Source: Kalmusia sp. IMI 367209
Taxonomy: Eukaryota; Ascomycota; Dothideomycetes; Pleosporales; Didymosphaeriaceae
DNA length: 64,000 bases
Assembly: GCA_027946365.1 (NCBI GenBank)
Contig: JAPEUQ010000004.1
Span: 310,001-374,000, forward strand
Reading direction: 5' to 3'
Shown here: positions 1 through 64,000 of the stretch, one piece after another
Layout: each line of letters opens with the position of its first letter
Position numbering within the stretch: the stretch's first letter is position 1
Position numbers and translations under genes: made by a program
The notes under the pieces: model-generated
Told to the model about the DNA's origin: nothing
Seen by the model: the letters and a program-made list of their open reading frames with translations, nothing else
Database searches by the model: none

Positions 1-456
1 CAGACTGGTGAAACGCAGACATACGACTGCTATAACGCAACAAATTACAATGCTGGCTGCGGCGTCACAGGACCCGCTTCTTCCTACGGCGAAGTCTTCA
101 ATACCAACGGCGGAGGTGTGTATGCGGTGGAGCTTCGTTCAGAAGGTATACGTATGTGGCTTTTCAACCGCACCTCAATACCTGCGGATATCAAATCGCA
201 ATCCCCTGACCCTTCCACGTGGGGTACCGCACTAGCGGACTTCCCAAACCTGGAGTGCGACATCGGGAATCACTTTGGTAACATGTCTATTATTGCGAAC
301 ATTGATCTTTGCGGAGACTGGGCAGGACAGCAGAGCATTTTCAGTAGTAATCCGGTGTGTACTGGGATGTGCACTGACTATGTCGCGTCGAGACCTGCAG
401 ACTTTGAGCAGGCGTACTGGGCGTTTGGGGGGTTTTGGGTTTATCAAAAGCGATGA
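1..456 (+). CDS. GH16 endo-1,3(4)-beta-glucanase, C-terminal part (5' end outside window)
   Basis: Reading frame 1 is open from the first base to TGA at 454-456, giving the last 151 residues of a secreted beta-glucan hydrolase. The fragment shows the C-terminal signature of fungal GH16 mixed-linked glucanases: a GCGVTGP segment, YGEVFN, GGGVYAVEL, then IRMWLFNR, a PDPSTWG segment, CDIGNHF and LCGDWAG, and cysteines near the end. The catalytic ExDxxE motif lies upstream of the window and cannot be checked. The protein should act outside the cell on beta-1,3/1,4-glucans of fungal or plant walls. The end at VYQKR is typical, with no GPI-anchor tail. Confident at family level; linkage preference is not inferable. 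Confidence 0.85.
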   Translation, partial: QTGETQTYDCYNATNYNAGCGVTGPASSYGEVFNTNGGGVYAVELRSEGIRMWLFNRTSIPADIKSQSPDPSTWGTALADFPNLECDIGNHFGNMSIIANIDLCGDWAGQQSIFSSNPVCTGMCTDYVASRPADFEQAYWAFGGFWVYQKR

Positions 457-828
457 GACAATCAAGTTAGTTGAATGAAGACACCGTGAGAGCGGATTGG
501 CTAGAAAGACGATGAATGATATCCGATTATGATGGTTCTGATACCTAGGGGCGGGAATTGGGACATAGGCAAAAGATTCGTCAGTAGCGTTAAGAACGGA
601 ATTTCTTCCTTCGACCAATTGAGCACATTTGAGTCCGACTGTCTGTCACCTAGTCCTACTTCCTCATGTACCGCCTCTCTTCAAGCATTTACCCAAAGGC
701 CGGTTTTCCCAATCCGTCCACCCGCCTCGGCTGAGATCTACCGAGCTAGGCCCAAGCTCCATCGCAACTTTCTCCCACACCACGCGATCCCATCCCCACG
801 CCTACCCCAACTCCAATTGCCGCCCAAA
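457..828. other. intergenic region, GH16 3' flank and promoter of next gene
   Basis: No supported gene. The open frame of the next gene extends upstream to 529, but the extra residues look like a translated 5' leader rather than protein. Pyrimidine-rich sequence just before 829 is normal for a fungal start context. Confidence 0.5.
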
Positions 829-1665
829 ATGAACACCATCGCACCGCCCCCGAAGCTCAACAAGCTGCCCCCCTCCAAGCGCTTCCTCGGTATCTTCCTC
901 GGCCTCGCCGGCGCCGGCGCAACGAACCTCGCCCTGGGGTACGCAGGCTTCTCCTTCTACACGCGCGGGACCACCTTCGTGCCCTACGACACGTCCGACC
1001 CGGACCTCGCGACGCCGCTCGCGCGCAGGCATAACCCACATGGCAATACGCCCGTGTGCATCGACCATGCCGTCAAGACGATTCCGCTGGCGAAGCTGAA
1101 GACGCAGGACCAGGCCAAGTTGACGACGGATTTCTGCAGGGGCGTGTGGAGCGGGCTGGGGTACGCGTACCAGCGGCGGTATCTGGAGAAGAAGTACAGG
1201 GCGCTGGAGAACCGGGAGGACCATCTCTGGGACAGGAGAGACTTGGCTGAGAGCGAGTATAAGGTCGGGACCAAGATTACGGATCATTTCGAGGTCATGG
1301 AACATACACCTGAGAAGGTACGTTTGGATGCTTGCTTGGTCCGAGAACCCATGTGCGGTTGGGACGGGAAGCTAGTAATCGGTGAAAGGGGAATGACTTT
1401 GCTAATGTGGGGTGTGTTATAGGTCATTGTACGGTGTGGCGATTCCCCGTTGAATACGGAAACACGGCCGAGCGATGGGTTGTTTTCGATGGAGGTTACG
1501 ACGGATCAGGAGAAGCAGACTGCGACGTTTCATCTTAAGAGCGTCTTTGTGAATACCACAGTTGAGGGTAAGGATTCGGAGCCGTTACCGTGGAAGTTCC
1601 AATTCGCGCATCGGCTGTACACAAAGTTGTGGATGGAAACGGCGACGCGGAAGTTACTACAGTAA
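829..1665 (+). CDS. conserved small membrane-anchored protein of unknown function (243 aa)
   Basis: Two exons, 829-1317 and 1423-1665; the intron has a GTACGT donor and a TAG acceptor. The ATG at 829 is chosen because the residues read upstream are low-complexity and the sequence from MNTIAPPPKLNKLP looks like a real N-terminus. A hydrophobic segment at about residues 22-45 (FLGIFLGLAGAGATNLALGY) could be a membrane anchor or mitochondrial signal-anchor. The rest is a soluble mixed alpha/beta region with a WSGLGYAYQRRYLEKKY helix, an HFEV segment and a C-terminal PWKFQFAHRLYTKLWME block. I do not recognise a named domain. The even composition and clean splicing argue for a real conserved fungal gene. 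Confidence 0.75.
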
Positions 1666-2621
1666 GAGGTGGATATGTAATATGTGGACTTAGGCAATAG
1701 ACGGACGAGAGTATTGTATAGTGAAGAGGATAGAAGCAGGAAAGCGGACTAGTTTGGTTCTGCGGTAGAAGAACAAGCTTGGATTTCAGTCTGCTATGAT
1801 TCAAGTACATACGTTTCGGTGCTGTTGACAGCTGCGAGGGAAGTATAAACGGCAATATCTAGGCTCAGGTCCTGGTGTGCTCTTAAACTACTACACCCAT
1901 TATTTGTATTTAACGTGTCTTAAAACTACGCGTCATCTTCACTCATAAAACTCTTCCTATCACTAATCCACTGTTTTATAATCCAATGGGGTTGCACCCT
2001 CATACCCATGGTTTACCTAAGTCTTACACACCACTACGGAGATAATCGCAACACGCTATCTCCACAAGACACAAATTATTGTCATCAACAAAGAACTCTG
2101 TTCATAAGGCCAAACTAGTCATAAGCAAAACAAACAATTGGCCTAGCCACAGCGGGAAAACTTCCCTAGTCCAGTCATCCCATCTCGGCAATAGTCACCC
2201 GATACACGAGCCGACGCGCCTCCAAACCAACGCCACCCCACTTTCGCCATGTGCCGTCCGCCCAGCCGAATCGCGGAAAAGAGCCCAGCAATGACACAAT
2301 TCATAATCAACATTCGACTAGCAATGTTTATGTATATGCTGCGTGATGGAAGGGAACACGATAACGCGGCAGGTCAAAGCGAATACGAGATCGACAGCAA
2401 GGATCCACCTCCCTATGACGAGCGCGTTTGTCATTTATTCACTGACGGGGGAAAGTCGGCTCGCGCGAGATATATCCGAGTGGGGGCGCGTCTTAGGCTA
2501 GCAGAAGTGGATAATTTTTAATCCAACGTCGAGGAGTCAGGGTGCTGTTAAAAGACGGCGGGCAGCCAAGAGGGCTGGTGGTAAATCCAAGGCGCGCTTC
2601 CTGGGGAATACTTTTTCAGGC
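1666..2621. other. intergenic region upstream of MFS gene
   Basis: AT-richer spacer with several short open frames on both strands, none with recognisable protein character. It holds the terminator of the preceding gene and the promoter of the transporter. No repeats or RNA genes seen. Confidence 0.5.
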
Positions 2622-5457
2622 ATGACGCACCAATCAAGACGCAGCGGAAGTACGGTGCGGGACAATACATCTGAGAGATTGTCGTTCGACGAGGAAAAGA
2701 AAGAGCGGGTCACGGGGGGTGACGAGGAGAAGAGAATAGAAGGCGGGCTCGGACTGGGTGCGGATGGGCATGAGATTGAAGAGGAGATTGCGAGATCGGT
2801 TTCCACGGCAGACTCAGCTCGTCCGAGACCGGCTCATGCCAAAAGCCTGCGCTCGATTAAGTCGCATCAGTCCAGGGCTGGCGCAGATGGATACACATGC
2901 TTCGACGATGATGCTCCCCCACGACCGAACAACTCCACCGGTACGACTCCACCGGACGATCCCCATCTCGTCCGCTGGGACGGCGGCGATGCAGATCCAA
3001 TAAATCCACGCAGTATGACCATGCTGCGACGCTGGTGCATCGTGCTCATCGTGAGCGCCAGTTCGCTATGCGTGTAAGTCTACAACTTATCACATCACAT
3101 ATTACTGCAGAAAAGTAATATAGTTGTGGCGAGCGGCTAAGCTGATTTGAATTGCAGGACCTGCACCAGTTCACTGTATACGTCGACGTATGGTCAGCTA
3201 GTTCCAGAATTTGGGACGAGCCGCCTTGTATGCACGCTGGGACTAAGCCTATTCGTCGCAGGGCTCGGCACTGGTCCTATGATCCTAAGCCCCTTGTCCG
3301 AAGTGCGTATGTCCGCTCGAATGGGAGGGCGTGTTTGCCCTGCATGCCGCTACCTCTCGTAGCTGCTCTGCTAACAGTGTGTGCGAACAGTTCTATGGCC
3401 GACGTCCAATCTACATCTGCTCTTTTACCTTTTTTCTCATCTTTACGATTCCGTGCGCGTTTGCGCATAATATCCAGACCATGCTCGTATCACGCTTCCT
3501 TGACGGATTAGCTGGCAGTGCTTTTCTTAGTGTGGCTGGCGGCACTGTGGGAGATATGTTTGCCAAACACGTTAGTCTAGTCCTTCTGCTGCATCGTCAT
3601 GCAAGCACTTCAGGTGTCTGATGCTAATGGCTGTCGACCATGTAGGAGCTCTCAGCACCAATGATGGTGTATACTGCAAGCCCATTCATCGGGCCGGAGG
3701 TCGGTCCTCTGGTCGGTGGCTTTATTGTGCAGAACACGACATGGAGGTAAGTGAAGCCAGTCAATTTTTACCCTTGAAGATCTCGCATACACGGATGCTA
3801 CGATCAGAGATGCCCTAATATCGAGTGATGAGGAGATCGGGTCCATGCAGCTAGGCTGGCGGGATGCGCATTTCTTGCTGTTAATCTATTCGACGCGTGC
3901 GTCAAAGAAGCGGTGTGTTAATTGTGGCTAGGTGGTGCTTCTATGTTCTGATGATCTGGTCTGCGGCTCAGGTGAGGCCTGATGAGCAATGATGTTGCAA
4001 GTAACTTGCACTGACACGGCTCTAGCTTGCCCTGATAGTGCTCTTCGTGCCTGAGACATATCATCCGGTGCTTCTTCGCAACAAGGCGATTCGTCTACGA
4101 AAAGAAACCGGAAATCCAGATTGGGTAGCGCCAATAGAGAAGCTATCGAGGTCGATCCCAAAGACGGTGCTCTGGTCATGCATCAGACCATTCCAACTAC
4201 TGTTCTTCGAACCAATGGTGGGTAGAAGCAGACGACTGGGATCTTCATTGGTGGACTAATGCTGTGCTTCAGTGCCTCAACCTTTGTATCCTCAGCGCGA
4301 TATTGTTGGGAATTCTGTATTGTAAGCAAGTTCTTCTTTTGTGTCGTGATCTTCAAGCATGGTCGCTAGAGCTTCGCCGCGGCCTACGCTTAAACATGTC
4401 TCACGTTGTATACTCGATGCGGACAAGTACAAGCTACTAACCGTGCGACCTCGGTTAGTGTTCTTTGGGGCCTTCCCTCTGGTTTTCCAGAACAACCACG
4501 GCTTCACGGTATCGCAGACGGGTCTTTCCTTTCTCGGGCTTTTTGTGGGTATGTTGACAGGGATCACTAGCGATCTGTTCTGGCGGAGGAGATACGACAG
4601 TCTGGTGCAACGGAGTGAAGCGCAAGGGGGTGGTAGTGAGCCAGAATTTCGGCTCCCCTCCACGGTTTTCGGGGCCTTCGTCGTTCCAATTGCACTATTT
4701 GGTAAGCTGTCGCAGGCTCCTGACGTCTAGACAGTCGGCTAATCGCGACATTGAACAGGGTTTGGATGGACCACGTATGCTTCTGTAAGTAGAAGATCAG
4801 ATAACTCGGCTGGGCGCAAATTGCTAATGTCCCTGAAACCCTGTAGGTGCATTGGATAGGTACGCACAACCTGCATGATTGTCGAGTCGTAATAATAGCT
4901 GATAAACTGCTGTGCTGCAGTCCCCATTGTCTTCTCCGGCATCTTTGGGACAGGGTGAGTTTCCCCTTTTCGGGTCATGCAGGTGTTATCAATGACAATG
5001 TGCTGACCGCTACCTCGTGACGTAGCGTCATCTGGGTCTTCTCTGGAGTGTTTACCTTCTTGGTCGAAGCTGTGAGTTGGCCGAACATCGGACCAGGCTG
5101 GAAGGGGTACTGACATCGCCGACCATAGTACCCCCTGTATGCTGCGAGCGCCCTCGCAGCCAACAGCTTTGCCAGATCGTGCTTTGCTGCGGCGTTTCCT
5201 CTATTTGGTGTCCAGATGTACAACAGTGAGTTGAGACCTTGCAGCAACAATGAAAAGGCGGTCACTGATTAGGAAGATCTCGGCTATCAGTGGGCAACAA
5301 CGCTGCTGGCTTTCCTGGCCCTGGCCATGGCACCGTAAGAGTGGTCCCGGCACGGTGGTTGTGGACGTCGCTAACTGTGGCGTATCACAGGTTTCCCATT
5401 CTCTTCTTTCGATTCGGCAAGAAACTCAGGGGAAGCAGCCGCTTCGCATCCGGGTAG
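2622..5457 (+). CDS. MFS transporter, DHA1 (drug:H+ antiporter-1) family, 15 exons
   Basis: Spliced from 15 exons: 2622-3073, 3158-3302, 3391-3570, 3646-3746, 3932-3971, 4026-4217, 4273-4321, 4459-4701, 4759-4784, 4847-4859, 4921-4954, 5026-5071, 5129-5225, 5277-5334, 5391-5457, giving about 580 residues. A ~145-residue acidic cytoplasmic N-terminus precedes 12 helices. DHA1 landmarks are in order: VCTLGLSLFVAGLGTGPMILSPLSE, then FYGRRPIY (motif A), FIGPEVGPLVGGF (motif C), WRWCFYVLMIW, VPETYHPVLLR, and the C-terminal YPLYAASALAANSFARS. Such proteins export drugs, polyamines or metabolites at the plasma membrane using the proton gradient. Every exon joins in frame and restores a conserved segment. 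The density of 14 introns is unusual; one exon is 13 nt. Substrate unknown. Confidence 0.85.
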
Positions 5458-7137
5458 ATTCGAGGGCCTATAGCGCAATGGAATGTGGCGGATTCGACTG
5501 GTGGAAAGGGGCTAATTATAGAGGATGGTCGCACCGCAGAACGCATGGACGTGAATGTTTATTGAAATATCCAAGTTTTTGTTTTTTCAGCGCCCACACG
5601 TGATGCATCTGAGGCACGCCGGGCGGGCCGTTGTGCAACGTGCCTTTGAGCGCCACGAGGGCAGCCACGCCAGCTCGAGGGGTAAGGGGGCGACACAGGG
5701 CCGAAGCGGTTGCGGATGATACCGTTGGCGAGGGACTGACCGCCCGGCGCGAGGGAACGTCACGAACGTGGTCGTCTGCCAGCAGCTCGTCGGTGTCGAG
5801 AGAAGGGCCGTGGAAATGGCGATGGACGGTGGTACAGGGCGTTGCGAGGTGGTGAACAGCTAATCAGGCGTCGCTGCCAAGTCTTGGAGCATTCATTGCC
5901 ATGCACGCCCGCAGCCGAGTGCAGGACTGGGTTAGCTCGTCCGAGGGGGCATAGACGAGTGCTTTGTTGCTTTTGGCCTGCCATGTGCGCGGGCGTGAAG
6001 GAGACGTTGACATTGACAGCGGGGGAAGCGTCTCGGGGCACTTGGCCTGCTGGCAGGGCAGAGCAACGAGGAGGCGTTGTTTCTTGCTACGCGGGCGCGG
6101 TAAGACTGGGGAAAGGCTGTCGAGGCGAGGAGGAGGGGGGCGCCATGGCCCAGATCTGGCGTCTGATCGAATGGGCGGGCCAGGATTAGTCGTCGGGAAT
6201 CCGAGGAACGGGCCACCAATGGGCTGAGCAGTAGCCGAGGGCTAGCGGCGTCTTTTTTCAAGCATTGCGGGGATGCGCGCCTTCGCCCGCACTTCACGCT
6301 CGACAACGACGACTGCAGACGTTCAGCAGCGCATCCTCTGCACCATTCGCTCCCAGCGTCCCCCGGCGCCCATACATCCCGCGTCCGCCGTCGCCGCCAT
6401 CGCCGCTGCCGCTTCCAGACGACGTCCGCTGCACCTCCCCTCGACGGCCACACACGGGCACACAGCCCTCGCAAGCGCCGCGACACAGCAGCGTCCCAGC
6501 GCACCTCGACATCAGACCCACCGATCGCGCTGATCACCAGCCCGCACGCCTACGCACGCCTGTGCAAGCTGCCCTCTGTAACCATTGCCTGCCCTGCTCG
6601 CCTCCAGCCGCGTGGAATGGGCCCGTGGTAGAGCGTAGAGCGTCGCTGCTGTCTGGCACCATGCGGCCGCGCGCCCTTCGAATGCTCCCTCAGCGATTGC
6701 ATGGCCCACTTTGCCCACCGTTCCCAGCGCCCCCAGCCTGTGCCTCGAGAGCCCTGAGAGCCCGAAGAGCCCAGTGAGCCTAGCGAGCCTCGACCGCGCG
6801 ACTCGACTGCCGCCCGCCGCACCTACGAGCGCCACCAGCCAGCCAGACGCCGCCTCGCCAGCGCGCAGCCATTGGAGCGAAGCAGTGTCACGACAGTGCC
6901 CGTTCGAGCAAGCCAGCGCACGCGTGATCGCATTCTCGAAACACGCAGCTGGGACGACGCCCGTGTGAGTCCGCCACGCATTGGCTGAGCCGTTGCACCG
7001 GGTCTCTCCCCCCAGCGCTGCTCTGACGGCTGCACGCTGAAGAAACGTGCGTCTGCAGCGCCCAATACCGTCGAGATCATTAGTGTAGCATCCGTGCTCC
7101 AATTTGCGTGGTGCAAGAGTACCACGGAGAGGATATT
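5458..7137. other. GC-rich leader/promoter of the zinc-cluster regulator
   Basis: A 1.68 kb stretch without a supported protein. From about 6250 onward it becomes strongly GC-rich with pyrimidine tracts and short repeats such as CGCCGC and AGCCC. Long open frames on both strands here are compositional artefacts (arginine, proline and alanine rich with no domain character). It probably holds the promoter and a long 5' UTR with upstream ATGs for the gene starting at 7138, possibly with 5' UTR introns that cannot be placed. Confidence 0.5.
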
Positions 7138-9373
7138 ATGTCCTCCCCAGACGCCGAAGATGCCTCGCCCTCGCCCGAATACAGCGGCCCAGAAGGGAGC
7201 GAACAGGGCGACATCGACATCGACACCGACATGACGGCCGAGCAGAAGACTCAGCCGCGCTCCAGCGAGCACTCGCCTGAGACAAAGTCCAACAATGGCG
7301 CCACCAAGTCTTCAAATGCAAAAGATCCTACGAGACCCCGGCGCAAGAAGGCCCGTCGAGCATGCTTTGCCTGCCAGCGCGCCCATCTGACCTGTGGTGA
7401 GTGAAACCCCGACGACGACGACGACCAGACGTTACGGATCTGTGTACTGTTTGGAGCGTATGCTTATGACTGCAGGCGACGAGCGGCCGTGTGCTCGCTG
7501 TGTCAAGCGCGGTCTTCAGGCCCAATGTATGGACGGCGTACGCAAGAAGGCCAAGTACCTTCACGATGCGCCCGACGGCGCTCTCATGCCTGGCGTGGGT
7601 GGTCACTACCCGCACATGAACGGGGGACGCCCAGTACCTGCCCCGGCCCACGAACAAGCGCCCTTGGTAGTAGCCCAGCAAGGAAGCTACTTCACACAAG
7701 CACCGTCTGCGACATACTACGCGCAGCATACACCCGGACAAGCTGTGGCAGTTCAAGAGGCACCCTACAGCGATACCCGAGCACCAATCTCACCTCAGTA
7801 CGGTCAGAACACCCAGAGCACAATGGCCGCAGCTCCCGCGCCTGTTTCGCAGGGTGCGCCATCACAAATGCAGCAATTCGGTAACCCGCTCTTCGACCCC
7901 AGCGATCCGGCCTTGTTCAATTTCGACATCTCAGGCTTGAACTTTGGAAACCATTACGGCGCACTGGAACTCGGCATGCTTGGTCACATGTCATCAGCAG
8001 CAATGGAAGCCACGTCCAATGATAACCCTCTGAATCAAGCTGCCCATGTGTTCAATGGTCCAATGGGTTCCTCGGCGTATGTCGAAACTCATGGATTACC
8101 AGCGCATGTGTCGTACGGTCCGGATGGTACCTCGTTAACTGAATGGCAGAATTCGCAATCACGCCACGGTAACCTCCACGTGCACACGCCAAATAACACT
8201 CCGGTCACCGTGAACATAGATCACTCCGGACATCGACATGACAGCATCAACGGGCCTCTTGCCTATGCCATTGGACAGGGACCATCAAGCTTGTCGAGCG
8301 CCAGTCCCGCGTCTATGGATCTGAACCCTGCCTATGATAACGAAAACCCTCTGTCATCCGCAACATTCTTTGCAAATGCGAACCAGTCACATTCGCGAGG
8401 ATCTCCGAATGCACATCGCCCACACCAGGACCAACGTCCATCCGGCGGACCGCTACACCCGGTGCAGCCCAACGCACTACGCAAGCAACCCAAATACGAT
8501 TACTCAAGTGTTACCAAGCCCTACAATTATCCATCAGCGCATCATCGCTTGGTTGTCGCATGCACCAAAAGATTTTCCAAAGCTAGTCAGGGCCGCGTGC
8601 GAACTGCGCTGGGTCGATTCAGGCCGCCTCTACTGATCAACGCCTCACATTTGGACAGCGACGATCTCATACATGCGGAGAAGAATTTGCAGCGTTCGCT
8701 CATGTCCATGCTTGACAGCTTTGCTGAAGTAGGTACACCGTCTCTGATTGTACGGCGAACGGGCGAGATTGTGGGCATGAACAAGGAATTCGAAATCTTG
8801 ACGGGCTGGAAGAAAGAAGTATTGCAAGGTCGGGCTTCGAACATAAACGCAAACATGGGTACTAGCCTGGCACGTTCGGACGACAGTGGTCCCTCCACTC
8901 AAAGCAACACCACGCCAACCCTACCAGGGCAGGAACACGACGCAGGTCCGAACCCGGTCAACATTGTCGAACTCTTCGACGAACCGTCAGCGGTACAATA
9001 CCTGGAAGACTTCGCGGACCTCGCCACTGCCGACCCGCTAGGCAGGGCTCACCGTCGTGTCAATCTCCTACGATATCAAACTAAAGAGGAGATGGCGCGG
9101 TCTGCTGGCGCAAACGGTGAAAAGGTCAAGCATGAACCTCTGGTCAAGCAGGAAGACGGCACTATCCATCACGGAGAAGCAATGAGGAACCTTGGACGGA
9201 CCAATGGGCTCATTGATTGCATGATCATGTGGCATATCAAAAGAGATAACTTTGATATGCCGATGTTGGTTGCCATGCAGGTATGTTGTGCAATTTTTTG
9301 AGGGTCCGCAATCTAACTCGAGTGCCAGATTATGCCTGTGCTCAACATAGATCAGCCCCGTGCTAGGCATTAA
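7138..9373 (+). CDS. Zn2Cys6 transcription activator of gluconeogenesis, AcuK/Ert1 type
   Basis: Three exons, 7138-7396, 7476-9280 and 9329-9373, encode 702 residues. The start is the ATG at 7138, preceding [17 protein letters not shown]. After a basic PRRKKARR stretch comes a six-cysteine cluster at about residues 77-105 ([12 protein letters not shown], then CARC and a final cysteine), interrupted by intron 1 exactly as expected for a conserved join. A Q/S/N-rich low-complexity middle follows. At about 490-560 lies a PAS-like sensor segment ([23 protein letters not shown]), the hallmark of AcuK/Ert1 proteins. The C-terminus, [16 protein letters not shown], is also diagnostic. Known family members bind promoters of PEP carboxykinase and fructose-bisphosphatase genes and switch on growth on gluconeogenic carbon. 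Nuclear. Confidence 0.9.
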
Positions 9374-10054
9374 GGAAACTTTGGTTCTTCTGGATCTATC
9401 TCATCTGCCACGGCCTCTTCGCATCATCTCATGGCTACGAACAAACCAGATACCCCTCGAAGCACGAAAAGAACAAACTACGCATGGGCTGAACTAAAAG
9501 TCATCTTAGCATGCATCATAATGACCGGTCTCCCCCTAATTTTGCATATTGATCTTCCTTTCCCAATTGTCAGGTCTCAATTACTCCCATACAATATTTT
9601 TTCTTCCAGCCTATCTATACGTCACGTAATCTTCAATGCTCCACAACATAAGACTTATGGTCTGGCCCCATATCCCGCAGTCACTCCCCAGTCGTATTTG
9701 TACGCTGCGCGCCAGCTGTTGAGCTATGATCATCTTCTCGTTTCTTGTCGCATGGGGCTTGCTCCGCAGGACTACCAGCCAGCTGCTCCTGTGCAGCTTG
9801 GCGCATCATGACGAACCTGCAGCGCGTTTGGGTAATTGTCAATGCAATTCAATCTTGAGTCTCCATGGGCTGCCAAAAGTACGACGATGGAAGGAGTGGG
9901 TGTTCGGTGCATGTAGCGAGGGACCCAGACATCTCAGGGATGAATTACTTCGTTGATCAAATAAGTGTCCTGCGCGCGTCCAAAAGTCTATCATGTATCA
10001 TATATCTATTCGTGTCATCGTAACCACCCCAGATCCACACCCATTCCCCTACCC
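9374..10054. other. intergenic spacer between convergent genes
   Basis: Holds the 3' ends of the zinc-cluster gene and the riboflavin kinase gene, which converge. Short open frames around 9431-9956 have no protein character. No RNA gene or repeat seen. Confidence 0.5.
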
Positions 10055-10862
10055 TTAAGGAATTATCTCACTCTTTGCCAAAATCCCATCCTGACCCTTC
10101 GACCTACTCTTCCTATCCGCCTCCGCCCTCGACACATCCGCATCCTCCTCCTGCCCCAACAACCACCCATCTGCCCGCCACGCCTCGTACGCCGGCCGCG
10201 CCAGACTCCGCTGTGCAACACGAATGTCCTCGCGTATATCCTCGACCAGTGCCTCCTTGCTCACATAGTCGTACTCGGGCCGTATATGCCCGAGGATGAT
10301 CAAACTCAGCGTCGCGCCATAAAAGTCCTGCGCAAACGAGTGCAAAAGATGGATCTCGATGCTGCGCTGTTCGTTCTTGTAGTAGGGATTGTACCCTATG
10401 CTCAGCACGGTCTCGTAGACCTTCGTCTCGCGCTGCGCACTCGGCGTCAGCGGGCGGCTCGGCGGCGCCGTCGCGGGCGTCTCGAGGTCCGCCACGGCGT
10501 GGTTCGACGAGCGCGCCGGCAGCGAGGTGTCGGTCGTTGCGCTGGGGACGCTGGACGCCGTCGTCAGCGCCGACACGGTGCTGTGGTCCAGCGACGCGTA
10601 GCCGTAGTATATGCCCGATGCGAGGTTGTCGTGGCCGCCGACGGAGAGGCCCGTGAGCGGGATGTTGGCCGTTGGGATGCCGAGGTCTTTGGAGCCCCGG
10701 CCGAAGCCTTTTACGACGGGGCCGCGGAGTTTGAGGGGGAAGGGCGGCGCGACGGCTATATCTTGTCAGTAAGGGGAGGGATGCGTGCAGGGGGTGAGAT
10801 CTGGGACGAGACGTACTGTCGGGACCGGCGATGGGGTCGCGGGGGACGTTTGGGCGGCTCAT
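10055..10862 (-). CDS. FMN1: riboflavin kinase
   Basis: Two exons read on the minus strand, 10862-10817 and 10755-10055, joined across a 61-bp GTACGT...TATAG intron, give 248 residues. The product phosphorylates riboflavin to FMN. The flavokinase core is plain: [19 protein letters not shown] followed by IPTANIPL (nucleotide and flavin binding), then GIYYGYA, a catalytic region with [37 protein letters not shown], and the C-terminal helix. A ~45-residue Ser/Thr/Ala-rich insertion lies between GIYYGYA and [12 protein letters not shown], as often seen in filamentous fungi. Length is typical for the monofunctional fungal enzyme. Large shadow frames overlie it on both strands and were discarded. 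Confidence 0.93.
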
Positions 10863-11855
10863 TTTTGGGCGTGTTGGGGAGGAGTAGGGTGGTGTGGGCA
10901 GGGTTCGAATTGGTCTATGAGAGGGATGTTTTGGGAGTATGGATCGGAGTATGGTCGGTATGGCGAGCTTCTGGTAGCTTCGCGCAATGGTGGGGCTGAA
11001 TGGGCGGGGCGAGGATGACGAGCAGGGTCCATTAGTAAGCGTATACTCTCCTTTTCATTTCGATGGAGCATGGTATAAGCTTTCCCTTTCTAGGGTCTGC
11101 ATTCTCGTTTTGGTGCATATCCGTTGATGATACTCTACGCTTAACCTTCCGTCATCTCATCTCTTTCATCAACAATCTATATACTCCTTTTGCTTCGCCC
11201 ATCCTTCGCATTCCAATACAACATACGATATTACGCCACGGCGTTATCCGTCTCTACAATCACATCGTCTTAGTCGGCTAGCTCTACGTGAGATGATGAA
11301 GCTGCAAACGTAAATGCCAGCGATCCACTGACACTGCCCGCGATCGCATGCGGTTCAGCAAGCTGCCAACAGGATGTTGAGCTGAATCGAGTAGCAAAAA
11401 TAGTGTAGAGTTAGATGCGTTCTAGAGGTTTTCGATCATGTGCTAGGGGGATTTGAAAACTGTGTAGTCTTCGAACCAATGCAAACAACCTTGCAGAGCG
11501 AACATACATTCAGGACTTCGTAAGGCACATTCACACGACCGAGGATCTTAATGCGTTTCCCCGTACGGTATCACTACTTACAGATGAGTTGTATGTTTAG
11601 CGCATATAGTTCAGGGGTGTGAAGAGGCTCTTATGCATGATATATTAGCAGACATGCGGGCCTTTCTAATCTACTGTATAGTGCAGTGATGCACGCCTTC
11701 GCGACGAAGTAAAGAACAATGCTAGGATAGTGTAAGATTCGGCGAGCAGCTACACAATAATCGGCTTCGTGAAGATCTGTAAGTGAATCCAAATACATCC
11801 TCGGACCAGCTCATTGGTATCATTCCATTTTACATATCACAGCAGATCAGATCTC
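10863..11855. other. intergenic region
   Basis: Upstream of riboflavin kinase and downstream of the lactonase gene. No supported coding region; scattered short frames only. It marks the left border of the catabolic cluster. Confidence 0.5.
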
Positions 11856-12863
11856 TTATAACCTCCCTGGAAAGAACCTCGACCCATTCGCTTCCCGCCA
11901 TCCCCCATCATGCGCGACTACAACCTCCACCTCAACCACACCATCCCCCTCTTCCTTCACTTTGCCCTCACCCAAAAGTCTTCTCACCCTTGCCACCGTC
12001 TCTGTAGCACACTTTGTATCCATATGCACGCTCCTCAGCCCCCCTTTACCATCATCGTACATCGCAATGTCTCTCTCGCCGCTTAATATTCGCTTATCAT
12101 GACAACAGTCACCACCTAGGTATACCCATTTCCCCGGCGCGGTGCGCGCTAGTACATTCACATGCCCCTGCAAATGACCCGGGGCATCGATGATATACAG
12201 CGAGCCGTCTCCAAAGAAGTCGATCGCTGAGGGAAACCCGCCAAGAGGCTGCCACTTGTGCTGCGTTATACGCTCATGTGATGCAAAATTTGGATCTTCC
12301 TGCACGATCGGTAGTTCCTTTGTCCTGTCTTTTGGAAGTTCATCTGCGTTGAACAGGGCAGATGGGTATAAAGGGCCGCCACCGTTCGCGAGGAGATGCA
12401 AAGTCCCGTTTCCGACTATGAATTCTGCGTTGACGAAGTCGCTTGGAGTGCCCACGTGGTCCCAGTGCACGTGGCTGAGGATGACTATGTCGATGTCTTC
12501 AGGCTGTAAGCCTCCTTTTCGTAAGCTGTCGGCGACGTCGGGAGATACCGTGGTAGGCTGGCGTTGCGCGATGTGGTGTTGTTGTGCAGAGCGGTAGCCG
12601 GTGAAGTCTCGCTTGAGGCCGAGATCGAAAATGAGTTTGATAATCTTGCTGTCTTTGCTAAAGCTCTGAATTGAGGGCGGATGTTGTATGAGGAAGGAAA
12701 GAGACGGGACTGTACTGCGTTTTTCTGGGTCGGCCGGGGTAACGAAGAGGCTCTCGGGAAGGGTAAGGTGGCCTCCTTCAAGAGCAGAGATGGTGACGTA
12801 AACTTGGTTCGATGAAGGCGCTGGGAGTGTTACAATATCTGGTATGGAAGAAGATGATTCCAT
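11856..12863 (-). CDS. metallo-beta-lactamase-fold hydrolase (lactonase-like), copy 1
   Basis: Single exon of 335 residues; the first true ATG in the frame is at 12863 (upstream codons are TTG). The MBL zinc-binding motif HVHWDH is at residues 131-136. It is preceded by DIDIVILS and followed by a GNGTLHLL segment, DAPGHLQGHVNVLAR, which supplies another metal-site histidine, and YLGGDCCHD, which carries the bridging aspartate. This pattern is like AHL- and benzoxazolinone-hydrolysing MBL proteins, which open lactone or lactam rings. It is clearly paralogous to the protein at 19608-20654: both share HxTLPExxFVxP, TVPSLxFLIQH and LGLxRD. It is divergent from the alcohol dehydrogenase gene, sharing a 268-bp promoter. 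Substrate unknown. Confidence 0.88.
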   Translation of the reverse strand: MESSSSIPDIVTLPAPSSNQVYVTISALEGGHLTLPESLFVTPADPEKRSTVPSLSFLIQHPPSIQSFSKDSKIIKLIFDLGLKRDFTGYRSAQQHHIAQRQPTTVSPDVADSLRKGGLQPEDIDIVILSHVHWDHVGTPSDFVNAEFIVGNGTLHLLANGGGPLYPSALFNADELPKDRTKELPIVQEDPNFASHERITQHKWQPLGGFPSAIDFFGDGSLYIIDAPGHLQGHVNVLARTAPGKWVYLGGDCCHDKRILSGERDIAMYDDGKGGLRSVHMDTKCATETVARVRRLLGEGKVKEEGDGVVEVEVVVAHDGGWREANGSRFFPGRL

Positions 12864-12968
12864 GGCTGTAGTGAAGGATACACTCAAAGAGCGATTCAAA
12901 ATGCACTGGTAGCTAATGTGATTGAATTATCCGAAGAAAACATATCTTTGGACGAGTGACTAATGGAG

Positions 12969-12974
12969 TTGGAG
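12969..12974 (+). promoter_or_regulatory. TTGGAG, candidate Adr1-type site in lactonase/ADH promoter
   Basis: One TTGGAG lies in the 268-bp divergent promoter between 12863 and 13132. Yeast Adr1, whose finger helices resemble those of the cluster regulator, binds TTGGRG. Confidence 0.35.
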
Positions 12975-13131
12975 AAGGTATGCCTTTGGGAGAGCTTAGC
13001 CCCACCTCGTGCTCCCCATACCCCGCAGCGGGGGTTTCAATCTTGAACTATGACATGCGATCGGAACACATATCCTGAGCTTTCCGCCAATTACGCGCTC
13101 AAGAAAGTTCAGACGAGTTATCTTTGCTAGA

Positions 13132-14286
13132 ATGTCGAACATCACAAGAGCCAGTATGGCGACTAAGCTCCCCGAATCAATGCGCGGCCAGTTCCTCGAA
13201 GCATTTAAAAAACCATATACATTACGCACCGTTCCTCTGCCAAAGCCATTGGATCCGGATGATATCCTAATCAAAGTCGACGCCGCTTCGTACTGCCATA
13301 CGGACTATGTCCTAGCCGAAGGGCAGATGCCGGGATTACCCAATTCCTTCCCTCACATCGGCTGTCATGAGTTTGCTGGGACGATCGTCTCGCACTTTGA
13401 CCGCCCGAGTGAAGAAGCAGCACGGTTTGGCGTAGGTGACAGAGTGGGAGTTACAGGGCGAGCGTTCCACGCTTGTAGAAACTGTTTCGAATGTCAAGGT
13501 TCGAAAGACCCTATCAGTCAAGACGAGAAAGGCTATTCTGTGTACTGCATACATGCAGAGAACAATGGAATCAGTCGTGATGGCGGATTTGCGGAGTACG
13601 CAGTGGTGGACGCTCGCCAACTCGCACCGATACCGGACGGGCTATCTGCTGTGGAAACTGCGCCGCTCATGTGCGCGGGTATTACAATATACGCTGCCCT
13701 TAAACGGTGTCAACTGCAGCCCGGTGACCGTGTAGGGATTATGGGAGCTGGTGGCGGGCTTGGACATCTTGGCTTACAGTACGCCATAAAGATGGAATAC
13801 AAGGTCCTTGGTGTAGATGCAGCTGACGGCCCGCTTAATCTAGCAAGATCGTTGGATACTGGGGCAACGATCGTGGATGCAAGGTCAGAGAAAGCAACAG
13901 ATATTGCACGGGAATTAGGTGCTGAAGACGGGAAGAAAGATGTTGAAGAGATGGGTCTTGACGCTGTGATTATCTTGCCCGAGAGTCAAGCAGCTTTCGA
14001 TTTTGGCATGACATTATTGAAGAGACATGGAAAATGCGTCATTGTATCCTTTCCAGAGAAAGGGTTCCACATATCAGCACGGGATGTTGTTTTTCGCGAT
14101 ATCTCAATCATAGGCAGTCTTGTTGGGAGTAATAGGACGCTACGCGAGATGCTGGTTTTCTCCGCCGAACACGGCGTGCGAGCGGTAACCAAGTCATTTC
14201 CTCTTTCGAGATTGAACGGACTAGTGGAAGACTACCACAAAGGTGGCGGAGGTAAATTAGTCCTCGATATGGCGCTAAAAGAATAG
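13132..14286 (+). CDS. zinc-dependent alcohol dehydrogenase (MDR superfamily)
   Basis: Single exon, 384 residues, start ATG at 13132. Catalytic-zinc ligands are visible: Cys55 in YCHTDY, His79 and Glu80 in GCHEF, and the cysteine in PLMCAGIT. The structural-zinc lobe has Cys115, Cys118 and Cys121 (ACRNCFECQG), but the fourth cysteine appears only at 139, about ten residues later than in classical ADHs. The NAD(P)-binding glycine motif GIMGAGGGLGHLG follows. It should interconvert an alcohol and aldehyde in the cytosol. Its place between two lactonase/decarboxylase/dehydrogenase sets suggests it oxidises an alcohol or aldehyde intermediate of the same pathway (inference). It converges with the regulator gene, 70 bp apart. 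Confidence 0.9.
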   Translation: MSNITRASMATKLPESMRGQFLEAFKKPYTLRTVPLPKPLDPDDILIKVDAASYCHTDYVLAEGQMPGLPNSFPHIGCHEFAGTIVSHFDRPSEEAARFGVGDRVGVTGRAFHACRNCFECQGSKDPISQDEKGYSVYCIHAENNGISRDGGFAEYAVVDARQLAPIPDGLSAVETAPLMCAGITIYAALKRCQLQPGDRVGIMGAGGGLGHLGLQYAIKMEYKVLGVDAADGPLNLARSLDTGATIVDARSEKATDIARELGAEDGKKDVEEMGLDAVIILPESQAAFDFGMTLLKRHGKCVIVSFPEKGFHISARDVVFRDISIIGSLVGSNRTLREMLVFSAEHGVRAVTKSFPLSRLNGLVEDYHKGGGGKLVLDMALKE

Positions 14287-14356
14287 CGGAGGTTCGAGTG
14301 GTGTTCTGTAGGTTTTGTCGCTCATAGCCGAATTCGAAACAATGTCAAGCAAGGTT

Positions 14357-17006
14357 TCACCCCGATTCCAACATATCTGCATATAGATTGAGAGCACTGC
14401 CAATGACATCGACAATTGCCCAAGTCTGTGCGCCTTTGAAGATGGTTGCCCACACCCTAAGTACTCCTGCGCTCAGATATTTTGTGTATGCTGGCGAATC
14501 AACAACTACATCGGGTGGAAGAGCGAATTCTGTCTCATCCAGCATACTTTTTACAATGGCGGTAATCCTTCGTTCATCTTCTGTGACAGGAGGCTCTGGG
14601 TTAGGTACCGATAGCGCTTCCAACCATTTACTCATTAGGTAAGCACATTCTAGCGTGCATAAAGAGTGCTGGATTGACCAAATGAATGATTGTGTCTTGG
14701 CTACAAGTCTGTACCCAATCTTCACTGGGATGCTAAGCGCATGCGCTGAGTGAAGGACGGCTCGAGTAATTTTAGGAGAGCGCTTGATGGTGGGTCCGGC
14801 TCGAAATGCGTTGGCAATCAGCACGGGATCCCGTGTGTCTAAGGCTCGACCAGCGGTGTCTACGTACAGACGTATATACGCCAAGCGAAGAAGTGCAGTG
14901 GAGTTGAAAGCAACCGGTCCGTTGGGGCTCATTGGATCGAGAGAAGATTCAGGATTATTCTTCCAGCCAATTTGCCAGTTCCTCAGGGCATTCTCAAGCG
15001 ACGCCACATCGTCTTGGCTAAGCTCGCCTGGTCCATCAAATCGACATTGAACAACCTGGCGTACGAAAAATATGTGCTGTATTAAGGCGTGTATCAGAGC
15101 GTAATTGCCAGCGCTGGAGTTCCACTCGGTAATGTCTCGACCGTTCTTCGAAAAGAGCCTCTGTAGAGCATCCTGAAACTGGATTTCTGGGGCGCTGTTC
15201 TTTCTCGCTTCCCTCCAGAAGGTTTCGCTCGACGCTTTGAATTCTGCAGCGCTGCATGGGAGCGTCAATTTGACTTCGGAAGTGAGGATGAAAGGAGGAA
15301 TATTGTAGACAATACAATGAAGATTCGAGAAGCCGTAAACGATGAATTTAGTCCGCTTGGTCGTTTCACGGCGCACCCAATCTTCCCATGAGAGTTCATG
15401 CTGTAGCGGTTCGTTCTCTAGTCCGTCATCCCTTATCAGTGTGGCCAGTATGCTTTGGATTGCGAGAGCTTCGCGAAGTATTTCTTTGTGCTTTGCCCAT
15501 GTGCAGAGAGCCATGAGCAACAACAAAGCTTGCGCTGTTTGCATAAGGTCCTCCCCCACCGGAGCAACATCAGAACCAGAAGGCAAACCAAGAGGCCCAA
15601 CGGTCGAAGCAGCACGCACCGGACTGCGCGGTACTGATGCCACACCGGCCTCGTGGGAAGAAGAGCGATCTGAGTCAGTTTGCCTGTGAAGTTCGACTAA
15701 GCGAGCGTCTCGCCTTCGAATCCGGTTCGTGGCTATTGCGCGACTCACATTAAACAGCTCTACCCCTTTTTCGCCTTCAAAGGTATATTGAGCGCCTATC
15801 GCAGCAATGGCGAGAAGTAGTTCGATTGAGCAGCTGTCGACTGACATAGTCGGGATGTGTAGAAAGGGCATGTGTTCATGAAACCCGTTGATGTATGCAG
15901 CCACGTATCTACACAATGCCAAACGCGTTGGCAGTGTGAAGTCGGCCGGTATCACCCCTGAAAACTCTTCAAGCTTTTCGGCTATCTTCTGTCTGTCGTC
16001 TAGTGATATATCTGCAAAAGATCGACGCGAGGTGTGTTGTCCAAGATCGTCCGGTTGTAATGATGGCAACCTAGATCCAAATCGTGAGAACGTGTGATTT
16101 TCATCCCCCTGAGCTTGGCTTGGTGCTAGTGTTGAGGCAAGAGGTGTGCCTGCGTGCGGAAGAAATTCGTTACCGTATCCGAGAGATTCGGGAGAGAAGA
16201 ATGGCATAGGCTGTTCTGTATTGATGATGCTTGAAAAGCGATATGAAGTCAAGGGTTCATTGTCGAGAAAGGCTGCCAGGCTGTCTAACGACTCCCCTAG
16301 ACTTAGTCCATTTGTCTGGATAGCAGTCGCATGCAGTGCAGGTTGTTCAATTGTTTGCGAAATGGAGGGATCTTGCAAAGGCAATGGTGCCTCCGCTTGA
16401 TGATGACGAGAGTCACCATTTGGCATTGTTCCCTGCATAGATTGGTATTCGGCAGCCATTGATAATGCAGCAAGAGAAAACTCGTCATTCTGACTGAAAT
16501 GGACTGGTCCGGCAAGCGCCGGTTGAGGATGAAGAGGTGGATGCATGTCCATTTTTACAGTGGCTGCTGGGGTGGACATCATACTAGGAATCTCGGGGAC
16601 GGGCCTCCCAGCATCAAAGCTGGCGCGCATGCGCTTCTGCGGCCTCACGTCGTGATCCACATAGTTCTCAACTGGGAGCAGCTGTTCCTTGTTATGGTTC
16701 TTGTGATGAGTCAATCGCTCATGGCGTACAAGAAGATCACTTTACGAGTCAGCATACGACCTGTATCGGACAGTCAACCCCATACCTGCGCGTGAAAGAA
16801 TAATTGCACGCACTGCAACTGAAGGGTTTGACGCCGCTGTCTAGAGGTCGCATTAGAATAAGTCAATCTGACGCTGGGAGCGACGTACGGATGCGCTCAT
16901 GGCGTTGGAGGTGCTCGAGGCGTGCGAAATTACGTCCGCAGTGCTCACAGTGGAAACGTTTCTCCTTCTTCCCCGCGGGCGCTTGTTCACCCGAACTTGG
17001 TTCCAT
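14357..17006 (-). CDS. cluster regulator: two-finger C2H2 plus fungal transcription-factor domain
   Basis: Three exons on the minus strand, 17006-16889, 16840-16786 and 16739-14357, encode 851 residues. Two C2H2 fingers occupy about residues 18-66: finger 1 is CEHC with helix RLEHLQRH, finger 2 is CSAC with helix RSDLLVRH. These helix contacts closely match yeast Adr1 (RxEHLxRH and RxDLLxRH). Both introns fall inside the finger region. A long linker (proline, glutamine and serine rich) leads to a fungal-specific regulatory domain beginning near LPTRLALCRYVAAYINGFHEHMPFLHIP. The gene lies inside the catabolic cluster and its own upstream region has three TTGGRG motifs, suggesting autoregulation and control of the neighbours (inference). 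Nuclear. Confidence 0.85.
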
Positions 17007-17099
17007 GCGGGCCAGAAGAGAAGAGCGCGTCTAGTGTTTCATTGGTCCAGGTAACAGTGTCAGCATGTCCGACCGACCGACACCAATTGCTGTGCTCCG

Positions 17100-17142
17100 T
17101 TGGGGATGCCAGACAGCGTCGGCTGGAGGTTGGAGGTTGGAG
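17100..17142 (+). promoter_or_regulatory. three TTGGRG motifs upstream of the regulator
   Basis: TTGGGG at 17100-17105 and TTGGAG at 17130-17135 and 17137-17142 lie 94-136 bp upstream of the regulator start (minus-strand gene). Candidate autoregulatory sites for an Adr1-like protein. Confidence 0.4.
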
Positions 17143-17504
17143 AGGAGGGAGTGTAGGAAAATGCGGAGAGGGCGGGCTGAGAATGCGGAGACGGGACGAA
17201 TCACATGTGGGGACGCCACCAACCGCCCGAGGCTTGGCGGGATAGAGGACGGAATCTGCGTCATCACAAATACAGCACGTTCGGACGGACAACTTCATGT
17301 TTGTGAGTTCAGGAACTTGCAGTGGTACAATGTGATGTCGAGCGAACAGATGCGCGTGTGGGGCTCGCTCCCCGGCATCCAGGTCGCGCCTGCCGCAAGT
17401 TCATCTATCGACGCATCGTGCCTTCCAATCAAGCCTCGCACCTGCCGGCCTGGCCTTGCTCGCTCTTTATCCTCCACCACAACGTTACCCGATGTACGTC
17501 CGAC

Positions 17505-17957
17505 TTACGCCCGATCACTCTTGTTCCCCAGCTCTCGCGGCATCTCGCCCTTCTCTGCCATGTCGTTGAGTACCTTCTCTGCCGTCTTCATGGCGTCTAC
17601 GCCGGCTGGAACGCCGCAGTAGGTGGTTGCGTGGATGATGGCCTCGCGTATCTCGAGTTCGGACAGGCCATTGTTGCGCGCACCGCGGATGTGCACCGCT
17701 AATTCTGGCGCACGGTTCAAAGCCATGAGCATGCCGATATTGAGGAGGCTTCTTTGCTGCTTGCTGAGACCAGGTCGAGTCCAAGCGTAGCCCCAGCACC
17801 ATTCCGTCACAATCTCTTGCCCCGCCCGCGAGAAGTCGGTAGAGCCGTTGGCAAGAGCGCGGTCGACGTACTCCTCCCCTACGACGCTGCGGCGCATCTT
17901 CAAGCCCTCGTCGAAGAGCTGTTTGTGGAGCTCGTCGTATTTCGGGTCGGACGACAT
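17505..17957 (-). CDS. 4-carboxymuconolactone decarboxylase-family protein (PcaC-like), copy 1
   Basis: Single exon, 150 residues; ATG at 17957 (the upstream in-frame codons used by longer models are TTG). The protein is close to bacterial PcaC: MRRSVVGEEYVDRAL, FxxxxQEIVTEWCWGYAWTRPGL, SLLNIGMLMALNR, ELAVHIRGARNNGLSELEI and HATTYCGVPAGVDAM are in the right order. PcaC decarboxylates 4-carboxymuconolactone to a ketoadipate enol-lactone. Fungi usually run the protocatechuate branch by a different route without this enzyme, so the true substrate may be another lactone acid. It lies 305 bp downstream of the dehydrogenase gene at 18262-19280, same strand. Confidence 0.88.
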   Translation of the reverse strand: MSSDPKYDELHKQLFDEGLKMRRSVVGEEYVDRALANGSTDFSRAGQEIVTEWCWGYAWTRPGLSKQQRSLLNIGMLMALNRAPELAVHIRGARNNGLSELEIREAIIHATTYCGVPAGVDAMKTAEKVLNDMAEKGEMPRELGNKSDRA

Positions 17958-18135
17958 GGCAGTGGTGCTGATTGGTGGGAAATTTGTCAAAGTCAATTAT
18001 ATCGACCGGGGGCTCATAAGATGGATGCTGTTGAATGCGAGAACGAGGAAGAGCAAGATGAATTATTTGGAATATGAAAGAAGTACTCAAGACGTGTTTG
18101 ACAACCGCATGTGGGCCGGCATCGGTGCTTGCTTG

Positions 18136-18171
18136 TTGGGGAAACCCCTCACGCGTACCCCTCTTCCCCAA
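18136..18171. promoter_or_regulatory. inverted TTGGGG...CCCCAA pair upstream of PcaC-like gene
   Basis: TTGGGG at 18136-18141 and CCCCAA at 18166-18171 form an inverted pair in the 305-bp region upstream of the PcaC-like gene. The right half sits in CTCTTCCCCAAC, which recurs at 23332-23343. Confidence 0.4.
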
Positions 18172-18261
18172 CGGATGCAGTGTTGCGTCACCGTTTCAAT
18201 ATAGATGAGGCGTTCATTTTCAGACTGTTTTAGATGGAACAGCTATGTGGAACAGGCTACT

Positions 18262-19280
18262 CTACGATACATTCGGTTCAGCCAACCAGTCTTCGTTGCC
18301 GCCCAGGTAGCGATATACCACTCGAGAATCCAGGTCGCGACATCTTGGATCTTTACTCGCGGCGTCATATGTATCCAAACCGACCTGTCCTAGCACGTTC
18401 TTCGAACCGACACGCTTTGCCATGTCCACTGCCAGACCAAAGTCCTTGCGCATCAGCTGGACTTTGAACCCTTGCTTATATCCACCTGACGATGGCGCCT
18501 CGGGATACACGTGAGGCACAGGACAGAAACGGTCACAAATCTGATTTTGTGCAGTCCCTGCCGCATATACTTTGGCCAAAGTCCGAGGGTCTAAGCCAGA
18601 CCGCATACCCATATCAAACGCTTCTGAGCAGGCGATCGCAATCACTCCCGAGAGATAGTTGTTTGACAGCTTCGCAGCAAGACCTAAAGACGGGCCACCA
18701 CAAGGGATGATTTGCTTCCCCATCATGCTCGCGAGTTGTGTGAGCCGCTTGAGATTTGGATCCGACTCCGCGCAGCCTAGGAAGAAGGCTATTGTGCCCT
18801 TGATCGCGCCAACAACGCCTCCGCTCACGGGAGAATCGTAAAATGACGCCGTGGGGAAGTGTGTCTCAATATGGTCCTTCACATCCAAACTTGTGGCCGT
18901 GTCTATTGTCGAGCAATCGATGAGCAGCTTGTTCGAGATGTCGGTACTGCATATGCCGTTCGATGGATCGAGGTAAACAGAGCGAACATGCGAGCCTTCG
19001 GGGACCATCGTAATAACTGTCTCCTATACGACTTTTAGTGTTCTCCTATTTCTCCGTCTATTTCACTTACAACCTGTTGAGCAACATCTCTGGCACTGGA
19101 GCTTTTGAACACTCTATTTGGGAACTGTTGACAAACTTCATCCATTACGCCTTCTACGACATCGAAGACAAATATCCGTGACTCTGGTGGAAGTTTATTC
19201 GCAAGATGCACCAGCATTGGTTTGCCCATCGCTCCGAGGCCCACGAACCCCAACGTCCTGAATTCGAGAGGTTCGCTCAT
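18262..19280 (-). CDS. 3-hydroxyisobutyrate dehydrogenase-like beta-hydroxyacid dehydrogenase, copy 1
   Basis: Two exons, 19280-19071 and 19023-18262, joined in phase 0 across a 47-bp GTAAGT intron, give 323 residues. The N-terminal Rossmann motif GFVGLGAMG is at residues 11-19. The family signature DSPVSGGVVGA is at about 133-143. The catalytic lysine is in GLAAKLSNNYL (about Lys188). The enzyme should reversibly oxidise a beta-hydroxyacid to a semialdehyde or keto acid with NAD(P). Length is normal. It is divergent from the second lactonase gene (327 bp between starts). The family also includes tartronate-semialdehyde reductases and sugar-acid dehydrogenases, so a valine-catabolism role should not be assumed. 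Confidence 0.9.
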
Positions 19281-19401
19281 TGTAATTGGTCGGTGTCCGA
19301 AAGCTGTCGCGACAATCAGCGCAATAGAGATTCGCGATTAGAAATGAAAACTATGCTGCTATGTTTCATCAAGGTTGGGTGGCACAGTCGGACAAAATTG
19401 A

Positions 19402-19471
19402 CCCCAACGTAGCCTTTCCCGCCCCACACTAGTTCGCACTATCTAGTGGTCATGGCGGGGTAGAACTCCAA
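19402..19471. promoter_or_regulatory. CCCCAA and CTCCAA motifs in dehydrogenase/lactonase divergent promoter
   Basis: CCCCAA (19402-19407) and CTCCAA (19466-19471), the complements of TTGGGG and TTGGAG, both lie within the 327-bp shared promoter of the genes starting at 19280 (minus) and 19608 (plus). Confidence 0.35.
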
Positions 19472-19607
19472 CTCAGCCAGTGGGGTAGCTTGACGAGAAA
19501 ACCTTGGCAGGTGTTGGATCGACGGAGCTCAACGACAAGTGAACGTTATGTAGGTGCATCTAGTACGACTAAATCTATTGTACACTGTCACCGGTTTCAG
19601 TCTCAAG

Positions 19608-20654
19608 ATGTCTTCAAGCGTTTTCATAACACAAAGAGGGCCACCATCTCCGCCACCCGATAAAGCAAGTGTCTCGGTCCACGCACTATCAGCCGGTCAT
19701 TTCACGCTTCCAGAATATCAATTCGTGCATCCAGTGTCTAAAGATGCGCGGAAAACGGTCCCTTCTTTGGCTTTCCTGATACAACATGACGATGCACGGA
19801 CAAGCAAGCGGACACGTATCGTGTTCGACTTGGGCCTAAGACGGGATGTCAACAGCTATGCTCCGGCTATACAAAATCATACAAAGACACGGCAGCCGAT
19901 GACTACGGACCCGGATGTAGTGAAAAGCCTTGCACAGGGCGGCTTAACGCCAGGCGATATCGACTATGTTCTGTACTCGCATGTAGGTCAATGACTGTCC
20001 TTGATTTGCTGTCACTGACATTCTCATACATAGATTCACTGGGACCATATCGGCGAACCACGCGACTTTCCCTCTTCTGCTTTTGTAGTAGGCCATGGCG
20101 CATTTTCTCTTTTGAACGGCACATCCTCATCGCTACGTGGCGGACACTCATTCTTTGAAAACGACCTTCTTCCCGAAGGACGTACAATCGAGCTTTCTGA
20201 ACCCCAATCGGAAGACATACCCAGCTCACCCATCAATCAGCAGGAAGGGAAGATCAATTTGTTCCAGAAATGGAAACCTCATAATCACCTTCCGAATACG
20301 CTTGACGTTTTCAACGACGGTTCCGTACTTATCGTAGATGCACCTGGTCATCTACCTGGTCATATAAACCTACTTGCACGGATTTCTGAGACGCAGCAAG
20401 TCTATCTTGGAGGCGATGCATGTCACGACAGGAGACTGCTAACAGGCGAGAAGCAGATTGGGGAATGGAACGATGCCGAGGGACATGTATGCTGCATTCA
20501 TGCGGATAGGAAAGGCGCCGAGCAGACCATAGAGCGGATCAGACAACTAGAGCAGGATGGGGTGGAAATCATTTTCGCACATGATGTAGAGTGGGAAAAC
20601 ACACCCGCAAACAAGTCACGTTTTTTTGGGGCGCAAAGGGGCAGCGGGTCATGA
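19608..20654 (+). CDS. metallo-beta-lactamase-fold hydrolase (lactonase-like), copy 2
   Basis: Two exons, 19608-19982 and 20034-20654, give 331 residues; the ATG at 19608 starts MSSSVFITQRG. The 51-bp intron falls inside the zinc motif: His125 ends exon 1, and exon 2 begins Ile-His-Trp-Asp-His, together HIHWDH. Downstream are DAPGHLPGHINLLAR and YLGGDACHDRRLLTGE, matching copy 1 at 11856-12863, which has no intron. The predicted role is hydrolysis of a lactone ring in the cytosol. Gene order lactonase, decarboxylase-family, dehydrogenase repeats the set to the left with different orientations. Sequence identity between the copies looks only moderate, so they may act on different intermediates. 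Confidence 0.88.
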
Positions 20655-21012
20655 GGCGGTTCGATGCTTAACTTTCAGGTCTTAAAATTCAGGTCTTTCC
20701 TTCGATTAGCATTTCATAGCATTCTAATTCTGTGAAACTCCAGATACCATGACTAATCGCCAGCTCGTGACCTTGGCTTGGGGATGTTAGCAACCGAACA
20801 TTGCCGCGGCTTCCAGCTTCCCCGCTCTGCAGTTGGAGAATGTGGGGCAATACTCCGCAAATCAGCACCAGCGCCATCAGAGCACATGCCAAGGCCGACC
20901 CCTCTGACACTGAATCGCCCACAATCTCCACACGGGCCTCATCTACATTCACTAAGGCTAGTCCTAATCCAGACAGCTCCTCTCTAGACGTCCTGCATCC
21001 TAAGCTTCCACG
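20655..21012. promoter_or_regulatory. promoter region of tandem-CMD gene with TTGGRG motifs
   Basis: A 358-bp spacer. TTGGGG at 20778-20783 and TTGGAG at 20833-20838 lie about 180-235 bp upstream of the start at 21013. No coding region. Confidence 0.35.
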
Positions 21013-21918
21013 ATGAGCCACTTCCAGCGTCCGCCCGCCTACTCAATTCTGCCAACTCCACCCAATATGTCGCTTACGCGAGAACAGCAATCGCTCAAAG
21101 AGCGCTTTGATGCGACTCTAGGCCCAGAGGCATTCGACGAATCATGGTCGCGTCTCCTCAAGCATAGTCCGGAGATGTTTGCCGCCTCCTTGCGCTTGAC
21201 GGCCGTCCCAAAACGCAAAGGTCACCTCAGCCCCAAGATCCAGTCTTTCATATCTCTCGCCGTAGCAGCAGCGAGTACTCATCTTCATGTCCCCAACATC
21301 CAGCGCTACACGAAGCAAGCTGTTGCGAACGGAGCGACGAAGCAGGAGATCGTTGAAGTATTGTGTTTATCAAGCACACTGGGCATCCACGCGTGCAACA
21401 TCGGAGTACCACTGCTGATGGAAGTTTTGAGGGAAGAGGGGAGAGAAGTGCAGACTGGCATGGAAGGTATGAACAAGGAGCAGTGGGAATTGAAGGAAGA
21501 CTTTGAAAAGAAAAGGGGATATTGGCACGCTTTCTGGGAAGATTTCCTGAGACTCAGCCCTGAGTTCTTCGAGGCGTATGTGGAATTCTCGTCAGTGCCG
21601 TGGACGAACGAGGGTGGGGCCGGGGTATTGGAGCCAAAGGTCAGTAATTCCATACTGTTGTATTCGTCAACTTGTGCAAAGTTATTGGAGAGGAGTAGGC
21701 TGAACTCGTAACAGGTAAAGGAGTTGATCTACTGCGCTTTCGACGCTGCGGCGACCCATTTATATCAACCAGGCTTAAAACTGCACATGAAGAACGTACT
21801 CGGCTATGGTGGAACGCCAGAAGAGATTATGGAAGTCCTAGAGTTGGCCTCACTGCTGAGTATCAGTACGATGGACGTGGCTTTGCCTATCTTAGACAAA
21901 GAGTTGAGTAGTCATTAA
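21013..21918 (+). CDS. carboxymuconolactone decarboxylase-family protein with two CMD-like halves, copy 2
   Basis: Exons 21013-21639 and 21715-21918 give 276 residues. Two alpha-helical CMD-like units are visible. The first, about 45-140, runs from SPEMFAASLRLTAVPKRKGHLSPKI through HLHVPNIQRYTKQAVANGATKQEIVEVLCLSS. The second, about 175-276, runs from SPEFFEAYVEFSSVPW through THLYQPGLKLHMKNVLGYGGTPEEIMEVLELAS. The halves align with each other, so this is an internal duplication typical of the double-CMD subfamily, unlike the single-unit copy at 17505. A conserved CxxC peroxidase pair is not evident. Function is therefore more likely decarboxylase-like or binding than peroxidase. It converges with the dehydrogenase gene 116 bp away. 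Confidence 0.82.
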
Positions 21919-22034
21919 GCAATAGACAAACAAGATAGACCAGCATTCAACACCCAATGTAACTTCTTCACATTGTGCAACTTCAAGATTATCCAAATAC
22001 GCAGTATTGATAGTGTTAGACAAATACGGCTTAT

Positions 22035-23064
22035 TTACTTCTTCTCGCTCTCATTCAACCATTTGTACACCACCCTCGCATCCTTCCCCTTGTATCTCTC
22101 ATCGCCCATTGCCTCACCAAAGGCATCAAGCGTAGGCCTGTCCAGAATAGTCCGTGCACCAACCATGTCCGCAAGATCGCTTCCCATCTTCAGCACCTTC
22201 GCACATAGCTCTATCCGGAACCCGCCCTCGTAATCCCTCGAACTCGGAACATTCGCCTGAATCCCCGGTACTGGGTTCGACTTCGACGTCACCCAGCACT
22301 GCCCTCCGCTCACATTGATAACATCCGTTAGAAGCGACAGATCAAGCCCCATCTTCGCGCCAATGTTCAGCGCTTCCGAGGCAGCCAGCGAAGTGATGGC
22401 CGAGAGATAGTTGTTGATGACCTTGAACGCTGTGCCCGCGCCCACGTCGCCACACAGAAACACTGCGTCCGCCTTGCCCATGTGCGAGAGATACGACTTA
22501 ACAGTCGGGAAGACATCTTTGTTGTCCGTTCCCACCATGAACGTCAGCGTCCCGTCCTGCGCCCCCATCGGCCCTCCTGAAACAGGCGCGTCTACAAACG
22601 TTAGTTTCTCCTTCACACTCGACTCCTTTGCCCGCTTTGCGACCTCCAATATCGTCGATGTCTCGATGGTCCCACATTCCATGATCACCTTCTCTGCACC
22701 TCCATCGCTGATTGCCTTTTCCGCGCCTGCGATGATGCCCGTTTCGGGGTTTAGGTATACGTCTTTTACGGCGCCGGACCCGGGGGAGCATTGTGATCAC
22801 TGTGTTCGCGCGCTGGACGGCTTCGAAGCCGTTCTCAATGGTTTCTACGGGGCCGAGGGACGTGGTTTGCGAGTGGAAGGTGGATATGGAGGAGGGCACA
22901 ACGTCGCAAACTAGGAGTGTGTGTGAAGCAGGAAGGCCTTTGCGGAGGTTGAGGGCCATGGGGTAACCCATTACGCCGAGGCCTGAGAATTGTTATTATG
23001 GATGCTATGATGACCCGCGAAGTGACTTACCTATGAACGCTACTGTATTATCAGGAGACGACAT
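22035..23064 (-). pseudogene. 3-hydroxyisobutyrate dehydrogenase-like protein, copy 2, with apparent frameshift
   Basis: Exon 1 is 23064-23031 and exon 2 runs 22982-22035. The first part reads MSSPDNTVAFIGLGVMGYP (GxGxxG coenzyme motif) to NTVITMLP. The second part, in another frame, continues with VYLNPETG, APVSGGPMGA and the catalytic lysine in AFKVINNYL. The frames change at a run of five G at 22782-22786 (five C on the coding strand); one base less or two more would restore it, to about 326 residues. A 44-nt GTAAAA...GCAG intron could also bridge the frames, but it would remove the VYLNPETG block, conserved in the copy at 18262-19280. So this is a recent pseudogene, a homopolymer sequencing error or, less likely, an extra intron. 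Role if intact: NAD(P)-dependent hydroxyacid oxidation. Confidence 0.75.
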
Positions 23065-23787
23065 GGTGTGCAAAGTATACAGATTTGGCTGTGTAAAGCA
23101 CATGCGAGATGCTCAAGAAGACCGTAAGAGTCACTTGATATGATCCGAACTATTTGCAGTGTCGTGACCCAAGTTCGAAAAAATGATGCAACACGACTCA
23201 GACTCGTAAGCGTAAGCAACTTGGCTTCCACGTAGGGCTCTTTGGAGAAAAGCTGCTTGTCATCTAATCGTCTCGCCTTGTGCAACGTGGATTATCGCAA
23301 GAAGCCCCTCACTTGGCTCCCGACCCCGCATCTCTTCCCCAACCTACCCCACGTGCTCCAATGGGAGATTGCGTCAGCGACTCATGATCCTTGTAAGCCG
23401 GGCGATGAGCTCTAATCCCAAAGTCAGCAGATGGCTAAGTGCGAAAGGAAATAAGACGACTAGGAAACATTTTTCCTCTGCGTTGGAGAAACGGAGAAGC
23501 GCGCAAGGGTCCTACTCCTTCTCTATGACGATTCAAGACGATGGCCTGAGGCGCTAGCACCTTGACCCCAGACCTCACCCCGCAGCTTATTGGAAAGACA
23601 TGGTTGGTCTGCCCAGCCCGGGCGTTTGGGCGTATTCTAGCAGGGGGGTAGCGTCAAAGTCAGCATTCACAAAGGATGCATGTAGAGCGACCTCCCAGCG
23701 CAACGCATTCCATCTCATCGATCGCTCGTTCCATCACTCACCTATTCTTTGTTTCTAGCCTGGCATCCGATCGACATCGCTGCCAGA
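23065..23787. promoter_or_regulatory. divergent promoter, dehydrogenase copy 2 / ACS transporter, with TTGGRG motifs
   Basis: A 723-bp divergent spacer. CCCCAA at 23337-23342, CTCCAA at 23356-23361 and TTGGAG at 23483-23488 are present. The segment CCCCTCAC...CTCTTCCCCAAC at 23305-23343 resembles the block at 18145-18172 upstream of the PcaC-like gene. No coding region. Confidence 0.4.
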
Positions 23788-25530
23788 ATGACCGATCCAG
23801 ATCACAAAGAAGTCCTCTCCTTGGGGCCTGAGGACGAAAAAGTGAAGCAGCTCCATCGCGAGTACCTACAGCAGGATGAGTCGCCGGTGGACATTGAGGT
23901 GCGGAAGAAAGAAGCTGCGCTTGTGCGGAAGTTGGACTGCTTCGTCGCACCTGTTATGATGCTGCTTATGTTGATCTCGTATCTGGATCGAGGGAATATC
24001 GGCTTTGCAGCGACGCAGGGGATGACGGAAGATATCAATCTGAAGGGTACTGAGCTGAACGTAAGTGATAAGATCAAGTCGGAATTGCGATGAGATGCTA
24101 ATGAATATTAGACTGCCGTTTCGGTGTTTTACATCTTTTATATTCTCGCGGAAGTAAGTTTTCTTGCTGACTGCTAGGTATCGAGATATATTGATGCTTT
24201 GCGCAGTTCCCTACCTCACTTCTCGTGAAGCGGCTCCAGTTCAATCGCGTCATTCCTGCTATTACGTTCTGCTGGGGTGTTGTGTGCTTGTGCACCGGTT
24301 TCGTACAGTCCTTCGGTGGCCTCGTAACCACGCGTATTTTCCTGGGATTTTTTGAGGGATGCTTGTTCCCATCTATGACACTGTTCCTGTGCAATTGGTA
24401 CACAAGGTAAGTTGGTTGTTTCAAGACAGACGGGTTGAAGCTAAATTTTCTTCTAACAGAGAAGAATTGGGTATCCGCGTCGCATATCTCTTCATTGCGT
24501 CAGCGCTCAGCGGAGCTTTCGGCGGTCTTATAGCCCTAGGCGTATTATACATGGACGGAATAAGAGGATGGTCAGGATGGCGATGGTAAGTCTCCCTCCC
24601 TGAATCTATCCGCGACTCACCAAACTTCTGCAGGCTATACGTCATCGAAGGCATCATTACCATTGTATGGGCCTTCATCTGCATCTTCCTCGTCCCTAAA
24701 AACTACGAAACCGCATACTTCCTCAACGACGAAGAAAAGAAAATCATGCGCCTGCGCGCCGAGCGCACGGAAGCGTACTCCGGTGGTAGCGGCCACGTCA
24801 CGAAAGCTGACATCAAGGAGGCGGCCAAGGATGTTAAGAGTTGGCTGCATGCGTGCATACAGATCGCAGTGGTGACCATCCTTTACGGGTTTGGAACATT
24901 CCTACCCATCATTATTAGATATGGCTTTAAGTACTCTACTCAGCAGGTAAGTCTTCAAATATCCTAAGAATCTGGGCTGTGTCTGATCAAATGTAGGCGC
25001 AATACCTCGTCGTCCCTGTGAACCTTTGGGGTGCCTTCGTCTACGCAGTTGGAGCCTACCTTTCAGACCGCTATCAAAAGCGCTTCCTTCCTCTCATCAT
25101 CTGCGCTCCCATTGGCATAGTCGGCTACGCCATTCTAGTTGCACCTGTAAGCGCTGGAGCGCAGTATTTTGCAACATACCTTATCGCCACGGCCTGTTTT
25201 CTCTGCACGGGCAGCAACATTACCTGGTTATCTGTGAATTGCGCTCCAGACAACAAGCGCGCAGCTTCCATCGGTATCTTACTGACGCTCACAAACATCG
25301 GCGGCGTGGTCAGCGGCCAGATATATTATAGTAAGGCGGCGCCAAGGTACGTGCTAGGGCATGCGTGGAGCTTGGGCTGCCTGACGTTTGCGTGGTGTGG
25401 ATGGTGGGTTGTCAGGGCTGTGTATAAGCGGAGAGAGGCTGAGAAGGATCGGAAGTTGGCCGAGGGTTATATCATGGCTGAAGGGACCATGTATACGGAC
25501 CGCGAGCCAGATTTTAGGTATCAGATCTAG
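23788..25530 (+). CDS. MFS transporter, anion:cation symporter (ACS/DAL5-TNA1) family
   Basis: Six exons (23788-24060, 24112-24153, 24207-24406, 24460-24585, 24634-24946, 24997-25530) encode 495 residues; the first ATG in frame is at 23788. After a short acidic N-terminus the family signature appears: EAALVRKLDCFVAPVMMLLM, then ISYLDRGNIGFAATQGM. Further landmarks are FPTSLLVKRL, RIFLGFFEGCLFPSMTLFLCNWYTREELG and FLVPKNYETAYFLNDEEKKIM. Members import organic anions such as allantoate, nicotinate, pantothenate, tartrate or aromatic acids by proton symport at the plasma membrane. It closes the catabolic cluster on the right and is the likely uptake system for the pathway substrate (inference from context). 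Confidence 0.9.
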
Positions 25531-28085
25531 TAGTGGTCTGTTCGCTCGATGCAACACCGTCTTTGCTGTTGTTAGACTAGACTCAATAGGTGTAAAGAGA
25601 GCTGAGGAATTTATCGTCTTCGAATGTTTCGTGTAGAACCGTATGATGTTAGCATATACAAGAGACCGGTACGCCTGTGAGACACATGAGTATACGTCCT
25701 CCAGAAAGATAGATCAGAATGTTATAGTTCCTCGATGCTGCTGACCACTTCAATCTTGAAATTACTTTAAGGGTGCATTGCAGGCGGCGACGAGCTATCT
25801 CCTGTGTGCTGCGTTCCAGAAGTGGCCTAACAACAAGTTTGACAAAATCTTGCTGGCATTCCTTTTCGGCGAGGGCAAAGACGTGTGACAATCAAGCGCT
25901 ATGTAGCGAAGCACGAGAGATGTAAGGCGAGAACCGAAGTGGTAGTTTTAAGCGTTAACACATTGTTGCTCCGAGGTATCAATGAGGAGGAACGACTACG
26001 TACCTTGAGCAAGATGTGAACATAAAAAGTCATTATTCTCAACATATATTCGATATTCCGGAAGTGGGCAGGTTTCATCGGCGGTATGTTCCCTGTGCTC
26101 GTAGTAAGGGCAAAGGGGTGTCGTAGCAAGATAAACGAGAATAGAGCAAAATGTGATATGTGTATCATTGTAGCACAATAGCTATCTTTTGCTCATCGAC
26201 ATTTTACCGTCCCTTTACTCCCATGATTGACGCTTCAAAAATCGAGAGAATCGCTAGAGAATGTCATTATGGTCTATCGTTGGTATCCACTTTACGCTGG
26301 CGTCCGCTATTTACTCTAGGCTGCCTGCCGTGTGCTCGTATACCACTTTCCCGGGACCCATGTTCTCCCTTCAATAAGCTGACTAAGCTATGCATAATCT
26401 TCATTGATTCTAGCAAGCTTTGCGTAAATCTCTCCCTTATTGCGCACTCGGTATACACAAATGCTGCGTTTCTCTCCCCGATGATAAGCTGTAACTGCAC
26501 TAAAGTAGGTTTGAGTTCCGCGGGAGAGTTGAATCAATAGACGCGTGTAGGGAGTATTTTGGAGTGCGAACGTATGCTAGTAAGACTGCGTGGGGAATAG
26601 TGAGGTGTTCGGATCTCCGACCGGGTGCGGGTCGCGGCGAAGTTAGCGGGGAGCGCCACGCTCTAGGTCAATGCCCACCGGTCTATGGCTATTGTGGAGC
26701 TCCTACGGGTGCTTGGAATCATATACAACATGGTCGTACACAGATTTGGACACGTAGTGCAAGTAACTGACTTTAGATGATGCTTCTGAAAATCGAGGAG
26801 CGTGGACGAGAGTCGCAGCATTGACATGTGTCAAGGGAAACGCTAAGCGGCGATCGCTGTAGGAAGCAACTATGGCGACAAACACCTGCATGGCCCATTC
26901 CGGCAGTTCGCCATAGATCCTAGGGCGTTATGCGTGCTGCAAAATAAAGTTTGGAAGCGGGCGGGCTGAACCGAGGCGTCAGAGCCGGGTTACAAAATAC
27001 CGGTGTTCCGGGAACAACTTGAGTTTGCGGGTGACGGGCATTCGACGAACGTGCCCTGATTGAGTTCGGTAATGACTTGCTGCTCGAAGATCCCAGCCCT
27101 TTGGGCAAGGTCAAATCTGGTAACTTAATCATGGACGATGCGGCGTCTGTGGAGGTGATGAGCGTATCACTTAGCGGGGATCGCGGGGACCAGGGAAACA
27201 CCTTCATCCCTTCATCCCGCCACCCTGCATTGATGCCAGCGAATTTGCTGTACGAGATTCCATACGACATTGTGATACATGCTGTAGCTATCACAAGCAT
27301 TCTGCGCTTATTCGTACCGAAAACTGAACTGGAACTACCTCGACGGTAACTGCACGCTTGACGTAGTGGACGATGTGGGATAATTGCAGTGAGCAGTGGG
27401 ATGACAAGGGGATATTGGATTGCCGATCATTCCGGTTCGGTTGGGCGAATTTTGGTGCACATTGCGAGACATTCGATGGTAAAAGGAGGCACCGGCGAGG
27501 CGGGCGTGGCTGGAAGTCAAGACCCGGAGTCTTTCCGCATGTTAAGGATAGGGAAACATTGGCGAGAGGCACTCTTGAGCGCTCCTGGGCATGAAGAGGG
27601 AAAGGCATCTCAGTTCAGCAGCCGAGGAGACCAAGCAAAATCTCATACATACAACGTCGTCTAGTCGGCCCTTCAAGAACTAAGACAAACCTAACATCCC
27701 GGCTGCTGTACTGGCGTTGGCATCAGCGTACATGGTCCGCCTCTAAGACGAGGTAATCCAAGGGCGCTTCGCCAATCACGATAGGAACACGACCGCCGGG
27801 GCTTGCATCGCATGAGAGAATGCGAGATGGTGCAGCCACACCCGAGTTCCCCGAAACGCCAGAGAGATGTGTTTAAACTTTAAATTCTCGGGAAAATTAG
27901 AACGGAAGACCCTATAATAGCAAGGATATGGAGATTAAACCACTTTTGACAATAGAGACGGAGTGAGACTATATCTTGAGACCAATCGCACGTCATGTCA
28001 GATCGTGGTTATAGAGTTCCTGGTTCGATAGATAAAGTCGATCGTCGCGTTGTGAGCACGCTTTGCTTGGGCAGTCTCTAGCGTC
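25531..28085. other. 2.5 kb gene-poor stretch
   Basis: No supported gene. Many short open frames on both strands, the longest being 126 codons on the minus strand at 26920-27300, none with a recognisable motif or matching splice partners. No terminal repeats or transposase remnants recognised. The area separates the catabolic cluster from the membrane-receptor genes. Confidence 0.45.
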
Positions 28086-29439
28086 ATGGTATATCGGACA
28101 TCCTCATTGCCTCTTCAGTCTTCTCTTGGCTAACGAACTTATAGAGTGGCATCATTGATACATCAGGCCAGGTGAGCTCCAGCTCTCGCTTGCTGCAAGC
28201 TTGCATGCACTGACAATGGCAAGTTTCCTCCTGGCTACCTGGAAGAGAGCCGAGTTCCCCAGATCATTGGTGGGAACGCTGCCGTTCAAGTCCTTGGGAC
28301 TCTCTTTTTCTTCGCACGTGTGTACTCTCGTGTGTTTCTGATGGGCACGTGGAAAAGCGATGACTGGGCTCTAACTGTTGCTTGGGTAAGCGTTCCTCGT
28401 GATAACCTTGCACCATTATTTCATCGCTAATGTAAATCTCTAGATCCTCGCAATGGGCTACAGCACCTGCCAGTATGGTCAAGTGCCCCATGGAGCTGGA
28501 CGGCACCTTGCTGCTTCACCTAATATGGAGAACGCCATTACCAGCCAGAAATGGTCATTCGCGGCGCAGATACTCCTCATATTAGCCATCCCTATGCCTA
28601 AAGTCAGCATGTGTCTATCATATGTGCGTATCTTCTACTCGGACATATCGGGACGGCATCTCATCTACGGGCTGTTGGTTCTACTGGTGATGACCACGGT
28701 TTCCATTTTCACTGAAAGTTTTCTGACGTGTCAGCCATTGGATTTGTATTGGAAGGAGCTGAGGCCTGCAGACAAATGCCTCAAAGACACTGCCACGATC
28801 TACGTCCACGGAAGCGTTAACCTCGTGGTTGACGTAGCATTGATGTGTATTCTGATCCCACGCATACTCAACTTGCAGCTAAACAATCGGCAAAGGTGGG
28901 GGTTGGTCGGCATTGTGATGGTGGGGACACTGTCTGTGGTTGCGGGTGTCGTTCGGCTCGTCCGTGTCGGTACGACACTGAGCAAGTACTATACAACAGG
29001 TCAATTCGACCCCTCGTGGGACATGTATGATGTCTCCATCTGGACATCGACCGAGATCTACGTTGCACTCATCTGCGCGGCGGCGCCAGGTGTGAAGCCG
29101 CTGGTGAACAAGCTACTACCCAAGCTGTTGGGTACAACGTTGCGCAGTCGGACCACGGGCGGACACACGAACCCTGTTGAACTAAGCTCTAAGATGAAGC
29201 GAACGACGCGAGGGACGACACATGGCACGAGGCACTCCACAGTGCTTAAGAGTGGGAGCACCGCGAACCTGACAACGGCGCATGGGCCGTACTCGGAGAT
29301 TCACAGCCTGGGAAAGCACACAGACGAGGATAGCCTGGATGGCAAGAGCGACATTGGGGAGGGACACATTCGTGAAAGGCCAGCAGATGGCATTGTGCGC
29401 AACACGAGGGTAGTGATAACGTCCGAGGAGCGGGTCTAA
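28086..29439 (+). CDS. Pth11-like integral membrane protein (fungal rhodopsin-like domain), first copy
   Basis: Proposed exons 28086-28088 (only the ATG), 28145-28171, 28224-28385 and 28444-29439 give 395 residues. The N-terminus joins to MSGIIDTSGQFPPGYLEESR. Upstream introns have strong donors (GTATAT, GTGAGC) and CTAAC/CTGAC branch sites. The seven-helix fungal rhodopsin-like fold is recognisable: VQVLGTLFFFARVYSR, SDDWALTVAWILAMGYS, KVSMCLSYVRIFY, FLTCQPLDLYW, NLVVDVALMCILIPRI, LVGIVMVGTLSVVAGVVRLVR, and WTSTEIYVALICAAAPGVKPLV. A ~110-residue basic/Ser-Thr-rich cytoplasmic tail follows. No CFEM domain. Relatives act as surface sensors, but most are uncharacterised. The helices are secure; the first two exons are inferred. 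Confidence 0.78.
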
Positions 29440-30114
29440 CAGGTGAATAGACATAAAAACCGACGCGTGGCGCTGAAGCGTGATGCACAATCGTATAGCG
29501 AGCAATGTTCCATCCGAACCATCGTATCAAGCGCATGCTCGAGTTCGGTGCTGAGAGACGGTCTCGCCCTCGTCGATGATGAATGAAGCAGGGAAGCTGG
29601 GGCGGCGCTGCGGGACGATCGATGGACAGGCGTGACCTCATCGCGCGCGTTCCTGCCGCATCGCGCACGCGGGGGTAGTCGCAATGCACCTACCCAGGTT
29701 CATCCGTCATCCTCAATCACTCACCTTCGCCCTCCGTCTTTCCTCACCCTCTTATTTCGTGCGCTCGTCGCTATGAGAACCTTGGCTGCGTACTGCGCTG
29801 CTTACTCCTCTCTACGGACGCCAGATGGTGTGAATGGACGCTGCGACGTAATCCATCGACCGTCGTCCCGTCCAGCGCCGGATGTTAGCGCATCAGCATC
29901 AGCCTCTTTCGCAATGGCCGCCGATTGATCCGACTGTGCCTCTCCTGCGCACTGCACGAGGCTGCTCCCCGCCTTCTGATAGGCTGTCTGCTGTCTTTGA
30001 CCATTTGTCGATACGAATCCCGCCACGACTTCGCCATGTATAAAGCGCCTGCTGCTTGGCTGCTTCTCGGCGAAAGCTTGTGCCAGTTCTAAGCCTTGCA
30101 GTCAGAACCTAAGC
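29440..30114. other. intergenic region, phosphatase promoter
   Basis: No supported gene; contains the promoter of the acid phosphatase with a TATA element near its 3' end. Confidence 0.5.
30039..30044 (+). promoter_or_regulatory. TATA box of acid phosphatase gene
   Basis: TATAAA in the context CCATGTATAAAGCGCC, 71 bp upstream of the ATG at 30115, a suitable distance for a short 5' UTR. Confidence 0.5.
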
Positions 30115-32116
30115 ATGAAGCTGTCTTTGACGGGTGTCCCTGCCGTTTCGGCACTTGTTCTAGGTGCCGTCGCCGCTCCAACAACAACAATTTCAGCCGC
30201 GCCTTTTGCAGGCTCGGAAACCGCGGACTCTTTCCCGCCGACCGACAGTATGTCGCTTCTGTTTATTCGATGTTGGATATGCGTATGCGATTTTGTGTTG
30301 GATATGCGTATGCGATTTTGTGTTGGATATGCGTATGCGATTTTGTGTTGGATATGCGCCTGCGTTCGTTGTGGGTATGCTAAAATTCAATGTGCAGCGG
30401 CTGTCAATACATCCCTGTTTCCCCCAGAGGCATCGGTAGGATTTCCCGGACCCACCCCTACCGGCCTTGAGCCTGCTGCGATACAAACAGCGCCTGTCTA
30501 CCCCTACAACGACGCAGGCGACGCAAACCAATTCCCGCTCATCAAGCCTCAGCCGCATGGTAGCAGCGCCGGGTCGAGCTTTGACATTACTAGATACTGG
30601 GGCAATCTCTCGCCCTGGTATTCACTTCGCTCCTCCGACTTCGGTTTACCCGATGCGAGCCCGCTGATACCGGAGGGCTGCGACATCACGCAGCTGCATC
30701 TCCTTTACCGCCATGGTGCGAGGTACCCTACGAGCGATGCAGCGCCTCAGACTTTTGCCCAGAAGATTGCGAATGCCACCAAGACGGGCTTGGCCGTTTC
30801 TGGCGAGCTCGCTTTCCTCGGGAACTGGACCTACAAACTGGGCGCCGAGCTTCTCACTCCCTTTGGACGCAGCCAAAACTTTCTCTTGGGTGTTCAGTAT
30901 CGTGAACTCTACGGCCATCTCCTCAACAACTTCACAGAAACGGGCGCGTTACCTGTCTTCCGCACCCAGTCACAAGATCGTATGGTCAAGACTGCGGAGA
31001 ATTTCGCTGCTGGCTTCTTTGGTGTGCCCGAGTACTTGAACCAGGTCAACATCGAAATCCTTGTCGAGACGCTTGGCGTAAACAACTCTGGGGCTCCATA
31101 CGAAACCTGCCCGAACTCGAACATCAAGAGCCGTGGCAGCATTGGTAGTACAGTAGCTGCCCAATTTGCTAACAACGCTTTCAATGCTACTATCGCTCGG
31201 CTGCAGTCGCAGGTAAGCCAGATGTTTGAATAAACAGTTTCGGCCAAGATCTGCACACTCACGCCACCAGGTCTCGGGGATCAATTTTACGTCAACCGAT
31301 GCCATTGCCATGCTTCAGCTTTGCTCGTACGAAACTCATGGACTTGGTTATTCGGCTTTTTGCGACTTGTTCAGCCAGGAAGATTTTCTAAACTACGAGT
31401 ACTATTATGATCTGGTATGATTCCCGATCCATCTACTTGTATGTGCTAAGCTGATTGACTGCTATACGTAGTCATTCTACTACAACAACGGTCCTGGATC
31501 TCCTGTCGCAGCTGCCCAGGGTAAGGGGTTTCTCGATGAGTTTATCGCGCGCTTCACGGGCAGATACCCCCAAGCTCTGTCAGCACTAAACAGGACGTTC
31601 GACAACACTTCGACCTACTTCCCGCTCAATCAGTCGATTTATGCGGATGCTACGCATGAAGTTGTTGTACTCGATACACTAACAGCATTCAATCTGACGG
31701 CGCTATTTGACGGGCCGCCCTTGAGTGGTACTGGGAATCGCGGTCAGAACAGCTTTGTGGCTAGCAAAATCGTACCCTTTGCGACCCACTTCACAACTCA
31801 AGTGCTGTCCTGCCCTGCATACCAGCCGACGAAGCAGATTCGCTTTATCATGTAAGCAGTCCATCTATCCCTTGATCCCTGTGCTATCCACTCTTTTGTT
31901 GGTACTCGCCTGATATCCATTTGCAGAAATGACGCAGTCATTCCCATCAGCAACTACCCTGGATGTCCTGAAGACCCGAACGGTCTTTGCTCGTTTGACA
32001 ATGTTGTCTCGGTGCTTCAAAAGCGAAGCAGTGAGATTGACTACGATTACGACTGCTTCGCCAACTACACCGCTTCTCCTGGTGTGAATTACAATGGCCG
32101 TGCTCCGGGAACCTAG
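30115..32116 (+). CDS. secreted histidine acid phosphatase (phytase-like)
   Basis: Five exons (30115-30247, 30398-31212, 31271-31414, 31472-31851, 31927-32116) give 553 residues. A signal peptide (MKLSLTGVPAVSALVLGAVA) is followed by a mature protein of the branch-2 histidine phosphatase superfamily. The catalytic RHGARYP carries the nucleophilic histidine. LLGVQYRELYG, FRTQSQDRMVKTAENFAAGFFG and several cysteines match fungal acid phosphatases and phytases. The second catalytic motif reads ATHEVVVLD, with Glu where classical phytases have Asp after His. The product would release phosphate from phosphomonoesters or inositol phosphates outside the cell. Many N-glycosylation sequons are visible. 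Intron 1 is 150 bp, a multiple of three without in-frame stops, so retention would add 50 residues. Confidence 0.88.
30271..30358 (+). repeat. 25-bp minisatellite inside phosphatase intron 1
   Basis: Three identical 25-bp units (30271-30295, 30296-30320, 30321-30345; unit begins TGTTGGATATGCGTATGCGA) and a 13-bp partial fourth. The array lies wholly within the intron 30248-30397. Reading through it gives a Cys/aromatic-rich hydrophobic peptide foreign to the phosphatase family. Confidence 0.9.
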
Positions 32117-32868
32117 GCGTGCGGTCAGGCTGGCCGATGTAACAATGCTATCTAATAACTGCATGTGGCACGACATGCATGGAAATAGCTAGGTCACATG
32201 ATAGTATTTTTTTATTGTTCTATCAATGTACCATAACACAAACCCGTAAACACATGATCTAACGTGATCAGTTTTCTGCTATTATGTAACCATCATGCTA
32301 GTCACTAATAGTAAATTCTTGAAGTGATCACAAAATTGGAAAGTACGTGCATGCTCATATATACGCTCATCATACCGACAATTGCGCACCTTTGTACCAC
32401 CCAAATGGGTTGCATTGCGGTAACACCAAGTGTCCAAACCGTTTACCAATCATTCCACTGTAAATTTACGTGTAGCGATCACATGCGAACACCGTCGTAT
32501 GCTCAACTTGCTAAGAGCCGCAAAGTAGATTTCTGTGTTTCGCCATAGGGGCAGGGAATTTTCGGGATTATCTACAATTCTTGCTCCTGCGTCGAGATCC
32601 GATTCGCTTCTAGAACTCTCCAAGCTTCCCCGTGAGCATCCAATCGGGCACGTTAGCGGCCACGGACATTGCAGCAACGTGGAAGACAGATCACATCCTG
32701 GTCATCACTGGGGTGGGTGGCACATGGTACCCTAGCACGATAGGAGTATCGATATATCGCCAATGCGTTGATGCAAGACATTCTATTGTTTGAACGTGAA
32801 CTTTTCGTATACTCGTAACTCGTACACACTTTTTAATCGTAACAGGTCGTAAGCCATAGAGGCAGAGC
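32117..32868. other. AT-rich intergenic spacer between convergent genes
   Basis: No supported gene. Holds the 3' ends of the phosphatase gene (plus) and the Pth11-like gene (minus). Confidence 0.5.
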
Positions 32869-34218
32869 TCATCGCTCTTCAACCTCCACCTCTTTGGAGA
32901 GCTCTATTTCTTTGGACGTGGAATCTATCTCCCGAGACGAGCCGCCATCGATCTCTCGTGCGTCGACGTTTGTGCTCATCTTCGAATCCTTGCGTGACAT
33001 GGACTCTCGCTTGCATACGGCGCGGAAATCTGTCCCGCCGATACTCTGGAAGGCCATGCCTTCTTCGAGCTCGCGGCTCGATGGACAGCTCTTGTCCCGG
33101 GACGAGAGCCGGTCTTGCAGCCTGCAGTAGAGCTTGTTGAGCCATGTTTCTGACACGATGGGTCGGAGCACGGGCAGGCAGCAGGCGATCAGAGCGGAGC
33201 TGACTTCGATGAGACACCACATGATAATCTTTGTGTTTTCTTTTAGGAGATTATTGTGGCCGGGATTGGTAGCTGAGGCGCAGTTTAGTGACGAGCGATG
33301 AGAGAGATCGTGTGGAGCGTATCTTACCGTATGCATCCTGCCACATGATGTAGACGCGAGTTGCGGCTGCGGCTGTAGACAAGAAACCCAAGGCAAAAAC
33401 GCCCAGTATCTGGATCTTCCTCCATATGTTGAAGTTCATGTTCCAGATCATGATGACGGGTGCGACAAGGATGAGCACGTCGATGAACAGATCGGTGAAG
33501 CACATGGCTACGTTGAGGCCGCCGAAGTCGCCGCAGAATTGCGCGATGGTCTGTACGGTTGTCCAGTAGGCTGCCGGTCTGGTGCCGCATTGGAAGGTGC
33601 TTGCAAAGGTGAAGGCGATGGCCCAGATCATGAGGACAACGCACAGCCCGATGGAGTAGTAGGAGAAGAATTTACTGATGTGGAAAACCCGCCGGTACAG
33701 AAATACAACGCTGAGTTTGATCGGTGCCAGCGATACTACCGTTATGATGGGAACGATCCATGAGTACTGTTCGTCATGTTAGGTTCCCGGCTTCTCGGGT
33801 CAGGCTGAGGAGGGGTATGTACCTTGACGTTGGGACCTTCTCTCCACGACCGTATCATGGCACCCGTGATGGGGTCGAGTTGTGAGTTTCCTCCAAAGTA
33901 GCCTTTGATTGTGCCTGTGCAGGTCGTTGTTCAGCCAGTGCGCCAGGGTGTGCTGCAAGCTCGGGTCCGACTCACCGTCTAGGATAACGCCTGTTACGCC
34001 CCACAGCCCAATCTTCAACAAGCCATCAGCGTCGTTGGACCAAGGAGAGTGGAATTTTGAGGCAGAGTTCTTACCAAGCCGACCAGGGAAGTCCAGTCAT
34101 CGACTGCAAACTTTTGTTTTTTGAGGCTGCGCACATAGAAGCGGGCGCCGACGCTGAAGGTGGCCAGCGCCGGCAAAACACTACAAAGCACAAAGAGACC
34201 CGCAGCATTGGTAGACAT
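32869..34218 (-). CDS. Pth11-like integral membrane protein (fungal rhodopsin-like domain), second copy
   Basis: Five exons read on the minus strand: 34218-34075, 34012-33976, 33914-33823, 33766-33328, 33272-32869; 371 residues, start MSTNAAGLFVLCSVLP. Helix landmarks: ATFSVGARFYVRSL with KFAVDDWTSLVGL (the DDW motif after helix 1), then IGLWGVTGVILDG, KYSWIVPIITVVSLAPIKLSVVFLYRRVF, FQCGTRPAAYW, FTDLFIDVLILVAPVIMIWNMN, LGVFALGFLSTAAAATRVYIM, and MWCLIEVSSALIACCLPVLRPI. The ~85-residue C-terminal tail is unusually rich in Ser, Glu, Lys and Arg and probably cytoplasmic. Plasma-membrane sensor candidate of unknown ligand. It points toward the phosphatase gene, like its relative on the other side. 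Confidence 0.85.
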
Positions 34219-34765
34219 AACTCTCTGGGTACAATTTGTAGTAGTAGTAGGGGGTGGGGAGGGGTGCAATTGTGCCAGACGGGTGCATTCGCATGGGCAC
34301 CTGCGGTGTCCGAGGAGTTTATCTAGGCCAGTAGCTCAGGATTCAGCGTCACGCAACGAGCGAAATCCTTCATGGCCTGGCACGCAGCTTTTCGTGTTGG
34401 AAGTTCGACCGCCTTTGGACGCATCCAACACGCGGTAGGATGCTGACCCTTGACCCGATGCGGGGCCTGGCGCAGCCAACCAACCGTTGCCTGACGCACC
34501 ATACTCTACACACACAGTCACGGCAAGCCATGCGGCGCCACCGACCGTCGATGGTGGCGCCGCCTCGCGATCTCCTACAGAGCCCCCGCTTGACCGTAAA
34601 TGCCCAGTTGCGTTGGCCCTGCGCCCACGCAATTGGTGGAGTTGGTGGCCGCCTCTGGCAGCCTGACGCCGGAAGGATGGTTTAGGACCTGAACCGCAGG
34701 GCGTTGATGAACCCGTAGGGCTGGCCGCCTCCATCGATCGGCGAGCACCCCCCTCCCTCCCCCCT

Positions 34766-34795
34766 CGTGTGTGGGTGTGTGTGTGTGTGTGTGTG
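34766..34795 (+). repeat. (GT)n microsatellite
   Basis: About 30 bp of alternating GT with one extra GG near the start, preceded by a C-rich tract at about 34747-34765. Confidence 0.85.
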
Positions 34796-35316
34796 CAGCA
34801 TGTACACATCACCCAAAAGAGCCTCCTCAGGGTCCAAGGGTCCTAGCGATCATCTTTCGCTGCGTCAACGTACTCCTCGTGTGTCGGGAACGCGAGGCCG
34901 CAAGAGGCAGTGTTTGCGCAGCGAGAACTACCACTCACCATCTCGGCGGGACTGGGCCCGCTACACACCAAACCACGCGGCTGAGGGATATACGAACTTG
35001 TGTGATAAGGCACGTGCCGTCTGTTCGTCTAGTCTAGTCTATGTGTGTCTAATGCCGATTATATGAACAATGCTGAACAACAAAAAATCTTCGCTCAAAC
35101 GCTGGCTAGCAAGATTCCGTCCACAAGTCCGTCTATGTCGGCGCCCACGCTATGCAAAATGCTGTTTAACAAATGAGAACCCCAAAAAAGGCCGCGAAGC
35201 CACAAAGTCTAGAAGTCTAGAAACCAGGAAAATGCTACCGGAGAAGGGCCGCCCTCTCGTCTATATCCCCCATGCAGGACGCTCGAAATGCTGACATGAT
35301 AACTCTAATCGGATAT

Positions 35317-35340
35317 GAGAGAGAGAGATAGAGAGAGAGA
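35317..35340 (+). repeat. (GA)n microsatellite
   Basis: A 24-bp GA run interrupted once by TA, about 170 bp beyond the 3' end of the precursor repeat array. Confidence 0.85.
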
Positions 35341-35505
35341 TGGAAAAAATCGGAGGTCCGAGCCGATGACGTAGCGTCGCGTATGTACAATCCTTCGACG
35401 TCGTGTAACAAGGCGTTTATGACGGTGACAATTCACCGCCTCCACATGCGTATTTACAAAGTCAGAGCGACCAGTGCTGGTGCACAGAGGGCTGGGTGTG
35501 CGACT

Positions 35506-35855
35506 CTACAGGCCAGTCAAGTCGGCAGCCTCTCTCTTCAGGCCGGTCAGGTCGGCTGCAGCCCTCTTTAGGCCCGTTAGGTCGGCATTTGATCGCTTCA
35601 GGCCTGTGAGAGGTCGGCGCTGGCTCGCTTCAAGCCGGTCAGATCGGTGCTGGATCGCTTGAGGCCGGTGAGGTCGGCGCTTGATCGCTTCAATCCAGTG
35701 AGGTCGTGGCTGGATCGCTTTAATCCAGTGAGGTCGGCGGTCGACCGTTGAACGAGCTCGACGATCCACCGCTTGAGTCCAGTCAGGTCTGTGCTCGCAC
35801 GCTCCTTCAACCCAGTGAGGTCCGTGCTCGAGCGCTTCAGCCCAGTCAAGTCGGC
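35506..35855 (-). repeat. 30-bp coding tandem repeat array of the peptide precursor
   Basis: Units of about 30 bp, each holding one GACCTSACNGG-like block and an AAGCG(A/C/G)-like Kex2 codon pair. Synonymous differences are scattered through the units, indicating constraint on the peptide rather than a very recent DNA expansion. One unit carries the extra AG. Confidence 0.85.
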
Positions 35856-36005
35856 AGCTACCGGATCAGCGTGGCGCTTGAGACTGGCGACCTCTCTAGT
35901 TATCTGCGAATCTGGCGTAGATCCGTAATCCCACGCGATAGGAGCAGCCGTGATCTGGAGCGCCAGGCTCAGAATGAGTGTGATGGCGGCGAGTAGGGAG
36001 CGCAT
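35506..36005 (-). CDS. candidate dikaritin-type RiPP precursor with Kex2-bounded DLTGL repeats (frame broken)
   Basis: The ATG at 36005 opens a secreted protein: signal peptide MRSLLAAITLILSLALQITA, a short leader ending in LKR, then repeats of about ten residues with the form x-x-(A/T/H)-D-L-T-G-L-K-R. Eleven DLTGL units can be counted. Nearly every unit ends in Lys-Arg (Kex2 site); one ends in KER. Between units three and four is an eight-residue spacer, WIVELVQR. As sequenced, the frame stops at 35598 after 135 residues because an AG dinucleotide is duplicated at about 35608-35612. Past it the repeats continue cleanly in another frame to a TAG at 35506. The layout matches precursors of ustiloxin-type peptides and Kex2-processed repeat proteins. 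A UstY gene is divergent 1.5 kb away. The core has no Tyr or Phe, unlike most known dikaritins. Product unknown. Confidence 0.78.
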
Positions 36006-37504
36006 ATTGACAGGGGGGGGGATGTGATGGATAGACCAGTAGAAGCCGCGTAAGAGGGAAGAGGCGCAGTGTGGCGACGTTTGCAATCACACGAGTTCAG
36101 TGTTGTAAGATCTGGGGCCTGCGGAAAGGCAGAGTTGGCTGGTTACGGGGAGACTTATGTCGTTGGCCTGGAATCCGTTGGCGGCGTCGTATAGAACCTT
36201 ATTGCTGGCTATAGAACCTAGATGCTGGGATGGATGCTGAACTTTGTTTGTGATGATGGTTTGTTTTGCTCGCGATCTTGTCATGGTATATGTATACACA
36301 ATGTCGGCCATTAGACGCGCTCGTCTGCTCCACTTTGAAGCTCGTCTCAGCGAACGGTTCCCTATGACGGGGGCCGTACGGGCTCCACGACCTCGATTAT
36401 TTTCCACGGGCACTATCGTCGTCGTTTCGAAAGGTTAGTATCCCTCGGTCAGACTGCCAGTCGAGAAGGCGCAGCGTGGCTTTCGCGATCTTTGTCAGAA
36501 TCCCCGTGATGCTGTCGCACCCATCCTGGATGATGGGCGCCGGGATTCGAGTGATGCTCGGTCAGGGTGTGCGCTGAGCGCGCGTGCATCAATTTACGCT
36601 TCGGTCTCCGAACGCCCGGCTAACGGCTTTAGGAGGTTGTTCGATATGCACGACATCGCTTCGTGCGCACGGCAAAATCAACGTTCCCTCGTTTTTTGTT
36701 GTTTGCTGGTCTGACTTGCTTCCTGGTTCCATAGCTTGGCTGTTGGTCCGATCGACGATCGTCGATCCGATACTCAGCTTATGCGGTGTGTAGCCGCGTC
36801 CATGCCCCTCGTATAGTTGCAGCCGCAACGGCACCGAAACCTGCGTTTATGCGCTCACGGCCCTCCTCGCGGCCCTCCTCGCAATCCCTTCCCTTGGACA
36901 TCGGCGTCCCAGTTGCCCCGCATATTGAATCCTTGCGCACGCCCAATCCTTGCACTAGGTACCCGTCAAACGGGCAGAAACCCGCGCGGTTCTGATAGGC
37001 GCTCGCCCGGCAAATTCCCGAAAGGAACATTAATGTATAAAAACGTTCGGCAATCCACAGTAGCGCCCCTGATCGCTCCGCTGCAGACCGCCATGAATCG
37101 AGGCAAACGACCATCATTTCCAAGAACTGGCAAACGCGGCAGGAAGGCAACCCTGCCTGCCAGGTACAAAACGTGGAACCAGAACAGGGTCCGGAAGCTC
37201 GGACCTGCCTAAGTGAGCCAACCTACAGTGTATACGTTACCCATGGCGGTGCATATGCTCCTCCTCAACAGCAGTCTACCTTGAACGCTGTTGTGGGAAG
37301 CTGGTGGTGCATGTTTGGGGACACTCCCGGAGGATTATGAGGTTAATGGACGCACTGAAGCGACGGGGACTGATGGCCTGACGGATGCTACCTTCCGGAA
37401 ACTAACAAAGGTGAGGATAAGTCTTAACGCAAGAGGTTGATAATCTCATCGTGAACATCATCTTCAGAATCAGAGCTTCCTTACTTACCTTTTTAAACAT
37501 CAAA
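36006..37504. promoter_or_regulatory. divergent promoter region between precursor and UstY gene
   Basis: 1.5 kb separates the starts at 36005 (minus) and 37505 (plus). Open frames at 36087-36413, 36244-36438 and 36779-37212 have no protein character. It should contain the promoters of both genes; no specific element could be assigned. Confidence 0.4.
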
Positions 37505-38421
37505 ATGATTCATCCATCAGAGAAGTGCTTCTTCGATAAGGTTTCGATTGACGGATCCTACGTCGACGACGATCAGGCTTCATCAGCCGACTATGATGCC
37601 TCTGAAGCGCTGTTGGGGGCGTTGAGCACACGCAGCACGGCACAGAGAGGATCAAAGTCCTGGACATCCTGGATGGCAGACAACTCCGCAAAAGTCTTCT
37701 TGACTGTTGCCCTCATTGTCATTGCGGTCGAGAGCATATATATCATTGACCTGCACCGGAGAGCGAACACCCGCTTCCTCGGCCCTAGTATGTCACTCAA
37801 CAACACCGCACTTCGCATCCGCTGATGAATTGAAAGCCGGACTGAGCCACGAACGCACAGTCTCTCGGACAATATACGCACACTCAAAGTACATGTCCAA
37901 CGATGAAGACGAGGCATCCAAGGCATGGGACGAAATCCTGGCGGGCCACGGAGTGATTGCTCTCAACGCCGACGACGTTGCTGAGAAGAATCTTCCGCCG
38001 AGTGTACAACTGCCAGACGAGAGTGGGGATTTCATGTATGTGATTGAAGCATATCATGCTATGCACTGCACAGTAATTCTCCCAGCAAGCATTTCTAAAA
38101 CTTGCACTAACGAGCCTCTAGAAAGTACTCCGCGAGCATTACGTTTTGATGGAGCAAGGTCAATCGTGGAATTGGTCGAGACCTCATGATATGCACTGTT
38201 TCGATGCTTTGCGGCAATACATCATGTGCAACATTGACGATACTATTCTGTGGACAAACGGCCATAGAGAAACGGGCCATGGACAGGAAAAGAAGTGCAA
38301 CGACTGGGACGCACTCCGCGACTACGCAGAGTCCAAGTCGGCCAACTACTTCGATGTTGAGCCCGGAAAGGGCATCATGCACCTGGACAACTACCACCCT
38401 GGTGATGGACTGACGTGGTAA
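37505..38421 (+). CDS. UstY-family (DUF3328) oxidase, RiPP tailoring enzyme candidate
   Basis: Three exons, 37505-37787, 37837-38072 and 38122-38421, encode 272 residues. A cytoplasmic N-terminus of about 65 residues is followed by one membrane helix (VFLTVALIVIAVESIYIIDL, about 66-85) and a lumenal domain. The two diagnostic HxxHC motifs are present: YHAMHC at the end of exon 2, and HDMHCFDALRQYIMCNIDDT in exon 3. Motif spacing and overall length match UstYa/UstYb-like proteins, which oxidise and cyclise Kex2-released core peptides in the secretory pathway, probably with a metal cofactor. The product would be membrane-anchored, facing the lumen that the precursor passes through. Being the nearest gene to, and divergent from, the repeat precursor strongly suggests they work together. 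Confidence 0.9.
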
Positions 38422-39661
38422 CGCCCGGCATGAAATTCGGAGTTGGGGTGGGTAAAATCATTACATGTATCATTATACAATAGTCAAACGAAAGTTATGA
38501 ATATAAAATTGCATCTGTATTATCAATTGTCCCGCCTGCATTCAAAATGCTGAAGTGATCGCGCACTGTCAGTTCCAGGCCCCTGCCTCGGAACCGACAT
38601 CCGGATCGATGCTCCCCCAGCTTTCTCCACATGAGACAAAGTTCTAGAACTAGGACCCTTGAATGCAGTCGCGGTTGGGCGCTACTGCCACCCTAGCGCT
38701 ATATCGCTACAGCGGTAGCGTCGGTGTACGAAAATCAATATACCGAACTACCGCGTTCCCCGGCACCCTGAAGACTGCTTCCCGAGAACGTGAAGCGCCA
38801 CGAGATAGAGCCATCGACCTGGGTATCGGGGCGTCAAAGAAGCTTTGTGCGCCGCACGTCGGACCCGATCGCAGGGCTGAATATGTGGGGAAAGAGCGGA
38901 TATATTGGGGCCAGGGTCGGACGACGAGAGCAGAATGAGGTTGGCCTGAATTAAGGCCGATTATGGGATGTTGGTATGTCATCAAGACTAAAATTGGCTG
39001 CTTTGAGGCTGATTTGAGATGCCCTGCATTTCAGCCGAGTGAGCATGCCTTGCGCTTCAGCCAAGTCGATCCAGCTGGGTCTGAGAAGATCATCCGTGGC
39101 GACTAAGACACTGCGCGTCAAGATAGCACCACGCAACGCCTTGGGTATGGCATGTGAAATCAGGTTATCTGTCAGGCTCGTCGCTTCGAATTATTCCTAC
39201 ACTATGACTGTGCACATCGTCATGTTCCGGTGGCGAGACAATCTTGAGCGAAGATAGCTCATGAGAAAGTCTCGCGATACTCGCCACATCGTACGTGTAT
39301 ATCGCATATGGTTGAACACATGCGATACCAATGGGCATTATCGGAGTGAGAACGTTCCTCTTTGGCGCTTGTCGCTTGTATTTTCGGTCATCGAGCCCAC
39401 CGCTTCGGGCCTACCGCGGTGTTGTTCCTTCCACAGAGTTATGCGCCAACCACCTAAACGAAATACCAGCAAACATATAGAATAAATGCAATGTCATGTT
39501 TTGGATCCCCATCCGTAAAAGACCACAATGTAGCCCTCGCCACCCTTGTGATTTATGCACCATGAACGGTTGTATCTCTGGATCCTGCTATGAAGGATCC
39601 AACGGTCGTGCATCGGCGAATATCCTGTGGCGCAATTGAGGCTCTGAGTGAATTTGGGCGA
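38422..39661. other. intergenic region downstream of UstY gene
   Basis: No supported gene; short open frames only. No second UstY, tyrosinase or methyltransferase gene was found here. Confidence 0.5.
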
Positions 39662-41744
39662 TTAGCCTATCACCCCTTTCCTGTCTTTGTGTTGGGATAA
39701 TCGGTAGTTTTTGAGCATGAACACCCAGACGAAGCAAGGTACCCAAGCACATGTGCCAACAATCACCATCAGCCTCTGTGCATCACCATATGCACGTACG
39801 ATGGCCTGTCTTTCGGGACTATTCCACGGCAAGGCAAGCTGAGCTGGCAGTGACGCGTAGATAGCCGCGGTCTGGTTCTTAGATTCCTCCGGCAAATACT
39901 GCATTAGCTTTGTCGGTATGGTCTGGGTCCAGATCGCAGCCGAGATAGTCTGGCCAACTGAACCACCAATCGAGGTAATCATTCCTAGTAGTGCGAGTCC
40001 AACCGCAACATTCTCGTGTGGTACAGCTGCCATGACGGCAAGTTGTTCGATCATGACTAGGGAACCGCCACACATGGAACCGAGCACCTCTACCATGACT
40101 AAGAGCCCGATAGCCGTGTTGGGCTGCCGAAAGTGGATCATGAGACCGGTCAAGAGTAGTTGGATGGGGACAATGATGATAGCGAACCATTTGTATCGGT
40201 CCGTGTATTTGAAGACGAGGGAGATTATGACACACCAGGCGCAACTAACAATGTTGAATATGTTCGTGATGTAACCCGCTTTGGCGACGGAAAGTTGGAA
40301 CACGACTTGGAGGTACGACCCGAAGTACATCTTATACGAACTGTTCCTGTTAGTTACAATCCTTTGACACCGTTGGGACCAACTTACTAAAATGCGATCC
40401 AAGTATTACAGCCTAGCATACATGCACCGACCACAGAACGGTCCATCATCAGATGGAAGGGGAAGAAGGTCTTCGGAGCCCAGAATTTCTCCCAGGCTGC
40501 GAAGAGGCCGAGTAACACGAGGCCAAATACGATCATGCAAATAATCATAGTTGATTTCCAACCATCTTTCTGATATGCGGCGAGACTGAAAGGTAGCAGG
40601 AATATTGAGAAGCCGCCACAGATCAAGATAAGACCGACCACTAATGAGATGAGCGTGAACCATGCGCCGCACAGAAATCAACCTACCGTCGAACTCGATG
40701 CACCAGTGTCGAATACTCTGCTGTAAGGTGCGACCACTCTTCTCTCTAACGATAACGCCCTTTTGCTTAGCTCGCCTCGACATTACAAGGAATATAGTCC
40801 AAAATGGTATGCACATGAACGGTGTGATGATGGCAAAAGCCCCATATCCCCAGCGCCATGTGGACTTTTCCAAGAATTTCTGACCCAGCTCAGGACCGGC
40901 GAAGGTGTTGCAGATCTGAAAGTTGAACCCAAGTCAGTAAACTATACAGGCATGAATCATTCTCAGATATGCATCAGGTATGTGCCATCACAAGAGTTCG
41001 TCGGTAACGTACGTATGGTGTTGACGTGAATGCAAACCAAATAGCTCGATTCTTGAGCTTCGATGTGTCTGCAATAAAGATGTTGAGCACGTAGCTCATA
41101 CCGTTCATGCCTGTCCAGTAAAATACCTGCGCCGCACAGTAAGTCTGCACGTTTTGGCACACGGCCATGAGTATTAGAGCTATTGGTAATCAGTTTAATC
41201 GGAAGGCGCATAAGATAGTATACGCACAGAGTAGGACGCTTATGAGGCAGAGCATGAAACCTTGCGGGCGTCCTACTAGATCAATGAATTTGGCAAGCGG
41301 TAACTTCGAGATGCCACCGATGAGGCCAGCCACAATACCCGTGATGCCCGTTAAGCCATGCAGTAGAAATTCCGACGTCACATATGGTGTCCAAGAGTAG
41401 TTCGATTGCTGCTGAAGCGAGTCGGTGAAGCAAATGAGCCAGATACTGCGGGTTGTATTAGTGCTACACATCTCGCAGTCGGTGTACACCAAAGCCATTT
41501 ACAAGATGTACGCTGCAATGAGCCACTCCTTGGTCCACACAAGGGTAATAGCCTCCATCTTCTTTAAGCCAAGGGGCTGGTTCGAGTCGATCGATTCCAA
41601 ATCATCGGCTTTCTGAGGATGGTCATCGTGGTCTGCTTTCGGATGCTCAGTCACTGTTGTCGTCTTCTCTTCGTTATCTTTATTGGGGGTTAGATGCGCC
41701 TCTGCGCCATGAAGATGAGGTATTTCAGTCCCAGTTGCCGCCAT
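39662..41744 (-). CDS. siderophore-iron transporter (SIT family, MFS)
   Basis: Six exons on the minus strand (41744-41503, 41445-41228, 41179-41013, 40915-40687, 40640-40388, 40340-39662) encode 595 residues, the normal size for 14-helix SIT proteins. A hydrophilic N-terminus of about 65 residues leads to TKEWLIAAYIFIWLICFTDSLQQQSNYSWTPYVTSEF. This is followed by the SIT signature IGGISKLPLAKFIDLVGRPQGF, then YWTGMNGMSYVLNIFIADTS, LKNRAIWFAF, and the C-terminal YFGSYLQVVFQLSVAKAGYITNIF. Relatives (MirB/MirC/Arn) import ferric siderophores by proton symport. It could instead accept another chelate or peptide, and its place beside the peptide locus may or may not be meaningful. No siderophore synthetase is in the window. 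Confidence 0.9.
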
Positions 41745-42999
41745 TGCAGATAGTGTGCCTGCGCCACCGTGAACAATAAGTCAAAGGATGAACGAGAAGA
41801 GAGAATGCGATGATTGTCGACTTTTAAGATAGGCAAAGTTCGGAGACACCGCAATGAGCTCCAGTTATCGACATTAAACTTTCTATTGTCACACCACTCT
41901 TAGAAGCATCTAGCTATTCTTGATTATTTGGGCATATTCCTGTGGTTCATTTGTAGACTGTCCATTGCAACCGAGCCACTGGGATGAAGTTTTCCTGGTA
42001 CTGGGTCTCCTAGAGACATTTCTCCTTGGCGAAGTGACAGCCTGGCGGCACATGACTGGCGGAACGCTGCTGAAGAGTGCGAAGATGGGCAAAGGTATGC
42101 GGAGTTCGCGCCGGTTCGAGCTCGGTGCAGGTTAGCGATGATCTGATAAGATGGATTAGATTAAAATTCTTACTCTACCCGGTAGCGGCTGGGCGCTGGG
42201 TGACAAGGTGGAACGGCAACCCAAGCCGTTCGGAGCAGCGCCGCCCTTCACTTCCATTACTTCACACTTTAGCACTATGTTCAGCGTCATTTTGCTTACA
42301 GTATGAATATTTGAGAAGGCCACATTATGTTTGGCGATCAGTTGATATATCGCTGAATCAGATACCTGCTTGGTCCTTGGGCCATCACATCGGACGATAT
42401 TCCCAATCTAGACTTCGCCAAGTCTCTTGCAATCCTTTGCCTTTCCGGCCACCATTGCCAAGTGTCTAGAAGGTATGCTTTCTCGGCAGAGAGATCCGTG
42501 AGCGTCTCTTTTTGACTTGACATCAGAATTTCGTTCTACACGCTACGTTGTTTGTATAATAACAAGGTAACTAGAAATGGCGTATGCATGACGCGAGGTT
42601 GTATCGTGACCAGAGGAAAATGCTCGAGATACTTCAATAATTTCAGAGCCAAATTTCCAGAGATATGATGTAGGAAGCCATGTTTATGAACATGCCTCAT
42701 CATCGTTACTGACTCGTTCAACGAATTCCCACTAAGCCTACCGGTAAATCGTTCGATTTGATTGTATTCTAAATAAGCTTTAGCATTATGTTTCATTTTC
42801 ATAGACTATCCTGGTTCATGCACTGTAAATAGTGTGCACGCCATGTCTTGTAATGCCCCATATCATAGCTACCTGGTATAAAAAGCCCTGTTCAAATATC
42901 TACGTTGCGTACTCCTTTGTGTGCTCATCCTTCTGTTACAACAAAATTCCTGCCACACTAGAGAATGGCCTGAAATGCGTGGCGACTTATTTATGCTAG
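41745..42999. other. intergenic region
   Basis: No firmly supported gene. A 61-codon ATG frame on the minus strand at 42338-42523 (rich in Trp, Glu and Arg) lacks splice partners and is not called. A TATA-like element lies at 42877-42884, ahead of the coding-looking block that follows. Confidence 0.4.
42877..42884 (+). promoter_or_regulatory. TATA box ahead of orphan coding-looking block
   Basis: TATAAAAA in the context CTGGTATAAAAAGCCC, about 120 bp before the open block beginning at 43000. It is one of the cleanest TATA elements in the window. Confidence 0.35.
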
Positions 43000-43374
43000 C
43001 ACAGCTGTGTTCTACCCAAAGGGAACAAACCGAAATGGAATCTCAAATATGTCATCAAGAAAGATAAGATTGAGGTCCTCTCACATTCCGCGGGCGACAT
43101 CTGCAAAGCCGTGCAATATGCAGACGACAGTTCCCGTGTCGTAGGCTCCAATGCAGTGTATAATCTGCTAGGCTCCCTCTCAGCAAAATTCAGCTGCGAT
43201 GGTAGCAACACCTTCATGTGCGGACCGAACGCCGCCAAAGGTATGGTCAATTTCATGGAGGCTGTGCTTATAAAGTCCAAAGAACAGCTTCTTAAAACCT
43301 ACGATGAGCAAATTCGTGAAGGTGTACTTGTCGCCAATGAGCTGCTTAACATGCAAGAGATAGGATACATCTGA
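43000..43374 (+). other. orphan coding-looking block, unknown protein fragment or final exon
   Basis: The frame is open from a TAG (42997-42999, usable as splice acceptor) to a stop at 43372-43374, 124 residues. The translation has balanced, protein-like composition: KWNLKYVIKKDKIEVL, GDICKAVQYADDSSRVVG, KFSCDGSNTFMCGPNAAKGM and a C-terminal amphipathic helix rich in Lys and Glu. No in-frame ATG lies near the beginning. An ATG at 42975 opens a different frame, so a short first exon or a frameshift would be needed. I recognise no family. It may be the remains of a small cysteine-containing secreted protein. Low certainty. Confidence 0.35.
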
Positions 43375-43811
43375 GGTGTTGGTCACAAATTTGTCAAGAA
43401 AGGACAGTAGTGATTTGATGGACAAGACGGGACGCTTGACGAGCAGGTTTGACTACTAAATCACCTGTGGTGGCAATCTCATCTTGCGGATTACGGGAGT
43501 TACAAGAACATTTGATGACCGTAGGTGACGTTGCAGGAAATTTTGCTTCTTTCTTAACTCTGTTCAATATCATCATTTTGTCTGTAGGTCGTCTTGCCAG
43601 CGAAGCACTACGCCTTCTTGCTTTGCAGAGCTTCTCGGTCTTGTTTCTAAGCTCCCTTCTCGTATGTGTATTCTTAGTCCTCCTTTGGTAGATACTATTG
43701 ACATTTGTGAGGCAAAGTTTTGATTGATCATATTGTCTGTTACCACGTTCCAGGTTATGAGCTCCACATAGCGTCAGATCTCCTACAACACTTTTACCTC
43801 CTTTCCAACTC
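43375..43811. other. intergenic region
   Basis: No supported gene. The open frame at 43449-43691 is hydrophobic low-complexity without context. Confidence 0.4.
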
Positions 43812-44438
43812 TCAGTCTAGTCCTGGGCAATTCTCCGATGTCTGACTCGTGACACCGTCGTCATAGGGATAAGGATCCGTCCAGATGATATTGAAACTGT
43901 GACTCTGATTAGTATGCTCCGGCTCCCGCTCATTCAATAGTGCACATACGCATCATCAGGATACTGCGGAACATTATCCTTCTTCGCGCCTAGCTCATCC
44001 ACAATGTCCGAAAGTGCATCATGCTCCCAACAAATCAAGATGTTACCAGAGGCCGTGTATCCTTTGACCACGTCCTCAACACACTTCGAGTCATCTCTAT
44101 CGCAGGAGATATCTACGGTGAGACCAAGGTCATCGGCTAGCGGCTTAACGGTATCATAAGGACGTTGACGTTTGCCGTCTTAAGATCGATCAGTAAACGC
44201 TAGGTATTGAGTCAGCGGGGAATGTACCTGATTTGGGAGTCTGGGCCATGATGTGCGTAATCTGGTACTGGGAAGTGGCGCCGAAAACGGAGCGCAGGCA
44301 TTGAGCGCGCTGTTGGCCTACTGCGCTGAGCCCGTTGCCATCATCAGGTTTTTCGCCGTGTCGAATCAGGTAAACCGTAGGTTCGGCAGTTACGACGCTG
44401 AGTAGCGCAAGAGCGCCGGAGATGTAGTGGAATTGCAT
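43812..44438 (-). CDS. small secreted histidine phosphatase-fold (phosphoglycerate mutase-like) protein
   Basis: Three exons, 44438-44228, 44178-43950 and 43896-43812, give 174 residues; ATG at 44438. A signal peptide (MQFHYISGALALLSVVTA) precedes VYLIRHGEKPDDGNGLS, the branch-1 RHG motif with the catalytic histidine. IMAQTPKSDGKRQRPYDTV carries the arginine of the phosphate pocket. ILICWEHDAL supplies the second catalytic histidine region, and the C-terminus reads FNIIWTDPYPYDDG...ENCPGLD. The domain is shorter than housekeeping mutases, as in fungal secreted SixA-like proteins. It probably acts as an extracellular phosphatase, but no substrate is known. The second intron (53 bp, GTATGT donor, ACTAAT branch) was chosen because it gives the best conserved join. 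Confidence 0.82.
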
Positions 44439-45538
44439 CAGAAAAATAAAGCTATGGTGAAGGCGCGTATAGGTGAGTGAGGAGAAAGGAAGTTGTTGTA
44501 TATTTAACAAGCCACATGTGTTGAAGAAAGACAATAGTCATGTTGCACTTTCCAATTGTGACGTCGCGTGGGCAGGGCTCGTGTTCATACTGCCAGGGAC
44601 GGAGAGAGCTGACCAATAAAGGCAGGTATGAGCACACACATGGGCTTCTCAAGGGGATACCCAGATGTCAAGCTTCCTAAACGCGATAAGCTTCCCGAAG
44701 CCTTCTGCAGGACGTGTCGATCATTATCATTGCGCGACGAATCAATCGTGCACGTTTGCGCGGACGCGTGAAACATTGTGTTGTTGGCGTGCTGGCATCT
44801 GCACATTATCCATTGTACAAGGCTAAGTGATGCTCAAGGAGCCTGGATCATGAAACGTTATTTGATGATATAGACGCCCGGTAAATAAGTTGCCTAAGCT
44901 TTGACGTTACTCTCTTATACATACATCGCCAGTCACAAAGCAGGACAGGAATCATTGTTATTCTATCATTTACCATTCTTTTCGGCTACCTACATATCAT
45001 GCTGCAAATCTAGTACAAATATAAACATTACATCGACATTCTGGGAGAACACTACTTGACTTTTATCTGAAGGGTTTATCTTTAAGGGCCTTGGTCAATA
45101 AAGGTAGGGATGCCACATAGGATATTAATGGATTTGATGGGGATCTCCTGAAGCTTCCATGACTGTAGAACATATGTATAAGAGCTTTAGTCTTTCAGTC
45201 ATCCGAGCGCTTCTTCCTGCACTCTAGTGCAAGCTATATAAGTTCAGCCTCGTTCTAGAATTTTGAGCTAGGCTCGGAGAGCTTGCTAATGTTCTAGATT
45301 GAAATTCAATGCAAACTGGCATCGGAATGAGTATCTGAGCAAGAAGCTACTTGGATTATGGAATTAAAAAGCTCTATTATTTTTGACACTGCTGCAAGAA
45401 AGGCTGTAGCTGTCATTTGGCTTAGGATATAAATGAGCTCGACCATATGTACTTGTACATTCAAGAGTTCGTCTCTTGGTAGATATCAATGTAATTGCAA
45501 TGCCTCATCTAGCCCTTAATTTATAATGCGCAACGCTC
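44439..45538. other. AT-rich intergenic stretch
   Basis: 1.1 kb without a supported gene, AT-richer than flanking DNA. No repeats or RNA genes recognised. Confidence 0.5.
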
Positions 45539-47426
45539 TCAAACTTCTAGCTTTTCTTTGTCTCCTGCAATTCCCGCCTCTCTTGCTTTGTGCCTCTCTT
45601 CTCTCTCGGCAGCTTTTTTCAGCTTGTTTTCGAGCTTTTCTCTATCTTCACGCATGTGGCGGATGAGAGCGGACTTTTCACGGATCTTGTGACCGTAGCG
45701 GTAAAAGACGAGAGGGATGGGTATCATGGCGAATTCGATGAGTGAGAGCATAGTGGCGGACCAATGAGGACCGAGGGATGCGTACCTAGATTCTCTCGTT
45801 AGCAAAAGGCTCTTCATGGATTTAAAGGCAACTTACATCTTGGGGCCTGCAAGCGGTAACGTGCCACCCATAGCACTTCTGAGTACTGCATTGCCTGCCA
45901 GGGCCGATGCAGCATAGATACCGTATGAGTGGACAAGGTAATTTGAAGCATAAATGAAGACACCACAGTTTCCAGCCCCAAATGGAATCCCCGCGATGAT
46001 GGGCGCAATCCAATGTACATCGGGCGTGCAAGTCCATGCGAATATCAGCTCGCCAACGGGAACACACACTGCAGCGATGCAAACGACGCTGACCATGGCT
46101 TCTGGAAGAGGCTTCCCAGTCTGGGGGTCCGGCTTGTGCGAATTAATGAGGCGTCGGAGGAGAGGCTCTGAACAAATGGTCACCATTCCGCCAATGCCAA
46201 TCCCGATGTAGCCTAGGCCAGTGAAGCCAGGGCTCCAACCGCGGAGTTCGCTGAAGACGATGGGATAGGAAACGAAGCATAGATAGAGAACTCCGTATAC
46301 GAGGGCGATGTATACGTTCCAGAAGATGCTTGAATTCGGTTAGCGCAATTGTGTAGAGGAAGAGAGTGAGTCGTACCAAATGGGCTCCTTGACACTCATG
46401 ACAAGTGGTCGATACAAATTCTCTTTCAGCATCGGCCAAAACTTCTTCTTGTCGTCATAGCGCGAGTACCAGCGCTCTTCCCCAGTCTCTTTCCTCTTCT
46501 TTGCCGACTTAGCACGCAAAAGCGCTGGAGCGTAAGTTTCGCCAATCACTAGAAGAGTCTCAGCACCAGCTTCTTTTCCGGCTCGTGAGGCACATACCAA
46601 AAACCATGAACCAAGAAACTCCAGAACCTATCATCACAACCCAATTTGTCCATCTCCAGCCCATATACTGAAATACAAAACCACCTATCAAGGGACCAAT
46701 GACAGGACCATTCATCGGACCGATACTCCAGACGGAAAAAGCCAGAGCTCGATAGTCGTCGCTCACGATATCAGACACAGTACCAGGTGCGTTTGATATC
46801 ATAGCTGCGCCGGCAAAGGCACCGAAGAAACGAACCGCGAGAATGGTAGCGAGGTTCTGCGCCAAGGCGCATGGAATAATTAATATGATAAACATAGCAA
46901 CCGCAATAAGATACACAGGTCGTCGTCCGTACATTTCGCTCAGTGGGGCCAGAATAACGGATCCGAGGGCTAGGCCAGCCAGGTAGGTCGTCATACCCAA
47001 TACCAGGTTTGTCTTGGAGTGGACGTCGAACGTGACCATCATGCCCGGTATACCAGCTGTGTAGGAAGTAGAGTACATGACCACAACGAGCGTAGAAAAC
47101 GACATGAAGAATATAATCATGCACTTTTTCGCAATGCTCCAGTCTTGCGGATTTTCGCCATCTTCGAAGTCGATTTCGAAGCGCGGGTCTGTTGTCATGT
47201 TTGTCGTCACGGTAGTAATATGCGCCAGGGACTTTTCATGCTCCTCCAGGCCAGCATTGCGACTCAATGTCTGTTGTATTGACTCGACGTCTTCATTTGA
47301 GCTGGCAGAATGTGTCGACACTGATGATATCGACGATCGGTCATCTTCCGCCTCCACATCAGCTTCAGACTTTTCCCTCTTTTTCTCGGAATTAACTGTC
47401 CCGATCTCCTTCTCGTATAACGACAT
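45539..47426 (-). CDS. MFS transporter, DHA1 family (second copy)
   Basis: Four exons on the minus strand (47426-46598, 46548-46377, 46328-45837, 45785-45539) encode 579 residues, start MSLYEKEIGTVNSEKK. A ~100-residue acidic/serine-rich N-terminus precedes the DHA1 landmarks: DPRFEIDFEDGENPQDWS, then LAGLALGSVILAPLSEMYGRRP (motif A), APGTVSDIV, PVIGPLIGGFVFQYMGWRWTNW (motif C), VIGETYAPALLRAK, EPICIFWNVYIALVYGVLYL, and GIYAASALAGNAVLRS. The C-terminus is a charged coiled-coil-like tail of about 50 residues. A plasma-membrane exporter of drugs or metabolites. It has three introns against fourteen in the related gene at 2622-5457. Substrate unknown; a possible exporter for the peptide locus 8 kb away, but this is only proximity. 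Confidence 0.9.
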
Positions 47427-49365
47427 GCTCGTAGCCCGTACTCGGCTTAGCCTGACAAAATCGATCCAGCGATAGCTCGAACACGTGCAAAGCAGTTGCA
47501 GCAAAAAAAAAAGCGCGACGAACAAAAGGAGAAGGAGAGGTCGAAACAAGAGTTTCGACGGACGCGGGAATAGTATCCAGAATTTCCAGTCATTACTAGC
47601 CCTGCTAGCCTAAATCCGTATCGGATACCATCATGGCGAATCCGCGCGGCGGACTTCCGCCCTTTGGGGGAGTTCGGCCGAGCCTTGTGGGTCTTGCTTG
47701 GCACGCTTGATCGTGGAGAGTAAATGGAGCTGCGACGGCCGTCTTGCCGATAGCCGAGGAACGCGGACAGTGGGCATCATGGGAATCTAAATCCGTAGAG
47801 AGACATATGCATGTCCATCAAGATGATGATTTAGGAAGGTTCCACAGAGGTGGTTCGAAAGATTGGGTGCATAAGGCTGGGAACATCTGGGGTGGTGCCT
47901 GCGATGTCGCGCGGACCGGCAGATGGTCCGCGGAATCCTGTCGTTGGGCGTCAACGTCCGATGTCACTTTTGTACGTGCTTCCGGGACGTGTATGGTGTA
48001 AATAGCCTTATACGTACTGAAAAGTGATCAATTGAGTGATCCGACCATTGTTTGTTATTCTGCCCACGATATACTGGGAATTTCTCCGCATATTTAGTAC
48101 CAATGACCCTCAAGTGTCGCTCTGAAGCGCGTAATTGCGTTCGGCTACACCTCCTGCGAAGAAACATGACAGCCTCGGCACCGCGTTGCCCTTGTTCGGT
48201 GTCAACAATAGCAATAAAGGTGACAGCGAATAAAGATTCACAATAAGGATCCTTCAAAATTTCAGCTGCTTTTGCAACAGAACGCGCTTTGAATCGATAT
48301 TTAGTAAGATAGAGGTTGGATGTTTGCTGTAGTGCGAAGTAGCAAACTGGTGAAAGTGTGCAAAGTCGCATTTGTGGGTCATGGAGAAATGGCATCGCTA
48401 CTGTAGATACTCATTACGCTCCGCTTGGCGAGGCCCGCTGTTGGATTTGCTGTTCCTGTTTTTGAAGAAAGTTTTTCGATGTAAAAGGTAAGTGATCCAT
48501 GCTCCTTCATATTCCACATCTGTGCTGCAAGAGGAGGAAACTTTAGCTGCAACCTCTCGACTATACGTGCCCCTTCTTCTCTTACTATTTATGCTCCCGT
48601 GACTGATCAAAGGAAAACGCTAGGTCAAACATCTGGAGGCTGCATTTTGTCTCCTGCGGTCACTCATTTCATAATGAAGGCTCGAGATCACCAGACTTTT
48701 GATCTAGTGCTCAAGCTGCATCCTAGTCTACTTCTCTTACCTACTTATCTTACCCATCTCCTTCTTGTCCATACGCCCGCCCTAAAGCTTGGTACGTATC
48801 CTAGGGCCCAACGAGACCTCGAAATTACCAGAAGTTTAGTCTGATGCTATACCTGCACCTTGCCTAGTTGTATTAGTCAGGCTCTTCGAGCATCATAACC
48901 GACCATCCATGGCTGTATTATGTATTCCAGGGTACCTTGTTACACTATAGGTCTCTGCACTTTTGATCCGCAACTACGCATCTCCCGCTGCGTTTAGCGG
49001 CCAATCGTCTCGGCTTCCTGATGATTGATCTTGCGATAACGCTCAACCGGTGACCTCTTGACTCCATGAGACGTTGGTGGGACGTGTGTTCTTGGCGACT
49101 GCTTGGGATAGCTCGTTGGCTGGCATTTTTGAGGTCTATGTTGTGTATCCTGGGGTGACTTGATATATAATGAGTCTCCAGGCCAACCGCTCCTGCCTTG
49201 CGAATCTGGCACGCCAGCCGGAACAACCTTAGACCGCGCACGTGGCGATGGCGACAGCAAGGGCAAGCTCGACGCGTCAATTGACTACCGCTTCTCCTCG
49301 CTCCATCCTGTACCTTCCTCTACCCCCACCTCTGACACAGAAGGAGCGACTCGCCACACGCAGCC
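47427..49365. other. intergenic region upstream of giant gene
   Basis: 1.9 kb without a supported gene. A minus-strand ATG frame at 47964-48395 (143 codons) has no recognisable domain and is not called. Holds the divergent promoters of the DHA1 transporter and the giant DUF3638 gene. Confidence 0.45.
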
Positions 49366-52300
49366 ATGGCTGCTTCGCGGGAGTTCCTCCTCCATCAATA
49401 CTACCATGTCGCCCTACCCCGCGACGTTCCCGGAAAAGAAGACCGCAAGCTCTCATGCCGAGTCGAAGCCGCACTGCTCGATCGCATCATTGGTGCTGTG
49501 AAAGCAGTCGCACCTTACGCCCCGTTGCCAAACCAGTCGCTTGTGGACAACATTCGATTGACTCTTGTCACAACGAAGGCGCTCAATGTTGACGGAAAGG
49601 TGGATAAGAATCTTCTAGCGAAGGAGATCAACGAGCTAGACGGGAAGCATGCACTCATCTTGTATGTGACTGAGCAAAACGCCGCTCTGCTTATTTACAA
49701 AGATTCTGGGTACGTTTCAAGGAAATGTATGAACCATCAGGGCTTGAGACTGACCAGGATAGCGGATCGGGTGATGGCCCTTTGATATTCGAAGCTTTTG
49801 AGGCTTCAGCTGTTTCTGAAAAGATCCTCGCTGCGACGAGTGCACTGCAGTGGGACTTCCCCGGGCGCGCAGTATCTATCCCATCGACAGTGTACCGCGC
49901 GCGATGCTTCCAAGATAGTCTTGCCGCCTTTATCGAACAGGCCAGCATCGAGTCAGTGAAGCAATTCGCCGCAGTCACCTACAAAGCGGCCGCACCTATG
50001 CCAGAGATACGCGACACGACGGACCCATCGCTTATAACTGGGCTTCTCATGACCATACTTGAAGCTAACGGCGCAAAGGTTGATGTCCCACTTCTCCAAA
50101 AGCGTGTTCGGGATACTGTGTGCTTCAAGGATGCTTTCAAACCATGGATACGGTCTCCATTCTATCTCGTCATCCGTGTGGCTACACAACGCCATTTATA
50201 CAAGATCATGGGCCCGAACATCGGTTATTTATACTATAAGATCATCATGGCACTTTTTGTATCTCATTTACTCAATGACTGCTATGATTCGATCCCCCAC
50301 GAAGCATCATTCTTCTTGATGCAGAAACTCGGCCGACGCCTTGCCAAGATTGAGCAGCACATATCATGCAATCAAGATGTGTTGTTTTCGAATCTTCGAG
50401 ATAAGTTCAAGAAAATTCTTGGGAACGCCAAAGCGTTTTTAGAGCGCCAATGGAAGCTTTACCAAGAGAGAACTCGAAGGGTTATCCGACCTTTACAACG
50501 ATACGTCAATACACCCGAACTCACTCTACAATTACCATTTAGCGGACAAATGCTGAACCAAATTGCCTTCGGTGGGCCTTGGGGTCTCCCTACACAGGCG
50601 CTTCAGCCTATCCAACTCCTAGAGCAGTACGAGTCATCCGGGGCTCGGACAAAACCCTTCTCAGCTATCGCTGATCGTTACATCAAGCTGGCCAGCAAGG
50701 TAGAAGAGAATATCACACCCGTGAAGGCCATGTCTTTTGATAGAAAAACATGGGAAATTCATTGTTGCTCTCTAGCCCGTACAATCATGTCATACACGTC
50801 TATTACAGGCAATTCTTTCGACGGCTATCCTGAGTTAAAGAGTCTGTTTCTTCTAGATGTGATGGAACTTTGGGCCGAAATGGATCGGCATGCCACAGTC
50901 GGATTTCCTCTCCTGAAATCCTACCATCCGGGATTCGATGCGGACATTCTGGACAGTCTGGAAATCTTACATTTGAAGGACATGAAGCGTGTGCAAGATG
51001 TTCAGGATTACATAAGGCATCGGTGCCGTGGCTGGATAGGTTCTGGATCAAAGACGATATTTGACTCTCCCAAAGAGGATTCATTCGCCGTCGTCTTCTA
51101 CGACAGCTTCGGCGACTCTATAGGCTTAAAAGACATACGAAAACAAATCCAGGCTGAAGCGGCGAGAGCGCGCAAAGCTAAAGAGGAAGAGTGGCGCAAG
51201 TTGAGTCAACAACATGAACAACTCATGAAACAAATTGCCGAGTCAACGTGCCCATACGTCTACGAAGAACAGCCCGATGGCACATTTGAGCGAGTTCATA
51301 AGAAAGGATGTGAAAAGCATCGCTATAAATGGGAGGCGAAACAGATCAAGATCAAAGTCTTTGAAGAACCGCTTCAAGAGTATGAACCTGCTGCTAAGGC
51401 TGCGGTATTCGAAATCAGATGCCCTCAACCGTTCGCTGCTTATAGAGACGCAACGTGGCTTCTACTCGCAACTTTTGGACATCCTCCCGTCCAGCCATGT
51501 GAGAATGTCCCTATACTGCGTTTCTACTCTGGAGTTTCCCACTATATTAAGCCGATGAAGACACAAGTAACTCTAGGCTCTAAGACAAAATCTCATCTAG
51601 ATTGTCACTATTCAGAATCGGGATTTCCTGTGGCCCTGCATCTCATCTGTCGACCGTGCGGCTTGAAGCTCGATTATTACGACACTGTCAGTCAATCATG
51701 GACTAAACGAGAGGAAAGGGCGTCATTTTCTAGACACACTCCTCTTATGCTTTCCCCGAGTTCACCATACCAACGTGTTGGAATTAGCAATGGCAGGTGG
51801 CCTTCCTCAAACGACATTATTGCTAGCCAGACCAAATGTCCTTCAGATTTGAATGTCCATGAGTTCATGGCATGGCAAGGACTTCTTAGTGGTAAACATA
51901 GTCGATGGTTATCGTTACTTCGTGAATTGGGAGCGACGAATCTCAACTTTTCTACCGAATCAACCTGGGCAATAATTTCAAAACTTGTTCTTCAGGTGGG
52001 CTCCTCTTCGCTCGAGAATACTTTGCGAGACATACACGCGGTTTTCGACGATGAAACATTCTGCGAAAAACTCCTTGAGCAAGCGCACCATCGTCTAGAA
52101 GCGATCCATCGCAATTGGCGGGAACCTGTACAGATGGATATCCTCATATCTTTAGCACTCAAGACTATGTCGCTTTCCCCGTCTAAGAAGATCCAGGATA
52201 AGGCCTCAAAACTTTTAGACCAGGCGCGAATGACTACATGGGACTGGTGTGCCGCTCTGCAATCAAATAGCATGTCCATCTCGCGAGAGTCAACCTTGTT

Positions 52301-55300
52301 CACAATATGGGCTTCAGTGCTTTGTAAGCGAACTGTGCAGCATCAAGTGGAGCCAATTGTGAATATAGACTCCGCATCTTTCGAATGCCTCATCAGCGCA
52401 TCTATCTTGCTCCAGGAAAACCTTGTTGGACCATTTGACGGCCTGCCTCATGCGCTACGCAACTTAGTTCTCCAGGATATACTCTTTGCATTTCGAAATC
52501 GCAGCACTTTAGCGAATCTTGTGATAATGCATCAAGAAGCTTTTCTGTTGGCTTTAGATCGTATTTGTCCGCTTCTATCACATTGCTCAGGCAACACTCC
52601 ACATGTTCGAATAGTGCCACAGACACAGTGGGTGGAAGTGTCCGTCAAACCACAGCAGAGGCAGCTTCCTTATTTCGTCCACTTCCACCTGGTCCGTGGA
52701 GACCTGTTGATTAATGGTACACAGTCCGGCATTCTGCCAACGGAATATCACCACGCTACGATTGAAAAGCTCTTTGGAACACACGCACTAAAGGTTAGGC
52801 CCTCACCAGAACCTGGCATGTCACTTTTCATTGCACATCCCGCACCTTTTGGGCATTGGATTCATTTAGGTTTCCGTCGAGGGCAATTAGTCGTGCGAGC
52901 CGTCCAAGGTAGCACTACCCTTGAGCTGATCAATCCTTCCATTTTCAGTGGCAGAGTTGGCAAAGATACTCAATATGATCTTCCTTGGGCTCTAATTGGT
53001 GATTGTTATCACTGGCTCGATCTGAACTCCAATATCTTAGAGATCCGTCAAGACGATGTGTGGAAGTCCAAACCGAGCAACTGGAGGCTCAATCTTATGA
53101 CACGTCAAGCGACGAAGCAGACCTCAACCAAGACCTTGACCAAGACTTCAACCAAAACTTCAATCCTAGTAGATCCTTTCTGCTCAGTTGCCCAGACTAT
53201 TGCGAGAAACTTCCAATACTTTGAGTATGCTTATCACATCATGGTGACGCAACCACAACATGGCCCTATTGCTGTTTCGCTGAAGCGACTCGAATTGAGT
53301 TTCTTCGTCAACTGTCGGGGTCTTTTACAATGTCGCGAACTGGTTGCCGAGATCGTCCGAACTCACCACCAAGATGCTGGTGTATGGTACGGATTGCATA
53401 GCAAGATTGTGTTTCGTTCAATCAAGAACAATCACCAGCGCATGATCCTAGTTCCAGAAGGTCCCATGCGGTTCTGGAAAGCGAATGAGCATATCACGGT
53501 TTATGTCGATCCTGTGGGTACTTATCTGAGATTTGACATTGACGATGTGCTTGGGCGAATCCACTGTCCCGCTGAACATCGTCTTCTCTACACTAAAGCG
53601 CAATGGCACGCCTATACGTCTCATTTCCTACCGGATCCTCTTACCGGACGTACAGGGTCAGAAGAAGCATTGACCTTGCTCCAATCCGGTCTCTACAAAC
53701 CTTGGGCACCACTTCCTACCACTGTAACTGACATCCTGGCCGAGATTGCAAAGCTTTCGCCACGCCGGGACTATTATCCTACCAATTTAAAATGTATGGA
53801 GACGGTATATTGGAACCAAGCCCTCACCACTGCGATGCAGGATGATCGATACCGTGCCATTATTGAGCAAATACGCGAGCGATCTGCACAACTACAATTA
53901 TTCACATGCAACTCGTCTGGAAGACTATCCACAGAGTTCTCACCGGACAATTCGCATCTCGAGTCTCGCTCACTTTCGAGATCTGGAGTCATCGTATCAA
54001 GGCCTGATCTTGTATATATTTCGAGAGATCGTTTGTTTGATAATATCAAACAAAATAGAATAGCTATTGTCGCAGGATTTTTGGCTCATTGGTCCATCAA
54101 TAGCACCAACACAAAGTGCTTGGCTCAGCTCCTGCAGAATCATCCGGTCATCATCGGCTTGAACGAGCCATTCGATCGCGTTCAGATATTTGATCTCATC
54201 TCAACGGATTTGGTGGAAAATTGGGGGGCTCTGGCTCAGACCGCTGTTCAATCCGGTCCTGATGATCGATATCGCTTGATGTTTGTCTTTGGACCTATGG
54301 CATTATCCTCATCCACTTCGATGGATTTGATCCAAGTCTTGATCTCGTATGCTATTCTCTCTGATCTCAAGAAAATTGATCGACCAAGCTGGCCCTCATA
54401 TATTTCATTCAAGATCAACGAGATCCCGGCTGCTAAAGACCTCGCTGAGCTAATGGCACATGCGCATCAACCTCTTCAAATAGCATCAGTACAGAAAGGT
54501 CAGATGGCTTTGGCACGAATAAAACATGAAGAGGCTTGTAAATACAATTGCCTCGAACTTGCAAGATCTATATGCGCTCAATGGTGTCAACTGGAAATCG
54601 ATGTAAACAAGTTGCCCACAATCGATCCTAAGTTTGTTGACACGAGTAGCGCTTTGGAGCCTGTTTTAAGCCAATGGAAACGGCTTGCGCAAAACTTCGA
54701 GTTCTCAAAATATCTTCAGGAAGTCCAACATGTTCTTGATGACCATGCCAACACGATGGACACATCCCCACACGAAGACGTGCATGATGGACGCTCTAAC
54801 CACGGTGTCCCTAGGTACCCTCTCTGGAAAGGCATAGATATTCCTACAGTCCGAGATTTGCTACGCAAAACGATCGATCTTGATGAAGTGTCTTTGAAAC
54901 AAAATCATGTATACACTGGCATCTTTCCTGAATTTACAGGACAATTGCGGCAACTGCCAAATGGACTACTTCCTTCAGCAGACGAGAAGAGACATGAAAA
55001 CACGGGCAACGGAGCTAAACGGCTCGAACAATTGCCTCATCTGAAAGACCTATCGTGTATCGTCGATGGACTTCAGCGGTCCGGCTCCGCTGTGCAGCAC
55101 AAATATGGTCTAGAACTCAAGCAGAGCCTTGACGCTCTGGGCCAACGTATAACTCAACGCTCCCCTGTATTAGCTCCTTTAGACCCCATCGCTTTGAAAA
55201 TGGAGATACAGAAAGCCGTAACAGCCTGCAATGATACTCTTCACGATATTAGTCGAGCTCTTGAGGCAGATGATGGCCGGGTATTGTGGTTACAGCTCGG

Positions 55301-58300
55301 TGGACTATGGCCCAAACTCAACAAGACAACGCTTCTCTCGGAGCTTCGATCGACCTCGAATTCTGTTTTTGGACGAGGGGCCAAAAAAGCACTCGTGGCA
55401 TTGGGCGTCCGGATAACGTCCCTACAACGATTACTTAGGATACAGGATTCTTCGCTCAAGGATCGGCAGCAACAGTTGCAAGAAGAGCGTGTTAATCGAG
55501 GTCATGTCAATTGGGACCCGTTTGTCCAACCTGACTGGTTGCTGCTAGAGATTGATAGTAACATTATGCTCCGTGCAGAACAGGTCGAAGTTGCCAATGC
55601 GACCATGGCCCCTGCATCTGGCCGTAATTCAGTCGTACAACTACTGATGGGTAAAGGCAAAACATCTTGTATTCTACGTAAGTTGATACTACTTGCGATA
55701 TTATATTTCTTGAAATGATGCTAACTGTTTTAGCTATTGTGGCGGCCATGCTTGCCGACAAGCAGCATCTACTACGAATTGTAGTTCCACGAGCTTTGCT
55801 TCTTCAATCCGCACAAGTCATGCACATTAAGCTCGGAGGCCTTTTAGACCGCGAGCTCCTCCATATTCCGTTTTCGCGAAGGACCAAACCAGACAACCAC
55901 TTACTGAAGACGTTCGGGCAACTCTACTCCCATATTAAGAAGTGTGGCGGCATCATGCTCTCCTTACCGGAGCATATTCTCTCATTCAAATTAAGCGGGC
56001 TGCAGCACCTATGTGATGGGAACGTAGAACAAGCCCATACCATGATCAAGATGCAACAGTGGTTAGACAGCAACGCTCGAGACGTATTGGATGAATGTGA
56101 CGTTTCCTTAGCTATACGCACTCAGTTGATCTATCCGTCAGGCTCTCAAATGGCGGTTGACGGCCATCCCTTGCGCTGGCAGACCGTCCAAGGGATCCTA
56201 CGACTTTTACGATTCCATATTCCCGAACTCGAACGGCAATTCCCGCGCAGTATCGAGGTTGTGAGGAGACCAGTCGGAGATTTCCCTCTCCTCTACCTTC
56301 TTCGGCGGGATGTGGAGGATCACGTTGTTTCTCGGATTGTCGATGACATTTGCCAAGGCCAATTGGCAGCAGTACCGTGTGCAGAGGTCCCGCAATCTTC
56401 CAAGGACGATATACAAGTCTTCATCTCCAGTCCTACAGTGGCCCCGCAAGCTGTGTCAAGAGTCAACGACATGTTCAAAGACAAACAGCATGTGATGAAG
56501 ATACTCTATCTCCTGCGTGGGCTGTTTGTCCATCGTATTTTTCTGTCAACCTTAAAGAAGCGCTGGAACGTGCAGTATGGCTTACATCCCACCCGTGATC
56601 CCATCGCGGTACCATACCATGTAAGTGGTGGAACAGAACACTAGCTACCCTTCGATCAGAAATACTAATGTCAACCTAGGCAAAAGGTGTCCCCTCACCG
56701 ACTTCAGAGTGGGGGCATCCAGATGTCGCCATTATCTTGACGTGCCTTTCGTTTTATTACCAAGGCTTGGAATTGAAACAGTTCAAGCAAGCGTTCGAGC
56801 ACCTCTTAAAATCAGATGAACCCAGTATCGAATATGACAAGTGGGCATCGAAGCATCTACCAGGCTCGCTGCGAGACTACAATGCCATCAATGTTGAGGA
56901 CAATGCGCAGTTGCGTGAGCTCCACCAACATGTTCGGTATGCCAAAAAAAAACATGGCCTTCTAATGATCAAAGCTAATTCACATCTAGGTTCAACGTAT
57001 ACTTGCTCGACTTTTACCTGAATAATTTCATTTTCCCGAGGCATGCCAAACAATTTGACACCAAGCTTCAAGCTTCAGGATGGGATCTCGTCCTATTTGA
57101 TCCTACTCTCAAGTCCAACTCTCAGACGACAGGGTTTTCAGGGACCAATGATTCGCGACATCAGTTGCCTTTGACCATCAAACAGAACGATCTATCCAAT
57201 CTAGCTCATACAAATGCGGAAGTTCTCTCTTATCTCTTGGAACCCCGAAATCGACACTACGTTCGCATGGTAGATGACTCGGGTCGAAGGTTGAGCGAAG
57301 AGGATTTATTACAAAGGCTATACAAGTCAATATCAAATGCGCAAGAACGGATTAGAATTTTGATCGACGCTGGAGCGCAGATCCTCGAGCATGATAACTA
57401 CAGTCTGGCTAAAGCTTGGTTGAAAATTGACTGGGAAGCTACTGCTGCAGTGTTCTTTGACTCTGATCATCGCCCGTGGGTCCTTTATCGCAGAGGAAAG
57501 CGCATCCCACTGCTGGCATCTCCATTTGCAGATAATTTAGAGGGCTGCGTGGTATACCTAGATGAGAGCCACTGTCGTGGGACCGACCTCAAACTTCCAC
57601 CGAACGCGAGAGCTGCACTGACCTTAGGCCCCCATGTGACAAAGGACGCAATATCGCAAGCTGCTATGCGTTTGCGACTGCTTGGTATGTTCTTAAAACA
57701 AAGTATGCATGAAAATGCTGACAGTACCACAGGCCAATCTCAATCCGTGACTTTCTTCTCGCCACCCGAGGTTCACCAAAGCATTTTAGATCTTCGAAGG
57801 AAGCCTGAGCAGTACCAAGTAGGCCCCTGTGATGTGATCGCATGGCTTTTACAACAATCCTGCAACGGTATCGAGCAACTTGAGCCTTTGTACTACAACC
57901 AAGGCAATACCTTTATACAGCACGAGCAGGCCAAAATCGACCGTCAAACAAACTTAACCAATGTGCACCAGCGCTCAGAGTATTTGTCCGTTATACGAAC
58001 GAAGGAGTCACACACTCTAAAGCAGATGTACGAGCCGAAACATTTACAGAAGGGTAAGACATCCTAAAATATATATTATAATCAGCAGCTAGCTAATTTT
58101 AAACTTGTTTTTATAGGCGGTAGCACTCGTACAACGTTGCGAAATAGACACCTCCAGGGTTTTGCGGTCGAGCTTGATACTAGAAAGAAAAACTTCCAGG
58201 ATCGTGGCATCGCGACTCACTCCTCAGCTCTCGAGGAAGTCGAGCAAGAGCGAGAAATTGAGCATGAGGTCGAGAACGTACGGGAGCCGGAAAAGCCTGT

Positions 58301-59438
58301 CCACTTTACCGCACTAAATGTGCCGCCCCAACTCCACCAGGACATTGTACAGTTTACTAGGTCTGGCAAAATTGTACCGGGTAGTGAAGCATACCGCCCT
58401 ATGCTTTTCGCTCTCCACCGTACTGCTTCTGGAAGGAAATATGAAGTGCTTGCTAATGGTAAATGCTCGGGTTTGTTTGTTTCCACACAATTCATCCGAA
58501 CAGTGAAATTAGTGGAACCAAACGATAACTTCCTACGACCATGCCAATGGATTCTCTGGAACCTTGCAGCAGGAAAGGCTTTGGTTGTCAGCCCCGAGGA
58601 GGCTGACTTGGTTCTTCCTTTACTTCGTCGGTTCCGCCATAACGATTCGTCCATCGGTCGAACCCATCTGATTGTGTACTCTGCTCCAATCACTCGGCGC
58701 ATGCTTCACTTCAACAACCTCAGCTACCATGCTACTCCGCCACTGCCACCAGAGTCAAAAGTTCCTACCTGGCTGAAGATCGAGCTTGGTATATTCTCTG
58801 GTAGACTATACTTTGAGTGGAACGAGTACAAGGAGCTCCTTGCGTATCTCGGTGTGAAGGCAAGTGTAGGCCATGAAGATTTTCTGGGCGATTTGGCGAG
58901 AGATACATTTGTCAAAAAGCCCCTCACATTTCGTAAGTCCAGCCCTGTAACATACAGTGTGTTACTCCCGGATATGTTGTCCAAACACACACTGCTATAG
59001 TTCCACATATGTACACATTGCTAACATATATGCGCAGTACATGACTGGCTTGCAGTTCTTCGAAAGGGCCAAGACTTCGAGCACACACCAATGGGATGCG
59101 TAACAACCGGCAAACCTCTTTCGGCGGATCATCCATTCTTTCTATCCAGCACTATGGATGAGCCCGAGAAGGAAGCAAAGTCGAGCGCGTTCTCGGGAGT
59201 CCATGTGCAAGACGAGGAAGAGAACTCCGATGGAGACGATGGTGACGACGAAGGAGATGACGAGTTTCTCCCTCATGAAGATGATCGTAATCAAGGCGAT
59301 CATGAAGATGACGAGGGTGAGTTCGACGAAGCTGAAAATACCTTCTTCGACGCTCAAGAAATCATCGAGAGCGATAATGAAGAAGAAGAAGAGGAGGAGG
59401 AGGCAGACGCTGGAGCATCGAGCGGTGTTGGAGCATAG
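49366..59438 (+). CDS. giant DUF6606/DUF3638/DUF3645 protein (about 3,227 aa)
   Basis: Seven exons (49366-49709, 49763-55677, 55734-56620, 56680-56936, 56990-58053, 58117-58932, 59038-59438) join in frame into one very large protein. The N-terminus, REFLLHQYYHVALPRDVPGKEDRKLS, is the DUF6606 start. At about residue 2080 a P-loop-like LLMGKGKTSCILPIVAAMLAD opens the DUF3638 region, with VVPRALLLQSAQVM and HIKLGGLLDREL after it. DUF3645 follows with VVYLDESHCRGTDLKLP and LGPHVTKDAISQAAMRLRLLG. This is a widespread fungal family with helicase-like ATPase hallmarks, sometimes labelled ubiquitinyl hydrolase without direct proof. The last ~90 residues form an Asp/Glu-rich tail ending in an eight-glutamate run. 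A Thr/Lys repeat lies at about residue 1230. Likely intracellular; function unknown. Confidence 0.9.
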
Positions 59439-60832
59439 TCCGTTGAGCCAGACAGCGGGATGCTAAATGTTGAGTAGCGGGTATATGAGTGTAGAGCAGC
59501 ACGATTCCCTCACTTTTTGATAACGTTGAGGCAATTTAATAGCTTTGCAACCATCTTCATTTTCTCCATGCTCAGCCTTTCAATTTATAGACAGCCAAAT
59601 GTTCCGTGAAGCCTAAATCTGTGTTATACATCTTGAGTCAAGTGACACCATGAATTTATGAGAGCGGTCGTTGCAGGGCTCTCCATAAGAAACACGTTGC
59701 TCGCCTTGACTCAGACCATATACTCGCACGACTGGAGGCCATGCCTGTCAGAGGATTTGGTTCTAGTGTAAATGCAGTGAACGACATCATGTTCACTAGC
59801 TGTTGCTCTTCGGACAACATATTCATTTCCGTTCGTGACAGCCATCTCTTGATTAACCTCGCATGCTGCTTCACACATCGGCAAGCTGAAAATTGTGAGT
59901 CTTCCCTGCTTTTTCAATATCGGTCTCACTTTAACACCTATTTTACTACTAACAACGTCGGGTACAAGTGTACAAAGCGAGTCAATTAGACAGGCTCTAG
60001 CTATCGTGTCGTTTGATTCATGGGTCATTCCGTCGGTTCTTATTTACTACCTTCCACCATCTCACGCGACTTTACGTGTCCCCAGTCATTGCCTTATCCG
60101 CTACTACTCCGGCAACGGCGATCGCATCTACACACACCAATTACTCCTTATTTATCATTTCCCGCGCCTGTAGTCCGGCTCAGAAGCGGACGTATCATCC
60201 CTGGTAGCCGTCCATGGGACACTCTGTAAACTTGATCGACAGACAATGTGCACAGCAATGGGCATCGGCAAATGTAACCGCTTTAGACGCCTTTCGCAAC
60301 CCTTCCTACCTCAAATTCACAGCTTACGGGAGTGCATCAGGAGGCGAGAATCCAAATCTAGCCCTGCAGTTACAATTGTATCCGCGTCCTCGCAACTCAA
60401 TTGACGATTATTCCGGTTCGCATGGGCATCTCGGTCGATCTTGACCGGCCAGATATGTCCGACTTCATTTCTTCCTCGGTGGCACATTCATACCGAACTA
60501 CGATTCTAAGATCTATCCTTTCGGATGGCTGTCAACACTACAGCAGCTTAGGAAACCCTTCCGACGTGGAAAGAGAGATGCAGTTCTCTATGAAGTTAGA
60601 TCATGTTCTCGGTATGATGATCGCCCGGTCATTCTAGGCGATTGACAGGGTTGTTTATAGCCACGACTAGCCAACATATCGCAAATGCAATTTGCGCGAT
60701 TCGGGACAACGTTCCCCGCACCCCAGATTTCCGCAGGCGCGTCCGTGCGGTACAATCTAGATAGATAAACCGAAGTGAAAGCCAAAACGCGATTTTAGCG
60801 GGATTGAAGAACATAGCTTGAAGCACTTCAAA
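59439..60832. other. intergenic region upstream of GH28 gene
   Basis: 1.4 kb without a supported gene; scattered short frames on both strands. No repeat or RNA gene seen. Confidence 0.5.
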
Positions 60833-62213
60833 ATGAGATACCAGAGGTTTCTTGCCTTCACGATTCTATTAGCTTCGAGTGCGGCGAAATTGGGACCCGG
60901 GCCAAAGACATGCACTGTCGCGGCAAGCGGTACTAACAAAACAGACGATGCTCCTGCGATACGCTCTGCGTTCTTGGAATGCGGTCGTGGTGGTAAGATT
61001 GTCTTTAAGTCAACCACATACTACGTCAATTCGGTTCTAAACATCAGTGGCCTTGACGATGTCGATGTAGACATCCAAGGAAAACTACTAGTAGGCTCAA
61101 TACCGTTAATACACAAAATGTAAACTCATGATTGCTGCAGTGGAGTACGGACATTCCATACTGGCTAAACCACTCGCTGCCGGTCGGCTATCAAAACCAA
61201 TCTACAGCCTTCATTCTTTCAGGGAACAACGTCCGCATTAACGGAAACGGTGTGGGGAACTTTGATGGCAACGGCGATTATTGGTACCAATGGATCAAGA
61301 AACAACCTAACACGTCGAATTACCCAGGTCGCCCTATCCAGATCAGTCTTGACGGCCTCACGAATTCCATCATCCGAGGAATTAATTTCTTCCGAAGCCA
61401 AATGTGGACTATGGTCATTATCCGTTCACATAATACAATCCTGGAGAATGTTCTCGTCAACAACACTGGAAATATAGTATCGAGCTGTATGTCCTTCCAA
61501 CAATTCTTTTTCTTCTATCCTCGCTAATATGCACACAAGCAAACACTGATGGCGCGAACACGATGTTTTCCTCGAACATATCTTTCAGGAACTGGACTGT
61601 CTATAATGGCGACGACAGCATCGCCATCAAAGCCAACAGCACGAACATCACCATTCTCGATAGCAAACTTCACAACGGTCTCGGCATCGCAATTGGCTCT
61701 ATCGGCCAATACTTCAATCATTTTGAGACTATCGAGAACCTTCGTGTGGAAAACGTTCATTACTCAAACACGCTACATGCCTTCTACATGAAGACTTGGA
61801 CCGCTGATCAGAACGGGTATCCTCCCAATGGTGGCGGCGGTGGCCTCGGATATGCAGAAAACATGCATTTGAAGAATCTTACGTTTGAGAGCATGAGAGG
61901 CGCCGCATTTTCTATCAGTCAGTGCACAAGATTCAGTGGTGCACCTGGCGTTGGCAATTGTACCAATTCGAAGTTCCAAATCAGGGACGTTGAGATTGAC
62001 GGCTTCGTGGGTACGACCAAGTCGAACAGGGTTGTGAGCTTGCAGTGCAGCGCCGAGAAGCCATGCACAGACATTACGTTGAATAACGTCGACGTGAAGT
62101 GGGCGAATGGAACCGTTGCTAGCGACTACTTGTGCGGCAATGTTGTCGATGCCAAGGGATGGAAATGCACTGGCAAAGTATGTGAGGGCGGAAGCGCAAC
62201 AGGCGAGTGTTGA
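60833..62213 (+). CDS. secreted GH28 pectinase (exopolygalacturonase/exo-rhamnogalacturonase type)
   Basis: Three exons, 60833-61090, 61141-61486 and 61540-62213, encode 425 residues; the ATG at 60833 begins a signal peptide (MRYQRFLAFTILLASSAAK). The right-handed beta-helix family is recognised from VNNTGNIVSSSNTDGAN (first catalytic Asp in NTDG), YNGDDSIAIKANSTNI (the GDD pair), NGLGIAIGSIGQYF and FYMKTWTADQNGYPPNGGGGGLGY. In ordinary polygalacturonases the third motif is G-H-G and the fourth is R-I-K; here they read G-L-G and Y-M-K, as in a distinct exo-acting subgroup. Five or more glycosylation sequons and paired C-terminal cysteines fit secretion. It should trim galacturonate or rhamnogalacturonate residues from pectin; exact specificity is uncertain. 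Confidence 0.88.
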
Positions 62214-62286
62214 GCAAGTGATAGTATAATTTAGCGAAGCAATTATAATGCTTTCGCATTAGTAATAGAATCCGCTGTGTTTGTGA

Positions 62287-63250
62287 TCAAGACAGTTCTA
62301 TACGTCGCAACTTAGTATTATTAGGGAGTTCTTGTGGGTCAACAGCCCCATCCAGTTCTTGTGGTGGAATCCATCGATCCTGTTCATAATTCATCCCCAA
62401 ACCTATCTTGTCTGGTTGGTATGTAGGTGCTGGGGTAGTCACGTCTGCTTCCAATCTTCGCCGTTTGCCAAACCGATAGGCGAAGAAGGCCAGTCCTGCC
62501 AGAGCTAATGTACCCAACGCAGCCCCAATACCGATACCTGCTTTGGCGCCATTCGATAAGCCTCCAGATTCCGATGTGCCAGTCGGTAAAGATGAAACGG
62601 TGGGCTTCGATGCGAGCGAGACAGATGACCAAGACGAGGACTAAAGCCAATCAGCCTCATGAAATTTCCTGTTTTGACGGAATTCGGAGATCATGGTCGC
62701 TCTTATTGAGTACCTACCTGCGAGCTAGGCTCAGACGAGGTTGAGAAGTCTTCAGCCCGATAACGAAGCTGAATACTGTATGCATTCATGCCAGCACCGA
62801 CATGTTCTGTTTTGCTTGTAGGCAAGACAAGAAGGTCGGTCGTATATGGACTAGCAGTGATTGTACATCCAAGAGTTGAATAATAATGATAGTGAGTAGG
62901 AAGTTCCGTCTGAATGATATAGGAGCTACTTGGAAGTCAGCTCTCACTCTTCTGTTATGTCTCGTAGCTTCGCACCTAGTTGGACAGCAAACAACGTGTG
63001 TCTCAATTTCTGAGCCGAAATAGACACTCTCAGTGGATGCTGCAGCCGTCCATCCTGATGGACAATCGCGCGCAGGAGAGTAGTAAAAATCGGTTGCCGC
63101 GGTGAAAAGTGGAGGGTAACAGGAGCTTTCCTTGGTCGGATCGGGTCCTAATCGAAATGCTTCACCTGACACTGTGACAGTAGAGAAGCAGTGGCTCGGA
63201 GGTGAAAAGACAGACGTCAGGCTTGGGATAGGCGCTTTTGTGACGCTCAT
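62287..63250 (-). CDS. single-pass membrane protein with Ser-rich stalk, unknown function
   Basis: Three exons on the minus strand (63250-62976, 62928-62718, 62640-62287) encode 279 residues from MSVTKAPIPSLTSVFSPP. The N-terminal domain of about 160 residues contains spaced cysteines, including ESSCYPPLF, RDCPSGWTAA, VVCCPT and LGCTITA. A Ser/Thr-rich stalk (SSWSSVSLASKPTVSS) follows, then one membrane helix at about 195-220 (AGIGIGAALGTLALAGLAFFAY), a basic stop-transfer FGKRRRL and a ~55-residue cytoplasmic tail. No classical N-terminal signal peptide is seen. This layout resembles fungal surface or sensor-like proteins, but no family name is justified. It converges with the GH28 gene, 73 bp away. 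Confidence 0.8.
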
Positions 63251-64000
63251 ATTTACCAACACGAGGTCAAACGTGACTTTAGCAAGGTAGGCCCCAACGT
63301 AGTGTTGAGGGACGGATACTTCCTGAGAGCTAATAAATAGACAAAGCTACCTGCATGCGCGATTCGGAGTATAAAGACGGAAAGCTTGAACGAGATCAAG
63401 CTCCGTGGCGTTGACGAATAGCTGTTCGCGCTTATATTGTTCATCCCGTTACACTGCATAACTTCCGTGACATGCATGTTTCGGCGCGCGCACGAACCCC
63501 AGGGCGAAGATTTGGGTGAACAGAAGGAATCATTCGACATCTGGAGCAGAGTTTGCACATTCACTGTGTGTGATGCCGGTGTGCACCATATTATACTCGC
63601 GATCTCTATCACCAATTCCAAGTTCACACCGTGATGCGTAACGCCAAATCTGTGCCAGGGCTCTAGTCCTGTTTTGGCCTATTGTGGGGGCCAACATTGG
63701 AGGTTGCCTTTTGTGTTTGCCTTTTTGCACCAGACCCATATTGAGTCTACTTTCATCCTCGACTAGCTCTTGTGTGCGTAACGGTGGTCAGGATCTACGC
63801 TCATAGGCCAACGCGTAGTGTTACGATGAGCGCTAGCCCACTGCGTTGGAACGCATACAACGCGAGGCACAGCCCCCATTCCAGCTCATCGCCATGAACC
63901 TGCGCCTCAATGTGATACCAAAACATAATTTCCCATTATTCGCTTCATTGCTCCTTCACCTTGATCGCCTTCTATCGGGGTTACGACAACGCACCGGATG
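63251..64000. other. promoter/intergenic region at right edge
   Basis: No supported gene in the last 750 bp; small open frames only. A gene may begin beyond the window. Confidence 0.45.

What the first reader, a model, noticed from the sequence alone, without database searches (positions are those of the whole stretch)
35506..38421. Undescribed dikaritin-type RiPP locus: DLTGL repeat precursor divergent from a UstY oxidase
Seen: a signal-peptide protein made of eleven DLTGL units separated by Lys-Arg, and, divergent 1.5 kb away, a DUF3328/UstY protein with both HxxHC motifs and one membrane helix. Known: ustiloxin, phomopsin, asperipin and victorin-type loci pair a Kex2-processed repeat precursor with UstY proteins. 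Inference: this pair makes a modified peptide with an x-x-x-D-L-T-G-L core. I know of no described peptide with this core. It is a minimal locus, with no tyrosinase, methyltransferase or second UstY nearby.
Basis: partly seen in the sequence, partly recalled or inferred. Interest (0 to 1): 0.92.

Follow-up and report, generated by a model that had tools for sequence, protein, structure and literature searches.

The report
Tyrosine-free fungal oxidised-peptide gene pair
A fungus carries a gene for a repeat protein that would be cut into short D-L-T-G-L peptides, head to head with a gene for a UstYa-type enzyme predicted to oxidise them, and because the repeated core lacks the tyrosine or phenylalanine that known peptides of this kind use to close their rings, the product is likely to be chemically new.

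Summary
The locus is real but not quite as described. On the minus strand, 36005-35598 encodes a 135-aa protein with a signal-like start and seven in-frame DLTGL units; four more LTGL units lie downstream in another frame, because the frame shifts in unit 8. So the "eleven units" are not one open protein. The ten DLTGL units all differ in DNA yet are identical in protein, which points to selection on the core. Head to head, 37505-38421 encodes a 272-aa UstYa protein with both HxxHC motifs and 77-89% identical relatives in Didymosphaeriaceae. Its closest paralog in the same genome (contig C8) also has a divergent signal-like small protein, carrying DFSGL-RR and DFSPL. This suggests a family of UstYa/precursor pairs with core D-[LF]-[ST]-[GP]-L. 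Six of seven precursor/UstYa pairs that I saw in this genome are head to head. The repeated DLTGL core has no Tyr, Phe or Trp, so the dikaritin aryl link is impossible on it. I infer aliphatic C-H oxidation by a copper enzyme. The kind (Kex2-repeat precursor plus UstYa) is well known; the aromatic-free core is the new part. Expression and product are unknown.

The parts
35598..36005 (-). Precursor CDS as assembled: 135 aa, signal-like N-terminus, seven in-frame DLTGL units, ends ADLSQA-stop
   Evidence: only itself found at E up to 1 among 3183 candidates from 5.8 billion proteins; in its own genome only itself plus two chance-level hits, E 0.9 and 1.5
35506..35613 (-). Four further LTGL units (PLTGL, then three DLTGL, the last followed by stop) in a frame different from the ATG frame
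35598..35615 (-). Place where the repeat frame breaks, inside unit 8
   Evidence: described only, nothing mended
36006..37504 (.). Shared upstream region between the two divergent genes (1,499 bases)
   Evidence: start codons
37505..38421 (+). UstYa (DUF3328, PF11807) gene, 272 aa; predicted introns 37788-37836 and 38073-38121
   Evidence: relatives P0002-P0004 align over 99-100% of the query and read across the exon junctions with the same or nearly the same residues
38055..38069 (+). First HxxHC motif (HAMHC), predicted copper ligands
   Evidence: H167, H170, C171 invariant in alignment A3 of 15 relatives
38185..38199 (+). Second HxxHC motif (HDMHC), predicted copper ligands
   Evidence: H197 and C198 invariant, H194 nearly invariant in A3
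39662..41280 (-). MFS-like transporter reading frames, neighbour of the UstYa gene; involvement untested
   Evidence: MFS_1 on 39665-40405, 25.2 bits, below the cut-off of 33.4; no Pfam match on 40409-40933 or 40963-41280

Best explanation
This is a two-gene locus in which a repeat precursor is predicted to be secreted and cut by Kex2 into short [A/T/H]-D-L-T-G-L peptides that the head-to-head UstYa copper enzyme likely oxidises on an aliphatic side chain. Shown: the repeat ORF, its silent-only variation in the core, the intact UstYa gene with both HxxHC motifs, the divergent layout, and a paralogous UstYa on contig C8 with its own divergent signal-like small protein carrying DFSGL-RR and DFSPL. 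Inferred, step by step: the precursor enters the secretory pathway; Kex2/Kex1 cut and trim at Lys-Arg; X-Ala/X-Pro trimming may follow (first unit HADPVA-ADLTGL, and EA-ADLTGL and AA-ADLTGL in the other frame, look like Ste13 sites); the membrane-anchored UstYa works in the same lumen and oxidises Leu, Thr or Asp at C-H (hydroxylation, halogenation, desaturation or an aliphatic cross-link). Ring closure through a Tyr or Phe side chain cannot happen on this core.
For: UstYa family match and both motifs; 16 relatives at E up to 0.001, the closest four 77-89% identical and all Didymosphaeriaceae (the 89% one covers 65% of the query). All ten DLTGL units differ only silently. The C8 paralog (73% identical over query 172-270, 49% over 95-182) has a divergent 76-aa signal-like protein with DFSGL-RR and DFSPL-stop. 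The pattern D-hydrophobic-[ST]-[GP]-hydrophobic before a dibasic site or the end arises at least once in 29 and twice in 0 of 200,000 shuffles of the C8 protein (pattern chosen after seeing both), and in 50 loci, 299,267 bases with overlaps, it occurs two or more times in one frame only at the window locus and C8. A protein from ENA, P0018 (contig of 765 bases), keeps residues 30-50 of the C8 protein, DFSGL-RR included, unchanged. Seven UstYa genes, of about 44 looked around (hand count), sit beside a repeat or repeat-like precursor; six of the seven are head to head. DUF3328 proteins are binuclear copper enzymes that can hydroxylate C(sp3)-H, shown for CctR (PMC12435403, parts 1 and 2 of 3 read).
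Against: No expression or product data. The precursor frame breaks in unit 8. The window precursor has no relative in other species by sequence, although its UstYa does, so conserved linkage across species was not shown. In the tree the C8 UstYa is not placed as sister of the window gene; its place is unresolved (80/83, drawn open), so the two pairs need not come from one ancestral pair. The C8 protein has only two or three imperfect units and one clean dibasic site. One piece released from the window precursor holds a Trp (WIVELVQRSTADLTGL). The next-closest paralog after C8, on C29, showed no such precursor in the 1 kb upstream that I could read. Of the five other repeat proteins beside UstYa genes, a signal-like start is visible in two (L030, L047).
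Confidence: 0.6

Rival explanations
1. The repeat gene makes an unmodified linear secreted signal (pheromone- or hormone-like), and the UstYa next door serves something else.
For: Most Kex2-repeat proteins have no DUF3328 gene nearby (6120 of 7878, PMC7329392 section 7); the core has none of the residues known to be cross-linked; this genome has about 73 UstYa genes (102 exon-level matches grouped by hand).
Against: About 73 genes in 42.8 Mb put only about 0.7% of positions within 2 kb of one (arithmetic); head-to-head layout recurs in 6 of 7 pairs seen; the closest UstYa paralog also sits beside a protein with a similar core. Pheromone precursors almost never have DUF3328 neighbours (three exceptions, PMC7329392 abstract).
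Confidence: 0.2
2. The locus is a dying or dead copy: the frame break marks the start of pseudogenisation, and the layout is a relic.
For: Frame shift inside unit 8; no precursor relatives found elsewhere.
Against: Silent-only variation in the seven DLTGL units before the break and the three after it, seven usable units upstream, and an intact UstYa whose motifs are conserved. The break could also be an error of the assembly; no reads were available.
Confidence: 0.12
3. A conventional dikaritin-like aryl-linked macrocycle, made on the single Trp-containing piece (WIVELVQRSTADLTGL) or together with genes elsewhere.
For: One released piece has a Trp; UstYa enzymes in known clusters close rings at Tyr or Phe (PMC7329392 section 7; PMC9233826 passages).
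Against: Only one copy carries Trp while the ten DLTGL units are held constant; no tyrosinase within about 97 kb.
Confidence: 0.05

Closest known systems
Ustiloxin / phomopsin / asperipin-2a loci (dikaritins)
   Same: Secreted multi-core precursor with Kex2 sites, UstYa (DUF3328) gene close by; asperipin-2a also has a single DUF3328 gene (PMC7329392 section 7)
   Different: Core DLTGL has no Tyr; no tyrosinase and no second UstYa in the window; no Methyltransf_23 or S41 peptidase match found there
Victorin locus (Cochliobolus victoriae; order Pleosporales from recall)
   Same: Kex2-type multi-core precursor; a Leu side chain is cross-linked (PMC9233826 passages)
   Different: Victorin closes the ring with a Phe side chain; DLTGL has none
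Epichloecyclins (GigA)
   Same: Secreted imperfect repeats probably processed by Kex2 (PMC9233826 passages); DUF3328-linked (PMC12048977 passage)
   Different: Ring uses Tyr
CctR, cyclochlorotine hydroxylase
   Same: HxxHC(x)nHxxHC DUF3328 enzyme with one membrane helix and a proposed lumenal active domain; hydroxylates an aliphatic carbon (PMC12435403)
   Different: Acts on a non-ribosomal cyclic peptide; its sequence was not compared here
KEPs with DUF3328 but no Tyr (types G-3, G-8, P-3 of Umemura 2020)
   Same: Show that Tyr-free cores occur beside DUF3328 genes
   Different: Those contain His-His or Trp; DLTGL has neither

Membership tests
KEP (Kex2-processed repeat protein, Umemura 2020 criteria) | At least 3 tandem repeats of at least 8 aa between dibasic sites, none over 100 aa | tested here: met
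   SSHDLTGL, SSADLTGL, SSTDLTGL plus three longer DLTGL pieces in the ATG frame; criteria from PMC7329392 section 13, whose own repeat-scoring code was not run
KEP (Kex2-processed repeat protein, Umemura 2020 criteria) | N-terminal signal peptide | not testable with these tools
   No signal-peptide predictor was run; by inspection MRSLLAAITLILSLALQITAAPIA looks like one
UstYa / DUF3328 (PF11807) | Profile match over the curated cut-off | tested here: met
   46.5 and 35.9 bits on separate exons, cut-off 25
UstYa / DUF3328 (PF11807) | Two HxxHC motifs | tested here: met
   HAMHC and HDMHC; 5 of the 6 His/Cys invariant in A3, the sixth nearly so
UstYa / DUF3328 (PF11807) | Single membrane helix near the N-terminus | tested here: inconclusive
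   By inspection KVFLTVALIVIAVESIYII; the ortholog P0003 model has helix 52-88 with pLDDT 86-87 over 61-80, but the model as a whole is poor (mean pLDDT 47.3)
Dikaritin (five-gene definition of Ding et al. 2015 as quoted in PMC12048977) | Tyrosinase gene | tested here: not met
   Nearest match on the contig at C25:247452-248216, about 97 kb from the precursor
Dikaritin (five-gene definition of Ding et al. 2015 as quoted in PMC12048977) | Several DUF3328 genes | tested here: not met
   One in the 64-kb window
Dikaritin (five-gene definition of Ding et al. 2015 as quoted in PMC12048977) | Methyltransferase gene | tested here: inconclusive
   No PF13489 match in the window, but only 28 of 76 candidates were scored; other methyltransferase families were not searched genome-wide
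Dikaritin (five-gene definition of Ding et al. 2015 as quoted in PMC12048977) | Transporters or peptidases | tested here: inconclusive
   An MFS-like gene ends 1.2 kb from the UstYa stop; no S41 peptidase in the window
Dikaritin (chemistry) | Aromatic residue in the repeated core for the side-chain ring | tested here: not met
   None of the ten DLTGL units has Tyr, Phe or Trp; one spacer piece has a Trp
Dikaritin (later definition: DUF3328 is the class-defining enzyme, quoted in PMC12048977) | DUF3328 enzyme modifies the core | not testable with these tools
   Needs a product or gene-removal test

The most novel reading that the evidence does not exclude
A family of UstYa/precursor gene pairs, older than the split between the window and C8 enzymes, makes peptides on a D-[LF]-[ST]-[GP]-L core; in the DLTGL branch the copper enzyme works on a core with no aromatic residue at all, giving an oxidised, halogenated or aliphatically cross-linked ribosomal peptide of a type not yet described.
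Probability: 0.35. Interest if true: 0.7.

Novelty: new variant of a known kind. Interest (0 to 1): 0.5.

Why it matters
UstYa enzymes are tied to several fungal peptide toxins, and ring closure by them in ribosomal peptides has been read as needing Tyr (or, in victorin, Phe). A conserved aromatic-free core beside a single intact UstYa gives a clean two-gene test of whether these copper enzymes modify plain aliphatic residues in ribosomal peptides. The C8 pair (Phe in the core) in the same genome is a natural comparison.

Tried and rejected
Homology for the precursor: none by one-sequence search (3183 candidates) or in its own genome beyond itself and two chance-level hits. A profile of the window and C8 precursors found only the window protein and P0018, a relative of the C8 one. 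Solved structures for the UstYa: no hit at E up to 10. AlphaFold on the ortholog P0003 with 15 sequences: mean pLDDT 47.3, so I ran no fold search. Intron as the cause of the frame break: three donor-like sites on the strand (35934, 35861, 35800), none judged strong, so no splice model was adopted. Weak Pfam hit of the precursor to IQUB (17.6 bits, below its cut-off of 27.8) rejected as repeat noise. Reading DLTGL as a changed form of the ustiloxin EDYXI motif via EDF on C8: noted (motif quoted in PMC6339444, passages), too weak to claim. Neighbouring fungal genomes could not be examined: the genome collections on hand are prokaryotic, and metagenome scans are capped at zero.

Full report
What is there. 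The window is C25:310001-374000 of an unnamed 42.8-Mb fungal genome in 30 contigs. Its UstYa protein is closest to proteins of Paraphaeosphaeria (89% over 65% of the query), Bimuria (80%), Karstenula (78%) and Paraconiothyrium (77%), all genera of Didymosphaeriaceae, Pleosporales; in a tree of 18 proteins it falls in their clade with 99/99 support. So the fungus is very probably a member of that family (inference).

The precursor. The minus-strand frame from ATG 36005 to the stop at 35598 encodes 135 aa: a signal-like start, then HADPVAADLTGL-KR, SSTDLTGLKERASTDLTGL-KR, WIVELVQRSTADLTGL-KR, SSHDLTGL-KR, SSADLTGL-KR, SSTDLTGL-KR, ASADLSQA. Seven DLTGL units are in this frame. The frame breaks inside unit 8; one PLTGL and three DLTGL units follow in another frame and end at DLTGL-stop. 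Whether it is real or an assembly error cannot be told here. The ten DLTGL units are ten different DNA sequences; mean pairwise difference is 3.64 of 15 bases, none of them changing the protein, with about 4.4 silent sites per unit. That is what selection on the peptide leaves; the pattern holds on both sides of the break, so the break is young or not real (inference).

The enzyme. ATG 37505, introns 37788-37836 and 38073-38121, stop 38421, 272 aa (two other splice choices for the first intron were open, 264 and 270 aa, and the relatives decide for this one). Orthologs P0002-P0004 read straight across the first junction with the same residues. PF11807 matches two exons above cut-off. Both HxxHC motifs are present; their six His and Cys are invariant (five) or nearly invariant (one) in 15 relatives. 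For CctR these residues form a two-copper site and the enzyme hydroxylates an aliphatic carbon with O2; its active domain is proposed to lie in the organelle lumen (PMC12435403, parts 1 and 2 of 3 read). Kex2 works in the Golgi (PMC7329392 abstract), so precursor and enzyme could meet there (inference).

The pair is not alone. The closest paralog in the genome is on C8 (73% over query 172-270, 49% over 95-182). Head to head with it, 0.8 kb from start codon to start codon, lies a 76-aa signal-like protein whose second half reads EDFEDFSGL-RR-NAAPKALPIDIEDFAPTDPSDFEDFSPL; it is one contiguous frame at C8:388988-389215. Its DFSGL-RR and DFSPL-end match the pattern of DLTGL-KR and DLTGL-end. The pattern was chosen after seeing both, so the shuffle result (29 of 200,000 with one hit, 0 with two) is a guide, not a test. 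In 50 loci totalling 299,267 bases (overlaps and copies of the window locus included) the pattern appears otherwise only as two single hits before a stop, in L030 and L043. P0018, from ENA on a contig of 765 bases, keeps residues 30-50 of the C8 protein unchanged but differs at its C-terminus. The C8 UstYa is not placed as sister of the window UstYa in the tree and its place is open, so if the pairs are homologous the duplication is old.

Wider pattern in this genome. One search gave 102 exon-level UstYa matches, by hand about 73 genes. I could look around about 44 of them (25 in 20 stretches of about 10 kb, 17 to 1.5 kb each side, plus C8 and the window). A simple Kex2-repeat finder found five further repeat proteins beside UstYa genes: L015 (..DEGFSKIIY), L030 (..EFAGISYSRLYKEAEEAGL), L039 (EDSDDVWLW), L045 (SSPVPPLWDGGVE), L047 (AVAVGPIIEEAGEGYES). 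A signal-like start is visible in L030 and L047; in the other three the first exon, if any, was not modelled, and L015 is cut by the end of the locus. With the window and C8 that is seven pairs; six are head to head, and L047 is convergent (coordinates). All five others carry Tyr or Trp in the repeat, C8 carries Phe, and only DLTGL has no aromatic residue. The finder misses spliced precursors and needs three repeats (it missed C8), so seven is a lower bound.

Other genes nearby. Tyrosinase, S41 peptidase and Methyltransf_23 searches of the whole genome gave no match in the window (one search scored 28 of 76 candidates). Pfam was run on 39 of 73 window ORFs of 110 aa or more; an MFS-like gene is the nearest neighbour beyond the UstYa. 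P450s and other tailoring families were not searched for.

Against what is known. The kind is known: 1758 of 7878 Kex2-repeat proteins found in a survey of 1461 strains have a DUF3328 gene among the 15 nearest genes, most often next door, and most repeat types are unique at least at genus level (PMC7329392, abstract and sections 7, 9, 13 read). In that set 65.6% of repeats contain Tyr; the three Tyr-free types among the seven abundant DUF3328-linked types contain His-His or Trp. Known rings use Tyr (ustiloxin, phomopsin, asperipin, epichloecyclin) or Phe to Leu (victorin) (PMC9233826, passages). DLTGL can do none of these. Under the five-gene definition quoted in PMC12048977 (passages) the locus fails on tyrosinase and on several DUF3328 genes, so I do not file it as a dikaritin; it works like one in precursor logic and enzyme family.

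In print. DLTGL occurs in 4 papers and DFSGL in 12 of 5.39 million, none on fungal peptides judging by titles and starts of abstracts (listings only). Further searches on DUF3328/UstYa precursors (listings) brought up no such core, but the papers listed were mostly not opened. Supplementary tables of the two large surveys, where such a protein might be listed, could not be read.

Judgement. The pair is most likely functional as a modified-peptide locus (my estimate about 0.75 for the pairing, from the C8 pair and silent-only variation); with aliphatic C-H chemistry as the modification, about 0.6. The finding is a new variant of a widespread kind, and testable with two gene deletions.

Noticed in passing
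L028 131-817 (C8, minus strand): A methyltransferase-like ORF lies beside the C8 UstYa, on the side away from its precursor (best 25.6 bits against a cut-off of 30; PF08241 21.6 against 21.2).
   Followed up: partly
L015 1-300, L030 6513-7157, L039 6550-6978, L045 6394-6660, L047 3322-3867: Five other Kex2-repeat proteins beside UstYa genes in the same genome, four of them head to head, all with Tyr or Trp in the repeat; the four scanned (not L015) match no Pfam family.
   Followed up: partly
L050 (C29:1297901-1298900), minus strand: Upstream of the next-closest UstYa paralog after C8, a Pro/Gly-rich repetitive frame (GRPTGGFGGRPTGGF) without dibasic spacing.
   Followed up: no
window 28444-29436 (+) and 33254-33778 (-): Two fungal rhodopsin-domain (PF20684) genes on the low-coordinate side of the precursor.
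   Followed up: no
window 49674-55715 (+): A 2014-aa reading frame with DUF6606 and DUF3638 domains; further long frames on the same strand reach 58997 (not scanned), perhaps one giant gene.
   Followed up: no
window 18265-19023 and 22038-22796 (-): Two hydroxyisobutyrate-dehydrogenase-like genes close together with a carboxymuconolactone decarboxylase-like gene between them at 21004-21708.
   Followed up: no
window 35852-35523 (-): Residues before ADLTGL in the first unit (HADPVA) and in two units of the other frame (EA, AA) look like X-Ala/X-Pro trimming sites of Ste13 as described in PMC6339444 (passages).
   Followed up: no
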